A stretch of DNA of 64,000 bases from Haloarchaeobius amylolyticus (GCF_026616195.1 NZ_JANHDH010000004.1:62001-126000); one strand, 5' to 3'; shown: positions 1 to 64,000, counted from the stretch's first letter. Notes: generated by a model from the sequence alone, not told the origin. Translations and numbers: made by a program.

Positions 1-135
1 CACGGCATTGCAGTAGGTATCCTTGCGGGGATCGTGGGCCTAGCCTTTGGAGCCCTCGATCCGATGATGTTCTTGCGCTTCGTCGTCATCGTTGGTGCGG
101 GATTACTCGGGGCGAGGCTATTTTCTGCCTCTTAG
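1..135 (+). CDS. C-terminal end of a membrane protein (partial)
   Basis: An open frame enters from the left edge and stops at 133-135. The 44 visible residues are almost entirely hydrophobic: a Gly/Ala-rich segment (GILAGIVGLAFGAL) and a second one (FLRFVVIVGAGLLGARLF). This fits the last one or two membrane helices of an integral membrane protein. The family cannot be named from so little. It ends 17 bases before the alpha/beta hydrolase start at 152, so the two may be co-transcribed. Confidence 0.55.
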   Translation, partial: HGIAVGILAGIVGLAFGALDPMMFLRFVVIVGAGLLGARLFSAS

Positions 136-151
136 GATTGGTAACTCAGCT

Positions 152-883
152 ATGAATAATTCGATCGACTCCCTTAATGAGGACATCGGATTCGTCCTGG
201 TTCATGGGGCAGGGTTTGATGTGTGGATCTGGGAGAACGTAGCTCCGCTTATCGAGGCCCCAACGCTATCGGCTTCGTTCCCTGCCCGGAAGGCAGACCA
301 ATCTGCGCGAGACAGTCTTCGATTGGTCGGTTACACGGGTGCGATCCTTGAACAAGTAGATGAGTGGGACGTTCGACGCGTTGTTCTCGTCGGACATTCT
401 GTTGGTGGGACGGTTTGCGTTGAGCTCGCCGACTGCCTCTCTGAACGAGTTGTAGGTCTTGTCGGTGTGTGTGCGGGAATCCCAGCTCCCGGCCAGTCTT
501 TCCTCTCCAGTTTCCCGTTGCATCAACGAATCGTTCAGAAGTTCATACTACGCTTTAGCGGAACGAGGCCTCCGGAAAGTGTCATCCGACTCTCACTCTG
601 TGCAGAATTGAGCGACACACAAACAGACTACATCGTCTCTGAATTCATCCCGGAATCACGTCATCTCTTTACCGATGCGGTGAAAGGAGAAATCCCAGAG
701 ATACCAACCAGATACATTCGAACGCGCTCCGATAAGTCGATCTCCGCTAACCAGCAGGACAAGATAGTTGATGCTATGGGTGCTGACGATGTTGTCACGC
801 TTGACACGGGCCACCTGCCGATGCTGAGCAGTCCTGCCGAGTTGGCGTCTGCGCTTACTGACTTCGCAGATCAAATTCGGTGA
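152..883 (+). CDS. alpha/beta hydrolase fold protein
   Basis: A 243-residue protein with the alpha/beta hydrolase layout: an N-terminal oxyanion-loop motif (LVHGAGFD), the nucleophile elbow GHSVGG with Ser as nucleophile around residue 83, and a late His in DTGHLPML that fits the catalytic His. An acidic residue between them should complete the triad. Length is normal for the small soluble esterase/lyase branch. The substrate is unknown. The frame is open to 92, but ATG 152 gives the typical N-terminus and follows the upstream stop closely. It is probably cytoplasmic, since there is no signal peptide. Confidence 0.85.
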   Translation: MNNSIDSLNEDIGFVLVHGAGFDVWIWENVAPLIEAPTLSASFPARKADQSARDSLRLVGYTGAILEQVDEWDVRRVVLVGHSVGGTVCVELADCLSERVVGLVGVCAGIPAPGQSFLSSFPLHQRIVQKFILRFSGTRPPESVIRLSLCAELSDTQTDYIVSEFIPESRHLFTDAVKGEIPEIPTRYIRTRSDKSISANQQDKIVDAMGADDVVTLDTGHLPMLSSPAELASALTDFADQIR

Positions 884-1049
884 CAATAAAATCTGCTACG
901 AGGGTTCGCTAAACGAGCCTCCACAGGCTTCGCCTAGCGGCTCAGGATACTCTTCTATTGTTACCTGGGAAAGAAATAATTTCACATTGACGTTTACAGA
1001 TGCTCGTAAGACGAGACAGTTACTCTTGGACCCACACCGGATCATCTTC

Positions 1050-1063
1050 GTAAACATGTTCAT
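1050..1063. promoter_or_regulatory. GTGAACATGTTCAC-type palindrome, copy 1
   Basis: GTAAACATGTTCAT, a near-palindrome on the core AACATGTT, lies in the 313-base gap before the monooxygenase. It is 134 bases before ATG 1197, farther than the other copies are from their genes, so a promoter or start inside the gap may be misplaced. Nothing else stands out in 884-1196. See the copies at 5169, 5674, 6944 and 7026. Confidence 0.5.
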
Positions 1064-1196
1064 CTGAATACTGATGCAAAAACGCGTACAGATATCTGCT
1101 GATGAGCTGCTTAACGAAACTCAAGAGAGACGCTGTGAGACACGGTTCCAGATCGGGAACCCAACTACCCAAGCTTGTCATCAGCGGGGGACTACA

Positions 1197-2378
1197 ATGA
1201 GCCAATCTGGACCGAATCAAAAGGCTTTGATCATCGGCTGCGGGGTCGCCGGACCGGTCCTCGCGCTGTACCTCCAGCGAATCGGGATCACGCCAGTGAT
1301 ATACGAAGGACGACCAGAGCCACAAGACGACGCGGGATTCTTCCTCAACCTCGCTGAGAACGGAACGGATGTTCTGGAGACGCTCGGAATCAGGGAGGAA
1401 GTCCTCAGCGAGGGCCACGAATCGAACCGACTAGTCTTCCAGAACCACAAGCAAAACGAGCTCGGTGAAAATCACTCTGAGACGGTGCTGATCAAGCGAG
1501 GACTCCTGACCAAAGGTCTCCGCGAAGCGGCGACAGATCAGGGTATCACTGTGAAGTTTGGCAAGCGTCTCACGGACGTCCAGATTCCACACAATGACAT
1601 GGTTATCGCGTATTTCGACGATGGCACAGAAGTCCACGGAGATCTCCTCATCGGCTGTGATGGAATTCATTCACAAACTCGGCGCTCCATTCTCCCCAAC
1701 GCACCCGATCCCGAATATACGGGAATCATAGACTCCGGGGCGTTCACCAGAAATGACTCGATTCCACCGTCGGATGGAGTGATGAAGATGACGTTTGGTG
1801 TGGACGGGTTCTTCGGCTATCAGAAGGTTCCGACGGGCGAAATCTACTGGTTCGAGAATCACGAACGCGAGAAGGCTCCAGATCGGGCGGAACTGGACGC
1901 GATTTCGCAATCGGAGTGGAGAGAGAAGCTACTCCGACTCCACGAGGACGACCACGACGAAGTAACTGAAATCATTCGCTCAACTGACAGTGAAATCGGC
2001 AAGTGGCCAGTGTACGATCTGCCGTCGCTCCCGACCTGGCACAAAAAGACGGTTTGTCTGATCGGCGACGCCGCTCACGCGACTTCTCCGCACGTCGGTC
2101 AGGGAGCTTCACTTGCTATGGAGGACGCCGTCGTCTTGGCAAAGTGCCTGCGAGACGTTGAAGAGGTCCCGCAAGCATTCGAGACGTTCGAGTCCCTGCG
2201 ACGGGACCGCGTCGAGGAGATCGTTGAGATATCTCGGGAGACTGGGAACCAGAAGGCACCATCCAATCTTGTCACTCGAAAAATTCGAGACCTCGTGCTC
2301 CCGTTCTTCCTGAAGCGAGGAGTAGAGAAGTTCGAAAAAATCTACTCGTACAGAGTAGACTGGAGCGAACCAGTATGA
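1197..2378 (+). CDS. FAD-dependent aromatic-type monooxygenase
   Basis: A 393-residue class A flavoprotein monooxygenase (PHBH/UbiH/kynurenine monooxygenase-like). Three signatures are in order: the N-terminal FAD dinucleotide motif GCGVAG at residues 14-19, the DG motif in LIGCDGIHSQTR near 150, and the GD motif in LIGDAAHATSPHVGQG near 289. Such enzymes hydroxylate or epoxidise aromatic or polyene substrates using NAD(P)H and O2; the substrate here is unknown. The frame is open to 1074, but ATG 1197 follows a purine-rich GGGGGAC and puts the Rossmann fold at the normal distance. The stop overlaps the next start by 4 bases, indicating an operon. Confidence 0.9.
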   Translation: MSQSGPNQKALIIGCGVAGPVLALYLQRIGITPVIYEGRPEPQDDAGFFLNLAENGTDVLETLGIREEVLSEGHESNRLVFQNHKQNELGENHSETVLIKRGLLTKGLREAATDQGITVKFGKRLTDVQIPHNDMVIAYFDDGTEVHGDLLIGCDGIHSQTRRSILPNAPDPEYTGIIDSGAFTRNDSIPPSDGVMKMTFGVDGFFGYQKVPTGEIYWFENHEREKAPDRAELDAISQSEWREKLLRLHEDDHDEVTEIIRSTDSEIGKWPVYDLPSLPTWHKKTVCLIGDAAHATSPHVGQGASLAMEDAVVLAKCLRDVEEVPQAFETFESLRRDRVEEIVEISRETGNQKAPSNLVTRKIRDLVLPFFLKRGVEKFEKIYSYRVDWSEPV

Positions 2379-2911
2379 GAGACATCATTGAGGATGAATG
2401 TGTACAGACGGGTCACCAATTCAATACTCAATATGGTAGTCGGACGAAATCGAAACAGTATCCGACGAACCTCTCGGTCGCCCTTGGCGGAGCGAGTCTC
2501 GTATGTTTGGGAGTTGCCTCTCTCGCCAGTACATTGGTCGCATACACGAACCCCGTGAATCCGCTCGGCCTACTGCTACTTGCTACCGCTTTCTTCGTCT
2601 CTGCAGGCCTTCTTGGCGCACTCAGTCTCGTGTGGTATCTCGCACGAAGGGTGGCGTCGCGTGTGACAACGGTAATCAGAAAAGGCCGGTGTCAGCTCGC
2701 CACGTGGCTTGAGCGACGCGAAGCGAGATATGTGGTGCTTCGGGTCATATGCCTCTCATCGTTGATCGCCCCGGCCGATAAGAGAACTCCGGAGGAGCGG
2801 CTGACCGAGTCGCTCACAGAGGTCCGAACCCGATACGTGGACGGACGACTAACCGAGCGTGAGTTTGAAGAAGAACTGTCGAGGCTGCTCGAAGTGGAAC
2901 AGAAGATGTAG
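2375..2911 (+). CDS. two-helix membrane protein with SHOCT-like C-terminus
   Basis: A 178-residue protein overlapping the monooxygenase stop by ATGA, so translationally coupled. Residues 31-55 and 64-90 are hydrophobic and should span the membrane. The C-terminus (RTPEERLTESLTEVRTRYVDGRLTEREFEEELSRLLE, given here only as a pattern of helix, YxxGxLTxxEFE, helix) matches the short SHOCT oligomerisation motif common on haloarchaeal membrane proteins. Function unknown. The pairing with a monooxygenase may be incidental. Confidence 0.7.
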   Translation: MRDIIEDECVQTGHQFNTQYGSRTKSKQYPTNLSVALGGASLVCLGVASLASTLVAYTNPVNPLGLLLLATAFFVSAGLLGALSLVWYLARRVASRVTTVIRKGRCQLATWLERREARYVVLRVICLSSLIAPADKRTPEERLTESLTEVRTRYVDGRLTEREFEEELSRLLEVEQKM

Positions 2912-2997
2912 TCGTAGATGATCGATATAGCGTCGTTCTGTGGAAACGCCGTAAGCTGGAATTCTGAGGATCTGAACTACCGACGGACAGATGTGGG

Positions 2998-4078
2998 CTA
3001 TTCCGGAACGAGGAAGCGTTTGATGTCGTCGATTTCTGCCCGTAGCGCACCTTCGAATGCAGTGGGGATGTTATCGAATGGAGTAACGTCGACGTGAGCG
3101 TGCGTTCTCGTGGTGTCGAGTTTCCATGTTCCGATTACTGTGCCGTCAGCAACTACGGTTGGTCGGATGATTCCCCCACCAGGCCATACGTGCGCTTCGT
3201 TCACGGCTGAGATGGCGAATTCACGGGTTTCGTATCCAAGTAAGTACGACTCGAACGCGGGCAGTAAACGGAGATAGTGATCGATCTCACTGGGGCAGTC
3301 CTCTTCGAAGACGCGTAACGGTTTTTGACTCTCGCTGACGGCCGTCGTTTCGTCTTCGATTGCCGCCCAGCCAGCGCACATCAATCATCGGCAACTTAGA
3401 CCACGAGGCGAAGTCATCAATCGTAGCGGGTTGGTATGCGGAGAGATATCGTCGATCAAGGATTTCAAGGCTGGGCCCTCGATCCGGGAAGTCGTCGATA
3501 CCTACCCACTCTTCGAGTAGTCCGTACGCCTCTCGACCATCTTTTGGGGAAACTTCACAGAAGACACCTCTCAAGGCGCCCTGGCGGATGAGGTGATGCG
3601 GTGCCTGTCCGTCTGGATCGAACTCGAGGTCCGCATTCTGGAGAACATCAACGATCTCGAAGCGAGTTAGGTGACCGTATTCGTGTATGGCATTTTTGAT
3701 GACCTCGATTGCCTCCTCACATGTTGCGGCGTTGAATCCAAGATCATCGAGCCGAGACCGACTCCGAGCGGAGAATACTGGACCGAAGGCAGATAGCATC
3801 CACGGCACATCATTGGTGGAAACGAGATGCATTGTACCCCGCACACACCATGTTCGTAGGACGGTTCGTTCCTCAATACGTGCTCTCTCGACCGCAGTTA
3901 GTGTCAGTCCCGAACTTCGCGCTCTCACACCCAGAGCGGCGGACAATGGCTGTTGTGCCTGGAGACCACAAACGTTCTCGGTAACTTGTTCCACGCGCTG
4001 TGCAGCAGCCTCTGGAACGAGCGACTGTGAGCGAAGACGCGCACGTCTGACTTCGGCAGGCGAATAGTTGTATTGCAT
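2998..4078 (-). pseudogene. winged-helix DNA-binding protein (HTH_42/YcaQ-like), frameshifted
   Basis: Two frames together give one protein of about 360 residues resembling the HTH_42 (YcaQ/AlkX-like) family. N-terminal part: LRTWCVRGTMHLV and DFASWSKLP. C-terminal part in the next frame: LRLLPAFESYLLGYETRE and later VVADGTVIGTWK. The frames meet at 3367-3374, where the minus strand reads CTGGCTGG. Removing one CTGG restores DVRWAAIEDE across the junction, so a 4-base tandem duplication broke the gene. Bacterial relatives are DNA glycosylase-like proteins acting on crosslinks. It could also be a sequencing error. Confidence 0.75.
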
Positions 4079-4140
4079 AGTGTTTGTTGACGACCCGACT
4101 TCACTTCGTGCAAATACCTACCGTAGGATACTGACCGATG

Positions 4141-5121
4141 CTACCAGTCGACTTTGACGTATGGATTCGTATCAGGGCGACCACTAGAGAGAAACAACTC
4201 AAAACTATCTAATTCAACTGTCCACGACCAAATCGTCTCGATGTCTGTCAATCCACCAGTATCCGAACAGACACAGACACCTGTGTCAGGGTCTGATAGC
4301 ATTTCCTGCAGTTCGTCGAGTGAGAACTGAGGCAAGACTGCGTCTATCCGGTTGTGAATGGCTGCCAGCCGCGACTGGCTTTCTGTATGGCCGTCGTCTT
4401 CGGGTTGGTGTCGGGCCATGCACGACGATTGGAAGTGATTCGTCGCCACCCCGACTGTCTCAGGATACCAGCTAGTCACTTCTTCGGGACTCGCCTCAAC
4501 GACGGCTATCGACCCAGTGCGATCGGCCAGTAAGAAATTCGTGTTCCGTGAATGCGGGACTCCCTCTAAGAATTGTACCCCCTCGAAGACGGTCTTACAT
4601 GTTTCCAACACGGCTCGTGTTGCGAGCGTGAACATCAATCCTGGCCTGAGCCCACGGTGAGGGACGAAGCTGTGGCCCACCGCGAGCCCGACTTCGTTGA
4701 TACCGTCGTGACGACCAGTCCAGTGGTCCGAACATCCCACATGGGAAAGTCCTTCAGAAGGCCGTGTTCGGTACAACGTAGCAAAGTCGGCGAATTCCGT
4801 CGAAAAATCGTAATTCCTCCCGAATAGGGGGCTGCCGCCGTTGACATCACCTGCGAATGCGACGACTGAACATCCGGCATCCAACCCGAGTGCAATCGGA
4901 ATTGCTGCAATGCTGTCGAAATCCCATTCTCCTATCTCGGCGATACTGCGAAGTTCGTCAATAACCGCAGGGAAGGCTTCCTCAATTATAGGGAGACTAT
5001 TGTTTACGAATTGTCGCTGGGCAGGAGAGGCTGACGGGGGCGTGAATCCGGCCTTTTCAAGCATCTGTCCGTACTGTCGGCCCATCTCGGTGGGCGTTCC
5101 TGAAAGCGTGACTACCTCCAT
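4141..5121 (-). CDS. C45-family (penicillin acyltransferase-like) Ntn hydrolase
   Basis: A 326-residue protein of the C45 / acyl-CoA:6-aminopenicillanic acid acyltransferase-like family. Evidence: the N-terminal TEMGRQYGQ motif, the Gly-Cys at 83-84 (DAGCSVVAF) that becomes the N-terminal nucleophile after autocleavage, LFGRNYDF at about 99-106, and NTNFLLADRTGSIAVVEAS. These enzymes form or break linear amides; the natural substrate in archaea is unknown. No signal peptide is visible. ATG 5121 begins directly with the conserved region. A GTGAACATGTTCAC-like site is 48-61 bases upstream. Confidence 0.85.
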   Translation of the reverse strand: MEVVTLSGTPTEMGRQYGQMLEKAGFTPPSASPAQRQFVNNSLPIIEEAFPAVIDELRSIAEIGEWDFDSIAAIPIALGLDAGCSVVAFAGDVNGGSPLFGRNYDFSTEFADFATLYRTRPSEGLSHVGCSDHWTGRHDGINEVGLAVGHSFVPHRGLRPGLMFTLATRAVLETCKTVFEGVQFLEGVPHSRNTNFLLADRTGSIAVVEASPEEVTSWYPETVGVATNHFQSSCMARHQPEDDGHTESQSRLAAIHNRIDAVLPQFSLDELQEMLSDPDTGVCVCSDTGGLTDIETIWSWTVELDSFELFLSSGRPDTNPYVKVDW

Positions 5122-5168
5122 TACAGGTCTACCAGAAGAGGACGTCTAAGAGTAGAATGAATATGCGG

Positions 5169-5182
5169 GTGAAGATGTTCAC
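5169..5182. promoter_or_regulatory. GTGAACATGTTCAC-type palindrome, copy 2
   Basis: GTGAAGATGTTCAC is a 14-base inverted repeat with one mismatched pair. It is 48-61 bases before the C45 start at 5121. An AT-rich stretch (GCATATTC on the minus strand) lies between it and the gene and could be the TATA box. Spacing matches copies 3 to 5. Confidence 0.55.
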
Positions 5183-5199
5183 TACGTTCTCATGTTTAT

Positions 5200-5622
5200 T
5201 TACTCAGCGGCTGCCTCTTCGAACAGAAGAATTTCGTTTCCTTCCGAATCGACGAAAATGGCTTCGATTCCACGATCTGATTCCTCTGGTTCGGTCGTGA
5301 AATGGACACCACGGTCCAAGAGCGTTTGGTAGATCCCCTTACAATCACTGACCTCAAGGCCGAGCATGGGGTTGTGACCGATCAGCTCCGAATACCGTTC
5401 CTGATCGATGCCACCGAACCAATCTGGTGATCGAAGAATCAGTTGCGTCTGGTATTCTCCGGGTGGGGCGACCGTCAACCACCGATCTTCTCCCATCGGG
5501 ACATCTTCAGTTTTCACGAAACCCAGAGTCTCTGTGTAGAATCGGAGAGCCTCCTCTTGATCCGCTACAATCAACGAGCAGTGACTTATCATAGAGATAC
5601 AACTCTCATCTGTTGGGTCCAT
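5200..5622 (-). CDS. VOC (glyoxalase/dioxygenase superfamily) protein
   Basis: A 140-residue single VOC unit with two beta-alpha-beta-beta-beta halves: HCSLIVADQEEALRFYTETLGF and LGLEVSDCKGIYQTLLDRGV, ending DSEGNEILLFE. VOC proteins bind a metal with four side chains and act as glyoxalases, dioxygenases, epimerases or antibiotic-binding proteins. His14 and the late Glu fit two ligands. The function cannot be narrowed. ATG 5622 is preferred because a CATATGA box and a palindrome (5674-5687) lie at the usual upstream distances; ATG 5592 is an alternative. Confidence 0.85.
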   Translation of the reverse strand: MDPTDESCISMISHCSLIVADQEEALRFYTETLGFVKTEDVPMGEDRWLTVAPPGEYQTQLILRSPDWFGGIDQERYSELIGHNPMLGLEVSDCKGIYQTLLDRGVHFTTEPEESDRGIEAIFVDSEGNEILLFEEAAAE

Positions 5623-5673
5623 TGGCTGTGTTCACCGACTCATATGACTCAGGGGGAAGAGAAAGCAGTTCAG

Positions 5674-5687
5674 GTGAACATGTTTCT
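5674..5687. promoter_or_regulatory. GTGAACATGTTCAC-type palindrome, copy 3
   Basis: GTGAACATGTTTCT carries the intact core and a perfect left arm. It is 52-65 bases before the VOC start at 5622, with a CATATGA TATA-like box between them at 5641-5647. The position suits an activator site just upstream of a promoter. Confidence 0.55.
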
Positions 5688-5797
5688 ATGCCAATTTACT
5701 GTAGAAGAGACGGGCTCTGGATTAGTGACGGGGAGACAGAGACTGCTTCCTACGAAGTGACGAACAGAGTACATCAGAAGCAGAGAAACAGATGACC

Positions 5798-5807
5798 AAA
5801 AAAAAAA
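5798..5807 (-). terminator. poly-T terminator after the halocyanin gene
   Basis: Ten consecutive A on the plus strand give T10 on the minus strand, 32 bases past the halocyanin stop. U-tracts are the main archaeal termination signal. No long hairpin is needed or seen. Confidence 0.6.
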
Positions 5808-5838
5808 CTGCAAGGGGATCACCAAACCAACTCGTGCG

Positions 5839-6333
5839 TTACTCGCTCACAGCGATTGCTCCTTTCATTCCCGCCGACCGGTGGGGCTCACAGACGTATG
5901 TGTAGACACCGCCGTCGTCGAAGGTGTGTTCAAACGTATAACCGCTTGAAGACGAGAATTCTGACTGAAACTCGCCGCTCTGTGCGACGACGTTGTGGGT
6001 ACCTCCACTTCCGGTCCATTCCCAAACGATGGTTGTGCCAGACGAAACCATTATCGCAGGGGGGTCGAAGGCCAGTCCCTGGCTCCCCGCACCGACACGT
6101 ATAGTTACGCTCTCCTGGCCTCGCCTGTCCACGGTTCCGCTGTAGTTGCTTACATCGTTGAACCAACCATCGTAGTCAGGACCTGGTTCAACGTACGTCT
6201 CGTCAGGATTCCTTGCTGCATCAGCATCCTCATCTGAATCACCCAAACATCCCGCAAAGGCTGCAGAGAAGCCTGTCACACCGAGTATTCGAATGACGTT
6301 ACGACGGGAGTATATGTTGAATTTTTCACTCAT
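5839..6333 (-). CDS. halocyanin-type blue copper lipoprotein
   Basis: A 164-residue plastocyanin-fold protein. The N-terminus has a twin-arginine motif (SRRNVIRILG, Arg10-Arg11) and a lipobox ending at Cys29 (FAGC), followed by an acidic linker, so it should be exported folded and lipid-anchored outside the cell. Type I copper ligands are all present: His113 (GTHNVV), Cys148 and His151 (YVCEPH) and Met156 (GMKG). Halocyanins carry single electrons between membrane complexes. The frame is open to 6423, but ATG 6333 gives the proper signal peptide. The next upstream gene is a DUF6220-like protein 141 bases away, possibly co-transcribed. Confidence 0.92.
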   Translation of the reverse strand: MSEKFNIYSRRNVIRILGVTGFSAAFAGCLGDSDEDADAARNPDETYVEPGPDYDGWFNDVSNYSGTVDRRGQESVTIRVGAGSQGLAFDPPAIMVSSGTTIVWEWTGSGGTHNVVAQSGEFQSEFSSSSGYTFEHTFDDGGVYTYVCEPHRSAGMKGAIAVSE

Positions 6334-6474
6334 AATTTTCGTTGGGACTGCTGTCGATCCGAGGTCTGGTCGATACATCAGATTCGAACAGGCGATACCA
6401 GGGATTGGCTTTCCACCGTTCAAGCTCTGGTTTTTGTTGATTTGACATCTTTTTGTGCATGGTATGTAGTCTCC

Positions 6475-6906
6475 TCAAGAGTGGCTCCTAGACGTGACTT
6501 CTTCCCACGCGTGTCGGATAGTGACCGTCGAGAGCCAGAATATCACAACCGCATTGACGGGATGAACAGCTCCTACGAGCGACCCAAAGCGATGGGCAGT
6601 GCTGAACTGTACGAAGTACAAGAGAAAGATGACGACTGGAAGTACTTTGTGAATACGAGACAGTCGTCCGATGAACGCGAGTACAACCAACAACAGGAGG
6701 AAGACCGGTAGGACGTTACCGAACGAGACGTGGGTACTCCATCGGGCCGAGTCGACGAACACTGCCATACCGGCAATGTAGACCTGAATGAGGATGCTTG
6801 CTGTGAGGAGTACGGCTGCTCCGAGGTAACTGTATGTAGCCCATCGGATACGCGGCGAAGCGTCGGTTTTCTTGTCGAAGTTCTCAATCAGTGCTGAGTA
6901 TGTCAC
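6475..6906 (-). CDS. four-helix membrane protein, DUF6220-like
   Basis: About 143 residues with four hydrophobic segments: YLGAAVLLTASILIQVYIAG, VLPVFLLLLVVLAFIG, VLPVVIFLLYFVQF and VVIFWLSTVTI. The pattern HPVNAVVIFWLS in the last helix fits the DUF6220 family of small membrane proteins of unknown role. The frame is open to ATG 6951, but that ATG lies inside a palindrome. GTG 6906 would place the palindrome 38-51 bases upstream, as for the other members. It is divergent from the HTH_10 regulator and upstream of halocyanin. Confidence 0.7.
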   Translation of the reverse strand: MTYSALIENFDKKTDASPRIRWATYSYLGAAVLLTASILIQVYIAGMAVFVDSARWSTHVSFGNVLPVFLLLLVVLAFIGRLSRIHKVLPVVIFLLYFVQFSTAHRFGSLVGAVHPVNAVVIFWLSTVTIRHAWEEVTSRSHS

Positions 6907-6943
6907 AGTAAGGGACTTCGCGCTAAATTGGATGAAAATTCTC

Positions 6944-6957
6944 GTGAACATGTTGTC
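6944..6957. promoter_or_regulatory. GTGAACATGTTCAC-type palindrome, copy 4
   Basis: GTGAACATGTTGTC has a perfect core and left arm. It is 38-51 bases before GTG 6906 of the DUF6220-like gene, and 69 bases from copy 5 in the divergent promoter region. Between it and GTG 6906 the minus strand has the TATA-like CAATTTAG. Confidence 0.55.
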
Positions 6958-7025
6958 CTGAGAGTGGTGTCAGACCTTTCGTGACTCATTGAATGAAAGC
7001 CCAGAACCCAGCACAGAGAAGAAAA

Positions 7026-7039
7026 GTAAACATGTTCAC
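7026..7039. promoter_or_regulatory. GTGAACATGTTCAC-type palindrome, copy 5
   Basis: GTAAACATGTTCAC differs from the perfect palindrome at one base. It lies 37-50 bases before ATG 7076 of the HTH_10 regulator, consistent with autoregulation. Confidence 0.6.
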
Positions 7040-7075
7040 CTCCATCTCCATTACCTCACGAAGCCAAGCAAGACC

Positions 7076-7708
7076 ATGCCACGTGTACGTCTTAAAGTCG
7101 GGCCGATGCCGGATATGAGAGCTGTTGCCCGAGAATTTCCAGACACAGTCATTCGATTTCTGGCGAATTACCCGACTAAGATAGGCGTCTGTAGTGTCTT
7201 GGAAATCCGAACTGGCGATCCAGACCGTTTTATTCGAGAAGCACTGGAACATTGGGAGGCGGATACCATCGAAATACTACACCAGGATGAGGACACAATC
7301 GTTCTAACCTTTGAAGGCCAACCACCTGAGGGATACTTTGTTTCCAAAGATATCGGGTACCATCCGACGACTCCCGTTGTCGCCCGTGACGGCTACCTCT
7401 TCATCGAATTCGTGATGCCAGAGTCAAAGATGGCAGATTTGTGGGAGGCGCTTGACGAGCGCGACATCGAATATGAGGTTCTTTCAATCACCGATGGATA
7501 CAACGTCCTCGATTCGCTTACTGCTCGGCAACGAGAGATCCTCACAGTCGCCATCAAACGTGGCTACTATGATAACCCTCGTGAGTGTTCGTTGACTGAT
7601 CTTGCTGAAGAACTTGGGGTGAACAAATCGGCTGTTAGTGGTATTCTACATAGAGCTGAAGGTGTAATCATTAAAGATGCTATCGGAGATTTGCATGATG
7701 AACAGTGA
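7076..7708 (+). CDS. HTH_10 (bacterio-opsin activator type) transcription regulator
   Basis: A 210-residue haloarchaeal one-component regulator. Residues 1-140 form the variable sensory part typical of small bat-like proteins. From about 148 the HTH_10 domain is clear: LTARQREILTVAIKRGYY, NPRECSLTDLAEELGVNKS and AVSGILHRAE. The frame is open to 6989, but ATG 7076 (MPRVRLKV) matches the start of paralogues, and the longer start would include a palindromic operator. The five AACATGTT palindromes around it suggest it controls the nearby monooxygenase, C45, VOC and DUF6220-like genes; this is inferred from position only. Confidence 0.88.
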   Translation: MPRVRLKVGPMPDMRAVAREFPDTVIRFLANYPTKIGVCSVLEIRTGDPDRFIREALEHWEADTIEILHQDEDTIVLTFEGQPPEGYFVSKDIGYHPTTPVVARDGYLFIEFVMPESKMADLWEALDERDIEYEVLSITDGYNVLDSLTARQREILTVAIKRGYYDNPRECSLTDLAEELGVNKSAVSGILHRAEGVIIKDAIGDLHDEQ

Positions 7709-7822
7709 AGTAAAGCGTTGGGTGATGTGAAAAAATAATTCACTGTGAAATACGCGCGCTCTACTCACCACGGCCGCAGGAAGTTACCAACAGTAAAACT
7801 GCTTTTTGAGAAGCCCAATGAA

Positions 7823-9613
7823 TCACCTCTCACCCAAGCGTGAAAGCAGTTCGTCGGTCCTGTCTTTGGCCTCGTCACGAGAGACGCCTTCGTCGGCGTA
7901 GCGCTCAATGACGCGAGCACGGATCTGACCCTGGTCCAGCGTATCACGAGGTTCGATGTACCCGTTCTCTTCGAGGTACGTTTCCAGCTTGTCCGCTTTC
8001 CCGCTACGGAAACGGTTTACCTCGCCATTGTGCAGAGCTCCGACGATCTGTCTTCCATCCCCATTGACCGATTTGGCAAGGGCAGAGACCTCGTCGATGA
8101 AGTTACCGCTCACAGCGCCAGAGGCTTCGAGAACCTCTCGATCAACGGGCTCGCCACGACCAACCTTCCAAGCGTCGACGAACTCGCTCAGCGCCGCAGC
8201 ATTCTCCTCTACTATCGTTATCTGGTCGGAACCAACGGAGGAGAGGTCTCCGTTGCCCCACTGGAGCAGGTTGTTCAGCTGTCCCCAGTGCCCGATTCCG
8301 AGCTCCAGGAGTTGATGGAGGGTTTCGACATCGTCGACCACGTACCACAGGTGCGCTGTCCCGACGCCTCGGTGCGGATTGAACGAGTCCACCGCGAGTT
8401 CGTCCCCATACGAGGCGTGGTCGTGACTGTCGGGACTGGGTGCCTTCGGAGTGAACGATTCAACAGATTCCAGTTCGGGAATGTGGACCGAATCGTCGAC
8501 ATCGCGAACCGTTGCAAGGTCGATGATTTCGTGGGTGACGCCGTTCGTGCGCTCCAGTGCAGCAGTCCACTTCGCCACTTCGTCGCCCTGTGCGGTGAAA
8601 TAGAAGACCTGCCGACCGTTCCGAGCGAGTTCGATCGTCGACTCGATGATGGTCTTCGCCCTGCGGTCGTCGGTGTTTGCGAGTGTCTCGTCGAGGAGGA
8701 GCGGAATCCGAACGCCCTGTTCCTGCTGTTCGACGAAAGCTATTCGGACGGCGAGCAAGACCTGGACCCGCGTCCCGCTTGAAAGCTCGTCGAGCGCGAG
8801 TCCCTTCTGTTTGGATTCGTCGAACGCACGGAACTCGGCTTCGTTCTCGTCGAAGTCCAATCGATATCGGCCGCGAGTGATCGTCGTCAGGATTTCACGA
8901 GCACGCTCGAAGACGTCAGGGCGGCTCGTCTCCATCGTCGCCTCCTGAACGTGATCCACCAGGACGTCGCCAACCATCGCAGCACAGTCGTCCTCGAGTT
9001 GGTCTTTCAGTTCATCGAGCGCCCGGTCACGCTCCGCGAGCGCCGTTTCAACTTGGTCGTCTGACTTCGCCTGCCTGATCTCTGCCTTGATATCGGCAAT
9101 CCGTGACTGCAGGTCGTCGAAATCCTCGGCAGTTCGTTCCGCCTCACGGACCTCTTCTCTGAGGTCAGCAATCTCCTGCTCCTTGAGGTCCGGTTCGAAT
9201 TCTGGGTAGCTTTCGAGTTCTTCGGCCTCCGTGTTCGCCCTGATTTCGGCCTCTCGTACAGCCTCCGCAGCCGAGTCGTATGCTTCGACCTGCTCACAGA
9301 GTTCCTCCAACTGATCGTGGTCATCGGAGTTGAGCTCCAGATCTGCAAAGATTTCGTCGCGTTCGTCCTCCAGCCCATCTATCTTCTCGGTCGCTTCCTG
9401 AATCGTCTCAGTAGCCTGGTCGAGGTCCCGCTGTGCGGTTTCGCGTTGCTGTTCGCGGTTCTCGAGGTTCCGGATTGCCTCGGTCGCCTCGCCGGAACTC
9501 TGGACGTCGTCGTAGCCGTAGGGGTCGAGCTTCGCTTGGAAGTCTTCACGGGCGGTCTCGATCTGCTCGTCGACGGTTCCGATGCGCTCTTGAATTCCTT
9601 CAACTTCGTCGTG
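7823..9613 (-). pseudogene. Rad50/SMC/YhaN-like ATPase, N-terminus lost at an IS6 junction
   Basis: About 597 residues remain of a long coiled-coil ATPase. The first 200 are a charged coiled coil. Then come the ABC signature (LALDELSSGTRVQVLLAVR) and Walker B (IPLLLDETLANTDD), followed by FYFTAQ. The Walker A lobe and the first coiled-coil arm are missing because the frame runs into the IS6 end at 9614. The C-terminal 200 residues hold an extra helical region ending in TDELLSRLGER. Relatives work in DNA repair or defence with a nuclease partner; no nuclease gene is adjacent. It cannot bind ATP alone, so it is probably inactive. Confidence 0.8.
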
Positions 9614-10359
9614 GGGGCACTGTCTAGATAAGCCAGTTTGAGAAGCGAGCAAGTCCTAGAGTTAGTGATTCATGCTACTCTCAGACTTGCTCAAACAGAG
9701 TTTAGACACGGCTACGCTTGAATGTTGGCAGCGAGAGAGGACGGCAACGCCCGTCAGGGCGTTCGCCGTCCGACTCCACTCAGCAGGACTTTCACTCAGA
9801 GAAACACAAGCAGTTCTTCGATTAATCGGTGTAGAACGGTCGTTTCAGGCTATATTTCAGTGGGTGCATCGACTTTCTGATAGCCTTTCAGACCCGCCGA
9901 AGGCGAAGCCGAGGCGGGTCGCAGTCGACGAGACCGCTATCAAAATCAATGGTGAATGGTCTTGGCTGTATGCTGCAATAGACCTCGACACAAAATTGAT
10001 TCTTGACGCTACGTTGTTCAAGCGTCACGGCACGAATCCAGCAGCTGCATTCCTGTTTGGGCTCGCTGAGAAACACGATCTCTCAGACGCTGTGTTTCTA
10101 GTCGACCAGTTCGGCTATCGGACTGCCCTTGCTCGGTTAGGACTGAACGGTCGGGTCGACTACACCGACCGAAACCTCATCGAAAAGTGGTTTCAGACAC
10201 TGAAGATACGAGTTGACCGTTTCCACAACTCATGGGTGGGCAGTCGGCTGAGCGTTCGCCGATGGATTGCGATGTTCGTACATTACTATAACGTTCAGCG
10301 ACCGCATCAGTCGCTCGATGGACGAACGCCAGCTCAGGAAATTAACTAGACGGTGCCCC
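9614..10359 (+). mobile_element. IS6-family insertion sequence, about 746 bp
   Basis: Terminal inverted repeats GGGGCACTGTCTAGATA (9614-9630) and the complement of GGGGCACCGTCTAGTTA (ending 10359) match at 15 of 17 positions and enclose one complete transposase. The 8 bases outside each end differ (TCGTCGTG and ATAGAGAA), so there is no target duplication. The junction therefore came from deletion or recombination after insertion, which explains the truncated ATPase. Confidence 0.88.
9672..10349 (+). CDS. IS6-family transposase
   Basis: A 225-residue DDE transposase of the haloarchaeal IS6 group. The N-terminal HTH (GLSLRETQAVLRLIGVERSF) precedes the catalytic core: first Asp in RRVAVDETAIKI, second Asp in VFLVDQFGY, Glu in RNLIEKWFQTLKIR, then the conserved HYYNVQRPHQSLDGRTP tail. 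All three acidic residues are present and the frame is intact, so it may still be active. The start is 58 bases inside the left end, normal for this family. Confidence 0.93.
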   Translation: MLLSDLLKQSLDTATLECWQRERTATPVRAFAVRLHSAGLSLRETQAVLRLIGVERSFQAIFQWVHRLSDSLSDPPKAKPRRVAVDETAIKINGEWSWLYAAIDLDTKLILDATLFKRHGTNPAAAFLFGLAEKHDLSDAVFLVDQFGYRTALARLGLNGRVDYTDRNLIEKWFQTLKIRVDRFHNSWVGSRLSVRRWIAMFVHYYNVQRPHQSLDGRTPAQEIN

Positions 10360-10820
10360 ATAGAGAAATATATCTTAATTTTGATAATTGGTCGGGCCAC
10401 TTGCAAAATCGATGTTGAGTGTTCCACCGAGAGATGGAACTAATTCTGGGTCAGTTCTGGAGATTCGGAACAATATGAGATGTTATATCAAATCCACTTT
10501 TGTGGTTCTCTTGTCAGATTCTTCGTTTTGGTGCCTTCTGCTTGCGGGCGCGCTCTGGAGAAGCCGCCTGGGATCGAGTGTCGTATCCTGCCACTGCCGA
10601 GTTGCAGAGTCACGGGCAAGATCCGCATTCTGATTAGGAGTAGATGAGAGTACTCTCATCTCACGAACCGACAGCGGAACGCTGGGAAACTTCCTGCCAA
10701 CGATTCCGGAAGTGTACTCTGTTTGTTCGTCTGGACGTAACACACAGCCTCAGGGTGAGACGAGACGCCCCCCGATGACCCCGGCATATATGTCAGCCCG
10801 CCCGCTTGACGTACTCGACT
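10360..10820. other. gap after the IS element
   Basis: No frame here has convincing protein character. The only interpretable element is a TATA-like GCATATATG around 10785-10793, 28-36 bases before ATG 10821, which fits a leaderless promoter for the MaoC gene. The left part is presumably leftover sequence joined by the IS-linked deletion. Confidence 0.5.
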
Positions 10821-11210
10821 ATGGACATCGAGGAGGGAGATATCCTGACGTACGAGCGAACCTTCACCGAGGAGGACATCAGACAGTTCGCCGATGTGTC
10901 CGGGGATATGGGTGCACACCACGTCGAACGTGACGACGAGGGTCGATTGATGGCCCAGGGTTTGCTCACCGCGACGCTCCCGACAAAAATCGGTGGCGAG
11001 CTGAACTACGTCGCGCGGACGCTCGACTTCGAGTTCGTCAAGCCAGTCTATGCAGGCGACACCGTGACCTGCGACGTGGAGATCACTCGCCTGGAGCCCG
11101 GAGAGAAGCGGACGAGGCTCGCGTCGAAGTACGTCTGCCGGAACGGAGATGGCGACGCTGTGCTCAGGGGTGAATCGGATGGGATGATACCGGGGAAAGC
11201 TGCCGACTGA
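10821..11210 (+). CDS. MaoC-like hot-dog (R)-hydratase
   Basis: A 129-residue single hot-dog protein. The MaoC hydratase pattern is visible: TEEDIRQFADVSGDMGAHHV, then a conserved Gly-rich segment (MAQGLLTATLPTKIGGELNY) over the central helix, then strands LDFEFVKPVYAGDTVTCDVEI. The Asp/His pair of hydratase 2 enzymes is represented by D-x-x-x-x-H in the GDMGAHH segment. It probably hydrates an enoyl-CoA or related thioester. ATG 10821 lies 28 bases after a strong TATA box and is preferred over 10806. The converging gene is an HTH_10 regulator. Confidence 0.82.
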   Translation: MDIEEGDILTYERTFTEEDIRQFADVSGDMGAHHVERDDEGRLMAQGLLTATLPTKIGGELNYVARTLDFEFVKPVYAGDTVTCDVEITRLEPGEKRTRLASKYVCRNGDGDAVLRGESDGMIPGKAAD

Positions 11211-11228
11211 CGGGCTGGCGCAGACTGC

Positions 11229-11858
11229 TCAGCTGTCCTCGGCTCCGAGTGTCGACGACACGGCCGCGCGTTCGGCCCGCCGGAGCACGTCGCTGACCGT
11301 CGACGGCGTCACGTCGAAATCCGCTGCGAGATCCGCCAGCGAGCACTCTCGGGGAGAGTTGTAGTAGCCACGGTCGTAGGCAGCAGCCAACAGCTCGCGC
11401 TGACGGTCGGTCAGCCCGGGTCGACCTTTGCTCTCTGTCCGCAGGGTCAAAATCTCGACGCTTCCACCCGCCTTCTCAAGCTCAGCACAGAGCGCACCAA
11501 GTGATTCCTTCGCTGTAGTGAGTTCGATGTGTGCCAGCCCATCCCGAATCTCGATGGGGTACAGCGGTGGGACGCCGGCACGTTCCGCGGCACTGTATAG
11601 ACGCGACCGGATTCTGTAGGAGACGAGCAGCCGCGTCGGCGTCTCGACAACCTCATCGAAGGCTGTGACCTCGGGGTCGGTTCGGCCTGCCTCACGGACA
11701 TCGTCTGCAGCGATACCTTCGATTTCGAGTAGTGTGACGACGTCCGATTTGGCCGCGACCATCGACAGCACCGTGACCGTTGCGTCCCCATACCGGCGAG
11801 AAAGCCGGGCGACCCATAGCGTGTTGGGAAGGTCGACCCGGAGCCGTGCATAGGCCAT
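11229..11858 (-). CDS. HTH_10 (bacterio-opsin activator type) transcription regulator
   Basis: A 209-residue paralogue of the regulator at 7076. The HTH_10 domain occupies the C-terminal 55 residues: LTDRQRELLAAAYDRGYY, NSPRECSLADLAADFDVTP, STVSDVLRRAE. The N-terminal 150 residues are the variable input region (for example HIELTTAKESLGALCAELE). It follows the metallo-beta-lactamase gene on the same strand by 39 bases, so the two probably form an operon and may be functionally linked. No clear operator was seen. Confidence 0.86.
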   Translation of the reverse strand: MAYARLRVDLPNTLWVARLSRRYGDATVTVLSMVAAKSDVVTLLEIEGIAADDVREAGRTDPEVTAFDEVVETPTRLLVSYRIRSRLYSAAERAGVPPLYPIEIRDGLAHIELTTAKESLGALCAELEKAGGSVEILTLRTESKGRPGLTDRQRELLAAAYDRGYYNSPRECSLADLAADFDVTPSTVSDVLRRAERAAVSSTLGAEDS

Positions 11859-11897
11859 ACCGTCGGATGAGCGGGAGGAGTGAAGATCGTTTCGGGG

Positions 11898-12563
11898 TCA
11901 CGGCTCCGGCAATGACGCGACGAACGCGGTGAACGCTTCGCCATCGTACAGCGGTGAACCATGCCCGAACAGCACGGTATCCGGTTCGAGAGCGGCAACC
12001 TTGCGGGCTGAATCGCGATTCATCACGGGATCGCTGGTGAAGAGTCCCGGTGGTTCGTGAAGCCCCTGACGAGTCGTCAGAAGGTGCATGTTCACGAGCA
12101 CATCCCCGAGGACCAACGTGCCGTCGCGCTCACGCCAGAAGGAGACGTGGCCATCGCTATGGCCCGGAGTCTCGACTACCTCGAAGCCAGCAACAATGTC
12201 ACCCTCGACGAGGGCACGGTCGACAGAGTGGCCAGGGCCGACCCAGAGATGCTGTTGGAGCCAGCCAATCGGACTGGCCGGCATTCGAGAGTAGACCGCG
12301 CCGCTCTCTGCGGTCTCGACCTCGGGCTCAGGAACCAAGAATGGGATGTCGAAGGCACGGCATACAGCTGCTGACGCCCCCTGATGATCAGGGTGGACAT
12401 GGGTGAGTGCATGGGCAGTCACTTCATGATTGGAAAGTGCCCGAATGAGTGTGCGTTCCGCCCACTTCGTCCGGGCATCTACGAGGACATCGTCGACGAG
12501 ATATGCGTTGATGCCGTCTCTCACACCTCCGAGAGAGTAGACACCCTCAGCGACTTCTTTCAT
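11898..12563 (-). CDS. metallo-beta-lactamase fold hydrolase
   Basis: A 221-residue MBL-fold protein. The metal site motif HVHPDH is intact in ALTHVHPDHQGA, with a later His in VVETPGHSDGHVSFW, Asp in LVLGDVLVNMH and a C-terminal His in LFGHGSPLYDG, so two metals can be bound. This branch contains thioesterases, lactonases and glyoxalase II-like enzymes; the substrate is unknown. It is the first gene of a likely operon with the HTH_10 regulator downstream. Confidence 0.88.
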   Translation of the reverse strand: MKEVAEGVYSLGGVRDGINAYLVDDVLVDARTKWAERTLIRALSNHEVTAHALTHVHPDHQGASAAVCRAFDIPFLVPEPEVETAESGAVYSRMPASPIGWLQQHLWVGPGHSVDRALVEGDIVAGFEVVETPGHSDGHVSFWRERDGTLVLGDVLVNMHLLTTRQGLHEPPGLFTSDPVMNRDSARKVAALEPDTVLFGHGSPLYDGEAFTAFVASLPEP

Positions 12564-12898
12564 CGAAGACTCACTGGGAAGCGAGCGTGATGGGTTCTCA
12601 TGGCTATAGCGTCGGAACTGTTCATATTCCCGCAGACGTCCGTCGTGTATCTCAACGTTCTGCGCTACACGTTCGATTGCTTAAGTACTGGTCGCGAGAG
12701 AACGGTATCGGTCTCACTGCAGAAGTGCGCTTGGACGCGCTCGTGCGACCAACATGGTGGTGAAACACCTACATCCATCTCAGACGAACGAAGGTCGAAC
12801 GCTGCTGCAGCCAATGTCAGCCGGTCCGGGAATTGCCGGTTCGGGACATCATTCGAAGTAGACTACATGAACAGCAACCACGTATCTGATGACCGAGA
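12564..12898. other. gap between MBL and DUF1648 genes
   Basis: Several short open frames exist. One (12590-12763, beginning MGSHGYSVGTVHIP) has plausible composition for 57 residues but no recognisable family and no promoter. Another ends with an ATGA overlap onto 12899 but has non-haloarchaeal composition. I see no confident gene. Confidence 0.35.
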
Positions 12899-13324
12899 AT
12901 GACAGGACGACGGAGGATTATCGGTAACCGGTTTACTCTGGTGGCAGCCCTGGCAGTTTGCTGTACCACCATTTCCGCAGTCCTACTCACACCGACGCTC
13001 CCAAATCAAGTAGCAATCCACCTGTCGGCGGACGGAACACCCGGGAACACGGTACCTCGTTCCGTCGCCGTGGCGTTAATCCCGGTTACAATGCTCGGCA
13101 CCTGGGGCGTCCTCCGCGGCGTCGAACGACTCGACCCACCTGACAACCCACGTACCATGGACGTCATCATCTGTAGCACGATGCTCCTCTTTAGCGGTAT
13201 TCACATCGTGATATTAGCGGTCAACCTGGGCTACGCCGTCCCGATGGCGCTGGTATTCCTCGGGATCGGTTTCTGGGCCAGTTTCGTGGTCGGCTACACG
13301 ATCATCCACGAGGAGGGAGATTGA
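12899..13324 (+). CDS. DUF1648-like small membrane protein
   Basis: A 141-residue protein with four predicted membrane helices. The signature of DUF1648 (the N-terminal unit of SdpI-like proteins) lies after helix 1: LPNQVAIHLSADGTPGNTVPR, that is P-x-x-[IV]-x-x-H-x-x-x-x-G. SdpI proteins confer immunity to a killing peptide and signal to a repressor, but short haloarchaeal members are uncharacterised. A paralogue lies at 17093. No partner overlaps it. Confidence 0.78.
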   Translation: MTGRRRIIGNRFTLVAALAVCCTTISAVLLTPTLPNQVAIHLSADGTPGNTVPRSVAVALIPVTMLGTWGVLRGVERLDPPDNPRTMDVIICSTMLLFSGIHIVILAVNLGYAVPMALVFLGIGFWASFVVGYTIIHEEGD

Positions 13325-13420
13325 TTATCGTCGACACTGATTCGGGCGAGAAGCATAGGGAAAGACCCAGAAAAGGTCTCCTTGAGCCCAGTTTCCAACG
13401 TCTCCGAAACAGCTATAATG

Positions 13421-13455
13421 TGTAAAGCTACTTTTACAGTAAAGCACGCTTTACA
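13421..13455. promoter_or_regulatory. tandem TGTAAAG operator upstream of ABC operon
   Basis: Two adjoining inverted repeats: TGTAAA-n6-TTTACA (13421-13438) and GTAAAGC-AC-GCTTTAC (13439-13454). A TATA-like CTATAATG (13413-13420) abuts the left one and the next start codon is at 13462. Proteins bound here would cover the transcription start, as a repressor does. The cognate regulator is not known. Confidence 0.6.
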
Positions 13456-13461
13456 TCTGGC

Positions 13462-13731
13462 GTGCCAGATACCGATGCAACACCACCAACCCAGCTACAA
13501 ATTGAACCCGCGCATGACTCATCCGTCACCTCAAATCCACCCTGTCCACACTTTGGCTCACAGCAGTCAACGCACATCTTTCAGATCCGAACTCACCGAA
13601 AGGATTCGACTACAGCAATCACCGACTGGGGAATGTGCCCAATGACGGGTCGGATGTCGGTGACCACTGTCTATCTGGAAGCCATGCACAGGCACGCTGA
13701 AACAGCGACCGGCAAGAGGGAGGGAGCATGA
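13462..13731 (+). CDS. small Cys-motif protein heading the ABC operon
   Basis: An 89-residue frame from GTG 13462 that overlaps the permease start by ATGA and sits just after a TATA box and tandem operator, so context strongly supports translation. It has CPHFGSQQ near residue 28 and a conserved-looking block ITDWGMCPMTGRMSVTTVYLEA. The two Cys-Pro turns with nearby His could bind a metal, but there are too few ligands for a standard zinc ribbon. I do not recognise the family. It may be a regulator or partner of the exporter. Confidence 0.55.
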   Translation: MPDTDATPPTQLQIEPAHDSSVTSNPPCPHFGSQQSTHIFQIRTHRKDSTTAITDWGMCPMTGRMSVTTVYLEAMHRHAETATGKREGA

Positions 13732-14624
13732 GCAACGAATCCACCCCGGGGGCGAATGCAACGAAGACTGACTCTAGTCACTCTCATGGCCGACCAGCAC
13801 CGGTCAATTCGCTGCCTCGAAGCACCCCCTGGACCCGGCAAGCGCGTGCGTTCGCGACGCGAACACTACGGGAACTGTTCCGAAACCGGGCCGCCCTCGT
13901 CTGGGGGTTGGCTGCACCGGTGTTCTTTTTCCTTGTCTTCGGTGTCGCACTGGGTGACCCAGGGATCCAGCGCGGTACGAACGCAGTCGTCTTCGGTGTA
14001 TTCGGGTCGTTCAGTGTCTCGCTCGTTATCTTTGCCACTGCTCTTACAGCCGACCTGAAGGCAAAACGGTACCGTAAGCTCCGTTCGCTGCCAATCTCCC
14101 CATCCGCAGATGTGGTTGGCCGATTCCTCGGTGGGCTTTCTCTTTCAATCGTCTCATTCGTTGTCGTCCTTCTCGTTGGAGTCGCCACTGGTGGCACGCT
14201 CTCAATCCAATCTGCGATCTCTGTCCCAGTCGTACTACTGAGCCTGCTCCTGTTCTGTTTACTTGCGATGGGAGCAGCTGTCGTGGTGGCGTCGTTCCTC
14301 GACGACGGCGAATACGTCGTCGGCGTCACGAACATGTTGACGCTGGCGCTGTTCTTCTTGACCGGGTACAACGGTCTACTGCCAGGAATGGCACCGGGAC
14401 CGATAGGCGATTTCGTCAACGTACTCCCCAATTCCCTGGCTTCACGGCTCGCTGTGTACCATCTCGTTCCAGTCGGTAGTGGCATGGAAACGCCGCTTGT
14501 CCCACCTGCACTGCCAACTGGATGGGTTCCAGTCCTCATTCTCGTTGGCTATGCAGTGCTTGGGGTAGCCGCTGGCTCTCTCGCGATGCGTCGTCGAATC
14601 TACGAAGGAGAGGGAGGTGAGTGA
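13728..14624 (+). CDS. ABC-2 type exporter permease
   Basis: A 298-residue integral membrane protein with six predicted helices after a hydrophilic N-terminus of about 55 residues. ABC-2 features: the amphipathic FRNRAALVWGLAAPVFFFLVF entry, KRYRKLRSLPISPSADVVGR in the loop before helix 3, and LTGYNGLLPG before the last helices. It should form the channel for the ATPase at 14626. Together they resemble lipid, drug or peptide exporters. The stop is 1 base from the next start, with a GGAGGTGA ribosome site inside its own last codons. Confidence 0.85.
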   Translation: MSNESTPGANATKTDSSHSHGRPAPVNSLPRSTPWTRQARAFATRTLRELFRNRAALVWGLAAPVFFFLVFGVALGDPGIQRGTNAVVFGVFGSFSVSLVIFATALTADLKAKRYRKLRSLPISPSADVVGRFLGGLSLSIVSFVVVLLVGVATGGTLSIQSAISVPVVLLSLLLFCLLAMGAAVVVASFLDDGEYVVGVTNMLTLALFFLTGYNGLLPGMAPGPIGDFVNVLPNSLASRLAVYHLVPVGSGMETPLVPPALPTGWVPVLILVGYAVLGVAAGSLAMRRRIYEGEGGE

Positions 14625-14625
14625 T

Positions 14626-15519
14626 ATGCCAGAAGAATCTGTTCAACGAGCGGGGAAAAAAGCTGAGACACCTATTGTTACTGCCAGTGACCTCGGGAAA
14701 CGGTTCGAAAGCAGTGATTGGATATTCGAGAATCTGGATATCGAAATCCACCCTGGCGAGACAACAATTCTCATGGGGACGAACGGTGTCGGGAAGAGTA
14801 TACTGCTCTCATGCCTTGCTGGCGGACTTCTCCCGACAACAGGTTCAGTCACTGTCTTTGGCAAACAGCCAGCTGAGGCACAATCGCAGCTGACTCTGCT
14901 CCTCCAGGATGGCCTCGCTGTCGAAGAACTCTCGGGGCGAGAGAACGCTGAGTTTTACTCGAAGCTGCATCCCGCGGCGACGGACGCATGGAGAGAGATC
15001 GCTGACCAACTGGAGTTAGAGGGGATGGACCGGCGAGTCAGGGAGTATTCTGGTGGAATGGCACAGAAGCTTGAGTTGGCCCTTACCCTCTCTGTCGACG
15101 TGCCACTGTACTTCCTCGACGAGCCGACGTCTGAACTGGACCCCACGGCTGTCGAGCGGTTCCACGGACTGCTCGAAGAGCTAGTTACGGAGGGAAAGAC
15201 CGTTGTTCTATCCAGCCACTCACCTCGTGACCTCAGGGCCGCCGACAGGGTTATTTTCGTCTCAAGCACCGGTATTGTTGCCGATGGAGACCCATCATGG
15301 CTTCACGAAGCTGTCCCTCCCGTCGTGGTTGTCGAGGGACATACTGAGCAACTAGAGGAGGTCCTCCGTGGTGGTCGATTGTTCGACACCGATGCAGGTC
15401 GTCGAGGATTCCTTGCCGATGATGTCGACCCTGAAGAAGTCACGGACAGGGAATCGGTTGTTGGAGTTGAATCACCGAAATCGCCGGACATGTTCAACTA
15501 TTACGCACACATCCACTGA
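14626..15519 (+). CDS. ABC exporter ATP-binding subunit
   Basis: A 297-residue nucleotide-binding subunit: Walker A MGTNGVGKSILLS near residue 50, Q-loop LLLQDGL, ABC signature REYSGGMAQKLELA, Walker B VPLYFLDEPTSELDP, and the switch His in LSSHSPRD. About 80 extra C-terminal residues follow the domain (VVVEGHTEQLEEVLRGG), a tail like those of drug and lipid exporters. ATG 14626 is chosen because GGAGGTGA lies 7 bases before it; GTG 14617 would overlap that site. Partner permease is directly upstream. Confidence 0.9.
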   Translation: MPEESVQRAGKKAETPIVTASDLGKRFESSDWIFENLDIEIHPGETTILMGTNGVGKSILLSCLAGGLLPTTGSVTVFGKQPAEAQSQLTLLLQDGLAVEELSGRENAEFYSKLHPAATDAWREIADQLELEGMDRRVREYSGGMAQKLELALTLSVDVPLYFLDEPTSELDPTAVERFHGLLEELVTEGKTVVLSSHSPRDLRAADRVIFVSSTGIVADGDPSWLHEAVPPVVVVEGHTEQLEEVLRGGRLFDTDAGRRGFLADDVDPEEVTDRESVVGVESPKSPDMFNYYAHIH

Positions 15520-15670
15520 GAACGGCCAACCGACTTTCGCCTCCTAGTGAGAGAGGCACCCGTCGACGAATCTGGTTCGTGTTGTCGGCTCTGGTCCTGG
15601 TTTTGAAATTTCGAGCGTTTCAGATGGTCAGGAGGGGTGACGAGGTAAGAATTAAGTAGCCGTGAAATTA

Positions 15671-15688
15671 CGTAACCATATGGTTACG
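15671..15688. promoter_or_regulatory. 18-bp perfect palindrome over the VOC start codon
   Basis: CGTAACCATATGGTTACG is a perfect palindrome whose centre contains the ATG of the VOC gene. An AT-rich AGAATTAAGTA about 25 bases upstream could be the TATA box, which puts the transcription start inside the palindrome. This is ideal for a repressor. The ArsR protein two genes downstream is the obvious candidate. Confidence 0.7.
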
Positions 15689-16102
15689 AATACGCCAGAC
15701 CAACTCTTCACACACATCGACCTCATCAGTATCATCGTTCCGGACCAGGACGAAGCTCTGGAATGGTTCACTGAAACGCTCGATTTCGAACTCCGGCAGG
15801 ACAATCCGATGCCTGAGGGGGGACGGTGGGTAATGATCGGAGTGCCAGGGCAAGAGAACCTAAACGTCGTGCTCCAGCCACCCGAATGGGGACCAGGTGG
15901 AGATGACCCCGAAGACCGTGCGGCACTAATCGGGACTGATATGCTCACGATGCACACCAATGACATCGAAAGCACTGTGGCCACCCTCCGAGAACGTGGG
16001 GTCAACATTACGAGCGAACCAGCGGAGGTCCCTTGGGGGACCTATGCGCTCTTCGAAGACCCGTTCGGAAACACCCATCAGGTCATCGAGCCTCCTGCGT
16101 AA
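15680..16102 (+). CDS. VOC (glyoxalase/dioxygenase superfamily) protein
   Basis: A 140-residue VOC protein: THIDLISIIVPDQDEALEWFTETLDFE in the first half and MHTNDIESTVATLRERGV with YALFEDPFGNTHQVIEPP in the second. It is related to the VOC protein at 5200 but clearly distinct. ATG 15680 lies in an 18-bp palindrome and is probably leaderless; the frame is open to 15662. First gene of a three-gene operon (VOC, SRPBCC, ArsR), a combination common in bacteria where it serves small-molecule detoxification. Substrate unknown. Confidence 0.87.
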   Translation: MVTNTPDQLFTHIDLISIIVPDQDEALEWFTETLDFELRQDNPMPEGGRWVMIGVPGQENLNVVLQPPEWGPGGDDPEDRAALIGTDMLTMHTNDIESTVATLRERGVNITSEPAEVPWGTYALFEDPFGNTHQVIEPPA

Positions 16103-16105
16103 CCG

Positions 16106-16609
16106 ATGGCTATCGACCTCGACATCTTCGAGTCACAAATCGAACACGAGACGGTGTACGAGCACCCGCCCGAAAGAGTCTGGCAAGCGCTGACTGAGAG
16201 CGATCTTCTCGCAGCGTGGCTTATGGAGAATGATCTGGACGAGATGGTCGAAGGCGAAACCTTCCAGTTCGAAGACGACCCCGTACCGCTCCTCTGGGAC
16301 GGTACTGTCGAATGCGAGGTACTGGAGGTGACTCCACCTGAGCGATTGAAAATTTCGTGGGATGGGGGTGGCATGAACCCGGAGACCACTGTTACGTGGG
16401 AGCTGGAATCGGTCGATGGGGGAACGCGTCTCAGGCTAGCACATGAAGGACTCGATGGACTCCGGGGGCTCATCATGAAGACGGGACTCCGCGGTGGCTG
16501 GCAATCGATGCACGAGAAGCATCTGCCTGAATTGTTAGATAGAGTCGCTGCAGGCGAGACGCCCGGAAAAACGAACGATTGTAGTAGCCACCGCACCTCT
16601 CGTGACTGA
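16106..16609 (+). CDS. SRPBCC / AHSA1-type ligand-binding protein
   Basis: A 167-residue START-like protein of the AHSA1 (activator of Hsp90 ATPase homologue) group: YEHPPERVWQALTESDLLAAWLM, then LKISWDGGGMNPETTVTWELESVDGGTRLRLAHEGL. The fold has a deep hydrophobic cavity for small ligands. It starts 3 bases after the VOC stop and its stop shares a base with the ArsR start, so the three are one transcript. Bacterial SRPBCC-ArsR pairs are common, and the SRPBCC partner is often thought to act on the inducer. Confidence 0.86.
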   Translation: MAIDLDIFESQIEHETVYEHPPERVWQALTESDLLAAWLMENDLDEMVEGETFQFEDDPVPLLWDGTVECEVLEVTPPERLKISWDGGGMNPETTVTWELESVDGGTRLRLAHEGLDGLRGLIMKTGLRGGWQSMHEKHLPELLDRVAAGETPGKTNDCSSHRTSRD

Positions 16610-16947
16610 TGACGGCGGATTCGACGAGTCCGGAAGCGATCAGAGACGACGTATTCCACGCGCTTGCCGCAGAGCCACGCCGCCGACTCCTGCTCCTGCT
16701 CGCCACCGACGAGGCCGCCGTGGGCGAACTCGCCGCGGAATTCGATATTAGCCGCCCTGCAATCTCGGAACATCTGGCAGTGCTGAAGCGGGCGGGTCTC
16801 GTCTCCGCCAGGAAGGAAGGCAGACGACGAATCTACAGCCTCGAGGCAGACTCGTTGGCAGCAGCACTCTCCTGGTTTGTCGAACTGGATGAGTTCTGGG
16901 CAGGGCATCTTGAAGAGGTCGGTTCCAACCTCAACGGCGAACAGTGA
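16609..16947 (+). CDS. ArsR-family winged-helix repressor
   Basis: A 112-residue ArsR/SmtB-type regulator: VFHALAAEPRRRLLLLLATDEAAVGELAAEFDISRPAISEHLAVLKRAGLVSARKEGRRRIYSLE is visible as helix, recognition helix and wing. The classical metal-binding CxC is absent, so the inducer is probably organic, as for other ArsR proteins paired with SRPBCC. It is the last gene of the operon and presumably represses it at the palindrome 15671-15688. Confidence 0.9.
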   Translation: MTADSTSPEAIRDDVFHALAAEPRRRLLLLLATDEAAVGELAAEFDISRPAISEHLAVLKRAGLVSARKEGRRRIYSLEADSLAAALSWFVELDEFWAGHLEEVGSNLNGEQ

Positions 16948-16955
16948 GTACCGAC

Positions 16956-16973
16956 GATGGTTACATAGCCATC
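16956..16973. promoter_or_regulatory. inverted repeat after arsR-like gene
   Basis: GATGG-n8-CCATC, containing ATGGTTAC, which is the same half-site found in the operon palindrome at 15671. It could be a second operator half or a weak terminator hairpin; no T-tract follows. It starts 9 bases after the stop codon. Confidence 0.35.
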
Positions 16974-17041
16974 ACTTTCGAGGGCAGAGATGGTACTCTA
17001 CATGCAATTCCAATCAAATGTGTAGAATTTCAACAGAGCCA

Positions 17042-17057
17042 CTGTAACCGATTACAG
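17042..17057. promoter_or_regulatory. CTGTAA-n4-TTACAG palindrome
   Basis: CTGTAACCGATTACAG has perfect 6-bp arms and lies 36-51 bases before ATG 17093, the distance expected for a site next to the TATA box of a leaderless gene. Similar CTGTA...TACAG palindromes lie at 32064 and 42050. Confidence 0.5.
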
Positions 17058-17092
17058 GAACGACTTTTCATCCTCCTCCACCTCCTCTCGGT

Positions 17093-17509
17093 ATGAACAC
17101 TCACACCCTCCGGAGGGCAGATATCGCCTCTCTTGGTGTTATTATGCTTTCGCTCATTGGCGGGTCCCTCGCACTTCCTGCACTCCCAGGTGAGGTTACT
17201 GTCCAGTGGTCGGTCAACGGGTCCCCGAACACCGTCCTCCCCGCACTACCGGCAGTTCTATTACTACCCACCATCGCTCTACTCGCATTCGCATATCTCC
17301 GCGGTGGTGTACTCCTATCGGGCCGACGTACCGAGATTGGACCCAGAACCGGCTTCGCGGTTTTCATCGGTCTGGCCTACCTGCAGGGGGCACTCATCGC
17401 GCTCAACCTCGGTGTGTCGGTGAATCCGGTAGCTGCCGTTGCTCCAGCAGTGCTTGTCATCCTCGTAGCGACGTACGCTGAACGTGCGGGCTTCGTCCAG
17501 GGAGCATGA
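17093..17509 (+). CDS. DUF1648-like small membrane protein
   Basis: A 138-residue protein with four predicted helices. After the first helix comes the DUF1648-like LPALPGEVTVQWSVNGSPNTV, with Q-W in place of the more usual I-H. Paralogue of the gene at 12899. It ends 27 bases before the zinc-ribbon regulator at 17537, so the two form a likely operon in which the regulator could control the membrane protein. Function unknown. Confidence 0.78.
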   Translation: MNTHTLRRADIASLGVIMLSLIGGSLALPALPGEVTVQWSVNGSPNTVLPALPAVLLLPTIALLAFAYLRGGVLLSGRRTEIGPRTGFAVFIGLAYLQGALIALNLGVSVNPVAAVAPAVLVILVATYAERAGFVQGA

Positions 17510-17536
17510 CGGACGAATCCATCAGAGGTGCCAGTG

Positions 17537-18430
17537 ATGAGTGAAGATCCTGAACCCGGCCAGTCACTCAATGCCGGCGTCACCGAGGCGGCGGTCGAAC
17601 TACTCGCGAACCCGACCAGACTCCGTATCGTGGACGCTCTCGGGAAGCAACAGACGACCCGTCGTGAGTCGCAAGCAGTCGGGTTCGCCGAACTTCAACG
17701 ATTGGCCGGTGCAGAGGATTCTGGAAACTTTGCGTACCACTTGAACAGACTCAGTGGGGCCCTCGTCGTCCAGACGGATGCGGGCTATCGACTCAGTGAT
17801 GCCGGGTCACAGGTTTCGAGCATTCTCCACTCGCCACTCCTGCAGTCGGAAGATTCCGTGGAGGTAGAGACTGATTACGAGTGTGGGGTCTGCGGTGCCA
17901 CAATCGTTGCGCGGACCACCGACGGTTGTATCGAGTTCCACTGCGGATCCGGCCATGGCTTCCGAACAGAGAGTGTCCCCGGCCCTGTGCTAGAAGAGAG
18001 CGTGGAGAGGGCCCTCAAACTGGCGCTCGGGCAAATATACACCGACCTCGAAACCATGACTCGAGGGCACTGTCCACGCTGTAATAACCAGATGAGATGG
18101 GGGACCGAGGCGATCAGTACCGAACTCGGTTCTCACCTTATCTCGGCAGAATGTAGCGCCTGTGCGATGGTCTGTGGGAGCCCCGTTACCACGTGGGCAC
18201 TCGTCGACTGGGACATCCGGTCACGGCTCCATCTCGCAGGAATCGATCTCCTCGAGACACCTCTCTGGGACATCCGGGACCTGCCAGTCGAGGGACCGAC
18301 CCGAGTCGGTGGTGACGAGGACACACCACCAGAGGAGACTCGCTTCAGACTCCGTTTCGAGGTCGGGGACGCAACGTTTACAGTCGAGATAGACGGGACC
18401 GCAACCGTTCTGTCTCTCAGAGACGAATAG
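17537..18430 (+). CDS. ArsR-like winged-helix regulator with zinc ribbon
   Basis: A 297-residue protein. Residues 15-90 form an ArsR-like winged helix (ELLANPTRLRIVDALG, then DSGNFAYHLNRLSGALVVQT). Next are paired Cys motifs CGVCGATIV and HCPRCNNQM with CSACAMVCG, likely one or two zinc ribbons. The C-terminal part (RFRLRFEVGDATFTVEIDGTATV) may sense a ligand. This architecture is common in haloarchaea (winged helix plus DUF7351-like). ATG 17537 is preferred over 17528. Paralogue at 22681. Confidence 0.84.
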   Translation: MSEDPEPGQSLNAGVTEAAVELLANPTRLRIVDALGKQQTTRRESQAVGFAELQRLAGAEDSGNFAYHLNRLSGALVVQTDAGYRLSDAGSQVSSILHSPLLQSEDSVEVETDYECGVCGATIVARTTDGCIEFHCGSGHGFRTESVPGPVLEESVERALKLALGQIYTDLETMTRGHCPRCNNQMRWGTEAISTELGSHLISAECSACAMVCGSPVTTWALVDWDIRSRLHLAGIDLLETPLWDIRDLPVEGPTRVGGDEDTPPEETRFRLRFEVGDATFTVEIDGTATVLSLRDE

Positions 18431-18868
18431 GTCAAGGAGCGAGGCTCATCTGGTGACGACCCATGCGTTCAGATTGTCGATGACTCGCTCGTCGGCATGC
18501 TCCTTGCTCGGATATTCAGCGGACGGGCACTGTCTCTCACTGGGGCAGAAGAGAGGGTTCAGTGACGGACCCTGGAGGAGTTCCGCGAGGCTGTACGCTA
18601 TCCGGGGAGCGGTTCATCCGACACAGCACCGACCCGTTCGTCGAGGGTAGTCAGAACCACGGAGTCGAGTCGGAATTCTTCGCCGGGGCTGAGGTCACCA
18701 TACCGTTTCTTACCCTTCATCTGGAAATCATCGGGATCAGCCGAGACGCGGCTGGTAACGCCTCCATCATCGAAACCTCCTCACGCGGCTCGTTGCCGAT
18801 CGAGACGACAACAGGAATCTGCTCTCCGTGAAATCGTACTCGCAATCTAGGGGCACCAACTGAAAATA
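18431..18868. other. gap with possible decayed reading frames
   Basis: On the minus strand a 40-codon frame beginning MKGKKRYGDLSPGEEF (from 18720) has haloarchaeal composition, but stops abruptly. A neighbouring frame continues with ADERVIDNLNAWVVTR, and another upstream reads FHGEQIPVVVSIGNEP. The three together suggest a short gene broken by frameshifts, but I recognise no family. No intact gene is supported. Confidence 0.3.
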
Positions 18869-18895
18869 CAAAACAGAAATATTTTTGCTGTTTGG
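18869..18895. promoter_or_regulatory. inverted repeat flanking the DUF6653 TATA box
   Basis: CAAAACAG and CTGTTTGG (7 of 8 complementary) flank an AT-rich core AAATATTTTTG that looks like the TATA box, about 50 bases before ATG 18929. A dimer bound here would block promoter access. Confidence 0.45.
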
Positions 18896-18928
18896 AAATG
18901 CACCTACTGGCAGGAGAGACGACCGAAA

Positions 18929-19432
18929 ATGAACGTAGAGAAGACACTCGCGAAGCTGTTTGGCCTCGAGGGCGACAACTGGCTCCATCACGCAAACCCG
19001 AAGAGCGTATACTCTCGGTTTCCGGTCCTCGCTATGATCGCTGCGTCCGTCTGGAGTCGCATCTGGATAGGCGAGTACTTCCTCGTCCCACTGGCTCTGA
19101 CGTTCGTCTGGACATTTCTCAACCCACACCTGTTCGACCGCCCTGCGTCGCTGGAAAGTTGGGCTGCACGTGGAGTGTTAGGTGAACGGATCTGGAAAGA
19201 CCGGGCTGAATACGAAATTCCCGACGGGTTCCCGGTGAAGATACAGACCCTGAACGCCCTCAATTTTGTCGGCATGGTACCGTACCTCTACGGACTGTAC
19301 GTGCTAGATTTCTGGATGATGGTTGCGGGCTTTTCGGTGGCGTTTCTGAGCAAGCTCTGGTTCTTCGACCGGATGGTGTGGCTTTACGAGGAGCTGCGCC
19401 ACCTCGAAGAGGTCCGTGAATGGACCGCATAG
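18929..19432 (+). CDS. DUF6653 membrane protein
   Basis: A 167-residue protein with about four hydrophobic segments. The conserved core of DUF6653 is clear: WLHHANPKSVYSRFPVL, SVWSRIWIGEYFLVPLAL, TFLNPHLF and ARGVLGERIW. Many bacteria and haloarchaea carry this family as a single small gene. No biochemical role is known. It stands alone with its own promoter and faces the lipoprotein hydrolase. Confidence 0.83.
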   Translation: MNVEKTLAKLFGLEGDNWLHHANPKSVYSRFPVLAMIAASVWSRIWIGEYFLVPLALTFVWTFLNPHLFDRPASLESWAARGVLGERIWKDRAEYEIPDGFPVKIQTLNALNFVGMVPYLYGLYVLDFWMMVAGFSVAFLSKLWFFDRMVWLYEELRHLEEVREWTA

Positions 19433-19553
19433 CGTGAAGTAAGAACCGGGATACTCCTGTCTGGGTTAGCGAACCCGTCAACGTTGGCTCCACGAAAGTT
19501 GCTGGACCTGCTCGACCTCAGCCCAGAGTCATTCGGTGAGCTAATGCGCGGGG

Positions 19554-21020
19554 TCAGTTCGACCAGATAGATGTGGCCCAGTCGTCGAGATCCGCGACTA
19601 CCTCTTCGGCGACGTGACCGAGGGTCTGGTACTCCGCTGGTGATCCTGGTCCTTCACCGGGCATGAACAGGTGGTTCAACCCGTCGTATCGTTCGAATTG
19701 GACGTTTTCTTGTCCCGATAACTCCTGCTCCCACCGGTCGATATCAGCCGCAGTTACCTGATAGTCGCGAGTCCCCCAAGCGACCAGGATGGGGACCGAG
19801 AGCGACCGGGCGGTTTCAAACGCGTCGTAGGCAGCGAGACTCTCCCAGTAGGCACGGCCTCCACCGAGAACTATCTCGTCGTCGCCGATATCGAGCTTGC
19901 GGATGCGGTTTACGGCTGCCGCGACGGCGTCCAACTGCGCCTGTTCATCCTCGGTGACCGTGCCGTCAAGTTCGACGAGATAGCGGGTCTGTTCGAGGAC
20001 GAGCTCGGCGAGCGGGCGCCCCGGCGGGGCCAACATGATGACTCCTGCGGCACCTTCGATACGGTCGGCCACACGGGGGGCGAGTTTTGCGCCCAGGCTG
20101 TGCCCGACGATGATAGTGCGCTCGTTATCGAACCCTGGCATCGAACGAGTACGTTCGACTGCCGCGAGTGCGTCCGTAGTGTACTCGTCGTCGATTGTGA
20201 ACGCTGTCGGGTCGACCTCACAGACGGCGGTTCGTTTGGTGAACCGAAGCGAGGACGTAGATTTGGTCGCAAGCCCGTATGCAAGGTCACGGTATGGTCG
20301 GTTCGGGCCAATCGAGCCGTCGAGGTCTGTCGGTCCGGACCCACCAAGGAACACCGCACTCGGCGGGGGCGTTGCACCCGGCTCTTCGAGCGCTTTCTCG
20401 GGGACAGTTGTTTCGGCAGGAAGGGTACAGCTGGCACCATTGTCGACGCTCAACTCAGAGGTCACGATAGCTTGGGCATCGACGTAGGTAGGCGGGCTCC
20501 AGGTCGCGTCACCGACAGGGACGAGCCGGAAGCCGAGGACGCGTGCCTGTTCGTCGAATATAACGAGCAGGCCCTGCTGGCCCTGTGCGAACCTTGAGGT
20601 GATGAGCACCGCAGTTCGTGACTGGACTGTCGTCCGGTTGCTCCCTTCGATACCAACGAATGCACCCTGCTGACGGATGAGTTCGGCCCAGATGGATTCG
20701 AGTTGGGCGGCGTCCACCTGGCTCGCCACATCCGGTGCGAACAGCTCGACCGCTCCTTCGTACTCGCCTGATGCGAGTCGGCTCACGAGTGTGCGAGCGA
20801 CCTCGGCGAATGGCGGTTCTGTAGTGGTCGTCTTCGTCGTTGGCTCGGTTGTTGGCTGGGTCGTAGCGGCACCCGTCGTCGCAGTCTGATTCGGTGTCGA
20901 ATCGTCGTTGCCGTCGGTACAACCTGCGAGGCCGATGACGGCACCCATTGCGATGCCACCGAGGAACTGTCGTCGCGTTCGAGCCCGGGTTGACGATCGG
21001 GAGGACTCAGTTCGAGGCAT
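19554..21020 (-). CDS. Tat lipoprotein: DUF3887-like plus alpha/beta hydrolase
   Basis: A 488-residue exported protein. The N-terminus has twin arginines (TRRQFLGGIAMG) and a lipobox LAGC, then a Thr-rich linker that is probably glycosylated on the cell surface. A DUF3887-like domain follows (EYEGAVELFAPDVASQVDAAQLESIW), then an alpha/beta hydrolase with nucleophile elbow GHSLGAK, an Asp in VAWGTRDYQV and catalytic His in GLNHLFMPG. Bacterial DUF3887-hydrolase fusions are similarly secreted. ATG 21020 is preferred over 21071 because it gives a normal Tat leader. It is divergent from the MFS transporter. Confidence 0.86.
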   Translation of the reverse strand: MPRTESSRSSTRARTRRQFLGGIAMGAVIGLAGCTDGNDDSTPNQTATTGAATTQPTTEPTTKTTTTEPPFAEVARTLVSRLASGEYEGAVELFAPDVASQVDAAQLESIWAELIRQQGAFVGIEGSNRTTVQSRTAVLITSRFAQGQQGLLVIFDEQARVLGFRLVPVGDATWSPPTYVDAQAIVTSELSVDNGASCTLPAETTVPEKALEEPGATPPPSAVFLGGSGPTDLDGSIGPNRPYRDLAYGLATKSTSSLRFTKRTAVCEVDPTAFTIDDEYTTDALAAVERTRSMPGFDNERTIIVGHSLGAKLAPRVADRIEGAAGVIMLAPPGRPLAELVLEQTRYLVELDGTVTEDEQAQLDAVAAAVNRIRKLDIGDDEIVLGGGRAYWESLAAYDAFETARSLSVPILVAWGTRDYQVTAADIDRWEQELSGQENVQFERYDGLNHLFMPGEGPGSPAEYQTLGHVAEEVVADLDDWATSIWSN

Positions 21021-21283
21021 CTCCCTCGTAATAGATTGTCGCTGTCGGTCGGGAGTTGCTGTCGATTGCAAGGGACCAGTGTTTCAGTCCGGGTGAGCGG
21101 GACACCATACGCCAGCGTGGTCGTGACGACCCTAAGCCGTTTCCTGTAATCGGGGACACCTACGTTTGTTGCCAATTTTTCGAAAACGAGTCGTCTGTGA
21201 TTACCGCAACGAGTTACAGTAATGCAGTCGACTGAAGTATATTTCTCCTGATATTTATCGTCTCGAGACTGCAACCGTGTTCT

Positions 21284-22618
21284 ATGCGACAGTTACTCTC
21301 CAATCGAACCTTCGTCCGGCTGTTCGCTGGACGACTCGTCACGAACGCCGGCGACAGCCTTGCGGCGGTCGCAACGATGTGGCTCATCCACGAACTCGGC
21401 GGCTCGCCAGCGCTGACAGGGATCGCTGGTGCCTTGACCCTCGCTCCGAGCACCATCCAATTCGTCTTCGGGCCGCTGGTCGACCGGCTCCCCCTCCGTC
21501 GCGTCCTGTTATCGACACAGATCGCCCAATTAGTCGTGGTGCTCACGGTCCCAGTCGCATGGTCCCTGGGCGTCCTCTCGGTCTGGCTGGTTATGGCTAT
21601 CGGCCCGCTCACAGCGCTGCTCAACCAGCCGGTGTACCCGGCGCAGAGCGCGGCACTTCCCCGCATCGTCGAGGCGGAGGACCTCACCGATGCGAACTCG
21701 GCGTTCGCATTCGCGCTCCAGGGATCAGATTCCGTACTGAATGCTATTGCGGGTGTTATTATCGCCGCTGTCGGTGGTATCGCAATCTTCGTCGTCGACG
21801 CAGTAACCTTCGCAATCGCCGCATTACTTTTCGCCAGACTCACGCTAGACGGAACAGTAGCCGATGCCGACCCGGACGGTACAGCAGCCACGGCTGTCAG
21901 CACCGACGGCGGGGCGGATGAGCAAACCGACGACTCGGCTCTCGACACTGATGGAGCCGAAGGGACCGATGAGGGGTCCCTAACCGCGTCAGTGTCTTCC
22001 TACTGGTCAGATCTTATCGAGGGGTTTTCGTTCGTACGGGGTACTGTCCTTCTCCACCTCGCATTCATCCCGACAATCGTCAACTTCCACGGAGGAATGA
22101 GCCTCGCGCTCATGCCCGCCTTCGCTGACACGCTCGGCGGTGCCACCGCCTATGGGACGTTGCTCGCTGTGATGGCCGGCGGCGGGCTGGTCGGGTCGCT
22201 CATCGCGAGCCCCGTTGATGGGGTTCGGTACGGGCTACTTGCCCCGACAGCACTTGCTATCAGTGGACTCGCGCTGCTTTGTGCGATACTCGTCCCGGGG
22301 CTGGTGCCGACTGCGGTGCTATTCTGTGTTGGAGTTCTGCCCATCGGCGTGCTGAATGTCCTGTCAAGTGCACTCATCCAGTCCGCGGTTCCCGAGGGGA
22401 TGGTCGGCCGTGTTACCGCGCTCATGGTCTCCACCTCATCGATGGCAGCCCCGCTTGGTGCCGTCATCGGCGGGTCTCTCGCTGGGGTCTTCGGCGTAAT
22501 CCCAGTCTTTGCCGCCGGGTCGCTCACGTTCTTCTTGGCCGCGCTGCACCACCTGATCGTTCCGTCCGTCCGAAAACTCCCCCCGGTTGCTGAGACACCG
22601 CGCATCACGAAGGAGTGA
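21284..22618 (+). CDS. MFS transporter (drug/metabolite efflux type)
   Basis: A 444-residue major facilitator protein with about 12 hydrophobic segments. The motif-A region between helices 2 and 3 reads GPLVDRLPLRRVLL. A very acidic loop of about 50 residues (DADPDGTA...DEGSLTA) separates the two six-helix halves. It belongs to the MFS_3/enterobactin-exporter-like branch, which usually exports drugs or siderophores; the substrate is unknown. The zinc-ribbon regulator begins 62 bases downstream on the same strand and may control it. Confidence 0.87.
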   Translation: MRQLLSNRTFVRLFAGRLVTNAGDSLAAVATMWLIHELGGSPALTGIAGALTLAPSTIQFVFGPLVDRLPLRRVLLSTQIAQLVVVLTVPVAWSLGVLSVWLVMAIGPLTALLNQPVYPAQSAALPRIVEAEDLTDANSAFAFALQGSDSVLNAIAGVIIAAVGGIAIFVVDAVTFAIAALLFARLTLDGTVADADPDGTAATAVSTDGGADEQTDDSALDTDGAEGTDEGSLTASVSSYWSDLIEGFSFVRGTVLLHLAFIPTIVNFHGGMSLALMPAFADTLGGATAYGTLLAVMAGGGLVGSLIASPVDGVRYGLLAPTALAISGLALLCAILVPGLVPTAVLFCVGVLPIGVLNVLSSALIQSAVPEGMVGRVTALMVSTSSMAAPLGAVIGGSLAGVFGVIPVFAAGSLTFFLAALHHLIVPSVRKLPPVAETPRITKE

Positions 22619-22680
22619 CAGTTCGCTTACTGCAATGGGTTTCGGCGAGCGCTTTTCCCCTGCCACGCCGTTCGAACGGT

Positions 22681-23577
22681 ATGGCTGTAGAAGACGACGG
22701 CACCGCTCGGGACGACCACACCACAGAAACGACACCTGAGATGGCCCCCGAGGAGGCGTTTGCCCTCGTGGGGCACGAGATGCGCTTTGCCATCCTTCGG
22801 GCGCTCTGGGACGCAGGCGAGGAGAGCCTCTCCTTCTCTGAACTCCGAACTGCCGTCGGGAACCCTGACGCTGGGAATTTCAACTATCACCTCCGCAAGC
22901 TACTTGGCCCGTTCGTGCAGAAACTTGAGAGCGAGGATGGCGGCTACGAACTCACCGTCGCCGCTGGATACGTCATGGGCGCCATCGAATCCGGAGGCTA
23001 CCATCGGAGCGAGTCCGTCGGGCCCGTCCGGGTGGACGCTACATGCCCCGAGTGCGAAGGTGTCGTTGAGGCCCAGTACGAGGATGACAAGGGCCGTGTG
23101 GCGTGTGTCGACTGTGACCACCGGATGTTCAACGCGCCGATGCCACCAGGTGCGGTCGCACCCACCGACGCTGACGGCCTTGCGGAACTGTTCAACCGCT
23201 GGATCAGGGCCGTCGTCAGGCGCGTCAGTGCCCACATCTGCCCGGTGTGTGCGGGGCGGGTTAACGGCAGACTCGTCCTCGACGACGAGAACCCAGTCGG
23301 AGAGTTCCGCTGTGAGCAGTGTGATCGAACGGTGACCGCCGGTATCGCGGCGTGGCTCATCGAACACCCTGCACTCGTCCAGTTCTCGATGAACCACGAG
23401 GTTGATCCACGCAAAGCCCCGCTCTGGTCGACCCACTGGCAGCAAGCCGTCGAGACGGTCGTCGTGGAAACCGAGCCTCCCCTGGCCGTCGTCAGCATTA
23501 CCATCGACGGGGACACCCTCGAGATCGTCGTGGATGACACAATGACAGTCGTCGAGACTCGCCGGCACTGGCAGTGA
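22681..23577 (+). CDS. ArsR-like winged-helix regulator with zinc ribbons
   Basis: A 298-residue paralogue of the protein at 17537. Winged helix: ALVGHEMRFAILRALWDAG and DAGNFNYHLRKLLGPFV. Then two Cys clusters, CPECEGVVEAQ...CVDCDHRMF and CPVCAGRVN...CEQCDRTV, each a plausible four-Cys zinc ribbon. The C-terminal beta region (VVSITIDGDTLEIVVDD) mirrors the paralogue. ATG 22681 is chosen over 22615, which would overlap the MFS stop. Context suggests it regulates the upstream transporter. Confidence 0.85.
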   Translation: MAVEDDGTARDDHTTETTPEMAPEEAFALVGHEMRFAILRALWDAGEESLSFSELRTAVGNPDAGNFNYHLRKLLGPFVQKLESEDGGYELTVAAGYVMGAIESGGYHRSESVGPVRVDATCPECEGVVEAQYEDDKGRVACVDCDHRMFNAPMPPGAVAPTDADGLAELFNRWIRAVVRRVSAHICPVCAGRVNGRLVLDDENPVGEFRCEQCDRTVTAGIAAWLIEHPALVQFSMNHEVDPRKAPLWSTHWQQAVETVVVETEPPLAVVSITIDGDTLEIVVDDTMTVVETRRHWQ

Positions 23578-23662
23578 TTCTCGGTGGCGAAGGGCAGTTC
23601 GACCGGGCTGTGCAGAAATTTCGGTTGCGCGTGACTTATCCAGATGCGACACCAGACGTCAT

Positions 23663-24310
23663 TCACGATCGCACGTCAGCGTCGCCGGTAGACAGTAAGA
23701 ACCAGTCGACAATCCGGTTTGTCGCCCGTCGGAGCGTGACGCTTGCAGTCGACTTGTCGACCTCAAGGGTCGCAGCGACATCAGCGAGCGTCGACTCGCG
23801 CGGAACCTCGTAGTACCCGTGGTGCAGCGCGGTCTCGAGAAACTCCCGTTGCCGAGGTGTGAGGACGTCTCCTGATGAGTCGCTGTGCACGACAGAGAGA
23901 AGGTCGTATTTGAGCGGACTCTCCTCGAGTCTGTCCCCGAGCGCATCGAACTGGTCTCTCGTTGCAGTGATATTGAACTCCATCACGCCGTTCTGGACGG
24001 TCAGCGGGAATTCGGGAGGAAGCGAGGTTTCTCCAAGGAACGTGAATAAGCCCTGTTCGGTGGTCTCATATTTCGTCAGCCCGCGTCCACCGTCGATGTA
24101 TAGGCTTTCGAAGGAGACGATACTGTCGTGCGCTTCAAGATCATCCATTGCAGCATCGGGGTTCGGGCCGATTATTTCCCCAAGTTCGAGCGTTCGCTCT
24201 TCCAGTGGCGCGCCGGCAAGGAGTCTGAACGTAGTCTCAGGATGCATCTGCGAGAGGTCAGCAATCCAGATCTCGGCCGGGACCTCCATCCCGAATCGTG
24301 CCCTAATCAT
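23663..24310 (-). CDS. HTH_10 (bacterio-opsin activator type) transcription regulator
   Basis: A 215-residue bat-type regulator, third of four in the window. C-terminal HTH_10: LTPRQREFLETALHHGYY, EVPRESTLADVAATLEVDK, STASVTLRRATNRIVDW. The N-terminal 150 residues are the variable sensor part starting MIRARFGMEVPAEIWI. It stands between the zinc-ribbon regulator (convergent) and a membrane protein gene. Its target is not apparent. Confidence 0.87.
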   Translation of the reverse strand: MIRARFGMEVPAEIWIADLSQMHPETTFRLLAGAPLEERTLELGEIIGPNPDAAMDDLEAHDSIVSFESLYIDGGRGLTKYETTEQGLFTFLGETSLPPEFPLTVQNGVMEFNITATRDQFDALGDRLEESPLKYDLLSVVHSDSSGDVLTPRQREFLETALHHGYYEVPRESTLADVAATLEVDKSTASVTLRRATNRIVDWFLLSTGDADVRS

Positions 24311-24484
24311 CTCTTGCCTCCAGAGAACTCGGGTCTGCTATCGATGTCAGCATTGCTACGATGTTTCATCGTCACCAAGGTTAACTATTGGTTCGAAATC
24401 GACGGGAAGCCGGCATATACTCCGAGGCCAGTACTCAAAGATTGAATCCGTTGTCGTCCGCCTTGCAGCTCCGTGACCGGGGTT

Positions 24485-24949
24485 TCAGTATTCAATGGTC
24501 GTCGTACCTCGGTACCAGATGGCAAGCGAGTACGCTGCACCCACGAAGACGACGAGGATGAGTGCGAGGAGGACTGCGAACGCGAGGTAGCCAAACAGCG
24601 GGTTCGCATAGGGTAGAATCACGTCTCCCGGCGGTTCCACTGCCCACGGGCTGAGGTGGAAGAACACGAGCATCCCACCACCAACTAGCATCACAAGCGA
24701 CCAGTAGCGTTCGCCAGTCAGACCAGTGAGCGACCCGACGAATCCCGTAATCACGAGCGGATATATGAGAAGGCTGTACGTGAACGGGTTCACCGACGAG
24801 GTGATCGGCCACCCGACGTGGTTCCCCCGGATCACGTGGTCAATGTGGTGTGCAAGTCCCAGTAGGGTCGCGGCTGCAAAGATGACGTACGCGAGCGGCG
24901 GGAGGTTTCCGCTGAATCGTGACTCACCTGACGACTGTGATTCTGACAT
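24485..24949 (-). CDS. four-helix membrane protein
   Basis: A 154-residue protein with four hydrophobic segments and HHIDHVIRGNHVGWPI between helices 1 and 2. Its polar residues (two His, Asp, Arg, His) could bind a metal or cofactor. The family is not recognised. ATG 24949 (MSESQSSG) is preferred over 24964: a perfect 16-bp palindrome then lies 36-51 bases upstream. Confidence 0.7.
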   Translation of the reverse strand: MSESQSSGESRFSGNLPPLAYVIFAAATLLGLAHHIDHVIRGNHVGWPITSSVNPFTYSLLIYPLVITGFVGSLTGLTGERYWSLVMLVGGGMLVFFHLSPWAVEPPGDVILPYANPLFGYLAFAVLLALILVVFVGAAYSLAIWYRGTTTIEY

Positions 24950-24984
24950 ACCAGGTAGCAACACGTGGAGTACCCTCCCGGTTT

Positions 24985-25000
24985 ATCCAACATGTTGGAT
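24985..25000. promoter_or_regulatory. 16-bp perfect palindrome ATCCAACATGTTGGAT
   Basis: A perfect 16-base palindrome located 36-51 bases before ATG 24949. On the minus strand it runs into GGATAAACC, a possible TATA element, so a bound protein would overlap the promoter. The core CCAACATGTTGG also occurs at 29777 and, with one changed pair, at 38084. Confidence 0.65.
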
Positions 25001-25226
25001 TCGATTCTGAGCGGACTGCCAGTGCGTTCAACTGATTGCTCCGAGACCTCCGAAGGACCTCCACCCAAGCAACACGAGCCTCGGCAGTAAGGGGAAGAGC
25101 AGTCATCTCGCCCCGAGCCCAAGTCCGGATAGACGGTCGCAGACTGTAGCCGACTGCGTCCTAGCACTCAGCGATGACTAAGACTCTTGCCTGAACGACA
25201 TCGGTTCTATCCCGATATCGTCGCGC

Positions 25227-25943
25227 TCACCGATAAACGAGGGTTAGGAACATCGCCACTTCACCGGCAAGCGTCGAGAGACTCAGGACCCAGAGGACAA
25301 TCGCGTCGGAGATGCTGCCAGTGGACAGGAGGATTGCACTCAAGGGCGTCGGCAGGACGGCAAGCAGGAAGATACCGACAGCGAGCGACGCCATCGTGGG
25401 CGACCGATACCGTACCGCGGCTCTCAGTGCCTGGCCGGTGACGAACATCCCTATCGTAACGACGATGCTCACTCCGGCGAGAGCGATCGGTGACGGGCCG
25501 AACAGATTCCCGACTAGAGACGTGAGGAGGCCAATTGCGAGGGCTGCACTGACGACGGCAAGATCTGATCGAGTGATGTCGCGAACTAGTCGACCCGCCC
25601 TTGGGCGTGGATTGCCGTACATCGCGTAGAGGATGGCGAGTAGACCAGCCAACTGGAAGATCGACGGCGCAAGTTCACGGATGGCCGGAGAGATCGTGCC
25701 AGAAACGTAGAAACGGAATGGGAGCGGTGCCACCGCCACGAGGACGAGACCGACGACGAGTGCTCGCAGCGCTGAATCAGCCTGCCGACGGTATCGGTAG
25801 ACAGCCAGACCCGCGGTGACGAGTGCGAGCAGGAACGAAATACCGAGAACAGCGATTATCACCATTGCTTGCCACTCGGCAATCGAGATGTTAGGGTCTG
25901 ACTGCATCGTGGCAACGTTCTCGGTGAGGTGCAGGGGTGTCAT
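25227..25943 (-). CDS. membrane protein, duplicated DUF7521-like unit
   Basis: A 238-residue protein with about six to seven hydrophobic segments. The unit VIIAVLGISFLLALVTAGLAVYRYRRQ ... LAGLLAILYAMYGNPRPR resembles the small membrane protein at 43856, and a second such unit follows (VSIVVTIGMFVTGQALRAAVRYRSP ... LSTLAGEVAMFLTLVYR), so this copy looks like a tandem duplication. The start overlaps the stop of the winged-helix gene by ATGA. DUF7521-like proteins are typically encoded next to winged-helix regulators in haloarchaea; the role is unknown. Confidence 0.75.
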   Translation of the reverse strand: MTPLHLTENVATMQSDPNISIAEWQAMVIIAVLGISFLLALVTAGLAVYRYRRQADSALRALVVGLVLVAVAPLPFRFYVSGTISPAIRELAPSIFQLAGLLAILYAMYGNPRPRAGRLVRDITRSDLAVVSAALAIGLLTSLVGNLFGPSPIALAGVSIVVTIGMFVTGQALRAAVRYRSPTMASLAVGIFLLAVLPTPLSAILLSTGSISDAIVLWVLSLSTLAGEVAMFLTLVYR

Positions 25944-26371
25944 GATCTCTTCAGGCGCTCGGTCAGGCGGTTCAGACGAGCGACCGCGTCGTCCTCGAAC
26001 TCTTTTCGAACGAGTTCGATATGGAACCCATCCTCGTCCAGTTCGATAGAAACACGGTCCAGGCGTGCACGGTACATGTTGAAGTGGTGCCCATTCGGGT
26101 CGAGTTCCTGCGTCTCCGCGAGGAGGTCTAATTCGACCAGCTCCCTGATTCGCCGGTAGACGGTCGATCGAGACGAATCTGAGAAGGCAACGATGTCATC
26201 AGCGGACTGTGCTCTGCCGGCAGTCAATACGAGGACCTCTCTGGAGCACTGGTCCTCGAGGGCACCCACGACGGATACCATCTCTTCTGGCACGCTTTCG
26301 TCGGCATCCGCAGTGCGTTCTCCCCGTCCGCGAGAACCATCGGCCGTGCCGTCGTCACCGTCTCTCCCCAT
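25940..26371 (-). CDS. winged-helix regulator paired with DUF7521-like protein
   Basis: A 143-residue protein. After an acidic tail of about 27 residues comes the winged helix: VSVVGALEDQCSREVLVLTA, SADDIVAFSDSSRSTVYRRI, RELVELDLLAETQELDPNGHHFNMYRA. The ending (VSIELDEDGFHIELVRKEFEDDAVARLNRLTERLK) parallels the regulator at 44188. ATG 26371 is preferred over the more upstream frame, whose composition is not protein-like. It is translationally coupled to the membrane protein. Confidence 0.82.
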   Translation of the reverse strand: MGRDGDDGTADGSRGRGERTADADESVPEEMVSVVGALEDQCSREVLVLTAGRAQSADDIVAFSDSSRSTVYRRIRELVELDLLAETQELDPNGHHFNMYRARLDRVSIELDEDGFHIELVRKEFEDDAVARLNRLTERLKRS

Positions 26372-26715
26372 CGATCGTCGTCTCCGTCGTACAGGAGGAC
26401 TCGTTGCCCGAGATAGATAACAATCCCGGGAGTCGACGGTGACAGATACTCCGTAAACGCAGTCCGCCATGCTCGGCGCAACTCCGTCGTCGAAAAGCTA
26501 GCTGGACATACTCACTCATCTGTGTCCTCTTTCCGTCGAGCGGAGAATGAACCCTCGTACCAGTGGCTGGCGTGGAGACTGAGGGAAAGTTTCAAGGGGT
26601 CGTTCCAGCGTGGCTGTGCCATCGATGTGAACCGCGAACAGTTCGGGAGAAACTTGGGTCACACGTGGTTGAATGGTTGTATTCGTTCTACGTCGAATTC
26701 ATCCGTTAGGAATCA

Positions 26716-26732
26716 AAGAACTAATCGTTCTT
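26716..26732. promoter_or_regulatory. AAGAAC-n5-GTTCTT inverted repeat
   Basis: AAGAACTAATCGTTCTT has perfect 6-bp arms and lies in the 445-base gap before the serine hydrolase, 85 bases from ATG 26817. Apart from it and the AT-rich GAATTCTTTTTGTGC just after it, the gap 26372-26816 holds nothing I can support. Confidence 0.35.
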
Positions 26733-26816
26733 GAATTCTTTTTGTGCATATGCAATCAGGAGCGTGTCAGTCAGGGCCCCGCTCATCGCAGGATATCCTC
26801 GAGAGGGCCTCCGACG

Positions 26817-28016
26817 ATGGGTGACCAACAACACCAGATCGAAGGACGTGTCGAACCAGGGTTCGAACCAGTCAAAGAAGCCTTCGAGAAGAATTTCGAG
26901 GACCGTGACGAACTCGGAGCCGCCTGCGCCGTCAGCTATCAGGGAGAACTCGTCGTCGACATCTGGGGTGGATATAAAGACGTTGAACGGACCGATCCAT
27001 GGACTGAGGACACGCTCGTACTCGTCTTCTCGACCACTAAAGGCATTGCCGCAGCGACAATCGCACACGCCCGGGCCGCTGGCCACATCTCTTACGATGC
27101 CCGTGTGGCTGAGCTCTGGCCTGCATTTGGCACCAACGGGAAGGAGGACATCACTGTCCGGCAGTTACTCGGCCATCAGGCAGGGCTCGCAGCGGTCAAT
27201 CAGACCCTCACTGCGGATCGCCTGGAAGACAGAGAATGGCTCATGGAAACTCTCGCGCGCAAGCGCCCTGACTGGACGCCGGGCGCTCGGCACGGCTACC
27301 ACGCCTGGACCTTGGGCTGGTACGAGAGCGAACTCCTCCGGCGATGTGACCCCCAGAGCCGGGCACTTCCGGAGTACTTCAGCGCCGAACTCGCCGACCC
27401 GCTGGATCTCGAATTCTACATCGGGATTCCAGACGAAATCGACGAGGGCCGAATCGCCGCTATCCAGGGGTTCGGAGCACGTGACCTGGTCGGTAATCTT
27501 ACCGGGTTCCCCTGGAAGATGCTCCTTGCACTGGCGAACCCCCGCTCGATGGTGTCGAAGTCGATGAGTCCGTTCGACGTGTCGTCGCCCGCTGAACTGA
27601 ACGACCCGCCGTACCGGTATCTCCAGATACCCGCTGGGAACGGTATCGGTGCTGTCCGCGACATCGCCCGCCTCTACGGCGCCCTCGCCACCGAGGCTGG
27701 CCCACCAGGATTCGACACGTCGACGATTGATGCGCTTGCGCAACCGGGTAATCCGCCGGCAGAGGGACCGCAAGACGTGATATTGAAGACTGAGACAGCG
27801 TACTCACTTGGCTTCTGGAAGCCATTCGAGGGATTCGACTTCGGGACTCCCGCAGCATTTGGTGCGCCCGGTGCCGGCGGATCGTTCGCATTTGCCGATC
27901 CAGCCAGAGAACTCGGGTTCGCATACGCGCCAAACCGGATGGGAGTCAGAGTCTGGGACGACCCCCGTGAGGTGGCACTCCGTGACGCCGTCAGTCTCTG
28001 TCTCGACGAACTTTGA
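26817..28016 (+). CDS. serine hydrolase, class C beta-lactamase-like
   Basis: A 399-residue esterase/beta-lactamase family protein. The SxxK motif is STTK at residues 72-75 (LVLVFSTTKGIAAAT). A YxN-like Tyr lies in GYHAWTLGWYESEL, and the C-terminal HxG-type strand is replaced by FGAPGAGGSFAFADP, as in EstB-type esterases. The N-terminus FGEELGAACAVSYQGELVVDIWGGY is typical, and no signal peptide is visible. ATG 26817 fits the family start; the frame is open to 26673. Haloarchaeal members are probably esterases. It is convergent with the TetR gene. Confidence 0.87.
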   Translation: MGDQQHQIEGRVEPGFEPVKEAFEKNFEDRDELGAACAVSYQGELVVDIWGGYKDVERTDPWTEDTLVLVFSTTKGIAAATIAHARAAGHISYDARVAELWPAFGTNGKEDITVRQLLGHQAGLAAVNQTLTADRLEDREWLMETLARKRPDWTPGARHGYHAWTLGWYESELLRRCDPQSRALPEYFSAELADPLDLEFYIGIPDEIDEGRIAAIQGFGARDLVGNLTGFPWKMLLALANPRSMVSKSMSPFDVSSPAELNDPPYRYLQIPAGNGIGAVRDIARLYGALATEAGPPGFDTSTIDALAQPGNPPAEGPQDVILKTETAYSLGFWKPFEGFDFGTPAAFGAPGAGGSFAFADPARELGFAYAPNRMGVRVWDDPREVALRDAVSLCLDEL

Positions 28017-28057
28017 AGGGGCAGTCGCATCTGGTTCAAAGGTCGCTGGGGGGTGCC

Positions 28058-28666
28058 CTACTTCACTTCAGTTGCAGTGACCCCTCTTGCGAACGCCTCG
28101 ATTATGTAATCGCGGACCGCTGAATACCGCTCTTCGCCGATGTCGTCTCTGTGGAGGGCGACGTACGGTATCGCAGCGATAGCGGCGGCGACGGTTTCGG
28201 AATCGGGCCCCCAGATTCGCCCGGTTTCGAAAAACGGCTCGACGAACGTCTCGATGTACCCGATGTCGGCTTGCCGTTCCGCCTCACGTTCTGCAGGGGA
28301 TTGGGACGACCTGAGCCGTCCGAGCTCGTCGTCAACGATGAGTTGGCGGATGAGCGGGTTCGACTCGATCTCGTCGACAATGTAGTTCAGAAGTTCAATC
28401 GTCATCCTGTATGGGTCGTCGATTTCGGGGATTCCCGCGGCACGCATCTCGTGGTAGACGTCTTCAGCAACCCGCTGAAGTACTGCGAGATAGAGTTCTT
28501 CCTTCGATTCAAAGAACTGATAAAACGTACTTGTGCCTATCCCGACCTCGTCGGTGAGTTCCGTGACCGTCGTCTTCGCGAGCCCGAAGCGCGCAAACAG
28601 CGTTTCACCAGCGTCCATGAGATCAGCCCTGATCTGTTCGCGTTCCTCGTCGGAGAAGCCTCTCAT
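28058..28666 (-). CDS. TetR-family regulator 1
   Basis: A 202-residue TetR protein. DNA-binding part: MRGFSDEEREQIRADLMDAG, ETLFARFGLAKTTVTELTDEVGIGTSTFYQFFESKEELYLAVL. The ligand domain ends IPYVALHRDDIGEERYSAVRDYIIEAFARGV. It is closely similar, from the first residues to the last, to the TetR at 36362. The minus strand has TATA-like AAAAATATAGG about 25-33 bases before the ATG (leaderless) and an inverted repeat just upstream. It may control the adjoining ABC/CPBP cluster or serine hydrolase. Confidence 0.88.
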   Translation of the reverse strand: MRGFSDEEREQIRADLMDAGETLFARFGLAKTTVTELTDEVGIGTSTFYQFFESKEELYLAVLQRVAEDVYHEMRAAGIPEIDDPYRMTIELLNYIVDEIESNPLIRQLIVDDELGRLRSSQSPAEREAERQADIGYIETFVEPFFETGRIWGPDSETVAAAIAAIPYVALHRDDIGEERYSAVRDYIIEAFARGVTATEVK

Positions 28667-28703
28667 CTATGACCCTACGAATGGATATCTCCTATATTTT
28701 TGT

Positions 28704-28722
28704 GTTTCGGACCAACTGAAAC
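28704..28722. promoter_or_regulatory. inverted repeat upstream of TetR 1
   Basis: GTTTCGGACCAACTGAAAC has arms GTTTC-x-G and C-x-GAAAC and abuts the TATA-like box of the TetR gene on its upstream side. This is a fair candidate for autoregulation. The half ACCAACTGAAA also occurs at 18855 before the DUF6653 gene. Confidence 0.45.
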
Positions 28723-28842
28723 GAGGGGGTCTGAGAGTTTCGGTCACCTGCAACCATGTGGCTTTCACAGCCCTCGGTGAGAGGGCCGTGTTAGCGTGAA
28801 GTTGAGAGCTGGCCGGGTCTGCAGGAAGACATTGGATCCACG

Positions 28843-29595
28843 TTATCCGGCGCTAAGTGCCACGATTGCGAGAATCGCGACGTTGTAGAAACCGTGTGCT
28901 ACAATCGGTACGAACAGCGTCCCCGTGTATTCGTAGAGCGCTCCGAGTGCGAGAGAGATCCCGAATACGATACCAATCGACACGACGGCACCAGGGCCGG
29001 TATAGGCAGCGACGAGATGTGGGACAGCGAAGACGACGCCACCGAGGACGACTGCCGCGATGGGCCCGAACACTTCACGAAGCCGACCTTGAACAACACC
29101 GCGGAAGAGGATCTCCTCGCCAGGGGCGACAAACAGGATGCTGGTCACGGCCGCGACAACGTAGAGGCGAGGGTCGGATTCAGCGGCTGCGGTGAGAGTG
29201 TTCTCCCCAGTAGAAATATCGAGTGCAGCAACTGTCTGATGGAGGACTGCGCCGACACCAAGTACGACAAAGAACCCCATGATGGCGAACCGAGCGTCCG
29301 TCCACGTCGGTCGTCGAAATCGTACGAGTGGCCCTGCACCACGGGACCGGCGGTACTGCAAGTAGCCGAGCGAGACGCCGGTGAAGACACCGAAATTCAC
29401 AAGCATCTTGTCGAGGACGTGGTCTACGAGAATCGGCTCAGACAGCGGGTCGAACGCGGCAACTGCCGTATCCACAGCCTCGGCCACACCCATCGCGAGG
29501 GTGACCGCGAGCGAAGCAATCGCGAGGGTGGTAGCTAGGACGGTGACGTTGTTTCGCACGGATGTCGTCGATTTTTTGTTACTTTTCCCAATCAT
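28843..29595 (-). CDS. CPBP-family intramembrane glutamic protease 1
   Basis: A 250-residue membrane protein with about seven hydrophobic segments and all CPBP (Abi/CAAX protease) motifs: motif 1 APGEEILFRG with the catalytic Glu-Glu, motif 2 FAVPHLVAAY, and motif 3 IVAHGFYNVA. CPBP proteins cleave within the membrane or act as immunity proteins next to bacteriocin exporters. The start overlaps the stop of a small upstream frame by ATGA, with GGAGGA before it. It lies downstream of an ABC-2 exporter. Confidence 0.87.
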   Translation of the reverse strand: MIGKSNKKSTTSVRNNVTVLATTLAIASLAVTLAMGVAEAVDTAVAAFDPLSEPILVDHVLDKMLVNFGVFTGVSLGYLQYRRSRGAGPLVRFRRPTWTDARFAIMGFFVVLGVGAVLHQTVAALDISTGENTLTAAAESDPRLYVVAAVTSILFVAPGEEILFRGVVQGRLREVFGPIAAVVLGGVVFAVPHLVAAYTGPGAVVSIGIVFGISLALGALYEYTGTLFVPIVAHGFYNVAILAIVALSAG

Positions 29596-29783
29596 AGTCC
29601 TCCTCGATTGCCGACCCAGTCGACCAGCGTGCGCTGTCCCATCCAGTATTCTTCCACGAGAAGAGGCGAGTGGTCCCGATACGGGGGACGTTTGGCAAGC
29701 ATCTTCTGTACCTGTACGAGGGTATCGAGGAGTCCATCTGTGAAACTATTTCTCTGTCCGGTATAGATATATTTCACCAACAT
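29592..29783 (-). CDS. small frame coupled to CPBP gene
   Basis: A frame of up to 63 residues ending RGGL, whose stop TGA overlaps the CPBP start. The part from about residue 19 (DGLLDTLVQVQKMLAKRPPYRDHSPLLVEE) has protein-like composition. However, its first ATG lies inside a palindrome and upstream of the likely TATA box, so translation would have to begin later (ATG 29702 would leave 36 residues). It could be a real small peptide or a remnant of a longer protein. No family is recognised. Confidence 0.4.
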   Translation of the reverse strand: MLVKYIYTGQRNSFTDGLLDTLVQVQKMLAKRPPYRDHSPLLVEEYWMGQRTLVDWVGNRGGL

Positions 29784-29788
29784 GTTGG
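29777..29788. promoter_or_regulatory. CCAACATGTTGG palindrome with promoter
   Basis: A perfect 12-base palindrome. Immediately after it on the minus strand comes TGAAATATATCTATACC, a strong BRE/TATA combination, so this is a promoter for the small frame and CPBP gene with an operator directly upstream of it. Confidence 0.62.
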
Positions 29789-29816
29789 AGCAATCTCAGG
29801 GGGATGGGTACCCAGT

Positions 29817-30686
29817 TCAGAGGTCACTTCGCTGGAAGCGCAGATACCCCAGGATCGATGGGACAAATACCCACACCGAGATGATTGCACCAGCAATCCA
29901 GTCGTTCAGATAGAACGGGACCGTGCTGGTTCCGAGCTGATCGGCGATAGACATCGATGCTGCTTCAACCGGGCGGATACGGAACAGTCCGCTTCCAACA
30001 TTCACGTCGAGGGCGGCGCTGACGAGAATCAGATAGGAATCAGTCGGTGAGACGCGTTCGAGGAACAGGTACCATGCGGGCACCTCGATGCCGGGAATCG
30101 TCCCGGTGATCATGTAGTGGACACCCGCGAGAAGTGGGTGCCAGAACATAACGAGGATGAAGTACGCGCTGACGGCCGCTGCAAGGGCACGGCCACGAGA
30201 CCGAAAGCTCGCGGAGATACCTACTGCAAGGCCGGTGAACGCGATTCCGAGTCCGACCGTTGCCAGCGCGAATGCCACGTATGCTACCAGTGGCACGTCA
30301 CCGTAGAGGCCGAACGCCACGACCCCGGAGACGGTAAAGGCGATGACCACTGCGAGACTCACAACCGCCACTCTGCCGATGAGCTTCCCCAAGACGAACG
30401 CTTGACGGGTCACAGGGAACCCTAGCAGAAGTTTTAGACTCCCAGATTCGCGTTCTCCAACGATGGACATGTATCCCACAACAATCGCGGCGAGGGGCAC
30501 GAGGAGAATCGATGGTAACGTAAGTGTGCTGAGAGCATCAGCTGTCGTCGCTTGCTCGACGTCGAGAAGCGCAAACAGGGAGACACCCAACACGGAAAGG
30601 AGAGTGAACACGGTCGTCAGAACCCACATCATTCTCGACCGTGTCGCGTCGCGGAAATCCTTCCCGGCGACTCCTAACATGCTCAC
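29817..30686 (-). CDS. ABC-2 family exporter permease
   Basis: A 289-residue membrane protein of the ABC-2/NosY-like type: soluble start VAGKDFRDATRSRMMWVLTTVF, then VGYMSIVGERESGSLKLLLGFPVTRQAFVLGKLIGRVA between helices 2 and 3, six hydrophobic segments in all. GTG 30686 overlaps the ATPase stop and has GGAGGTGA six bases before it; ATG 30680 is an alternative. It is the membrane partner of the ATPase at 30683. Confidence 0.85.
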   Translation of the reverse strand: MSMLGVAGKDFRDATRSRMMWVLTTVFTLLSVLGVSLFALLDVEQATTADALSTLTLPSILLVPLAAIVVGYMSIVGERESGSLKLLLGFPVTRQAFVLGKLIGRVAVVSLAVVIAFTVSGVVAFGLYGDVPLVAYVAFALATVGLGIAFTGLAVGISASFRSRGRALAAAVSAYFILVMFWHPLLAGVHYMITGTIPGIEVPAWYLFLERVSPTDSYLILVSAALDVNVGSGLFRIRPVEAASMSIADQLGTSTVPFYLNDWIAGAIISVWVFVPSILGYLRFQRSDL

Positions 30687-31651
30687 GCGTGCTCACCTCC
30701 GGAGGTGGATGGACTGGCCGACAGCAGCGGGTCACTATGCATGGTAGCCCCCGAACCATCGATGGTCGCCGCGTAGAGGTCCTCAAGCGAGGCCGACGTA
30801 GTCTCGAAATCTTCAATCTGGGACCCAGCATCTCTGATGGCATCGAGAACGCGAATTTTCGTCGCGCCATCGGAACAACCGCAGATGACACGGTCGTCTT
30901 CAATGTTCACGGACGTGACTCCATCGACTGTCGATACGGTTTCGGCTTCGGGAACCGGTGTGACAGATACGGAGAGGGTAGCTGTCGACCCGATCCGGTC
31001 GCGTAACCCGTCCACTGTGTCGACAGCAAGTAATTTCCCCTGATCGATTATTGCGACGCGGTCACAGACAGCCTCCACCTGTGAGAGGTCGTGGCTCGAG
31101 AAGAACACAGTCGCGCCACGGTCGGCTTCTTCGCGGGCAATCTCACGGAGTGCCGTGATGCCCGTTGGGTCGAGACCACTCGATGGCTCGTCGAAAACCA
31201 GAACAGACGGCGAGCCCACGAGTGCCATGCCGAGGACAAGTCGCTGCGTCATCCCTTTCGAGAAGCCACCAGCATCTCGGTCTGCCGCGTCAGCTATGCC
31301 GACCCGCTTGAGGACCGTCATGGGGTCGTCTTCGGCGCCCTTGAACCGGATTGCCAGTTCGATGTGTTCGCGGGCCGTGAGTCGGTCATAGATGTCATAT
31401 CCGTCCGGGAGTACACCGACGTGTTGCCTGACCGCACGTGATTCAGCGGTGGCGTCGTAGCCGAGGACTCGCACGGAACCAGCCGTCGGTTTTGCATAGT
31501 TCAGGAGCACATCGATTGTCGTGGACTTCCCGGCGCCATTGGGCCCAAGGAAGCCAAAGATCTCTCCCTCCGAAACCTCCAGCGAGAGGTCGTCGACGGC
31601 AACGGTGTCGCCGTACTCTTTCCGAAGGGAATTTATCTGGATTGCAGTCAT
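30683..31651 (-). CDS. ABC exporter ATP-binding subunit
   Basis: A 322-residue ATPase: Walker A FGFLGPNGAGKSTTIDVLL, Q-loop VGVLPDGYDIYDRL, signature GGFSKGMTQRLVLGMAL, Walker B VLVFDEPSSGLDPTG, switch His FFSSHDLSQ. A C-terminal ACT-like tail of about 100 residues follows (ATLSVSVTPVPEAETVSTVDGV), as in gliding-type/NosF-like exporters. ATG 31651 (MTAIQINSLRKEYG) begins the domain directly; a TATA-like ATATTTATATTTTTT is at 31724-31738. Confidence 0.9.
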   Translation of the reverse strand: MTAIQINSLRKEYGDTVAVDDLSLEVSEGEIFGFLGPNGAGKSTTIDVLLNYAKPTAGSVRVLGYDATAESRAVRQHVGVLPDGYDIYDRLTAREHIELAIRFKGAEDDPMTVLKRVGIADAADRDAGGFSKGMTQRLVLGMALVGSPSVLVFDEPSSGLDPTGITALREIAREEADRGATVFFSSHDLSQVEAVCDRVAIIDQGKLLAVDTVDGLRDRIGSTATLSVSVTPVPEAETVSTVDGVTSVNIEDDRVICGCSDGATKIRVLDAIRDAGSQIEDFETTSASLEDLYAATIDGSGATMHSDPLLSASPSTSGGEHA

Positions 31652-31855
31652 CGACTTCCAGTAGCACTGGAGCAAAGGTGAATAGAGAACCACAGTCGCG
31701 GGGGCTGCCACCATGCAAAAAATATAAATATGTGCTTCTGCCGAAATCCTCGGCTGCTGATGTGTTGTTGAAGACCTGCTGGACACAGAGCGCGAATCTG
31801 CCAAGAAACCCATCACGGATTCGCTTGTCTGGAGTGTGAGACCCAGACGAAGTAG

Positions 31856-32053
31856 CTATCCTGAGGCGTTGCTCCCCGTCGAGAGGCGATCGATGACCAT
31901 CCCGGTGGCGTATTCCACCAGACTGAACACGATGGCAAACAGGAGACCGAATTCGATGCCATATTCGATTCCACCGACTAACTCGGCGTGGGCACTCTCA
32001 TACGCGTATCCTATAATTCTCGGGGGATTGTACCGGGTCCAGACTGGTGGCCA
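31856..32053 (-). pseudogene. C-terminal remnant of a membrane protein
   Basis: A 65-codon open stretch without a start codon, preceded by a stop at 32054. It reads like real protein near its end: YESAHAELVGGIEYGIEF then GLLFAIVFSLVEYATGMVID, a membrane helix. This is probably the tail of a deleted gene. Family not recognised. Confidence 0.4.
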
Positions 32054-32063
32054 CTACACTGGG

Positions 32064-32078
32064 CTGTAGCGGCTACAG
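32064..32078. promoter_or_regulatory. CTGTAGC-G-GCTACAG palindrome
   Basis: Perfect 7-bp arms around one base, 46-60 bases before ATG 32125 of the decayed metallo-beta-lactamase gene. It is related in pattern to the sites at 17042 and 42050. Confidence 0.45.
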
Positions 32079-32124
32079 TGCGCTGGACTCGACCGTTCAA
32101 GCCGTCACTCCGTCTCTCAGGGGT

Positions 32125-32822
32125 ATGGACGAACCGTCCACCACGGCAACTGAACTGCAAGCGAAGACGAACGTAAGCGAACCCAGAGACCCCGATGTGA
32201 CGGTGACCGTCGAGGTGCTCCGGACCGGGAGCGTCTCAATCGACCGGGCGTTGGCCTACGAGGAGGCGACCCGACACCCGATGCCGGAGACTGGCTGGTT
32301 CCGGCCGGCAGACGCCCGGCGCTGGGTGCCCGTCTCTGCCTACCTGTTGACACACCCGGAAGGGACGGTGCTCGTCGATACCGGCGGCACCGAGACCTCC
32401 GGACCGACGGCCGTGGCCATCTCGGGCTCATCCTCTCGTCGCTCCACGAAGCCCACCTCCCGCCTGGAGAGGCTGTTGACGAACAACTCACGGCCCATGG
32501 CATCGAGCCGGCCGATCTGGCCATCGTCGTCCTCACGCACCTCAACCCGGACCACGTCAGCGGGCTCGCCCACGTTGCCGACGCCCCGCGGATCCTGGTG
32601 AGCGAAGAGGTAATCGGTACCACCGCGCTCGCCGTGCGAACCACACACAGCCCGGATTCAGCAGCTACAACCGGAAATGACCTGCTGAAGTATACCGTGA
32701 AGCGCGCGCACCCTATTCAGGACGATACACCTGTCAACATCAGGGCATTCGAACAGGGCAACAAATGGGGTTCTGTTCTCTGTCGTCTTACGGGGCATTT
32801 CGATCGGTGCATTCGTTTTTGA
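32125..32822 (+). pseudogene. metallo-beta-lactamase fold protein, decayed
   Basis: Frame 1 gives the MBL N-terminus (VSAYLLTHPEGTVLVDTGG), then shifts near 32400-32415. The continuation GHLGLILSSLHEAHLPPGEA leads to the metal motif LTHLNPDHVSGLAHV, with Asn where the second His is expected. After ILVSEE the sequence stops resembling the family and runs to a stop at 32822. A frameshift, a lost ligand and a missing C-terminus mean this is a pseudogene. Original role probably lactonase-like. Confidence 0.72.
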
Positions 32823-32840
32823 TATGGGTCGGTGGAGTTT

Positions 32841-33719
32841 TCAGACGAGTAATACATCATCAAGGGCACCGCGGATTGATTCCGTCGCACCGAGGCCGGT
32901 GAGGTGACCAACGAGCCACACGGTGGGGTCGACCGTTAGATAGGAACGCGACTGGACCTCGTAACGATTGAGGCAGTCGTAGAGTCCGAGCACAGGATGG
33001 ACATGAGCGTGACTCCGATTGCGCCAATCGTCGGTGAAATTGAGACGCTCGCGGAGGTGATCAGGTCTCTCAACTGCGGCTGAGGCCGCGGGGACAGTCG
33101 TGAGGAAGATCTCTGCGTGTGCGGTCCCTGCCATCATCGGAACGTACGCATCGGCAGTATCGTACACTGTGTGATGACGGCCAGTCACGAACCCGCCGAG
33201 ACTGTAGCCGGCAACGACAGTTCGGCCAGCGATCGCCTGACACAGCCGTTCGGTGAGCGTGACAGAGACGGCGATCATCGCGAGGTATCCCTGGAGCGTT
33301 CGACCGACACTCTGGACGCCGCCGAGTCGGTCGTGTCCAGGGGCACGAACGAGTATTAGATTCGCTGGGACGTTCGTTGGCTCGGGATATACATCGTCGA
33401 AGGTACTGGTATAGGGATACTCACCACCGCCGTGGTGCCAGATGAGGGTCGGTGCATCGAGCCCTCTCCAGTTCCGAATCGAGACCGCTGCTTGTTGGGG
33501 TCCAGATAACGTTTCGAGGGTCAGTTCTGTTGTGCCAGCCGTATCGAACACTGGCCAATCCGCCTCGATTGCACCGAGATGCTCGCCGAAGCTACTCGCA
33601 TCGACGCCATCGCGAAAGTACTTGCGGTGCCACGTGAGTCCTCGGAGCACCCGAAGGAACACAGAGTCGAGGAACACGTGACGATTCAGGATCCTCCGCG
33701 GTGGTCGAGCACGAATCAT
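32841..33719 (-). CDS. alpha/beta hydrolase fold protein
   Basis: A 292-residue hydrolase: oxyanion region PTLIWHHGGGEYPYT, nucleophile elbow VVAGYSLGGFVTGRHH, and a His in SHAHVHPVLGLYD. The late DPTVWLVGHLTG could supply an acid or His, so the full triad is uncertain. No signal peptide. It is transcribed away from the ABC operon at 33922. Substrate unknown. Confidence 0.78.
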   Translation of the reverse strand: MIRARPPRRILNRHVFLDSVFLRVLRGLTWHRKYFRDGVDASSFGEHLGAIEADWPVFDTAGTTELTLETLSGPQQAAVSIRNWRGLDAPTLIWHHGGGEYPYTSTFDDVYPEPTNVPANLILVRAPGHDRLGGVQSVGRTLQGYLAMIAVSVTLTERLCQAIAGRTVVAGYSLGGFVTGRHHTVYDTADAYVPMMAGTAHAEIFLTTVPAASAAVERPDHLRERLNFTDDWRNRSHAHVHPVLGLYDCLNRYEVQSRSYLTVDPTVWLVGHLTGLGATESIRGALDDVLLV

Positions 33720-33921
33720 CGGTCAACCCATGGGCTACCGTGGCGACAGGGAGCAGTGTACTCACGGTTTGACCCTGGATGCAAACGATGGTGGACGCTT
33801 GCGGTGGTTGGATGTCCTGCGGAAGTCGGCGGGCCTGTTTCTGGAGTGGCTATGCCCATACCCAGTTGAAAACACGAAAAACGATATTGTTTTCTATTCG
33901 GTCTTCATTGGTTGGTCTACA

Positions 33922-34833
33922 ATGCTCGATGCGACCACTCGCTCAGCAAGTGACCCGGCAGATGGCGGGGCAGCGCCCGCCGTCACTGTGGAAAACCTCC
34001 GATTCACCTATCCCGGGAACGACGAACCGACGCTTCGCGGGCTGGATTTTCAGATTGGTACCGGCGAGGTTTTCGGCTTTCTCGGCCCCAGTGGAGCGGG
34101 AAAGAGTACCGCGCAAAAGGTTCTGATCGCACTCCTCGAAGACTACCAAGGGACTGCATCGGTACTCGGTCGCGAGGTCAGTGGCTGGGGTGGCGACTAC
34201 TACCAGCGAATCGGTGTCTCGTCGGAAGCCCCTAACCAGTATCTCAAACTCACCGGTCGTGAGAACCTCGAGTTGTTCTCCTCGCTCTACGACAGGGAGA
34301 CCAAGGACCCCGACGAGTTGCTCGCCATGGTCGGCCTCGATGATGCTGCGGACCAGCGTGTAGACGCGTACTCGAAGGGCATGCGGATGCGCCTCAACTT
34401 CATCCGCGGCATCATCCACAATCCCGATCTCCTGTTCCTCGACGAACCGACGTCCGGGCTCGACCCGACGAACGCTCGGAAGATCAAGGACATCGTCCGA
34501 GACCTCCAGGCGCGGGGTACGACAGTGTTCCTCACTACGCACGACATGACCGTGGCGGACGAACTCTGCGACCGTGTCGCGTTCATCGTCGACGGCGAAA
34601 TTCCCGTCCTCGATTCTCCTGCTGCACTCAAAAAGGAACACGGCGCACCACTCGTACGCGTGGAGTACCGCGACGATGGTCTGATCGAATCTGCCCAGTT
34701 CGAGCTCGATGGAATCGGACAGAATGACGCGTTCGAAGCGCTCCTGGACGAGAAGCCTGTCGAGCGCATTCACTCCAGTGAAGCAACGCTCGAAGACGTC
34801 TTCATCGAGGTCACCGGACGGGAGCTGGTGTAG
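33922..34833 (+). CDS. ABC exporter ATP-binding subunit
   Basis: A 303-residue ATPase. Walker A FGFLGPSGAGKSTAQKVLI, Q-loop VSSEAPNQYLKLTG, signature DAYSKGMRMRLNFIRG, Walker B LLFLDEPTSGLDPTN, switch His FLTTHDMT. The C-terminal tail VRVEYRDDGLIESAQFEL with LEDVFIEVTGREL is typical of drug/fluoroquinolone-type exporters. ATG 33922 is 30 bases after an AT-rich GATATTGTTTTC box; the frame is open to 33730. The permease follows with no gap. Confidence 0.9.
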   Translation: MLDATTRSASDPADGGAAPAVTVENLRFTYPGNDEPTLRGLDFQIGTGEVFGFLGPSGAGKSTAQKVLIALLEDYQGTASVLGREVSGWGGDYYQRIGVSSEAPNQYLKLTGRENLELFSSLYDRETKDPDELLAMVGLDDAADQRVDAYSKGMRMRLNFIRGIIHNPDLLFLDEPTSGLDPTNARKIKDIVRDLQARGTTVFLTTHDMTVADELCDRVAFIVDGEIPVLDSPAALKKEHGAPLVRVEYRDDGLIESAQFELDGIGQNDAFEALLDEKPVERIHSSEATLEDVFIEVTGRELV

Positions 34834-36297
34834 ATGTCCGTTACCTCGATGTTACGATGGGATAGCCGACTCCAGTATCGGTACGGGTTCTATGCCGTCT
34901 ACGCAGTCGTCACGGTTCTCTTTGCAGCCGGACTCAGTCTCCTCCCTGCGAACGTGCGGACCGAGACCCTCGTCATGGTGTTGTTCGCAGATCCCGGTTT
35001 TCTCGGGTTCTACTTCGTGGGTGCGCTAGTTCTCTTCGAGAAGAACGAAGGTGTTGTCCATGCCCTCGTAACCGCACCGCTGTCCGCTCGCGACTACCTC
35101 ATCTCCAAAACGCTCTCATTATCGTTGATCGCCATCCTCGGTGCCACAACGATAACCGTCCTCGTCCATGGTCCCGGATTCAATCTGGTCTGGTTTCTCC
35201 TTGGACTCGGGCTCACGGCCGGGATGTTCGTCCTGATTGGATTCGTCGCAGTCGCTCGTTTCGACTCGCTCAATGCGTACTTCCTCACCGCTATTGTCTA
35301 CCTGGTGCCGCTCTCGCTTCCCCTGCTTGACCACTTCGCCATCGTGGAATCCCCGGTCTTCTATGCGTTCCCAACACAGGCGTCGCTCGTCCTCATCGGT
35401 GCAGCCTTTGCTCCAACACCTGCCTGGGAACTCGCGTATGCCATTGGCTACCTGTCAGTCGGCACTGGAGTAGCCTACGCACTCGCACACAGGGCGTTCG
35501 TCGTTCACATCGTCCGGGGCACCAAGCAATCGTCGCGGAGTCGTGCCGAGCGGTCCTCCATCCTCTCCGGGAGAGAGTTCGGACCGATTACCAGTCTTGC
35601 GATCACTGACCTGCGAAACTGGATTCGGGACCCGCTCCTCCTGTATATCGGCCTGTCGCCGTTTATCATCGGCGCACTCGCACGCTTTGGCTTTGGCCCC
35701 CTCGACGCAGCTGTCGACTTCGTCGAGCTGGCCGCGTATGCTCCCGAGATCCTCGCAGCACTCGCATTCACACCCGCAGGCACGCTTGGGTTCGCTGCAG
35801 GCTTCTTCATGCTGGAAGACCGCGAGCAGGGCACATTGCGGGCACTCCGCACCACTCCCCTCACGGGCCGTGGGTACCTCGCGTACCGGGGCATCGTCTT
35901 CCTCGGGCTCTCGTTCCTCTCGACGCTGGTAATGATTCCCCTCGTCGACCTCGGTAGAGTACCAGTCGTCTGGTTCCTCGGAATCTCGCTCGTCATGGCG
36001 TTACAGACTGCGATTGCAGGACTTCTGATGTCGAGCCTTGCTTCCAATACGGTCGAAGGTGTCGGAGTGAGCAAACTACTTGGGTTTCTCATCATCGCAC
36101 CCGTCGCTGCAATCGCACTCGTCGCGGAGCCAGCACAGTACGTCGCTGGCCTCTTCCCACCGTTCTGGGCGTCGAAAGCGTTGGTCGTCGTGATGAACGA
36201 TGGTGCGAACGCGCTCGGATACCTCCTCGTCGGAGTCGTCTATCAGGTCGCCCTCGTCGGAATGCTCCTTCGAGTATTCCTCAGTCGAGCAGACTGA
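34834..36297 (+). CDS. double-length ABC-2 permease
   Basis: A 487-residue membrane protein that looks internally duplicated. Half 1 has LVLFEKNEGVVHALVTAPLSARDYL near residue 70 and half 2 has FFMLEDREQGTLRALRTTPLTGRGYL near 330, each followed by hydrophobic helices. About 12 helices in total, so one chain could serve as both permease halves. The first codon follows the ATPase stop directly, and the TetR gene lies 64 bases downstream. Confidence 0.85.
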   Translation: MSVTSMLRWDSRLQYRYGFYAVYAVVTVLFAAGLSLLPANVRTETLVMVLFADPGFLGFYFVGALVLFEKNEGVVHALVTAPLSARDYLISKTLSLSLIAILGATTITVLVHGPGFNLVWFLLGLGLTAGMFVLIGFVAVARFDSLNAYFLTAIVYLVPLSLPLLDHFAIVESPVFYAFPTQASLVLIGAAFAPTPAWELAYAIGYLSVGTGVAYALAHRAFVVHIVRGTKQSSRSRAERSSILSGREFGPITSLAITDLRNWIRDPLLLYIGLSPFIIGALARFGFGPLDAAVDFVELAAYAPEILAALAFTPAGTLGFAAGFFMLEDREQGTLRALRTTPLTGRGYLAYRGIVFLGLSFLSTLVMIPLVDLGRVPVVWFLGISLVMALQTAIAGLLMSSLASNTVEGVGVSKLLGFLIIAPVAAIALVAEPAQYVAGLFPPFWASKALVVVMNDGANALGYLLVGVVYQVALVGMLLRVFLSRAD

Positions 36298-36361
36298 CTT
36301 TGCATCGTTTCTGGACTGTATGTGAGAACGTATAAGCCGTGGATTTCGAAACGGTGTACAC

Positions 36362-36991
36362 ATGAGAGGGTTTTCGGACGAGGAACGCGACCGCATTCGA
36401 GCGAACCTTCGGTCTGTCGGTCGACGGCAGTTCACGAAATTCGGGCTCGAAAAGACCACGGTTAGCGACCTGACCGAGGACCTCTCCATCGGTCGGAGTA
36501 CATTCTACCGGTTCTACGATTCGAAAGAAGAGCTCTATCTCGAACTCCTGGAGGCCGAGGGAGAGGCCGTCGCGGAGCGGATGGCTGCCGAAGGCATCGG
36601 GCAGGGTGAGGATCCTGAGGCCGTCGTCAAGGATTTCCTCGAATTCATCTTCCAGGAGATCGAGTCGAACAATCTACTCAGGGCAGTGCTCATCGAGGAT
36701 GAACTTGACCGGCTCCGTGAATCACGAACCGAGGCAGAGCGGAAAGCAGACCGCCAGGAGGACATCGCTGTGATTCGTAGCTTCATCGACCCCTTCATCG
36801 AAGCGGGTCGTCTCCACGGAACCGACCCGACACTCGTGGCTCGGTCCATCGCGGCAATCCCGTATCTCTCGCTCCACGAAGCCGATATCGGTGAAGACCA
36901 CTATCCTGAAGTTCGGGATTTTGTGATAGAGACTTTCGCGAGGGGGCTGGCAGTCGAAGACGGATCTACAGGCACTGAGGGCAGTCGATAA
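36362..36991 (+). CDS. TetR-family regulator 2
   Basis: A 209-residue TetR protein beginning MRGFSDEERDRIRANL. HTH: FGLEKTTVSDLTEDLSIGRSTFYRFYDSKEELYLELL. The C-terminal domain ends IPYLSLHEADIGEDHYPEVRDFVIETFARGL. It shares both ends and the spacing with TetR 1 at 28058, so the two are recent paralogues. A TATA-like ACGTATAAG lies about 28 bases before the ATG, suggesting a leaderless transcript; TTTCGAAA nearby is a possible operator. It likely controls the ABC exporter just upstream. Confidence 0.89.
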   Translation: MRGFSDEERDRIRANLRSVGRRQFTKFGLEKTTVSDLTEDLSIGRSTFYRFYDSKEELYLELLEAEGEAVAERMAAEGIGQGEDPEAVVKDFLEFIFQEIESNNLLRAVLIEDELDRLRESRTEAERKADRQEDIAVIRSFIDPFIEAGRLHGTDPTLVARSIAAIPYLSLHEADIGEDHYPEVRDFVIETFARGLAVEDGSTGTEGSR

Positions 36992-37143
36992 CCACTCGTG
37001 GGGTGGCTCTATTTTTGAATACAGTGCCGATATCTGTGTGTTGTCCGTCTCCACATTCTAGTTACAGGTGGTCGGGGGTTTATCTCACCCCAGCTACCGC
37101 CATGGGATTTACAGGACATCCACCATATTCGACACGACAGGTT

Positions 37144-38016
37144 TTAAGCACTAAGGAACGACCGGATTTCGTCCCTGAGACGGGCTTGTGCGGCTGTTGA
37201 GAGGAAGTGTCGTTCGTTCTGGAATGTCAACGCCTTCGTATCCGCAGGCAGGTAGGGCGCCGCAGCCGCATGCAACCAGCTCGCCCTGAAGAAAGGATCG
37301 TGCTCCGCACCGACGAGCAGCGTCGGCGCGTCGAATGTTGCGAGTTCGGAAGGCGAGTCGGGGCCTGGGAATCCTGTTTTTGTGTCAGCGGTACGGAGAG
37401 CAGTTCCGACCGTCTCGCGGACGACTGGGGGTAGCGAACCGACTGCGTCAGTGAACAGTGGAGCGAGTGCTGCGGCCAACAGCCGTTCACTCGGCGCCAC
37501 GCGGTATGCCAGCGACAGTGTGACGATTCGCAGAAGGTCGACGGTGAACGAGACGCCGAAGCCTGCCGGCACGACGAGCGCTGCGGCGTCGATTCGGCCG
37601 GGCACGTTGGCGGCGGCTTCGAGCAACACACCAGCCCCGTGGGATAGACCGACCATCGAAGCGGAATCGATGCCCATCTCGTCGAGCACGTCGGCCACCC
37701 ACGGGCCAAACGCGGGAGGATGGGCCGTCTCCACGAGGCCAGGCTCACCGGGCGTGTCCGGTGCGACGAGGTGGTACTCGTCGGCTAGCGCCTCGACCCA
37801 GGCGAGCGTCACAGGATTCGTGACGTTCCCACCCTGAAACACTACGAGGGGAGGCGCACCGGCGTCTCCAACCGTGAGGACGTGCGTTGGGCCTGCCCGT
37901 GTTTCGACAGTTGTCTCGTTGACGGACTCTGTGAGTAGGTCGTCTCGCGCCCGCTGATACAGTGACGCGAAGGGATTCGTTCCCCCATCTCGACCGCTGA
38001 GTTCATTGTCTGTCAT
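37144..38016 (-). CDS. alpha/beta hydrolase fold protein
   Basis: A 290-residue hydrolase: PPLVVFQGGNVTN at the oxyanion region, nucleophile elbow VGLSHGAGVLL, acid in LLVGAEHDPFFR and catalytic His in FQNERHFLST. This full set supports an active serine hydrolase; the middle cap region is probably helical. No signal peptide. The operator-like palindrome at 38084-38099 lies 68-83 bases upstream. Confidence 0.86.
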   Translation of the reverse strand: MTDNELSGRDGGTNPFASLYQRARDDLLTESVNETTVETRAGPTHVLTVGDAGAPPLVVFQGGNVTNPVTLAWVEALADEYHLVAPDTPGEPGLVETAHPPAFGPWVADVLDEMGIDSASMVGLSHGAGVLLEAAANVPGRIDAAALVVPAGFGVSFTVDLLRIVTLSLAYRVAPSERLLAAALAPLFTDAVGSLPPVVRETVGTALRTADTKTGFPGPDSPSELATFDAPTLLVGAEHDPFFRASWLHAAAAPYLPADTKALTFQNERHFLSTAAQARLRDEIRSFLSA

Positions 38017-38083
38017 TCGATATCATTTGATTGGGGGCTATTCAACACGAGGTCTTCTTCAATAGCTGGCGATTAGAATGTTT

Positions 38084-38099
38084 ACCCACCATGTTGGGT
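38084..38099. promoter_or_regulatory. ACCCACCATGTTGGGT near-palindrome
   Basis: Sixteen bases, palindromic except for one pair. It is related to the palindromes at 24985 and 29777 through CCAACATGTTGG. It lies 68-83 bases before ATG 38016, with GTAAACATTC (possible TATA) on the gene side. Confidence 0.5.
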
Positions 38100-38135
38100 G
38101 ACGGGCAGGGATACGACCGCCACTTCGACGGTACT

Positions 38136-38393
38136 TCAAGCATCGAATAGTCCTGTTAGCTGGACAGTCTTCTCCCACCCACCTCTCAGCAAGTCACTGG
38201 CCAGCTCCCGTACCATTGACGCGGAATCCTGTCTCACGTGGGTCCTCGGGGACCGTTTGCAACGAATTCCCGACCGGCGCTCAGCCATCGAAGATTCATG
38301 TTCCATCGGTTCGTTAATTACGATGAGCGTTCCATCCGAGTCGCGAACATGTGCGACGCGGATTCCTCCATTCGGGCCGGTTCTCGGAGGTAT
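38136..38393 (-). pseudogene. VOC protein C-terminal remnant
   Basis: An 85-codon stretch without a start. NGGIRVAHVRDSDGTLIVINEPME is the usual end of a VOC/glyoxalase fold; the rest is unrelated readthrough. The N-terminal half is missing. Confidence 0.45.
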
Positions 38394-38436
38394 TCACCCG
38401 CTCACAGTCCGCGTCTACCAACGCAGTGTAATCGGG

Positions 38437-39303
38437 TCAGTCTCCCAGGCCTGTACACGTTCCCGTCCGGGTTCCAGTCCACTGGTCACCTGGCGCGAGC
38501 GACCGCCGACCGTATCGAAGGACGAGCGCGAGCACGATCACCCAGACGACGAGTAGCTTCGCCGTAGGTGCGGTGTCGCGGACGAGTGACGCAACCGCCA
38601 GTGCTTCCTCGCCGAGCGGCAGGAACGCATTGGCGGCGTTGTTCGCGGCGTGATAGAGCATCGCGACGATGACGTTCCCGCGGGTGGCGTTGAACAGCCC
38701 CGTCAATATGAGGCTCGCGCCGATGATGGCACCAACGTATCCCACGAACGAACGCCCAGTCGGCGCGAACGCACCGTCGCCGAGGATGAACAGCGGGGCG
38801 TGCCAGAGCGCCCAGTGGAGGCCAACGAGGGTGCCCGCGAACCACGCGCCGTTGCGTTGCTGAAGATGAGGCATGAGGAATCCTCGCCAGCCAATCTCCT
38901 CCTGCGCGCCGCCGATAGTCAGAGCGAGCAGGAAGTGGACAACGACCCCGCCGAGGGCCGGTGAGGGGATTCCGACTGGTACTCCCACGAGTGCGAACAC
39001 AGGCGCACCTGCGACGATGATGGCGACGGGTAACATGAGTGCTAGTACGTACCACCACAGCCTGGTTCGCGGGACCAGTGATCGCGCCCACCCACGGACA
39101 CTCTCACCAGCCCCCTTCACGCAGATAACGGCGGCTACCGCCGGACCGAACGCACCGAGTAGAACGAGCGGGCCGGGCGGCATCCCGTCGTACAGTACGA
39201 ACAGTAGCGTCCACAGTCCCCAGGTGAGCGCGAAGTCGAGAACACTGAACGTGACTATCGGATGGTATGCGAATGCGAGCCGACGCCAATCAGTCGAATG
39301 CAT
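38437..39303 (-). CDS. CPBP-family intramembrane glutamic protease 2
   Basis: A 288-residue membrane protein with about eight hydrophobic segments. Motif 1 is GGAQEEIGWRGFLMP, motif 2 LVGLHWALWHAPLFIL, motif 3 VAMLYHAANNAANAFL, so all catalytic positions are there. It belongs to a different CPBP branch from the protein at 28843 (EExGWRG type). ATG 39303 (MHSTDWRRLAFAYHPIV) fits the family; the frame is open to 39399. It is near the second TetR-ABC cluster. Confidence 0.87.
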   Translation of the reverse strand: MHSTDWRRLAFAYHPIVTFSVLDFALTWGLWTLLFVLYDGMPPGPLVLLGAFGPAVAAVICVKGAGESVRGWARSLVPRTRLWWYVLALMLPVAIIVAGAPVFALVGVPVGIPSPALGGVVVHFLLALTIGGAQEEIGWRGFLMPHLQQRNGAWFAGTLVGLHWALWHAPLFILGDGAFAPTGRSFVGYVGAIIGASLILTGLFNATRGNVIVAMLYHAANNAANAFLPLGEEALAVASLVRDTAPTAKLLVVWVIVLALVLRYGRRSLAPGDQWTGTRTGTCTGLGD

Positions 39304-40025
39304 ACACCACGTGAGGAGCCCGGTGATATCGTTCCCGACGCACGGTTTCTGGCTCGGAAACTTGGTCGGGTTTCCATCTGGGATGAGCCGAACCAGCATG
39401 TTTCCTGGCTCAATCCACCATCCTCCAAGCGGCCGTACTCCTCCCCGATACGCTCCGCGGCAGGGATGACAGTCGGTACAGCCCAGACGCTACACGCGTG
39501 TCTCGAAGGTTCTGTGAGCTCCTGTGGTACTGCACAGCGAACGGGTACTTCCGGTCGCGAGATTGGACGGTGACCGCTGTTCAGACGTCGAACGTGCAAT
39601 CGTGGCGAAGGGGTCTAGCTGTCATGAACCCCAGCGATCCGGGACCAAGAACGCGAGCGAGTAAGTCTCAGCGTCGAAGACGAACTCCTCCGAGGCGCTG
39701 CTGAGACCGTCGTCACGATGGGAACCGATTCGCCCTGCCGTGATGTCGTCACGGTAGCGGACCCGCTGGACGACCGGATGCTACGGGGCGACGGAACGAG
39801 GAATCCTTCGCCGGGGTGTCGGTCATGATTCGACCCGCTGGCGGTACCCCAACATGATGGGCGAACGCTCAGACAGCAGCCGTCTCAATCGCGTCGTATG
39901 AGACGAACCCAACAGCATTCGGTAATCGACTTCAATATTCATCTCGGCGTTCCTGCCAGCCCCGCCATCGTCGGGCGGCGACTACCGACCCTCGGTATCC
40001 GTAGCGCGACCACGGACAGGTCACA
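39304..40025. other. decayed region before the CrtI-like operon
   Basis: No intact gene. One plus-strand stretch around 39660-39826 reads like protein (SLSVEDELLRGAAETVVTMG ... DPLDDRMLRGDG) but lacks a start and ends early. The last 45 codons run to a stop at 40026-40028 that overlaps the next start as ATGA, as if this were the tail of a lost operon gene. Confidence 0.4.
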
Positions 40026-40262
40026 ATGAGAGGAGCTCGGGCTATGTGGCAATCGCTCCGACCGCAGCGGTTCTTCGACGTCGGCCCTGGGTGGCACTCA
40101 GGAGTTCCCCTTCACGGTCAAGCGGAGGGGTTATCCGTGTCAACAGGACTCGTGAACGTCTTCATCCTCTCCAGTTTCGTTTGCGGCGGACTGTTCCTGT
40201 GGTTCGTTGCGATACATCATCGAGAGGGGTTCACACGTCAGGACGGAAGTGATTCTCGATGA
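40026..40262 (+). CDS. small membrane protein preceding CrtI-like gene
   Basis: A 78-residue protein with one membrane helix (VNVFILSSFVCGGLFLWFVAI) and a charged C-terminus. Its stop overlaps the oxidoreductase start by ATGA, and its start overlaps the stop of the decayed upstream frame, so it was part of a tight operon. No family recognised. The N-terminal 30 residues may be shorter if a later start is used. Confidence 0.55.
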   Translation: MRGARAMWQSLRPQRFFDVGPGWHSGVPLHGQAEGLSVSTGLVNVFILSSFVCGGLFLWFVAIHHREGFTRQDGSDSR

Positions 40263-41827
40263 CGACCCGGCGGACATGGGATACGGTGGTCGTTGGTGCA
40301 GGACTCGGCGGCCTCACCGCCGGTGCGACCCTCGCACAGCGTGGGCGTGACGTCCTTGTCCTCGAACGACACTCGATTCCGGGCGGTTGTGCGACCACGT
40401 TCGACCGCGGCGACTTCGAGTTCGAGGTCAGCCTCCACGAGATCGAAGGCCTCGACGAGCACGATCCAAAACGTGCCATTCTCGAAGACCTCGGGGTGTT
40501 CGACGCGCTCTCCTTCGAACCCGTCGACGACCTCTACCGCTATACTCACGGAGAGACTGATCTGGTCGTCCCACACGGCGTCGACGCAGCCATCGATGCA
40601 CTCACCACCGCGTTCCCTCACGAGGAACGCGGGATCCAGCGGTTCTTCCGCGTTCTCACCGACCTCCGGTCGTCGCTCGCTTCGCTCTCGCGAACGGGCG
40701 ACTTCTCGCTACCACAGTTCCTCAAGATTCCATTTGAACACCGGACGTTCTTTCGTTACCGCAATGCCACCCTCGGTGAGTTCCTCGACGAAATCATCGA
40801 GGATGACGAACTAAAACTCGTCCTCACCGGTAACCTTGGGTACTACCACGACGACCCGTACTCCCTGTCGCTTCCCTACTACGCAGCAGGACAGGGTGGA
40901 TACTTCATCGGCGGCGGCCACTACATCACTGGCGGCTCTATCGAACTCTCCGAATATCTGGTGGAGTGCATTGAGGACCACGGCGGCCGGGTCGCGTTGG
41001 AGCGGCGCGTCACCGACCTCCACGTGGAAGACGGCAGCATCACCGAGGTCGTCCATCACCCGTCGCGACCAGGGTCACGGCAGACAGCAACCGGCCCCGT
41101 CGCCACGCCATCGGACCCCGGCGAGGTTCGAACCGAACGTGCGGAGTACGTCATCGCGAACGCCGCCATCCCACTTGTCGCGAGCCAATTGCTCCCCGAC
41201 CCCTATGGCCAGCAGCTCGCCGCCCAATTCGACGGCTGGGAATACGCGCCTTCCATCACCACGCTGTACCTCGGCTTCGATCGCCCACCGGGGAACCTGG
41301 GGACAGATCACTACACGACAGTGCTGACGAATCCGGGTGTCGAGGACCTCGGAGATGCGATACGGGGTCGACAGGGATCCTTCGGGACCAGATCCCTGAA
41401 CTTCGTCGACTACAGTCAACTGGAGGCAGACCTTGGACCGTCAGGTGCAGCCGTCGGTGCGCTCTCGACGCTCGACTACGAGTCCGAGTGGACTGGGCTC
41501 ACCGACACTGAGTACCGCGAGAAGAAGGCGCGCGTGACGGACGTCCTCTTGCGGCGCCTTGGCGATGCCTATCCCCGGCTTCCTGACGCTGTCTCGCACG
41601 CCGAACTCGCGACCCCGCAGACGATACGCCGCTTTACACTGAACCCCGGTGGGACCGCGTACGGATTCGCACAGACGCCAGAGCAGTCGATGCTGAGTCG
41701 TCGAATCGAAGCACCCGTCCCCAATCTGGGGTTCGCCTCCGCGTGGACGTTCCCGGGCGGCGGCTTCACCGGCGCCATTATGGCTGGATCTCGTGCCGCC
41801 CACCAGCGACTCGACCGAACAGCGTGA
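40259..41827 (+). CDS. CrtI/phytoene desaturase-like FAD oxidoreductase
   Basis: A 522-residue flavoprotein. FAD motif VVVGAGLGGLTAGATLAQRG at residues 10-29, then VLERHSIPGGCATTF as in carotenoid desaturases, isomerases and retinol saturases, and a C-terminal FAD-binding LGFASAWTFPGGGFTGAIMAG. The ending GGGFTGA rather than the desaturase form suggests the broader CrtI-like/retinol-saturase branch. The substrate is probably an isoprenoid or other lipid but this is not shown. Translationally coupled to the small membrane protein. Confidence 0.86.
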   Translation: MTTRRTWDTVVVGAGLGGLTAGATLAQRGRDVLVLERHSIPGGCATTFDRGDFEFEVSLHEIEGLDEHDPKRAILEDLGVFDALSFEPVDDLYRYTHGETDLVVPHGVDAAIDALTTAFPHEERGIQRFFRVLTDLRSSLASLSRTGDFSLPQFLKIPFEHRTFFRYRNATLGEFLDEIIEDDELKLVLTGNLGYYHDDPYSLSLPYYAAGQGGYFIGGGHYITGGSIELSEYLVECIEDHGGRVALERRVTDLHVEDGSITEVVHHPSRPGSRQTATGPVATPSDPGEVRTERAEYVIANAAIPLVASQLLPDPYGQQLAAQFDGWEYAPSITTLYLGFDRPPGNLGTDHYTTVLTNPGVEDLGDAIRGRQGSFGTRSLNFVDYSQLEADLGPSGAAVGALSTLDYESEWTGLTDTEYREKKARVTDVLLRRLGDAYPRLPDAVSHAELATPQTIRRFTLNPGGTAYGFAQTPEQSMLSRRIEAPVPNLGFASAWTFPGGGFTGAIMAGSRAAHQRLDRTA

Positions 41828-42459
41828 ACAATCCAGGCCAACACTACCTATCGACGGCGAGTCCATTTGAGCCACATATCGGCTACAGGAAGGTGCAGCC
41901 GCGAGCCCCCACCAGGACATCATATCCTCAGGCACCTCCTTGTGGTGAAATGAGACGATGACCTCTCCTTGCCGTCGCTACGACGGCGCTATTAGCCTCA
42001 TTTCAGACCGCAAGCCGTACCCCTTACTCGGAGGGAGACCAGAGTTTGGCTGTAGCCGGTACAGTCCGCCGATGACGTACCATGCCACGCCAGCAGGTGG
42101 GGTCGGTTTGATTCGCACTCATGTTCCCCACAGTTTTTGACCTATTGATACGCAATGGGATGCGCAGATGCCAGTCTGGGCGAAGACCGACCGAATCTTC
42201 TCGGAACCAGCGCCAAGGACACAACTTGGTAACTGCACGAGGTTTCGTTCTCTCCTTGGACTGCTAGTGTCACCGACTCCCTTGACAATAGCCCGCTATG
42301 GCCCGAGTTCGTGCTGTCACTACGATGGTAGCTGGACACCGGGCGACTCTTCGAAAGCCGACAATAAACTCTGTATCTGCGATATTGGACACCGAGTGTC
42401 TAAAATAAGACCTCTATCGAATACATATGTTTTATTATATCTGGAAACGTTCGAATATC
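41828..42459. other. long gap with one palindrome
   Basis: No supported gene in 632 bases. It holds CTGTAGCCGGTACAG (42050-42064), with arms CTGTA/TACAG, and near the right end ATGTTTTATTATATC (42427-42441), a strong TATA box about 25 bases before ATG 42460. The rest has no protein or RNA signal I can recognise. Confidence 0.45.
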
Positions 42460-42666
42460 ATGAATACTGAGACCATCCTGCAGTTGTTCGCAGGCGGATT
42501 GTTCGTTGTCGGCCTCGTCGCTCTTGGACTCAGTAATATCCCGCTCGACGGGGTAGCAATCAATACCGACGATGCGTTTGCGGCAGGCGTCATCTTCACC
42601 AGTGTCGGGTTCATCATGTTCGCTGACGTCCGCCGCCGCATGCGCCGTACTCCGAAGTCGCCGTAA
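42460..42666 (+). CDS. small two-helix membrane protein
   Basis: A 68-residue protein: helix 1 LQLFAGGLFVVGLVALGL, helix 2 AAGVIFTSVGFIMFADV, then a basic tail RRRMRRTPKSP that should be cytoplasmic. ATG 42460 is about 25 bases after a TATA box, so it is probably leaderless; the frame is open to 42427 but that would include the TATA. Function unknown; stands alone. Confidence 0.65.
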   Translation: MNTETILQLFAGGLFVVGLVALGLSNIPLDGVAINTDDAFAAGVIFTSVGFIMFADVRRRMRRTPKSP

Positions 42667-42986
42667 CCCGGCCAGCACTGTCGGCAGACCGCCTGGCTAT
42701 CATTCCAATTCCGGAGTGTGACCAAGCTAGAGCCGTAGAACCCGATGAAAGAGTGTTTCCGGGCAAAGACGCTCGGGCGACGTTGGGGGGAGATGGGGGA
42801 TACCACCCGAGCGTTCTTCGACCTGTCCGCACTAGTAACAGGGCTGTCTAATCACAAAAGTCCACCGTCAGACATATTTTTGATTTGGAACACTTCGACG
42901 GGGTGCAGCTCACCTGAACACCCGAGCGATACAGTCGCTATTTGAGCCTGAGCGAGGGTTAATACACGGCTGCTCTTCTCTGTAGC
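42667..42986. other. gap before lipoprotein gene
   Basis: Nothing coding. GGTTAATACAC around 42957 is a TATA-like box about 28 bases before ATG 42987. An AT-rich ACATATTTTTGATTTGG lies at 42871-42887 without a gene that fits it. Confidence 0.4.
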
Positions 42987-43733
42987 ATGCAAAGGAGAAT
43001 GGTCCTCACAACACTCGGGAGCCTACTGACAGCCGGTTGTCTCGCAACTCAAACAGACGGCAGTAACCGGCTCGCCGATAGCACCCAACCTACCGCCGGT
43101 CCCTACATCGAGGGTGACCCTCTTACGACTCGAGATGAGACACACAACGCCAATAATCACACACCGGACGACAGTTCGACACCTGGAGACAATCTGATGA
43201 CATCCAACCCCACTCCGGGACAGTTTCACAGAAACCTCGAGGTGGCGCAGATAGGGACGAACCCCGCGAACCTGCCCCTCACTGTCGATCTGACTGTTTC
43301 GCAGGAGCGAATCACCCGTGAGGTCCCTGGTCAAGTGGTACTCACGGTGACCAACGACGGCAATTCACCTCGGCAAATCGGGCGTCCGTTCTACAAAGGA
43401 GCAAGCGTCGAGCATGGACCCCAGGGAATTCTCCTCATCTCTGTCGATGCACCCGAAGCCAGATCCATCGACCTGGCCTGTACCGGAGATGGAAAGACCA
43501 GAGAAAATCTGGCCCGGACAGAAGAGTACCCGATTCCTTCGACGATCGATTCGGGCGAAGCAGTCGTCTACGAATTCCTCGTCATCGACGACCCGACCCA
43601 TCCCGGCTGTCTCCCGCCGAACCGTTATCGGTTTACAAACACCTTCACAGTAGAGGGTGGCCCGGATGGCGGCACGGACTTGACGTTCGAACTCCGGATA
43701 ACGGATCCGAATTGCTCAGCGGATACTCTGTAG
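42987..43733 (+). CDS. lipoprotein with beta-sandwich domain
   Basis: A 248-residue exported protein. The N-terminus MQRRMVLTTLGSLLTAGC is a lipoprotein signal with Cys18 as anchor, followed by an acidic and Thr/Asn-rich linker to about residue 90. The rest looks like an Ig-like fold: VDLTVSQERITREVPGQVVLTV, then VVYEFLVIDDPTHPG and TNTFTVEGGPDGGTDLTFELRI. Ends in a Cys-containing tail. Family not recognised; probably a surface protein. Leaderless start. Confidence 0.75.
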   Translation: MQRRMVLTTLGSLLTAGCLATQTDGSNRLADSTQPTAGPYIEGDPLTTRDETHNANNHTPDDSSTPGDNLMTSNPTPGQFHRNLEVAQIGTNPANLPLTVDLTVSQERITREVPGQVVLTVTNDGNSPRQIGRPFYKGASVEHGPQGILLISVDAPEARSIDLACTGDGKTRENLARTEEYPIPSTIDSGEAVVYEFLVIDDPTHPGCLPPNRYRFTNTFTVEGGPDGGTDLTFELRITDPNCSADTL

Positions 43734-43855
43734 TCCACCTTTGGCTCAGACCCTGTATCCATACAGCACCGAACTCCGGGGCAGGCTTGCCAAAGGTATC
43801 CTAGAGACGTGCCGGTGTGAATCAGTGAGGATGGGTCCCTACCCAGACGAGGCCC

Positions 43856-44191
43856 TCATCCTCGCTCAACTCCCGTTCTGAATCGGCCGTACAGTGAGTA
43901 GGCAATCGCGATTAGCCCGAGTAGTTCAGAGCTGTTAGTCGCAATCAAGACGAGATAGTTCGGGAGAGCCGTGAATGTCGGAAGGGCCAGCGCGAGCAAT
44001 GCCGGTACCGCGGTCAGGAGGACGATGCCAGCCGCAAGGTATAGCATCGGTGGAGAACCGTTACGCCTGTAGCCCTGGTAGGCCTTCAGCGCGATGACGA
44101 GGCCGAAGAGCGCCGAGAGCAGGACGGTTACCAGCACCACGAGTACCTGGAACGTACCCCCGGTCTGAGTCACCTGAAGTGGCAAGGTCAT
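43856..44191 (-). CDS. DUF7521-like three-helix membrane protein
   Basis: A 111-residue protein with three hydrophobic segments: FQVLVVLVTVLLSALFGLVIALKAYQGYRR, MLYLAAGIVLLTAVPALLALALP and ELLGLIAIAYSLYGRF. The layout KAYQGYRR...P..YL..G is that of DUF7521-like haloarchaeal proteins. It overlaps the winged-helix gene by ATGA. This is the single-unit counterpart of the duplicated protein at 25227. Confidence 0.8.
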   Translation of the reverse strand: MTLPLQVTQTGGTFQVLVVLVTVLLSALFGLVIALKAYQGYRRNGSPPMLYLAAGIVLLTAVPALLALALPTFTALPNYLVLIATNSSELLGLIAIAYSLYGRFRTGVERG

Positions 44192-44535
44192 CGTAATCCC
44201 TCGTAGAGTCGGGTGAAACGGTCAGCGGTCGTCTCTTCGGTTGTATCGATACGGACATCGTACTCTCCGTCCGCGAAACTGATACTGACCCGGTCCACGA
44301 CGGCCCGATAGATTCGATAATGGTGGCCACTGGACTCGTACTGGAGTTCCTCTGCCAACAGGCCCGCAGCCTGCAAATCCTCTACCCGGCGGTAGACAGT
44401 TGGCGGTGACGCATCGATGGCGGTGGCGAGTTCTTTGGCTGACATAGGCTCCCGACTGGTTACCGTGAGGATGGCGCGTGCGTACTCGTCATCGAGCAAG
44501 CGAAGCACCTCCGCCCGCTCCACACCCTCACTCAC
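44188..44535 (-). CDS. winged-helix regulator paired with DUF7521-like protein
   Basis: A 115-residue regulator: LRLLDDEYARAILTVTSREPMSAKELATAIDASPPTVYRRVEDLQAAGLLAEEL is the winged helix, read as helix, recognition helix and wing, followed by GHHYRIYRAVVDRVSISFADGEYDV. Very similar in design to 25940. The gene opposite (44639) starts 103 bases away, so a shared promoter region is likely. The regulator may control both directions. Confidence 0.85.
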   Translation of the reverse strand: MSEGVERAEVLRLLDDEYARAILTVTSREPMSAKELATAIDASPPTVYRRVEDLQAAGLLAEELQYESSGHHYRIYRAVVDRVSISFADGEYDVRIDTTEETTADRFTRLYEGLR

Positions 44536-44638
44536 AGTCGAGACACGAGACCAGCGGTGGTAAACGATACAGCACAGTTTCTACGCTAGAAAACCTGCGT
44601 CCTGACTTAAGCCCTCGTCCAACAGAGTGGATGTCATA

Positions 44639-45370
44639 ATGCAACTGAGTGCACGTAATCCGCGCGCTCTCATCGGTTTTCTGAGAGCACCAGTTCGCCT
44701 CCAGACCTACAAGAATCTCGCGTACCTCGCAGTCCAGTTTCCGCTCGGCATCGCGTACTTCACGACGCTCGTTGCATCGTTAGCACTCGGCATCAGCCTC
44801 TCCCTTGTTCTCGTGGGTATCCCCCTCCTCCTCGGGACACTTGTACTCGTCACAGGCATCGTCCGGGCCGAGGGCGAGCTCGCTAACCAGCTTCTCACTG
44901 TCGACGTGGAAACCAGAGACGTCGGTATCGAACTGGAGGAGGGACTGCTCCCGTACACGAAAGGCCTTCTTCTGGATGCCGGGACCTACATTGGCCTCGT
45001 ATACTCCCTGTCCAAACTCTTCGTCGGCGTCGTCACTTTCTCCCTGTTGAGTTTCTGCCTGTCACTGACCGGCGGGCTACTCGCTGCTCCAGTCCTATAC
45101 AATCATCCGGATTCGTATCACTTCCTCTACGACACGACTTTGACTCTCGCCCCAGAGGTCCGGTTAGTCGACGATTTCTGGTCGATTACCTTCGCGCCCA
45201 TCATCACGCTTTCCGAGTGGAACGTCGATACACTCGGTGAAGCACTCATCGTCGCGATCCTCGGGCTCGTCGTGCTCATCATCTCGCTGAACATACTGAA
45301 CGCGTTTGCCCATGGACTGGGTCTCCTGACCGCCCGCGTGCTTCAGCATGCTCGGTCACTCGAAGTGTGA
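44639..45370 (+). CDS. sensor-domain (PF13796-like) membrane protein
   Basis: A 243-residue membrane protein. The first half fits the Putative sensor domain: YKNLAYLAVQFPLGIAYFTTLVASLALGISLSLVLVGIPLLLGTLVLVTG is visible as two helices, then RAEGELANQLL. A second pair of helices follows from about 120, and a last one near 215. In bacteria the domain is fused to kinases; here it is alone. ATG 44639 chosen; GTG 44627 is also possible. Divergent from the HTH-DUF7521 operon, which may regulate it. Confidence 0.78.
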   Translation: MQLSARNPRALIGFLRAPVRLQTYKNLAYLAVQFPLGIAYFTTLVASLALGISLSLVLVGIPLLLGTLVLVTGIVRAEGELANQLLTVDVETRDVGIELEEGLLPYTKGLLLDAGTYIGLVYSLSKLFVGVVTFSLLSFCLSLTGGLLAAPVLYNHPDSYHFLYDTTLTLAPEVRLVDDFWSITFAPIITLSEWNVDTLGEALIVAILGLVVLIISLNILNAFAHGLGLLTARVLQHARSLEV

Positions 45371-45667
45371 TTCATGCGAGTCCAGGGCACCTCTTCGTCG
45401 CATTGAGCGATTCCCTAACCGCCCGTATAGCCCCTGTCATTCCTAATTCTACTCCCAGGGAATTACCGCCGTCATCAAACGGATCTCAAGTTGGTGCCTT
45501 CAGCAACGGTATAGGGGCTCGTTGGTTGTGCCGGCCTGCTGGGCGGTCGCTGAATGCTACGCATGGGGGCCAGATGGAGATCTCAATGCAGAAGGACCTC
45601 CGCTGTACTTCTGCACGATTGCCTGTCTAGCGGAGGTATAACTACCAGCGATTCCAAACCTCGTTCG

Positions 45668-46081
45668 ATGACAGAAATCCCGGACTCGCTCCAGGCACTA
45701 TTCTCCGCTCGAATCCAGTCCTGTGACGATTCCTACGTTCTCGAGATTCCGTCGAATGAAATCGATGCAGGGTCACTAGACCCCGGTGAGACATACCGGG
45801 TTGCCCTGCTCGAGTCGGATACGCCTTCGACCACGACCACGGAGGCTACGCAAACAGATACTTCTCCGGCGTCGGCGAGGGACGAACCAACTCGCCCACC
45901 CGTCGACGAAGGGGAAGTTCGCGACCTGACAATCGAGACAATTGGTCAGAAAGGTGATGGAATCGCGAAGGTCGAGCGAGGCTACGTCATCATCGTCCCG
46001 AACACCAAGCCCGGAGACGAGCCCAGAGTGCGAATCAAGAAGGTCCGAGAGAACGTTGCATTCGCGAAGGTTCTGGACTGA
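45668..46081 (+). CDS. TRAM-domain protein
   Basis: A 137-residue protein. The C-terminal 60 residues are a TRAM domain: VRDLTIETIGQKGDGIAKVERGYVIIVPNTKPGDEPRVRIKKVRENVAFAKVLD shows the G-x-GD-G-A and PGDE positions. TRAM proteins bind RNA and in archaea act as RNA chaperones, particularly in the cold. The first 75 residues include MTEIPDSLQALFSARIQ and an acidic, Thr-rich linker. ATG 45668 is preferred, with TATA-like GAGGTATAAC at 45632-45641. The gap 45371-45667 holds nothing else. Confidence 0.88.
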   Translation: MTEIPDSLQALFSARIQSCDDSYVLEIPSNEIDAGSLDPGETYRVALLESDTPSTTTTEATQTDTSPASARDEPTRPPVDEGEVRDLTIETIGQKGDGIAKVERGYVIIVPNTKPGDEPRVRIKKVRENVAFAKVLD

Positions 46082-46173
46082 CCATCGATGGCTTCGCGCA
46101 GTACCGCGGGCCAAGTTCTGAGTAATCGGCCTTCATCGGCGAGTGACACATATTTTGGTGAAAGTCCCGATGC

Positions 46174-46563
46174 ATGGTTTCCTCTGTAAACTGGCATCTG
46201 ACCCGCCACGGAGAAAGCCTCAGCCAAATTCTCAAAGTTGCCTCTTTTGTTGTTGTCCTCTGTGCTGTTTTATTTTCCCTTGGAGGATTCGCATCTAGCG
46301 AACGGAACCAAATACATAAATACTCTATCAATATGAAAAGCCAATCCCGAACACTCTCTGAATTCATCGACAGCATCTTGTTAACTAGCGATACTCTTCT
46401 CCAGAGCTGGTATTTCTCAGTTATCACCTTCACTACCATCGGATACGGGGACCTCTATCCTCTAGGAACCATATCACAAATTCTCGTCTGTGTCGAATCT
46501 CTAGCAGGATCTATTCTAGTGGCGTTGTTCATCTTCGTATTGGGGCGTCGCGTCGCCCGCTAA
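46174..46563 (+). CDS. two-helix potassium channel
   Basis: A 129-residue Ion_trans_2 protein. Helix 1 (VASFVVVLCAVLFSLGGF) and helix 2 (LVCVESLAGSILVALFIFVLG) flank a pore loop with the K+ selectivity filter TTIGYGDLYP at residues 87-96. No RCK domain follows, so regulation would need a partner. Base use is more AT-rich than the neighbours, hinting at transfer. Four copies should form the pore. Confidence 0.85.
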   Translation: MVSSVNWHLTRHGESLSQILKVASFVVVLCAVLFSLGGFASSERNQIHKYSINMKSQSRTLSEFIDSILLTSDTLLQSWYFSVITFTTIGYGDLYPLGTISQILVCVESLAGSILVALFIFVLGRRVAR

Positions 46564-46754
46564 AGTACCAACACTCACCTTCTTTTCCCTAAGGAAGCAA
46601 GGAATTAAGGTCCGTTTCGCGGGGCTCAGCATGCTCACTCCAATCGACCAAAAAGCTGCATCGCAATACTCTTCGAGAATCAGCACGCTTGAAGGTCCTC
46701 GGCCCCCAGAATGCCGACGAGATAAACGGACTGTCACACCGGAGTTCAGGGGAG

Positions 46755-46788
46755 ATCGGTTTGACAGACTCAGAGAGCTGGGTCTGTC
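46755..46788. repeat. 34-bp direct repeat with hairpin, copy 1
   Basis: Begins ATCGGTTTGACAGACTCAGA and ends GGGTCTGTC. It differs from copy 2 at 50790-50823 by one base. Inside it GACAGAC pairs with GTCTGTC (7 bp). It lies in the 430-base gap 46564-46993, which has no gene; the only other element there is AAGCTTATCCG, a TATA-like box 28 bases before ATG 46994. Confidence 0.7.
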
Positions 46789-46993
46789 CTTTCACCTGGT
46801 GTTCTGAATCAATCTTGTCAGGAGTGTTGTGCTGAATAGAGAGAACGACCACACCAGGGTACCCTCGGGTATTTCACCGGGAAGCCGATGACCCATCCGA
46901 GCCATTATCCTGCGTATTCAACAAAAAGTAGAGGACCGTTCTGCGAGGTCGAGACAACTCAAGCTTATCCGACACCCGTGACGTAATGCAGCC

Positions 46994-48010
46994 ATGGACC
47001 TCCCCGATGCCTTCCGAGCTCTAGCAGACTGGGCCGCTGACAGCTCCCCACTGTACGAGACCATCTGTCGGGGCATTGCTGAGGATCAGACGTTGCTCGA
47101 TCTTGCAGAAGAAGTCCCTCCAGACAGATGGGCGCCCCACATCATGTTGAGCGCAGTCCATTATTTACTGCTAAATGGTGCTGATCACACACTCGCACGG
47201 TTCTATCCAAGTCTCACAGATTCACCTGAAGATCCGGGTGCGGCGTATCCGAATTTCCGGAACTTCTGTGTGACACACGCCGACGACTTGATTCCATTAT
47301 TACGACACCGTCGTACGCAGACGAACGCTGTCAGTCGCTGTGCGGGCCTCTACCCTGCATTCTGTTATATCGACCACCAAACATCGATGCCGCTTGGACT
47401 TCTCGAACTCGGCACGAGTGCAGGGCTAAATCTGAACTGGAATCGCTACGCGTACGGATACGATTCTGAATGGTTCGGAACGACGGACTCAAACGTAACT
47501 GTCCAAAGCTCCGTCCGATCCGGATCGCCCCCGCTTCAACAATCCCCACCAGCTGTTAACACACGTCTCGGAATCGATCTTAATCCGCTTGACCCGACAG
47601 ACTCGAGCGACGCCGCGTGGCTTCGAGCGTTAGTCTGGCCGGAGCACACGGAGCGACTCGACTTACTCGATGCCGCACTCGAACAAACTCAGACCGATCC
47701 GCCCCGGGTCGTCGCTGACGATGCAGTCGAGACACTCGTGAATCACGCTACCTCGATGCCTGACGATGAGACTCTCGTGATATATCACACGGCATTCCTA
47801 TACCAGTTGTCAGAAGACCAGCGGAACACCCTCCACCAAGCGCTCGCGACAATTGGCGAACGCCGCCCCGTCTGGTGGCTTTCTGGCGATGGCGAGACCG
47901 ATAGTTCTGGCACGTTCGGCCTTGAACTCACACGGTTCCCCGATGGGGACTCCGTTCAGCTAGGTCAGTATGAACAACACGGTCGTTGGATTGACTGGTG
48001 TGATACATAA
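46994..48010 (+). CDS. DUF2332 family protein
   Basis: A 338-residue protein matching DUF2332: N-terminal ALADWAADSSPLYETICRGIAED, then HIMLSAVHYLLLNGADH, PNFRNFCVTHADDL, the conserved QTNAVSRCAGLYPAF, LLELGTSAGLNLNWNRYAYGY, and IDLNPLDPTDSSDAAWLRALVWPEH. The G-x-SAGLNL motif resembles a SAM-binding loop, so a methyltransferase-like fold is possible. Function unknown. Leaderless promoter. It lies inside the segment bracketed by the 34-bp repeats. Confidence 0.87.
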   Translation: MDLPDAFRALADWAADSSPLYETICRGIAEDQTLLDLAEEVPPDRWAPHIMLSAVHYLLLNGADHTLARFYPSLTDSPEDPGAAYPNFRNFCVTHADDLIPLLRHRRTQTNAVSRCAGLYPAFCYIDHQTSMPLGLLELGTSAGLNLNWNRYAYGYDSEWFGTTDSNVTVQSSVRSGSPPLQQSPPAVNTRLGIDLNPLDPTDSSDAAWLRALVWPEHTERLDLLDAALEQTQTDPPRVVADDAVETLVNHATSMPDDETLVIYHTAFLYQLSEDQRNTLHQALATIGERRPVWWLSGDGETDSSGTFGLELTRFPDGDSVQLGQYEQHGRWIDWCDT

Positions 48011-48295
48011 TTCGGATGAGTGCGTTTGGTTCTGCCAGTAGTGGTTGGAAGCCTGCCTACCGATCGAGTAGGAGACTAGTGCACTACACTGACCACAACC
48101 CTTCACTCACCTTTTGGCACATTCGCGCAGTGAGTCCAGCACGGGTCGGTTAAACTACTCAGTGGCAGTCAGTACCGGTGCGACCGATGCAGTCAGTAAC
48201 TGCCATTCAGATATTTCATTCGGTCGCTAGTGAGTCGATTCGCTACAGTTATCGGGCGAAAGTACCGTTACGAGAGCGTATTTCGTTTTGATGAC

Positions 48296-48484
48296 TCACG
48301 AATCAACAAGTATGTAGAGGAACACACCGCCAAGAACAACCGAAATCAACCCGGTAATCAGCAACCGTTGGCGGCCATATCCTGGTGAAATAGTCGAGAG
48401 TTGCGTAAAAAGAAAGCCGCCAGCGATGATGAAGATGAATCCAAACCCCACCAACAGGAGCGACTGCACGGAGGGGAGACGCAT
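48296..48484 (-). CDS. small two-helix membrane protein
   Basis: A 62-residue protein: helix 1 LLLVGFGFIFIIAGGFLF, helix 2 LLITGLISVVLGGVFLYIL, with a short polar turn SPGYGRQR between. Clean hydrophobic segments with a starting MRLPS make it a probable real small membrane protein. No family known. It stands alone in a 760-base region; nothing else is supported between 48011 and 48769. Confidence 0.6.
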   Translation of the reverse strand: MRLPSVQSLLLVGFGFIFIIAGGFLFTQLSTISPGYGRQRLLITGLISVVLGGVFLYILVDS

Positions 48485-48769
48485 ACTCTGTAAACTGGAT
48501 TCTGACTTGATAACTCATACCCTGCCAGTACCGCTCGGTGCGGGCAGTTCGCTCGTGACCGACTCGCGCTATGTATGCAGCACGGTCGTAGGAACCTCAC
48601 CAGTCACTGTCAGAAGGCTCGTGCAAGATACAGAGCGCGTACCTTTCACCCTACTCTATAAGACGATTTTGACTGAGCCACCGAACGGAACCGAAGAGTA
48701 ATACCCAATAATCGGTCGGATGAGAGTCAGTTTTATACCGGTCACCATACAGACTTACGATAGTCTTTC

Positions 48770-49069
48770 ATGAAGGTATATCAGACGGTAGATGGCGACA
48801 AAATAACCGTAGAGGCGAATCAGCAGGGGATTAAGCTAACTTCTGATCTCAAATTAACCGTACACGATAATTCTCCAGACCCAATAGCGGCCCACGGTGA
48901 GTTGCAATCACAGTCTGCTGGCTCCACGCTGGAAGATTTGTTCCACGAGAATGTACAATTCGATATCGAAGTCGAACTTGCTTCAGGCAAGAAAGAATTC
49001 AATGGATGTATGGCAGTTAGCGGCAGCCCAAACAGCATTGAGTGGCAATGCGCGCCAGTGAATCGGTAA
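48770..49069 (+). CDS. hypothetical 99-residue protein
   Basis: A soluble acidic protein with likely beta structure: MKVYQTVDGDKITVEANQQGIKL, DIEVELASGKKEFNGCMAV. No motif recognised. Base use is more AT-rich than the region. ATG 48770 follows CTTACGATAGTCTTTC, without a clear TATA box. Sits left of the IS5 element. Confidence 0.55.
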   Translation: MKVYQTVDGDKITVEANQQGIKLTSDLKLTVHDNSPDPIAAHGELQSQSAGSTLEDLFHENVQFDIEVELASGKKEFNGCMAVSGSPNSIEWQCAPVNR

Positions 49070-49284
49070 TTGGACAGAGACCCACTCATTGACGTCGGGT
49101 GATAAATACCTCAACCTCTATGCAGCACGCTGCTTCTGGCAGATTCTGAGTGGTTTTCAGTGTGCTGAATTGAGCGCGCGAATGTCGCACCAATTGTTGG
49201 GTGGATATCGCGAAATCCCGGATTATCTGGTCATTGCTAAGGAGTTTACCCAGATTCGGGGCTAAAGATGCGTTCACTCTCAGC

Positions 49285-50222
49285 GGCTCTGGTGAATCAC
49301 TAGATGGCGTCGACTTCGACCGTTAGAACTAGGAAGTTGAAGCGGGAAACCGTCGATGATTCATGTCTAAGATCTCCCGCTTCACGAGCAAAGCGGTTCG
49401 GTTGGCTAAAAATGCTGTCGGTGGGCGAGGCGAAGTCGCCGCCCCCGAAGGGGGTGGCGGCTTCGCCGATTACGCGGTTGTGTCGCTGCACTGTCTGCGG
49501 GTTTACCTCGATAAATCCTACCGAGACAGCCTCGATTTGCTGAGCGAGATGCCACATATTCTTGGCGAGATTGGCCTCAGTGAGGCCAATCTCCCTGACC
49601 ACTCGACGTTAGTAAAGGCGTTTGATAGATTGAAGATGGAGGTGTGGCGAGTGCTGCTGCGCCTGTCGGCGCAGCTGCACGACCCGTCCGGTCACGCCGC
49701 TATCGACGCCACATTCTTCGACCGCGAAAACGCTAGCAAGCACTACTGTCGACGGACGAATTACCGCGTTCAAACACTGAAAGCGACGGCGCTCGTCGAC
49801 ACAGAAACACAAGCTGTGCTCGACGTTCACTGTACGACCGGGAAACCGCACGATACCCAACTCGGCTGGCAGGTCGCCCGCCGCAACGCGGGCGACCTGA
49901 CTAGCCTCGCCGCCGACAAAGGATACGACTGGATGCAATTACGCGAGAAACTCAGAGAAGAAGGCGTGAGACCGCTGATTAAGCATCGCACCTTCCGGCC
50001 CATCGACCACGCGCACAACGCGCGGGTCGATGGGCCTCGCTATCGCCAGAGATCGATGTGTGAGACCGTCTTCTCGGCGATTAAACGCACGCACGGCGAC
50101 GCCGTGCGTGCTCGAATCTGGTTCCGAGAATTCCGTGAACTCGTTCTGAAGTGTGTCGTTCACAACATCAAGCGAGCTGTGACACAGTGAAATCAAGCGC
50201 TGTATGGCGATTCACCAGAGCC
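49285..50222 (+). mobile_element. IS5-family insertion sequence, about 938 bp
   Basis: Ends GGCTCTGGTGAATCAC (49285-49300) and the complement of GGCTCTGGTGAATCGC (50207-50222) match at 15 of 16 positions and enclose one intact transposase. The flanking 8 bases (CTCTCAGC and ATGCCAGC) are not a clean duplication. The right end cuts into a toxin-like gene and the left flank does not carry the missing part, so rearrangement followed insertion. Confidence 0.87.
49363..50190 (+). CDS. IS5-family transposase
   Basis: A 275-residue transposase of the haloarchaeal IS5 (ISH1/IS427-like) group. DDE residues: Asp in GHAAIDATFFDRENAS, Asp in TSLAADKGYDWMQLRE, Glu in RSMCETVFSAIKRTHGDAV, each in the normal context including the Y-x-x-K/R type spacing after Glu. 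HTH-like N-terminus SEANLPDHSTLVKAF. Frame intact. Ends 32 bases before the right repeat. Confidence 0.93.
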   Translation: MSKISRFTSKAVRLAKNAVGGRGEVAAPEGGGGFADYAVVSLHCLRVYLDKSYRDSLDLLSEMPHILGEIGLSEANLPDHSTLVKAFDRLKMEVWRVLLRLSAQLHDPSGHAAIDATFFDRENASKHYCRRTNYRVQTLKATALVDTETQAVLDVHCTTGKPHDTQLGWQVARRNAGDLTSLAADKGYDWMQLREKLREEGVRPLIKHRTFRPIDHAHNARVDGPRYRQRSMCETVFSAIKRTHGDAVRARIWFREFRELVLKCVVHNIKRAVTQ

Positions 50223-50512
50223 ATGCCAGCTATTACCCCGACCAGGTCTCACGCGTATACGTCGATATAGAACTCCTACAGAACGGAGATTTCCACATCC
50301 ACTACGTCGAGGAATGGGACGGAGAGAACATGGAGTGTCGGTGGGACCGACACGAGAACCCACACAACGCACGAGACCACTACCATCCGTTTCCAGCAGC
50401 ATCCACTGATGAGGCTACCGACCGATCGTACCCAGCCGATTTTCTCGATGTTATTGGTGAGGTTCTATCAGACGTCGAAGCGAGGTGGGCCGAGACGTTC
50501 GAGGAAACGTAG
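50223..50512 (+). pseudogene. TumE/DUF6516-like toxin, 5' end replaced by IS5
   Basis: The gene body beginning right after the IS end reads SHASYYPDQVSRVYVDIELL, GDFHIHYVEEWDGENMECRWDRH, HNARDHYHPFPAA, ADFLDVIGEVLSDVEARW. This matches the haloarchaeal DUF6516/TumE-like family, often half of a toxin-antitoxin pair. The native start is lost. An ATG within the IS end (50204) keeps the frame open for 102 residues, so a fusion product is possible. No antitoxin gene is next to it. Confidence 0.65.
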
Positions 50513-50789
50513 TTTATTGCTCAACGCTGCAGGCCCAGACGCTCATGACAGGGCAGCTGCAGCACGGTAAGCTGGCGTATTCAATCGACGTTGCAAGGCG
50601 GGATTTTTCGGGGTGGGGAAAAAGTGGAGTGCGCGATGTCCTTCGCGTGATGTTGGCTCAGGTATTCAAGCGTCAGGACCCCCTTTAACCAACAGAACTG
50701 ACGAATATCCGATTCTGTTGGTTAGGCCATCGATTTTGAACGTGCATTCCTCCAAATCGACGGTCTATCTCAGCTAGCTTCAGTGAGAC

Positions 50790-50823
50790 ATCGGTTTGAC
50801 AGACTCAGAGGGCTGGGTCTGTC
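50790..50823. repeat. 34-bp direct repeat with hairpin, copy 2
   Basis: Same orientation as copy 1 at 46755-46788, with one difference (G for A). Same GACAGAC/GTCTGTC stem. The surrounding gap 50513-50941 has no gene I can support. The two copies bracket about 4.0 kb. Confidence 0.7.
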
Positions 50824-50941
50824 GTTGTTTGCCGCGGTAGAACCTGAACGACGGTTACCTTTGCCGGTACAATCGTATTGGCCGGCCGATTACTGCCGCG
50901 AGTAACCGAAACACTACAAGTATAGGACAAGAATCGCGGCT

Positions 50942-51307
50942 ATGGATATTCGGCTTCTGGCGAAAGGAGTGGCCTTCTATACGGTAGTTATGGGGGCAAT
51001 CACGGTTGGTTTCGTATATTCCGTGACTCACTCAGGACTTTACATGGTAGGTGCGGCAGGAATCGGTGTGCTATTAGCAGTGCTCGGAGGCGCATCGGGC
51101 GGAACAGTGAGTGCAGGCGGTGCTGGGGGAGCGCCCTACGTTGGGGGAGGAGGCGAAGGAGGACTTAGCGAGATGATGCTCAAAGACATCCAAACGGGTC
51201 CGATTACAGGGAAGTTCGGCAGTGGTCTTATTCTCGTCCTCTTCGGATTCGGACTGGTTCTGTGGTCCAGTGTTGTTCTCGTCTTCTTTCAGTCCGGATT
51301 ACAGTAA
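50942..51307 (+). CDS. Gly-rich three-helix membrane protein
   Basis: A 121-residue protein. Helices FYTVVMGAITVGFVYSV and YMVGAAGIGVLLAVLGG are followed by a flexible Gly/Ala/Ser loop (SGGTVSAGGAGGAPYVGGGGEGG), then LILVLFGFGLVLWSSVVLVFF. Family not recognised. Leads into the hairpin region. Confidence 0.65.
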   Translation: MDIRLLAKGVAFYTVVMGAITVGFVYSVTHSGLYMVGAAGIGVLLAVLGGASGGTVSAGGAGGAPYVGGGGEGGLSEMMLKDIQTGPITGKFGSGLILVLFGFGLVLWSSVVLVFFQSGLQ

Positions 51308-51765
51308 TCGTCCGGAAGAGACGCACACTCGGTCTGTCACTGTATCTTGATTCAGGACCGGAATAGAACACCTCGAAAGCCCCCGCACGCTCGCCGTCTG
51401 CGCCTCGCTGCGCTCCTCGTTCCTGCGGTGCTTACGTCGTCTCGACTGTCGAGCGCACGGCCCCTTTCAGCCCCACCCGAGTGACTAGTTGAACACTGTC
51501 GCTTCCAGTATACCAGCTCGAACGCGAACGACAAGTCCCGACATCGGAGTCCAGCGTTTGCCCGCTCATCGTCGACGGCACGCCCCGCTCGCCGCTGCCG
51601 CCCTCCGCAGCGCTCGCGACCGACCATTCCGGGCATGCGGCGAGCAAGCTCGCCGTTCCGGGCCATGCTCGCTCCCTGCGGTCGCTCATGTGCCTTCGAC
51701 GCCAGCGGGTAAGCCCGTCGGTTGCGCCCCTCGCGGGCTTTCGCGTTCCAGCGCTTGGTGCCGGA

Positions 51766-51804
51766 GCGCTCGCCGAGTCACGACCGCCCCGACTCGGCGA
51801 GCGC
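51766..51804. repeat. 14-bp perfect stem hairpin
   Basis: GCGCTCGCCGAGTC and its exact complement GACTCGGCGAGCGC, separated by 11 bases. A perfect 14-bp GC-rich stem is well beyond chance for a random spot, even at this GC content. Confidence 0.75.
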
Positions 51805-51922
51805 GCCGACAGTCGCCCTGGACACGGACCCGCTGTCCGGGCCGGACCGAGGGCGGGCTTATCCCGCTGGACGCTCGCTCCGGGCGGGTCGGCGCGCGGT
51901 TCTGGTAACTTGTTCTCTTTCG

Positions 51923-51978
51923 GCGCGCTCTCGCTCGCGCCCCAGGGGACGCGAGCGAAGGCGCAAGCGAGAGCGCGC
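51923..51978. repeat. 19-bp stem hairpin upstream of RPA-like gene
   Basis: GCGCGCTCTCGCTCGCGCC pairs with GGCGCAAGCGAGAGCGCGC at 18 of 19 positions across an 18-base loop. It ends 95 bases before ATG 52074. No T-tract follows, so it is not an ordinary terminator. Confidence 0.72.
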
Positions 51979-52073
51979 GATGGATGAGTTGGTCGTCGAG
52001 GAATGCCAGGGCTGGAGAGTCGTGGTGGTCGGAAAAAGACGCCGAGTGAGCGCCTTCGGAGCAAGCAACTCCA

Positions 52074-52895
52074 ATGTATAATAGCAACAAGCTCAGTGAA
52101 GAAGTTTCGGTTCCAGAACGATACAGAGACCCCACGGACGCGTACGTGGTCGAGGAGACGCCGACGCTCGAAGCGACGGTGGAACTGGAGATCCAGGCAA
52201 AGGTGGACTGCAACCACCCCGACGTGAACCCGGAAGCGATGACTCTCGAAGCGGAGGAACGGATGGCGGCGCGCGAACTGGAGATCGGGCGAACGCGAGA
52301 GCGGTTGGACCGAGGACAGGAGTCGACCCGGGAGGCAGAGTGTCGAACCGACGTGGAAGCGCAGGCGGCGACGCTGGAGGGCGTCTGGGAGCCAACGCCC
52401 GACCCCAGAGAGAGGCTCAGTCGCGAGGAGCTGGGGAAGGTGAACGAGAAGGCGGCGAAGATTCACAGTCGCATCGAACACGGGAGTTCGAGAGCGGCCA
52501 TCGCGAGGCAGTTGGCTGAGCGCGTCGCAGACGGTGGGAGCGTCCTGAGCGCGGTCATCGCCGTGAGTGAAGCCGAGCGAGACCGGCCCGGGACCATCGT
52601 CCCCATCGCCAGCCTGGAAGACGTGCAACGTCGTGAGGTGTGTATCCAGGGTCGTGTGAAAACGCTGTGGGAGCCCGCGCACCCATCCATTCAGCAAGTC
52701 GGGCTCATCGAGGACGACTCTGGGACGACGAAGTTCACGGTGTGGAAGCGCTCAAACGCAAAGGTCGTTCGTGAAGGCGAACTCGTGCGGATGCGGAACG
52801 TCGCGAAGAACTGGTATCAGGGGCGTGTCTCGGTGGCTGTGACGGGCTGGTCGCGGCTGACCTTCCCCGAACGCGACCGGTGGTGGGAGCAGTAG
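52074..52895 (+). CDS. RPA-like OB-fold DNA-binding protein
   Basis: A 273-residue protein. The N-terminal 110 residues are acidic and helical (LEAEERMAARELEIGRTRERL). A helical piece follows (REELGKVNEKAAKIHSRIEHGSSRAAIARQLAERV). The C-terminal OB fold is clear: QRREVCIQGRVKTLWEPAHPS, QVGLIEDDSGTTKFTVWKRS, VREGELVRMRNVAKNWYQGRVSVAV. Haloarchaeal plasmids often carry such single-stranded DNA-binding proteins. No zinc finger seen. It converges on the CoiA-like gene. Confidence 0.84.
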   Translation: MYNSNKLSEEVSVPERYRDPTDAYVVEETPTLEATVELEIQAKVDCNHPDVNPEAMTLEAEERMAARELEIGRTRERLDRGQESTREAECRTDVEAQAATLEGVWEPTPDPRERLSREELGKVNEKAAKIHSRIEHGSSRAAIARQLAERVADGGSVLSAVIAVSEAERDRPGTIVPIASLEDVQRREVCIQGRVKTLWEPAHPSIQQVGLIEDDSGTTKFTVWKRSNAKVVREGELVRMRNVAKNWYQGRVSVAVTGWSRLTFPERDRWWEQ

Positions 52896-52996
52896 TCGAC
52901 GCCGGCGGTCCTTTCTTTTTCGTCGCCTCCACCACCCAACACCCGCCTCCCCACCCACCGCTCCGTGCTCGCTGCGCTGCGCGCGCAGCCACGACC

Positions 52997-54256
52997 TTAT
53001 TGATCTGAATAGTCCCAGAGCGTTTTATCAGGAGTCTCTATCGTCGCCCCACACTTTGGGCAGTAATCTTCGATCGTCTCCTGGTCGTAGAGATAGTGAT
53101 CGCACTCGGGAGGGCTAGCCTGGAAGTACACATCGTCCCAGTCGATGTCCGGTTCTCGACCGTAGAGACAGAAGGTACTATGCTCTGAGCGCCCTCGGTG
53201 GTTCGTCACTAACCGAACAGGGCAGTACAGACACTCTCGGAGTTCGATTCGCGGCTGGCCAGAGCGGTTCGTCCAGAGCGTTTCTCGACGTCCCCATTCA
53301 TGAAACCCCTTCGGCCCCCTGCAGCGCTCAATTTCAGGTCGTTTAGCAAGCAGTTTCTCCACCTGCGCGGAATGGTACTTTCTTCCTGCCCACTTCCAGA
53401 ACGGGTCCTGGTCGTATTCACGTACGATCGCATTTTTGAGCGCTTTAAGAGGGAAGTCGGGGCCGTGCTCGTCGCTCCCGGTGAAGGTGTAACTACCGTC
53501 AGGTTCGTGGATTCGACGCAGTTCGCACCGCTGGTCGACACAGATATCGTACGTGATCAGGTCCTCCATACCACGGGGATGCGCATACGAAGGGACTCGC
53601 GCCCACGCGTGCTCGCCGCTGTATAGAAGCGGCTGACAGTTCGTATGCCGGTGTACATTGCTTGTCCGCTGGGCATATCCAGCGCCGTCGTCACGCTTGA
53701 ACTCGGCGTCAATCGTGTCGTAGTCGAACGTCTCACGAAGGATTGTTTCTGCGCGTATCCAGACGACGGAGTACCCAGCGGCCAAGTAGTCATGTGTCAC
53801 CTGCTGGAGGTCCTTATCTTCGTGACTGTGCTGCACCTCGACGGCGAGGCCCTCCCCGAAGTATGGATTCCAATCGGTAAACGTCGCGAGAGCGTCAGCG
53901 CGGCGTTCCGATACAGGTGTCGGCACCTCAGATACGTCGATGTTCACCTCTGTCTCAACCGGAGCGCTTTCCCCAAACTGCTGGTGAAGAGCGACCTCAA
54001 CGCGGGCTACTGCTCGCTCGTGCATCTCCGATTCTCCCCCATTCGAACAGCGCTGGCCGGCGGAATCTGATACGTGGTAGAAGTGTCGAGCCTTCCCTGG
54101 TGCCGATCGCGGATACATAGTGCCACCGCACACAGGACACGTGACGGCTACTCCATCGTTGACAATGGCGGGGACGACTGGGCAAGCATCAAGACGACCC
54201 CGGAAGGGCATATTTTGACAGAATGCCTCATTAAACAAGTACTCTCGCCTAGGCAC
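52997..54256 (-). CDS. CoiA-like competence/nuclease-fold protein
   Basis: A 419-residue protein. N-terminal zinc site CPVCGGTMYPRSAPGKARHFYHVSDSAGQRCSNGGESEMHERA is a CoiA-type Cys/His knuckle. Next is a PD-(D/E)xK-like nuclease core: SERRADALATF then GLAVEVQHSHEDKDLQQVTHDYLAAGYSVVWI. The C-terminus carries further pairs, CLYCPVRLVTNH and YCPKCGATIE. CoiA acts in recombination of incoming DNA in bacteria. ATG 54211 is an alternative start. The gene faces the RPA-like gene, and T-rich CCTTTCTTTTTC lies between them. Confidence 0.82.
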   Translation of the reverse strand: MPRREYLFNEAFCQNMPFRGRLDACPVVPAIVNDGVAVTCPVCGGTMYPRSAPGKARHFYHVSDSAGQRCSNGGESEMHERAVARVEVALHQQFGESAPVETEVNIDVSEVPTPVSERRADALATFTDWNPYFGEGLAVEVQHSHEDKDLQQVTHDYLAAGYSVVWIRAETILRETFDYDTIDAEFKRDDGAGYAQRTSNVHRHTNCQPLLYSGEHAWARVPSYAHPRGMEDLITYDICVDQRCELRRIHEPDGSYTFTGSDEHGPDFPLKALKNAIVREYDQDPFWKWAGRKYHSAQVEKLLAKRPEIERCRGPKGFHEWGRRETLWTNRSGQPRIELRECLYCPVRLVTNHRGRSEHSTFCLYGREPDIDWDDVYFQASPPECDHYLYDQETIEDYCPKCGATIETPDKTLWDYSDQ

Positions 54257-54401
54257 CAGGCTGGTTTGCCTGGAGTTGGAGTACCTGAATCGTGATTACC
54301 CTCTTTGTGTATGATTGACTCGGTGATAGATGCATTCTTCTTAATGTCGTTCTGTTCGCTTCTGAAGGCGCTGCGACCGTTCTGAAGGGGACAAAGGATA
54401 A

Positions 54402-54421
54402 GTTGTAGTCCATCTTACAAC
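54402..54421. promoter_or_regulatory. GTTGTA-n8-TACAAC inverted repeat
   Basis: Perfect 6-bp arms, 10-29 bases before GTG 54431 and next to GGATAAG, a possible TATA box. A binding protein here would block the membrane protein's promoter. Confidence 0.4.
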
Positions 54422-54430
54422 AGAGTTGAC

Positions 54431-55327
54431 GTGATCGTTGAGTCTCTGTATGAGATAATTAGAGACCCACTTACCTTCTACTTGTACTCCTATTTTTTCC
54501 ACTATCGGTTCTTCGTCAATTCGGTAAACCGAATTCTGGAAATAGGTGTTCTTATTCTAAGTGTCATTGCCGGCGTTCTAGTTGGCTTACTCCGTTTAGC
54601 ACCTAAGATTATCAATGGAGGAGTGAAAGCAGTCATAACGGCCGTTCTTGGAATAGTTCTGACAGCCGTCTATCTTTTGACGTGGATGGTTCCTTTTGCC
54701 GGAGGAAGGGTTCAACGGGTCAGAAGCCGGATTATTGAAGGCTGGGCAGTCTCATATTTTCAAATCCAGGCTCAAAAGCTTCGTAGTATACTCGTCGAGG
54801 TGGCTTCCGAGGGGGATGAGCCAAATGCTGAGTTCGCTGACCCAGAGCATTACAGAACCGAACTCAGAGACGTGAAAGAAGACGCGAAGACACGGCTAGA
54901 GAACGGAGAGACAGCACTCTCAATCCTACTCGGTGCAGTTCTGATTTCTGCAAAGGTGGCAGGGATACGGATTTTTGAGGTCCAGGTTCAAGGTGCACAG
55001 GCTTCTCTAATCATCGAGATCTGGTTGCTGGTGATCGCGGTTTCCATTATTTACCGCGTGGCCATAATGGATTTCTTGGCTTACTCACCGGATCACGAAT
55101 TCGGTTCGATTGAAGAGATGGATACAGCGTTAGCGTATCAAAAAGCAGTGTGCTTGTTGAGTATAGTTCAGGGTTTGACCTTACTGATGGTCTTCGTATA
55201 CAGTATCTCAGGCACCAGATCAGATATCGTAAAACCGGTATTGAGGGAGGTGTACGCTGAAGGAAGAGATGCAACAGAGTGGATTCCTATGGCCTGGAGA
55301 ATGATTCGAGAGGGAAACGAGAACTGA
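54431..55327 (+). CDS. membrane protein of unknown family
   Basis: A 298-residue protein with helices near 37-58 (LEIGVLILSVIAGVLVGLL), 65-90 (AVITAVLGIVLTAVYLLTWMV), 160-180, 190-212 (ASLIIEIWLLVIAVSIIYRVAI) and 236-257 (VCLLSIVQGLTLLMVFVYSI). The loop 100-150 is soluble and charged. The gene is noticeably more AT-rich than its surroundings, suggesting transfer. The start is GTG 54431; no upstream ATG fits. Function unknown. Confidence 0.65.
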   Translation: MIVESLYEIIRDPLTFYLYSYFFHYRFFVNSVNRILEIGVLILSVIAGVLVGLLRLAPKIINGGVKAVITAVLGIVLTAVYLLTWMVPFAGGRVQRVRSRIIEGWAVSYFQIQAQKLRSILVEVASEGDEPNAEFADPEHYRTELRDVKEDAKTRLENGETALSILLGAVLISAKVAGIRIFEVQVQGAQASLIIEIWLLVIAVSIIYRVAIMDFLAYSPDHEFGSIEEMDTALAYQKAVCLLSIVQGLTLLMVFVYSISGTRSDIVKPVLREVYAEGRDATEWIPMAWRMIREGNEN

Positions 55328-55672
55328 TATAGGCTCCTCCAGTAGCTTTCTCGGCTGAAAATTTGGTTGTATTCTGTTTGAGCATGACTCCTGAGAAGAC
55401 AGCGGAGGTAGTACTTGGTTGGAGGGATGTCTGTCTGCGTTTTCGCGGGAAGGATTGCGAAGTGGGTGAGCGTCATCGCGAAGAATAGGACGACCCCTGA
55501 CAGCCGGATTTTCATGACCAGTGCCTTCAGTTCTGTATTAGTCCTCCTAGTGTTGCTCCGACTGAGATGACCCAGAGAAGCATCCCTACTTCAAAAATGA
55601 AGTAGACAGGGTCGAATCCAAGTGATGTAGCTACTCTTGAGTGAACAAATTGTCCACTAGAGTTCCTCACGG

Positions 55673-55702
55673 CATTTTATCGCTCCCTCAGGGGTGAGGG
55701 AG
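55673..55702 (+). promoter_or_regulatory. promoter-hairpin leader A
   Basis: CATTTTATC followed by CTCCCTCA-GGGG-TGAGGGAG, a perfect 8-bp stem, ending 10 bases before ATG 55712. Same plan as leaders at 56267, 61592 and 62981: a TATA-like ATTTTATC, then a GC hairpin that would lie at the transcript start. The rest of the gap 55328-55672 has nothing I can support. Confidence 0.68.
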
Positions 55703-55711
55703 AATCCTCAG

Positions 55712-55987
55712 ATGTCGACAGACACAGACCCAACCAGCGACGAACAGTACAGACTTCCAGCCGACTTCGAGACGACCGAGCATGTCACACGAACCGACAC
55801 CGGAGCCTCAATCAAGATCACGATGACCCGGGGTACGGGCACTCGGGACCAGGACCGCCTCGAAGGGAAGGTGAAAGCACCGACTGTCGAACAGGCGAAA
55901 GCCGACGTGGATGAACTATTCCCGAAGCTGTGCCGCCTCGCCGAAGCCGCACGAGCGTTCGACCCGAGCATCGACACGACCGAATAA
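55712..55987 (+). CDS. DUF7389-like small protein
   Basis: A 91-residue protein: TEHVTRTDTGASIKITMTRGTGTRDQDRLEGKVKAPTVEQAKADVDEL is the conserved part seen in small haloarchaeal accessory proteins annotated DUF7389 (from memory, unverified). Beta-strand then helix. It follows leader A and precedes 56005 by 17 bases, so the two are one transcript. Function unknown. Confidence 0.72.
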   Translation: MSTDTDPTSDEQYRLPADFETTEHVTRTDTGASIKITMTRGTGTRDQDRLEGKVKAPTVEQAKADVDELFPKLCRLAEAARAFDPSIDTTE

Positions 55988-56004
55988 TCACATTTTCACC
56001 ATCC

Positions 56005-56265
56005 ATGACTCCACATCCATACGAATCCGACAGCCACGAACAGTTCGAACGACGCCAGCTCGCCCGAGACCGTGACCACAACAATGCACTCCAAATCGCA
56101 GAGGAGGACGCACGACACATCGTCACCGACCTCGTCGACGCCGGCATCGTCGCCCCAAATCCAGAATCGAAGCAGTTCAGACACCGCCCAACCGGAGAAG
56201 TATTCCACTCCTGCATCTGTCTCGCCTACTTCCATCGCGGCTGGCTAGCCGGCGTCGACGGCTGA
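56005..56265 (+). CDS. hypothetical 86-residue protein
   Basis: A soluble acidic protein with His and Cys residues: RDHNNALQIAEEDARHIVTDLVDAGIVAPN, then FRHRPTGEVFHSCICLAYFHRGWLAG. The first part looks helical like a small DNA- or protein-binding unit. ATG 56005 is the first after the DUF7389-like stop. Family not recognised. Leader B begins at its stop codon. Confidence 0.62.
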   Translation: MTPHPYESDSHEQFERRQLARDRDHNNALQIAEEDARHIVTDLVDAGIVAPNPESKQFRHRPTGEVFHSCICLAYFHRGWLAGVDG

Positions 56266-56266
56266 G

Positions 56267-56296
56267 CCATTTATCCTCCACCTGAGGGGTGAGAGA
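56267..56296 (+). promoter_or_regulatory. promoter-hairpin leader B (orphan)
   Basis: CCATTTATCCTCCACCTGAG and GGGTGAGAG, the least regular of the four copies. No intact gene follows. A 29-codon stretch ending at 56428 (SDQAEATGDDSEDL, LDYPDSPRTL) has protein-like composition but no start, as if the gene behind this leader were deleted. Confidence 0.55.
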
Positions 56297-56437
56297 CTTC
56301 GATTTCCACTCTCTGGATGGTCAGTTTCGATAGATTCAGACCAGGCGGAAGCCACTGGCGACGACTCTGAAGACCTGATAGCCGCCCAGACTGGTCTCGA
56401 TTATCCGGACAGCCCTCGTACTCTGTAGCATCCGGAT

Positions 56438-56944
56438 TCAGATCTCAGTTTCTTGCTCGATTACATGCTTGAAGTATTCGAGCTCGACAAGCGTGTGTTC
56501 GTAGGCTTCTCGTTCGATGTCTCCAATAGCGGTCAGCGCTTTTTCAGCAATGATTCCGAGCACTGTCACCGGTACGTGGGCCCATACCCGGTGAGAGAGT
56601 CGAGTCTGTCCAGCCGTCCGTTCGAGCTGTACGGTCCCGCCCTCTTCGACGGTGACTGTGACTGGGAATGGAGGCAGCGAATACGTACAGGTACCGATCC
56701 AACTGAACCGGCGCTCTTCGACGACGTCACGGATATCTGCCTTTATCATTCCCTTGACTGGCCCAACAGACTCACGCTGAAAGAAGCGAAGGTCGTCTCG
56801 GAGTGGCTTCTTCGGGTCCATGACGACCCACGTGCCGTCGTGGTCTGGATTGGACTGTTCCCAGAGCGTTTCGAATTCCTCCAGATGGGACCACACTGTC
56901 GCCGGTGATGCATCGATGCTGACCGCGGCACGTGCCTCTATCAT
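56438..56944 (-). CDS. SRPBCC/polyketide cyclase-like protein
   Basis: A 168-residue START-like protein: ARAAVSIDASPATVWSHLEEFETLWEQSNPD at the start, later GMIKADIRDVVEERRFSWIG and AEKALTAIGDIEREAYEHTLVELEYFKHVI as the long closing helix. This is the type used for ligand binding or coenzyme Q-like handling. It diverges from the HTH_10 gene at 57031, whose operator lies between them. Confidence 0.82.
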   Translation of the reverse strand: MIEARAAVSIDASPATVWSHLEEFETLWEQSNPDHDGTWVVMDPKKPLRDDLRFFQRESVGPVKGMIKADIRDVVEERRFSWIGTCTYSLPPFPVTVTVEEGGTVQLERTAGQTRLSHRVWAHVPVTVLGIIAEKALTAIGDIEREAYEHTLVELEYFKHVIEQETEI

Positions 56945-56981
56945 ACATCAGAAGTCCTTTCGCAGTGAGATTGGAGTTTCA

Positions 56982-56999
56982 CCCGAGTATATACGGAGT
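56982..56999. promoter_or_regulatory. CCCGAGTATATACGGAGT operator/promoter
   Basis: Contains TATA inside CCG-n8-CGG, 32-49 bases before ATG 57031. Nearly the same sequence stands at 57700-57717 at nearly the same distance from the next gene. It also lies in the region shared with the divergent SRPBCC gene. Confidence 0.6.
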
Positions 57000-57030
57000 G
57001 TTCTTATTGAAAACGAGTGAACCGACTACC

Positions 57031-57684
57031 ATGCACTCCGCCTCAGGGGTTCTCGTCTGGAACGATGGGCAGCTCCACCCCCTGCAAGCCGCAATCGAAG
57101 CCAGTCCGGCCGTGACGATTGAAAAGACACATCAGATCAACAGAGTTGGCGAACGGTTCGTCGAATTGAGCGAGTTCTCGGGCAATATAGCCAAGCTCGA
57201 GCAGGTGCTCTCTACTGAGGATTCCGTGCGCGACTTCACAGTCACGCATAAGACCGGACTCGCGTATGTCGAGTACGGCCAATCGTCGTCCCTAGCGGAA
57301 CTGTTTGCTATCCTCACTGCATACTCGCTCGTCCTCATACCGCCAGTCGAATACACCGATGAGTATCCCGCTTCTGGGATTCGCCTTACAGTCGTGGGGA
57401 CGGAGGCAGCGATAACGCAGATTACATCGAATATTCCCTCAGGGATTGACCTCTACCCAGAGCACGTCGGGGAATACGTTCCTGGGGGCAGTCAGCTGGA
57501 GGATTTGCTCACTGAGCGGCAACGCGACGTATTCGAGGTGGCCGTTGAGCTGGGCTACTACGAGATCCCCCGGGAAGCGACACACAAAGAGATTGCAGCA
57601 GCCGTGGACCGTGCTCCAGCGACAGTCTCGGAACAACTTCAGCGAATCGAAGCGAATCTACTGCCCCGCTATCTCAAGGGGTGA
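57031..57684 (+). CDS. HTH_10 (bacterio-opsin activator type) transcription regulator
   Basis: A 217-residue bat-type regulator. HTH_10: LTERQRDVFEVAVELGYYEIPREATHKEIAAAVDRAPATVSEQLQRIEANLLPRYL is visible as helices, at residues about 158-212. The N-terminal part (LHPLQAAIEASPAVTIEKTHQINRVGERFVELSEFSGN) is the input domain. ATG 57031; the frame is open to 56932 but would overlap the operator. It probably regulates itself and the dehydrogenase 67 bases downstream. Confidence 0.87.
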   Translation: MHSASGVLVWNDGQLHPLQAAIEASPAVTIEKTHQINRVGERFVELSEFSGNIAKLEQVLSTEDSVRDFTVTHKTGLAYVEYGQSSSLAELFAILTAYSLVLIPPVEYTDEYPASGIRLTVVGTEAAITQITSNIPSGIDLYPEHVGEYVPGGSQLEDLLTERQRDVFEVAVELGYYEIPREATHKEIAAAVDRAPATVSEQLQRIEANLLPRYLKG

Positions 57685-57699
57685 GCTCATTAACTATGG

Positions 57700-57717
57700 C
57701 CCGAGTATAATCGGAGT
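57700..57717. promoter_or_regulatory. CCCGAGTATAATCGGAGT operator/promoter
   Basis: Matches the site at 56982-56999 at 16 of 18 positions. It lies 34-51 bases before ATG 57751. TATAAT in the middle is the likely TATA box, so the same regulator would act on both promoters. Confidence 0.6.
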
Positions 57718-57750
57718 CGAATATACGCCTGATGGGTAGAGAGTATCTGT

Positions 57751-58842
57751 ATGTCTCGGACGGACACATCTATTCTCGTTGTTGGTGGCTACGGTACTAT
57801 TGGCCGGACTGTCTGTCGGGAACTCGCCGACAGCGAGCGGGAAAAGATACTTGCTGCAGGTCGATCTCCCCAGAAAGCCCGTCGATTTGCACGGTCGGTC
57901 GATGGCGTCGAGCCGCGAACGTTCGATGTGAGCGACGAGATGCACCACGCAGACGTCCTCAAAGACGTTGGAACGGTGGTGATGTGTCTGGACCAGGACG
58001 CCCCACACTTCGCAGAGGCATGTCTCGAGCGCGGAATCGACTACGTCGATATCTCGCCGACAGATTCGCTTCTCCGGGCGATTGAATCGTTCGACGAGGT
58101 CGCTCGCGGTCATGGCGCAACTGCCGTCCTCAGTGTTGGACTGTCTCCTGGGATGACGAACCTCTTCGTCGCCGAAGCACGTGAGGAACTCGATACTGTC
58201 GACCGAGCCGATATCACCCTGTTGCTGGGTATCGGTGAGGCGTTCGGCCCAGATACGGTCAAATGGACGATCGAGGATGCTCTGGGGAACTTCTCGGTTC
58301 AGAGTGACGGCGAAACGACTTCAGTGACCGGGCTCACTGATCCTCGGACGGTCGAGGTTCCCGGATGGGGGAGACGCCGAGCGTATCGGGCAAATCTCGC
58401 GGATCAACATGTACTCGCACGGACGACTGATATCCCAGTAATCGAGAGCCGGTTGTGTTATGACTCTCGTGTCCTGACTCGGTACCTCGCGGTGTTACGC
58501 CGAACCGGATTGTTCGAACCAATCGTGTCGTTGCTCGGCGTCGATGGAATCGTCCGACTGGCCGAGGTTTTCCCGTTCGGGTCCACGGAGTCGGTGATTA
58601 AAACCGAGGTCAGCGGTCGTGTGGACGGCCAGCTGAAACGAATCGACCAGTGGGTTCGGGGCCCCGATCAGGCTCGGGCAACTGCGATTGTCACTGCTCG
58701 AATCGCGCAAGCGCTGGGGCCCTCGCATCCGGCAGGCGTCCATCACATTCACGAAATATTCAGTAGTATCCAACTGTCGAAGGATTTACTCGAGTCTGGG
58801 TACGCTGTGGGGCGTTCAGAACACTGTGGAGAAAACTCCTAG
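57751..58842 (+). CDS. saccharopine dehydrogenase-like oxidoreductase
   Basis: A 363-residue protein. The Rossmann motif VVGGYGTIGRTVCRELAD at residues 11-28 and CLDQDAPHFAEACLERGIDYVDISP at 90-115 are typical of saccharopine dehydrogenase-like/YjbQ-type reductases. The central SVGLSPGMTNLFVAEA is the conserved loop between the two domains. Substrate unknown; true lysine-pathway enzymes are longer and this organism group does not normally use it. It is next to the HTH_10 regulator that shares its operator. Confidence 0.86.
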   Translation: MSRTDTSILVVGGYGTIGRTVCRELADSEREKILAAGRSPQKARRFARSVDGVEPRTFDVSDEMHHADVLKDVGTVVMCLDQDAPHFAEACLERGIDYVDISPTDSLLRAIESFDEVARGHGATAVLSVGLSPGMTNLFVAEAREELDTVDRADITLLLGIGEAFGPDTVKWTIEDALGNFSVQSDGETTSVTGLTDPRTVEVPGWGRRRAYRANLADQHVLARTTDIPVIESRLCYDSRVLTRYLAVLRRTGLFEPIVSLLGVDGIVRLAEVFPFGSTESVIKTEVSGRVDGQLKRIDQWVRGPDQARATAIVTARIAQALGPSHPAGVHHIHEIFSSIQLSKDLLESGYAVGRSEHCGENS

Positions 58843-59000
58843 CGTGGCTGCAGAGTATCTGGTCGGTCGCCCACAACTGAATCCAGGGGCTTCCGCCTTT
58901 CATCTCCGAGAGTTGTGCACGCGGTAATTGCCAAGGGGAGGTCAACACCTGGTTGGTGCGTGTTACACAGAGCTATGACGATAGAGAACAAGTGGAGACC

Positions 59001-59225
59001 ATGGATTCAGACTCACACGGCACTATAGCTCTCGGACTCGGCCTTGGAAACGCTCTTGGGGCCGGTACCGGGGTAGCGATCGGCGCTATCACTGGCGACC
59101 TTCCCTTTTGGTTAGGAATTGGCATCGGCCTCGGAGCGAGCATGGGAACCGCGATGGGTGTCGTGGTATCCCGCGGCAGAAACACTGGTGAGACGGGCGA
59201 GACTGAAGGTTTCAAATCAGTGTGA
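59001..59225 (+). CDS. glycine-zipper small membrane protein
   Basis: A 74-residue protein: GTIALGLGLGNALGAGTGVAIG and LGIGIGLGASMGTAMGVVVS are two Gly-zipper membrane helices, with a soluble Gly/Thr/Glu tail. ATG 59001 is preferred over 58953. Similar small genes occur in many haloarchaea. Function unknown. Confidence 0.65.
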   Translation: MDSDSHGTIALGLGLGNALGAGTGVAIGAITGDLPFWLGIGIGLGASMGTAMGVVVSRGRNTGETGETEGFKSV

Positions 59226-59250
59226 TCGCCGGTTCAACATCCCAAACGCT

Positions 59251-59272
59251 AGCGCACACTGAGAGGTGCGCT
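59251..59272. terminator. hairpin after glycine-zipper gene
   Basis: AGCGCAC-n8-GTGCGCT, a perfect 7-bp stem, 26 bases after the stop codon. No strong T-tract follows, so termination is uncertain. The rest of the 322-base gap to 59547 has only a partial repeat (CGTACCTCGG twice). Confidence 0.4.
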
Positions 59273-59547
59273 TCCACTCGAAGACCTCTGCCCAGAGTGG
59301 TTTCGAGTTGGAACAAGATGATAATCGATCATAGTATCAAGCGGGCCTGTGCCAATCTGGTGAGTCATATAGAGTAGTAGAAACTCATCAACGTACCTCG
59401 GGAAAATTACCAACTATCCCGTCCATTTTGTGATGTCCGTCTACAAATACCACCACAGAGCACCAACGGATATCACGTATTGATTACCGATGTGGTTATA
59501 TCTCCACTGGCCGTACCTCGGTCAATCGGCGGACAGTGGGGTAAATC

Positions 59548-61557
59548 ATGAGCACCAATCCTTCGACCAGCACCCCTCCTGGCCACCCTGATTCGACAGC
59601 AACTAGAGTCCTCCACGTCGACAGCAGTGCCGAATTCACCAGCGCCACACGCGACTTTCTCGAGAGGAGCAGTTCGGAGTTCGACATTCACTCGGTGAAC
59701 ACCGTCAAACAAGGACTTCGACTCCTCGAGTCGAAGAAATTCGACTGCGTCGTCAGCGAATACGAGATGGCAGGGCAAGACGGCCTTGACCTACTCCAGG
59801 CAGTTCGTGACTCCCATCCTGACCTCCCGTTTATTCTCTTTACTGAAAGCGGGTCTGAGGAGGTCGCTTCTCAAGCGATTACAGACGGTGTGTCTGGATA
59901 CCTCCTGAAGGGCAATCCAGATCAGTTTGAACTCCTTGCAACCCGGATTCTGAGTCTCGTCGAGAGACCGCGAAAGAGCGACGCACTGGCAGCAATTCAG
60001 GAGCGAAACGAACGCCTCGGCCGGGTCTCTGCCGACGCGTTCTTCGAATGGAATCCCGCGACGAACAAGGTGTGGCGGAGCGATGGCTACTCGCGCGTGT
60101 TCGACTATGGTGATGACGAAGTCGGGGACGACTTCGACTGGTGGAAGGCTCGGTTGCACCCTTCTGATCGCGAACGTGTCCTCCATCGACTGCACTCCGT
60201 GCTCGAAGACGGTTTACCGCGGTATGAGGATTCTTTTCGGTTCAAGCTCGGAAACGGGACATACGGCCATGTCTCGGCACGAGCGTGTGTGACTTACGAT
60301 TGCGAGAACCAACCAAAGACCGTCACCGGGGCTCTAACCGACATCTCGGACCGAATCATCCGCGAACGAGAACTACAGCGGTCCAATACCCGCCTCGAAC
60401 TCGCACTGGAAGGAACCGATACTGGGGTCTGGGAATGGGACCTCGAAAGTGACGAGGTGATCTGGGACGAGACGACAGCGCGACTCTTCGGCGTTCAGCC
60501 TGACACCTTCGAGGCGGATTTCGAGTCGTATCTATCGCTGATACACGCTGCCGACAGACAGCAGGTGAGACAGGCTATCGATAGCGTCCTCGAGACTGGT
60601 GAATCGGCTAGTATCGTCCACCGAACCCACCCCGACCATACCAGTCCTGTTCGGTGGATCGAGGGGAAAGGAAGGCTAATCCAGCGGGGGGGAGTGCCGG
60701 TCCGCATGGTCGGCCTCTGCCGTGACATCACCACAGCACGCGAGCGGCAGTTACAACTCGAGCGGCAGGCTGAACAGTTGTCCGAATTCGCGGGTCTCGT
60801 TAGTCATGACCTCAGGGGACCGCTCTCTGTCGCCTCTGGCTATCTCGAGCTCATCGACCCCATCGACGACGCTCAGTCGGAATCCATCGCTGCTGTAGCG
60901 AAGATGCATCGTAAAATGGATACATTAGTCTCTAACCTACTTTCGCTTGCACAACAGGGACAACCAATCGGGACGCTGTCACCGGTTTCGGTGGCAGCCG
61001 TGGCCCAGACAGCATGGAATTTAGTCGAGACGGAGGGTGCAACCCTCCGGGTCGAGCCCGACGCTACTATCCTCGCCGATGAGGACCGCCTCCCGCAGCT
61101 CCTCCAGAACCTCTTCCAGAACGCAGTCGTCCATGGGACAGAATCCCGCCAACCCGACGACGTGCAAGATGACCCAGATAGAGGGGAGGACCAACTCGGA
61201 ATCGAGACAGGACAAGCGTCTGTCGAGAGAGACACTGGTCCTATGACCGTTTCGGTTGGATGGTTCCAGAAGCCCGGGACGGATAGCGAGTCGGTCGGCG
61301 GACTCTTCGTCTCAGACCAAGGACCGGGCATCGACGAAGCACACCGAGATCAGGTCTTCGACGCTGGTTTCTCACTTTCATCTGGCGGGACTGGCTTCGG
61401 TCTGGCGATTGTCCACCGTATCGCGACAGCCCACGGCTGGGGGGTCAGGGTCACTGAAAGTGACACCGGCGGTGCTCGATTCGAATTCACCGGGGTAAAG
61501 CGAGTTCGTGGCGAGGAGGGCAGTCCATCGTGGTCACCTGAATCCGGCCTGGAGTGA
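59548..61557 (+). CDS. hybrid histidine kinase with REC and two PAS domains
   Basis: A 669-residue protein. REC domain at 20-135 (VLHVDSSAEF, CVVSEYEMAGQDGL, YLLKGNPDQF) has Glu71 where the phosphoacceptor Asp should be, though Asp25 and Lys121 remain. Two PAS domains follow at about 155-285 (FFEWNPATNKVWRSDG) and 285-410 (TDTGVWEWDLESDEVIWDET). Then DHp with His420 (FAGLVSHDLRGPLSVASGY), N box LLQNLFQNAVVHG, G1 DQGPGID and G2 GTGFGLAIVHRIA. There is no membrane helix, so it is a soluble sensor. No separate response regulator is adjacent. Confidence 0.88.
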   Translation: MSTNPSTSTPPGHPDSTATRVLHVDSSAEFTSATRDFLERSSSEFDIHSVNTVKQGLRLLESKKFDCVVSEYEMAGQDGLDLLQAVRDSHPDLPFILFTESGSEEVASQAITDGVSGYLLKGNPDQFELLATRILSLVERPRKSDALAAIQERNERLGRVSADAFFEWNPATNKVWRSDGYSRVFDYGDDEVGDDFDWWKARLHPSDRERVLHRLHSVLEDGLPRYEDSFRFKLGNGTYGHVSARACVTYDCENQPKTVTGALTDISDRIIRERELQRSNTRLELALEGTDTGVWEWDLESDEVIWDETTARLFGVQPDTFEADFESYLSLIHAADRQQVRQAIDSVLETGESASIVHRTHPDHTSPVRWIEGKGRLIQRGGVPVRMVGLCRDITTARERQLQLERQAEQLSEFAGLVSHDLRGPLSVASGYLELIDPIDDAQSESIAAVAKMHRKMDTLVSNLLSLAQQGQPIGTLSPVSVAAVAQTAWNLVETEGATLRVEPDATILADEDRLPQLLQNLFQNAVVHGTESRQPDDVQDDPDRGEDQLGIETGQASVERDTGPMTVSVGWFQKPGTDSESVGGLFVSDQGPGIDEAHRDQVFDAGFSLSSGGTGFGLAIVHRIATAHGWGVRVTESDTGGARFEFTGVKRVRGEEGSPSWSPESGLE

Positions 61558-61591
61558 AGAACAGGAGTCGTTCGGGGTAGTCGCAGTTCCG

Positions 61592-61623
61592 CCATTTTAT
61601 CTCCCCCTGACGGGTGAGGGGGA
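61592..61623 (+). promoter_or_regulatory. promoter-hairpin leader C
   Basis: CCATTTTATC, then TCCCCCT...AGGGGGA (7-bp stem, 8-base loop). It ends 27 bases before ATG 61650 of the ArdC-like gene. Confidence 0.68.
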
Positions 61624-61649
61624 CTTCTAGTTCTCCTCGGAGATGCACG

Positions 61650-62636
61650 ATGTCGATGAATTCCTACCAAAAAGTTGCCAGCAGCGACAGCACCGAAGAC
61701 GAAGAAACGACTCACACGCAGTTCGACGACTCCGACAGCCGTCGCGACGAGATGCACGACTCGCTGGAAGCGTGGGTCGACCAGTTCGCCGAGCTCTCAG
61801 ACGAAGCCAGAGCCAGCGCAGAACTGCAGGAGTGGCTCGAGGTCCAATCGCACTTCCACGACTACTCGTATCGGAACACGCTGCTCATCAAGCACCAGTG
61901 TCCCCACGCGACGAACGTCGCCGGCTACAACACCTGGGTGAACGAGTTCGACCGCCACGTCCAGGAGGGCGAATCGGCCATCTGGATCTGGGCACCCATC
62001 ATCACGAGCAAATGCCCTGGCTGTGGGAACTCACCTTCGTATCACGACAGTAGCGACTGTGAATACGACGAGACGCCACCCGACGAGTGGGACGACGGGC
62101 TGGTCGGCTTCAAACCCGTCCCCGTGTTCGATGTCTCCCAGACGGACGGCGAACCCCTCCCCCAACTCGAAACCGAAGCACAGGGTGACGGCGGCGGCGA
62201 GGCCGAACTCCTCGATGCGCTGCTCAGAGCCGCTCCAGAACTGGGCGTTCGTGCGACCATCGTCCCACCGGAGAACTGGGAACACGGGAGCGCAGACGGC
62301 GTGTGTACCGAGCGAAGCACCTACGACTGCTCCCTGCTCGTCGAGGTGAAAGACACCGAGAACGAGGCACACGTCGCCAGTGTGCTCGCCCACGAGTACG
62401 CACACGCTCTCCTGCACTTCGACGTCGACGACCGAACCGAACAGGAGAAACGTGAGGTCGAAGCCGAGAGCACTGCCTACGTCGTCTCACAGTACTTCGG
62501 GCTGGATGCCTCGAACAGCGCGCTCTACGTCGCTGCCTGGGACGGTGACCCTGCAGATGCAATTCGCGAGCGGTTACAACGGATTGTGGGTACTGCACGG
62601 GAGATTATCGAGGCCATCGACCGACAGGGAACCTGA
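61650..62636 (+). CDS. ArdC-like zinc peptidase protein
   Basis: A 328-residue protein. The N-terminal ArdC-like single-stranded DNA-binding domain reads LQEWLEVQSHFHDYSYRNTLLIKHQ, VAGYNTWVNEFDRHV, AIWIWAPI and GFKPVPVFDVSQTDGEPLP, interrupted by a zinc finger (CPGCGNSPSYHDSSDC). The C-terminal metallopeptidase has HEYAH at 248-252 (VLAHEYAHALLHFD) with Glu in EVEAESTAYVVSQYF. Bacterial ArdC is an antirestriction protein brought in with plasmids. Start ATG 61650; leader C precedes it. Confidence 0.86.
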   Translation: MSMNSYQKVASSDSTEDEETTHTQFDDSDSRRDEMHDSLEAWVDQFAELSDEARASAELQEWLEVQSHFHDYSYRNTLLIKHQCPHATNVAGYNTWVNEFDRHVQEGESAIWIWAPIITSKCPGCGNSPSYHDSSDCEYDETPPDEWDDGLVGFKPVPVFDVSQTDGEPLPQLETEAQGDGGGEAELLDALLRAAPELGVRATIVPPENWEHGSADGVCTERSTYDCSLLVEVKDTENEAHVASVLAHEYAHALLHFDVDDRTEQEKREVEAESTAYVVSQYFGLDASNSALYVAAWDGDPADAIRERLQRIVGTAREIIEAIDRQGT

Positions 62637-62694
62637 ACTAAACAGGGGATACTTCTATGATATTCCAGTGATTATCGATAGACGAACTGAACCC

Positions 62695-62916
62695 ATGCCC
62701 GGCGAACCAACGCCGATTCCACCGTATGCCGAGGATTGCCTCGACGTCCTGTCCGGGACTATCTCACCGCCCGAACCCGGCATCGACGAAACAACCGCGA
62801 AACAAGTGCTGGTGAATGAAGGATTCACGAAGGGCGACGCGAAAGAGGCGCTCGAAGTACTGGAGATGCGTGGGTATATCTATCGGGTGAACTCCGAGAT
62901 TCGGATCACAGATTGA
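62695..62916 (+). CDS. hypothetical 73-residue winged-helix-like protein
   Basis: Small soluble protein: PPYAEDCLDVLSGTISPPEPGIDETTAKQVL, then GFTKGDAKEALEVLEMRGYIYRVNSEIRITD reads like helix-helix-wing. It may be a small DNA-binding unit. It follows the ArdC-like stop by 58 bases and is probably in the same transcript. Family not recognised. Confidence 0.6.
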   Translation: MPGEPTPIPPYAEDCLDVLSGTISPPEPGIDETTAKQVLVNEGFTKGDAKEALEVLEMRGYIYRVNSEIRITD

Positions 62917-62980
62917 AGCTTTCGACAGTGGGAGACCTCCCTGCTCGCTTCACATTTTTCCTATCTTCAGTTCGCAGAGG

Positions 62981-63013
62981 CCATTTTATCGGCCCCTACC
63001 GGGGTGCGGGGCC
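62981..63013 (+). promoter_or_regulatory. promoter-hairpin leader D (orphan)
   Basis: CCATTTTATC, then GGCCCC...GGGGCC around TACCGGGGTGC. Behind it only a very short frame (MQISSSDWR) precedes the next gene at 63155, which has its own TATA box (ATTAAAATACG, 63124-63134). So this leader either gives a long 5' region to 63155 or once drove a lost gene. Confidence 0.55.
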
Positions 63014-63154
63014 ATTCTCGTGAGCATCATGCAGATCAGTAGCTCTGACTGGAGGTGATACTTCCAGCTCCCGAATGCCCCGGCAGCGATGCGTAGTCGG
63101 CGTTTCTGGTCGACTGCCCGAGCATTAAAATACGATACTGGAACTAAGCAGATC

Positions 63155-63355
63155 ATGACAGAGACAACGTGGTACACTGCCGATCTTGACCTCGCTGAGC
63201 TTGTTGACGAACTCCCCAGGGAACGTGTCCTGACCCGTGTTCAGGTCCGGGAAGATATCACGGCCGAAGAGCGTGAACTCGTCGCTGCCCACCTCCGTGG
63301 GCTCGCTGCGTCGTTGAGTGAACAAGAAGAACATCCTCGCCCGCAGGTCGAATGA
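63155..63355 (+). CDS. hypothetical 66-residue protein
   Basis: Acidic helical protein: TWYTADLDLAELVDELPRERVLTRVQVRED, then ITAEERELVAAHLRGLAASLSEQEEHP. ATG 63155 is about 30 bases after a TATA box, so leaderless. The frame is open to 63089. It converges on the surface protein gene, whose stop is one base away. Family not recognised. Confidence 0.62.
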   Translation: MTETTWYTADLDLAELVDELPRERVLTRVQVREDITAEERELVAAHLRGLAASLSEQEEHPRPQVE

Positions 63356-63356
63356 C

Positions 63357-64000
63357 TTAGCCGAGGTCGATCCGGAACACCAGCTCCTCGCTCCCGTCGA
63401 TCTCACTGGGGTTGAACGTGAACGTTACGTCACCACTGAGGGTGAAACCGTTCTTCAAATCCGCGCTGTCGATGAGGAGGTTCTTCGTCTGCCCATCACC
63501 GCTCACAGAGAGACCGTCCGGAGAGCCGATACTCGCTCCATCCAGTGTGAGCGAATCCACACTGATGGATTTGCTCGCGCCGCCATTTCGTGTCTTCAAC
63601 AGGATACCGAGTTCCCCGTCGTCAGGCGTCGGTGCTGGCTGTTCGCTCACCACGGTCCCATCGACCTCGAATTCGAGTTTGTCCGTACTCGGATTGTATC
63701 GGAGCTCGAAGTCGTACGTCGACCCGGCTGTGGGAGTGAACGATGTGCTCGAAATCTTCGCGTCGCCAGCGTTCGAATTTCGAATCTCGACCCTGGGTTG
63801 ACTGTCTTCGTTCACCAGCCGCATGTTCCGGTCAGGGCTCGTCATCCGACTATTCGCCCATCCATTCGACGTTCCCTGATTAGTCGCAGAGAACACCGGG
63901 CTACCAGATGCACTGAACGTGCGAGTCGCGAGGACAGTCGAGGTCTCACCGCTTGGACTTTTCCAGACGAGTTGAACCTTCCGCGACGAGCCAACCGACA
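63357..64000 (-). CDS. surface-type beta-sandwich protein (C-terminal part)
   Basis: The frame runs off the right edge, leaving 213 C-terminal residues. VFSATNQGTSNGWANSR, then STYDFELRYNPSTDKLEFEVDGTVVSE and ASKSISVDSLTLDGASIGSPD look like a LamG/concanavalin-type beta sandwich. A second beta unit follows (NLLIDSADLKNGFTLSGDVTFTFNPSEIDG). Such repeats occur in exported haloarchaeal proteins. The N-terminus and any signal lie outside the window. Confidence 0.68.
   Translation of the reverse strand, partial: SVGSSRKVQLVWKSPSGETSTVLATRTFSASGSPVFSATNQGTSNGWANSRMTSPDRNMRLVNEDSQPRVEIRNSNAGDAKISSTSFTPTAGSTYDFELRYNPSTDKLEFEVDGTVVSEQPAPTPDDGELGILLKTRNGGASKSISVDSLTLDGASIGSPDGLSVSGDGQTKNLLIDSADLKNGFTLSGDVTFTFNPSEIDGSEELVFRIDLG

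Follow-up and report, generated by a model that had tools for sequence, protein, structure and literature searches.

A T-tract and covarying hairpin precede ArdC and other plasmid genes in haloarchaea: a candidate control element of plasmid establishment

Main finding

A T-tract followed by a short hairpin stands ahead of nearly all genes in the antirestriction blocks of transferable haloarchaeal plasmids, and since the sequence of the stem changes while its pairing is kept, comparison of the copies points to a new, widespread control element, one that possibly turns on genes during the entry of plasmid DNA into a new cell. In our estimate it is probably a promoter-proximal control element of the establishment genes of conjugative plasmids. 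The more specific reading that we prefer, tentatively and with slightly less than even confidence, is a promoter class of a plasmid-establishment regulon in which the hairpin would form the spacer and most likely act on entering single-stranded DNA.

The element in the window and its genome

The window (the whole stretch of 64,000 nucleotides that was analysed) lies on contig C4 of a haloarchaeal genome of six contigs and 4.6 Mb. It had been read, from its sequence alone, as carrying four hairpin sites on the plus strand. The strand was confirmed and the coordinates were correct within 1 nt; three of the sites are intact copies of CATTTTATC plus hairpin, at 55673, 61593 and 62982 (Table 1), whereas the copy at 56268 is decayed, with a T-rich part that reads CATTTATC, a broken stem and a weak fold (z -0.8). 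The position of the decayed copy matches that of an intact copy in a sister module on contig C5. Element 1 is predicted to fold as single-stranded DNA with -8.1 kcal/mol (z -3.1), and its hairpin form recurs at C3:427987 (-) and C5:2678 (+).

Table 1. Coordinates of the elements and adjoining genes, counted from the first letter of the window.
Feature	Position	Strand	Basis or remark
T-tract / putative TATA-like box, element 1 (ATTTTATC)	55674..55681	+	T-tract profile conserved
Hairpin, element 1: CTCCCTCA-GGGG-TGAGGGAG	55683..55702	+	Fold, and same form elsewhere
DUF7389 protein gene	55712..55987	+	PF24115, E=2.7e-19; start 9 nt past hairpin
86-aa ORF of the module, without Pfam family	56005..56265	+	Conserved on C5
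Degraded element 2 (CATTTATCCTCCACCTGAGGGGTGAGAGAC)	56268..56297	+	C5 counterpart is the ArdC element position
T-tract / putative TATA-like box, element 3 (ATTTTATC)	61594..61601	+	Pattern match
Hairpin, element 3: TCCCCCT-gacgggtg-AGGGGGA	61602..61623	+	Homologous elements before ArdC orthologues
ArdC-like gene	61650..62636	+	ssDNA-binding N-terminal domain and M78-type metallopeptidase
T-tract / putative TATA-like box, element 4 (ATTTTATC)	62983..62990	+	Pattern match
Hairpin, element 4: GGCCCC-taccggggtgc-GGGGCC	62991..63013	+	Orphan, without long ORF directly 3'

The calls of a DUF7389 gene, an ArdC-like gene and an orphan element at 62982 all stand. The matches of the ArdC-like protein to ArdcN and M78 are slightly below the curated cut-offs; a HEYAH motif is present and the protein is ~60% identical to annotated ArdC-like proteins. 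Modules with DUF7389 and ArdC genes occur on three replicons of the same genome (C3, C4 and C5), and the module on C5 is whole, with its ArdC element 3 nt past the stop codon of the ORF. A 5.2 kb insert in the window (56268-61600), with genes for a polyketide-cyclase-like protein, an HVO_0513-type regulator, a dehydrogenase and a histidine kinase, separates the decayed copy from the intact ArdC element, as if recombination had used or duplicated the element. Downstream of the orphan element (62982-63158) there is only a nine-codon ORF, and the gene at 63158 is preceded, ~30 nt from its start, by an AT-rich TATA-like region of its own, ATTAAAATA.

Form and distribution

In its general form, a copy begins with a T-tract (GTTTTT[C/T], which reads ATTTTATC in the window), followed after 1-5 nt by a stem of 5-9 bp with variable sequence, which encloses a G-rich loop with the consensus tGAnGGGTGc; a start codon comes 6-56 nt past the hairpin, at a distance that varies between gene families. 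The sequence-only reading had described CATTTTATC with a C-rich/G-rich stem; CATTTTATC with CCCC/GGGG is one sub-form, and CCCC/GGGG was one stem type among several when loci were read individually.

Support for a family came from comparisons with controls. The exact pattern had 7 matches in the genome of the window and 0 in the reversed control; hairpins of at least 7 bp with a GGGTG loop numbered 41 in the window and related plasmid DNA, versus 2-9 for six control pentamers; and a mismatch-tolerant scan yielded 125 non-redundant elements versus 20 in reversed or complemented control sequence. Further copies exist, and confinement to one module was too narrow a view: a loosened pattern that describes a strict sub-form, CCCCTGAN{0,4}GGGTGNGGG, was present in 109 of 293 Halobacteriales genomes, more than a third of those sampled, and in 46 of 87 genera, with few matches in reversed controls. 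Strict-core matches in the genome of the window (n=10) were on C3 (minus strand), C4 (plus) and C5 (plus), with none on C1-C2. A phylum-wide sample gave about ten scattered matches outside Halobacteriales, several of them odd in form. The 78 matches from a scan of IMG/VR were read as chance because nearly all were without a stem, and a scan of a genome collection gave only three haloarchaeal records, the remainder being chance. The CATTTTATC sub-form occurs in Halonotius and Halohasta (L033, L015, L020, L039) before another cluster of small genes, encoding MSTEYN... proteins, and not before ArdC.

No Rfam family matched in 112 kb containing many elements, and our literature search found no paper on haloarchaeal plasmid hairpin promoters or describing the element, and none naming DUF6610, DUF6735, DUF6166 or DUF7389.

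Conservation of pairing

Folding z-scores of individual copies were mostly weak; the case for the hairpin rests on comparison. Elements were chosen by the fixed core CCCTGAnGGGTGnGGG only, which left the outer pairs free to vary. Pair 5 was Watson-Crick in 37 of 51 elements (20.3 expected; the maximum of 2000 shuffles was 30) and pair 6 in 25 (13.2 expected; maximum among shuffles 24). A gap-free alignment of 43 sequences had 80.1% paired cells versus 72.5±1.5 in shuffles, 33 double changes versus 21.1±3.3, and a covariation score of 0.177 versus 0.090±0.016, values reached in each case by 0 of 500 shuffles (slid controls, at most 0.088); shuffling removes the kinship of the sequences only partly, and the sequences span many genera and several gene families. 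The proposal of compensatory change in the stems is borne out by this covariation of the outer pairs. Stems differ wholly between gene families under a similar loop (CCCC/GGGG, GAGCCTCCA/TGGAGGCTC, GCGCCGGC/GCCGGCGC, CTCGCCTGC/GCAGGCGAG), and stem registers are not uniform across the families. We regard base pairing on one strand of the element as established by these sequence comparisons.

The manner of conservation bears on the possibility that the element is a double-stranded operator, an inverted repeat between TATA box and start that would bind a plasmid-encoded dimeric repressor or activator of the whole block, comparable to the EGeRS and RegP576 sites on Gram-positive plasmids. Such a position would be suitable for a repressor site, the establishment genes of p576 are under repressor control (PMC8708921), and the blocks contain many small HTH and RHH genes. 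The site of a dimer should conserve its half-sites, however, and here the stems vary completely with pairing kept, and the bases that vary least (A, GGGTG) are placed asymmetrically in the loop. We therefore judge an operator to be quite unlikely.

Genes behind the element

When nine annotated plasmid stretches were searched with a detector for T-tract plus hairpin, the element was found before about 60 genes, a few of them probably by chance. The families behind it include plasmid-type TFB, ArdC, DUF6166, DUF6610, DUF6735, DUF7389, DUF7567, a SWIM zinc-finger family and several unnamed ones. The distance from the T-tract to the ATG was nearly constant within each family (66-71 for TFB, 74-76 for most ArdC, mostly 55-59 for DUF6166, and 35-37 in one small-protein family), which implies that the element belongs to the gene downstream of it.

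In upstream regions of the best ArdC homologue loci, chosen without regard to hairpins, a T-tract and recognisable hairpin were judged by eye to precede 28 of 29 orthologues. An automatic filter for five perfect pairs passed only 7 of these regions, since ArdC elements most commonly have four perfect pairs (CGCC/GGCG) and a larger loop. In the case of the bacterial plasmid R388, recipients need ArdC after conjugation (PMC7213743). The plasmid-type TFB genes are themselves preceded by the element, and within the genome of the window these TFBs are 83-85% identical to each other and at most 44% identical to other TFBs. The plasmid-specific TFB at G000 C3:396181, C4:144466 and C5:7584 is a constant member of the regulon, and some related plasmids carry plasmid TBP genes too. 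A palindrome, GTTAACCAAC / TGTTGGTTAAC, is repeatedly present some tens of bases 5' of the T-tract, in many cases ahead of DUF6610 genes (L214 3817-4075, minus strand; likewise at L136, L138, L143 and L153), and has the look of an operator of ordinary, double-stranded type for a second regulator.

The association with downstream genes also bears on the idea of a terminator or insulator, by which T5C would end the upstream transcript with the help of the GC-rich hairpin and the element would have no role for the downstream gene. T5C, the commonest form of the T-tract, stops 95% of transcripts in a Haloferax reporter (PMC7237163), and many elements are close behind an upstream stop codon. The elements nevertheless track the downstream gene, as judged by the nearly constant T-to-ATG distances, and at least seven of them sit in intergenic regions with a divergent upstream gene, where there is nothing to terminate. 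Given these divergent contexts a pure terminator was rejected, and we hold this explanation as a whole to be very improbable. The T-tract may serve both upstream termination and a downstream promoter.

Promoter geometry

The basal promoters of haloarchaea have a TTWT box ~26 nt before the start, a BRE reading CGAAA and WW at -10. The first T of the T-tract is 28.65±1.87 nt before the end of the hairpin and 17.8±1.4 nt before its centre, and the former distance is close to the haloarchaeal spacing of TATA box to start (in halovirus HF2, the TATA box begins at -26, PMC8707807; the haloarchaeal TATA motif reads TTWT, PMC4983044). Most copies of the T-tract fit TTWT, and a minority reads TTGTTC or TTTGTC, unlike TATA. 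No AT-rich box was visible upstream of the T-tract in the aligned profile, and TTWT was not enriched there (18 of 125 elements versus 25.3 expected by shuffling); in 4 of the 8 divergent regions inspected the T-tract was the sole TTWT before the gene. The spacing and the absence of an upstream TATA box make the T-tract the best available candidate for the TATA box, with the hairpin at about -22 to -1. The TATA-like placement claimed in the sequence-only reading is thereby upheld, and its leader hairpin inside the transcript has less in its favour than a hairpin formed by the spacer DNA of the promoter, as the geometry would put the hairpin upstream of the start. By its position, the hairpin most likely fills the TATA-to-start spacer and would be absent from the RNA.

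Two departures from an ordinary promoter were observed: GAAA, as in the archaeal BRE, was found at only 1 of 125 elements, and the -10 region is GC-rich where ordinary haloarchaeal promoters have WW. A double-stranded promoter of such GC-rich form would be expected to melt poorly. Folding as a single strand, or a specialised TFB, would account for this. The T-tract is outside the hairpin duplex, which counts against the single-strand reading, as TBP would have to bind there to an unpaired box.

Against this geometry has to be set the reading of the hairpin as part of an RNA leader, in which promoters would be distant and the hairpin in the mRNA would be a signal for translation, stability or processing, bound by a plasmid or host protein. 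Covariation together with a conserved loop is typical of RNA, the genes are packed co-directionally with elements soon after the previous stop codon in several places, and mismatches on the sense strand are slightly more often G.T than A.C (8 versus 3, too few to decide between RNA, sense DNA and template DNA). On the other hand, an upstream TATA-like box is not enriched, read-through from upstream is impossible for the elements in divergent regions, the spacing of T-tract and hairpin is promoter-like, hairpin and ATG are about 6 to 56 nt apart, depending on the gene family, Rfam gave no match, and structured leaders are scarce in Haloferax (PMC4983044). An RNA leader hence seems to us unlikely.

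Linkage to conjugation modules

PLSDB assigns an MPF_T-like mating system to several element-bearing plasmids, and an annotated VirB4 is encoded on some. A search for VirB4 gave matches in 184 of 293 genomes, and element blocks and VirB4 T4SS occur on common replicons. The suggested link to antirestriction was corroborated in that the element precedes antirestriction and other plasmid genes adjoining T4SS modules.

The strands of elements and VirB4 (at least 70% identity) were compared where both were on one contig within 130 kb. Among the matches listed, 37 of 38 main-clade modules had every element on the same strand as VirB4 (73 of 74 elements overall), counts that are not fully independent owing to shared ancestry. 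The exception was one distant element on G027:C2, a replicon that has several copies of ArdC as well as two T4SS in opposite orientation; each T4SS has elements on its own strand. The clade of 65-67% VirB4 identity had its elements opposite the VirB4 strand in 4 of 4 modules among the matches listed (G286:C4, G191:C2, G239:C11 and G104:C1). Contigs with at least two core elements were one-stranded in 33 of 34 cases, again among the matches listed. As the genes behind the element are co-directional, the strand lock alone is no proof of a link to transfer.

Proposed mechanism and its meaning

We propose that the establishment (leading-region-like) genes of conjugative plasmids in haloarchaea are jointly controlled by a promoter class of their own. 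In it, the T-tract would serve as a TATA-like box and the hairpin would occupy the spacer between box and start, with the mRNA presumably starting at or just past the hairpin. The hairpin may act as a folded single strand of DNA, most likely the strand that enters the recipient via the T4SS, and genes for ArdC antirestriction, TFB and accessory functions would thereby be switched on early. Taken furthest, the elements would be archaeal single-stranded DNA promoters: on entering via the T4SS, the strand would fold into many small hairpins, at each of which the host polymerase, together with the plasmid-type TFB, would find a start, and antirestriction genes would be expressed ahead of second-strand synthesis. 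We offer this fullest version as a speculation on the doubtful side.

In the literature that we found, there is essentially no description of the establishment of archaeal conjugative plasmids in new cells. One cis-element, legible by eye, marks a whole regulon across the sampled halophile genomes that carry it and so lists candidates for anti-defence genes. If the hairpin acts on single strands, early expression from entering DNA would have arisen with the archaeal, eukaryote-like transcription machinery, and archaea would have arrived separately at a solution to the problem that Frpo addresses in bacteria.

Relation to known systems

The promoters of the phage N4 virion RNA polymerase have a short hairpin, centred near -11/-12, that marks the start on single-stranded DNA; they are recognised by a phage single-subunit polymerase and are without a TATA-like box. 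Their likeness to the element is in geometry only. The element has the covarying stem of a structured RNA leader and matches no curated Rfam family. The intergenic repeat promoters of HF2 resemble it in that they are short, repeated, belong to a mobile element of haloarchaea and have their AT box near -26, but HF2 is a lytic virus whose repeats conserve sequence (alpha, beta and gamma motifs), and the passages cited describe no family-wide hairpin (PMC8707807).

EGeRS1 and EGeRS2 of pLS20 and p576 are likewise control sequences that scattered establishment genes, ardC included, have in common and that are repeated before them (PMC8708921); among double-stranded control sequences of such genes they are the nearest precedent. 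EGeRS2 is a promoter with a -35 box and heptamer operators bound by RegP576 (PMC8708921), whereas here it is pairing that is conserved and not sequence: the symmetric, conserved half-sites expected of an operator for a dimeric protein are replaced by stems that vary between families.

Frpo and ssi sequences of F and ColIb-P9 (PMC11541004) are hairpin-forming DNA, with copies oriented alike, ahead of the antirestriction and establishment genes that conjugative plasmids carry. The element shares a position before leading-region and antirestriction genes (28 of 29 for ArdC, with blocks on the same replicons as VirB4 T4SS). As to orientation, its strand agrees with that of VirB4 in the main clade and is opposite to it in the 65-67% clade. 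It differs in its archaeal TBP/TFB-type transcription, its one short stem of 5-9 bp and its many copies per plasmid. The -35 and -10 boxes of Frpo are paired inside long stems, in a text that makes no mention of archaea (PMC11541004), whereas the T-tract is outside the stem and unpaired, and for this reason we do not class the element as Frpo; by analogy, it would at most work like Frpo. Frpo is nonetheless the closest known system in role.
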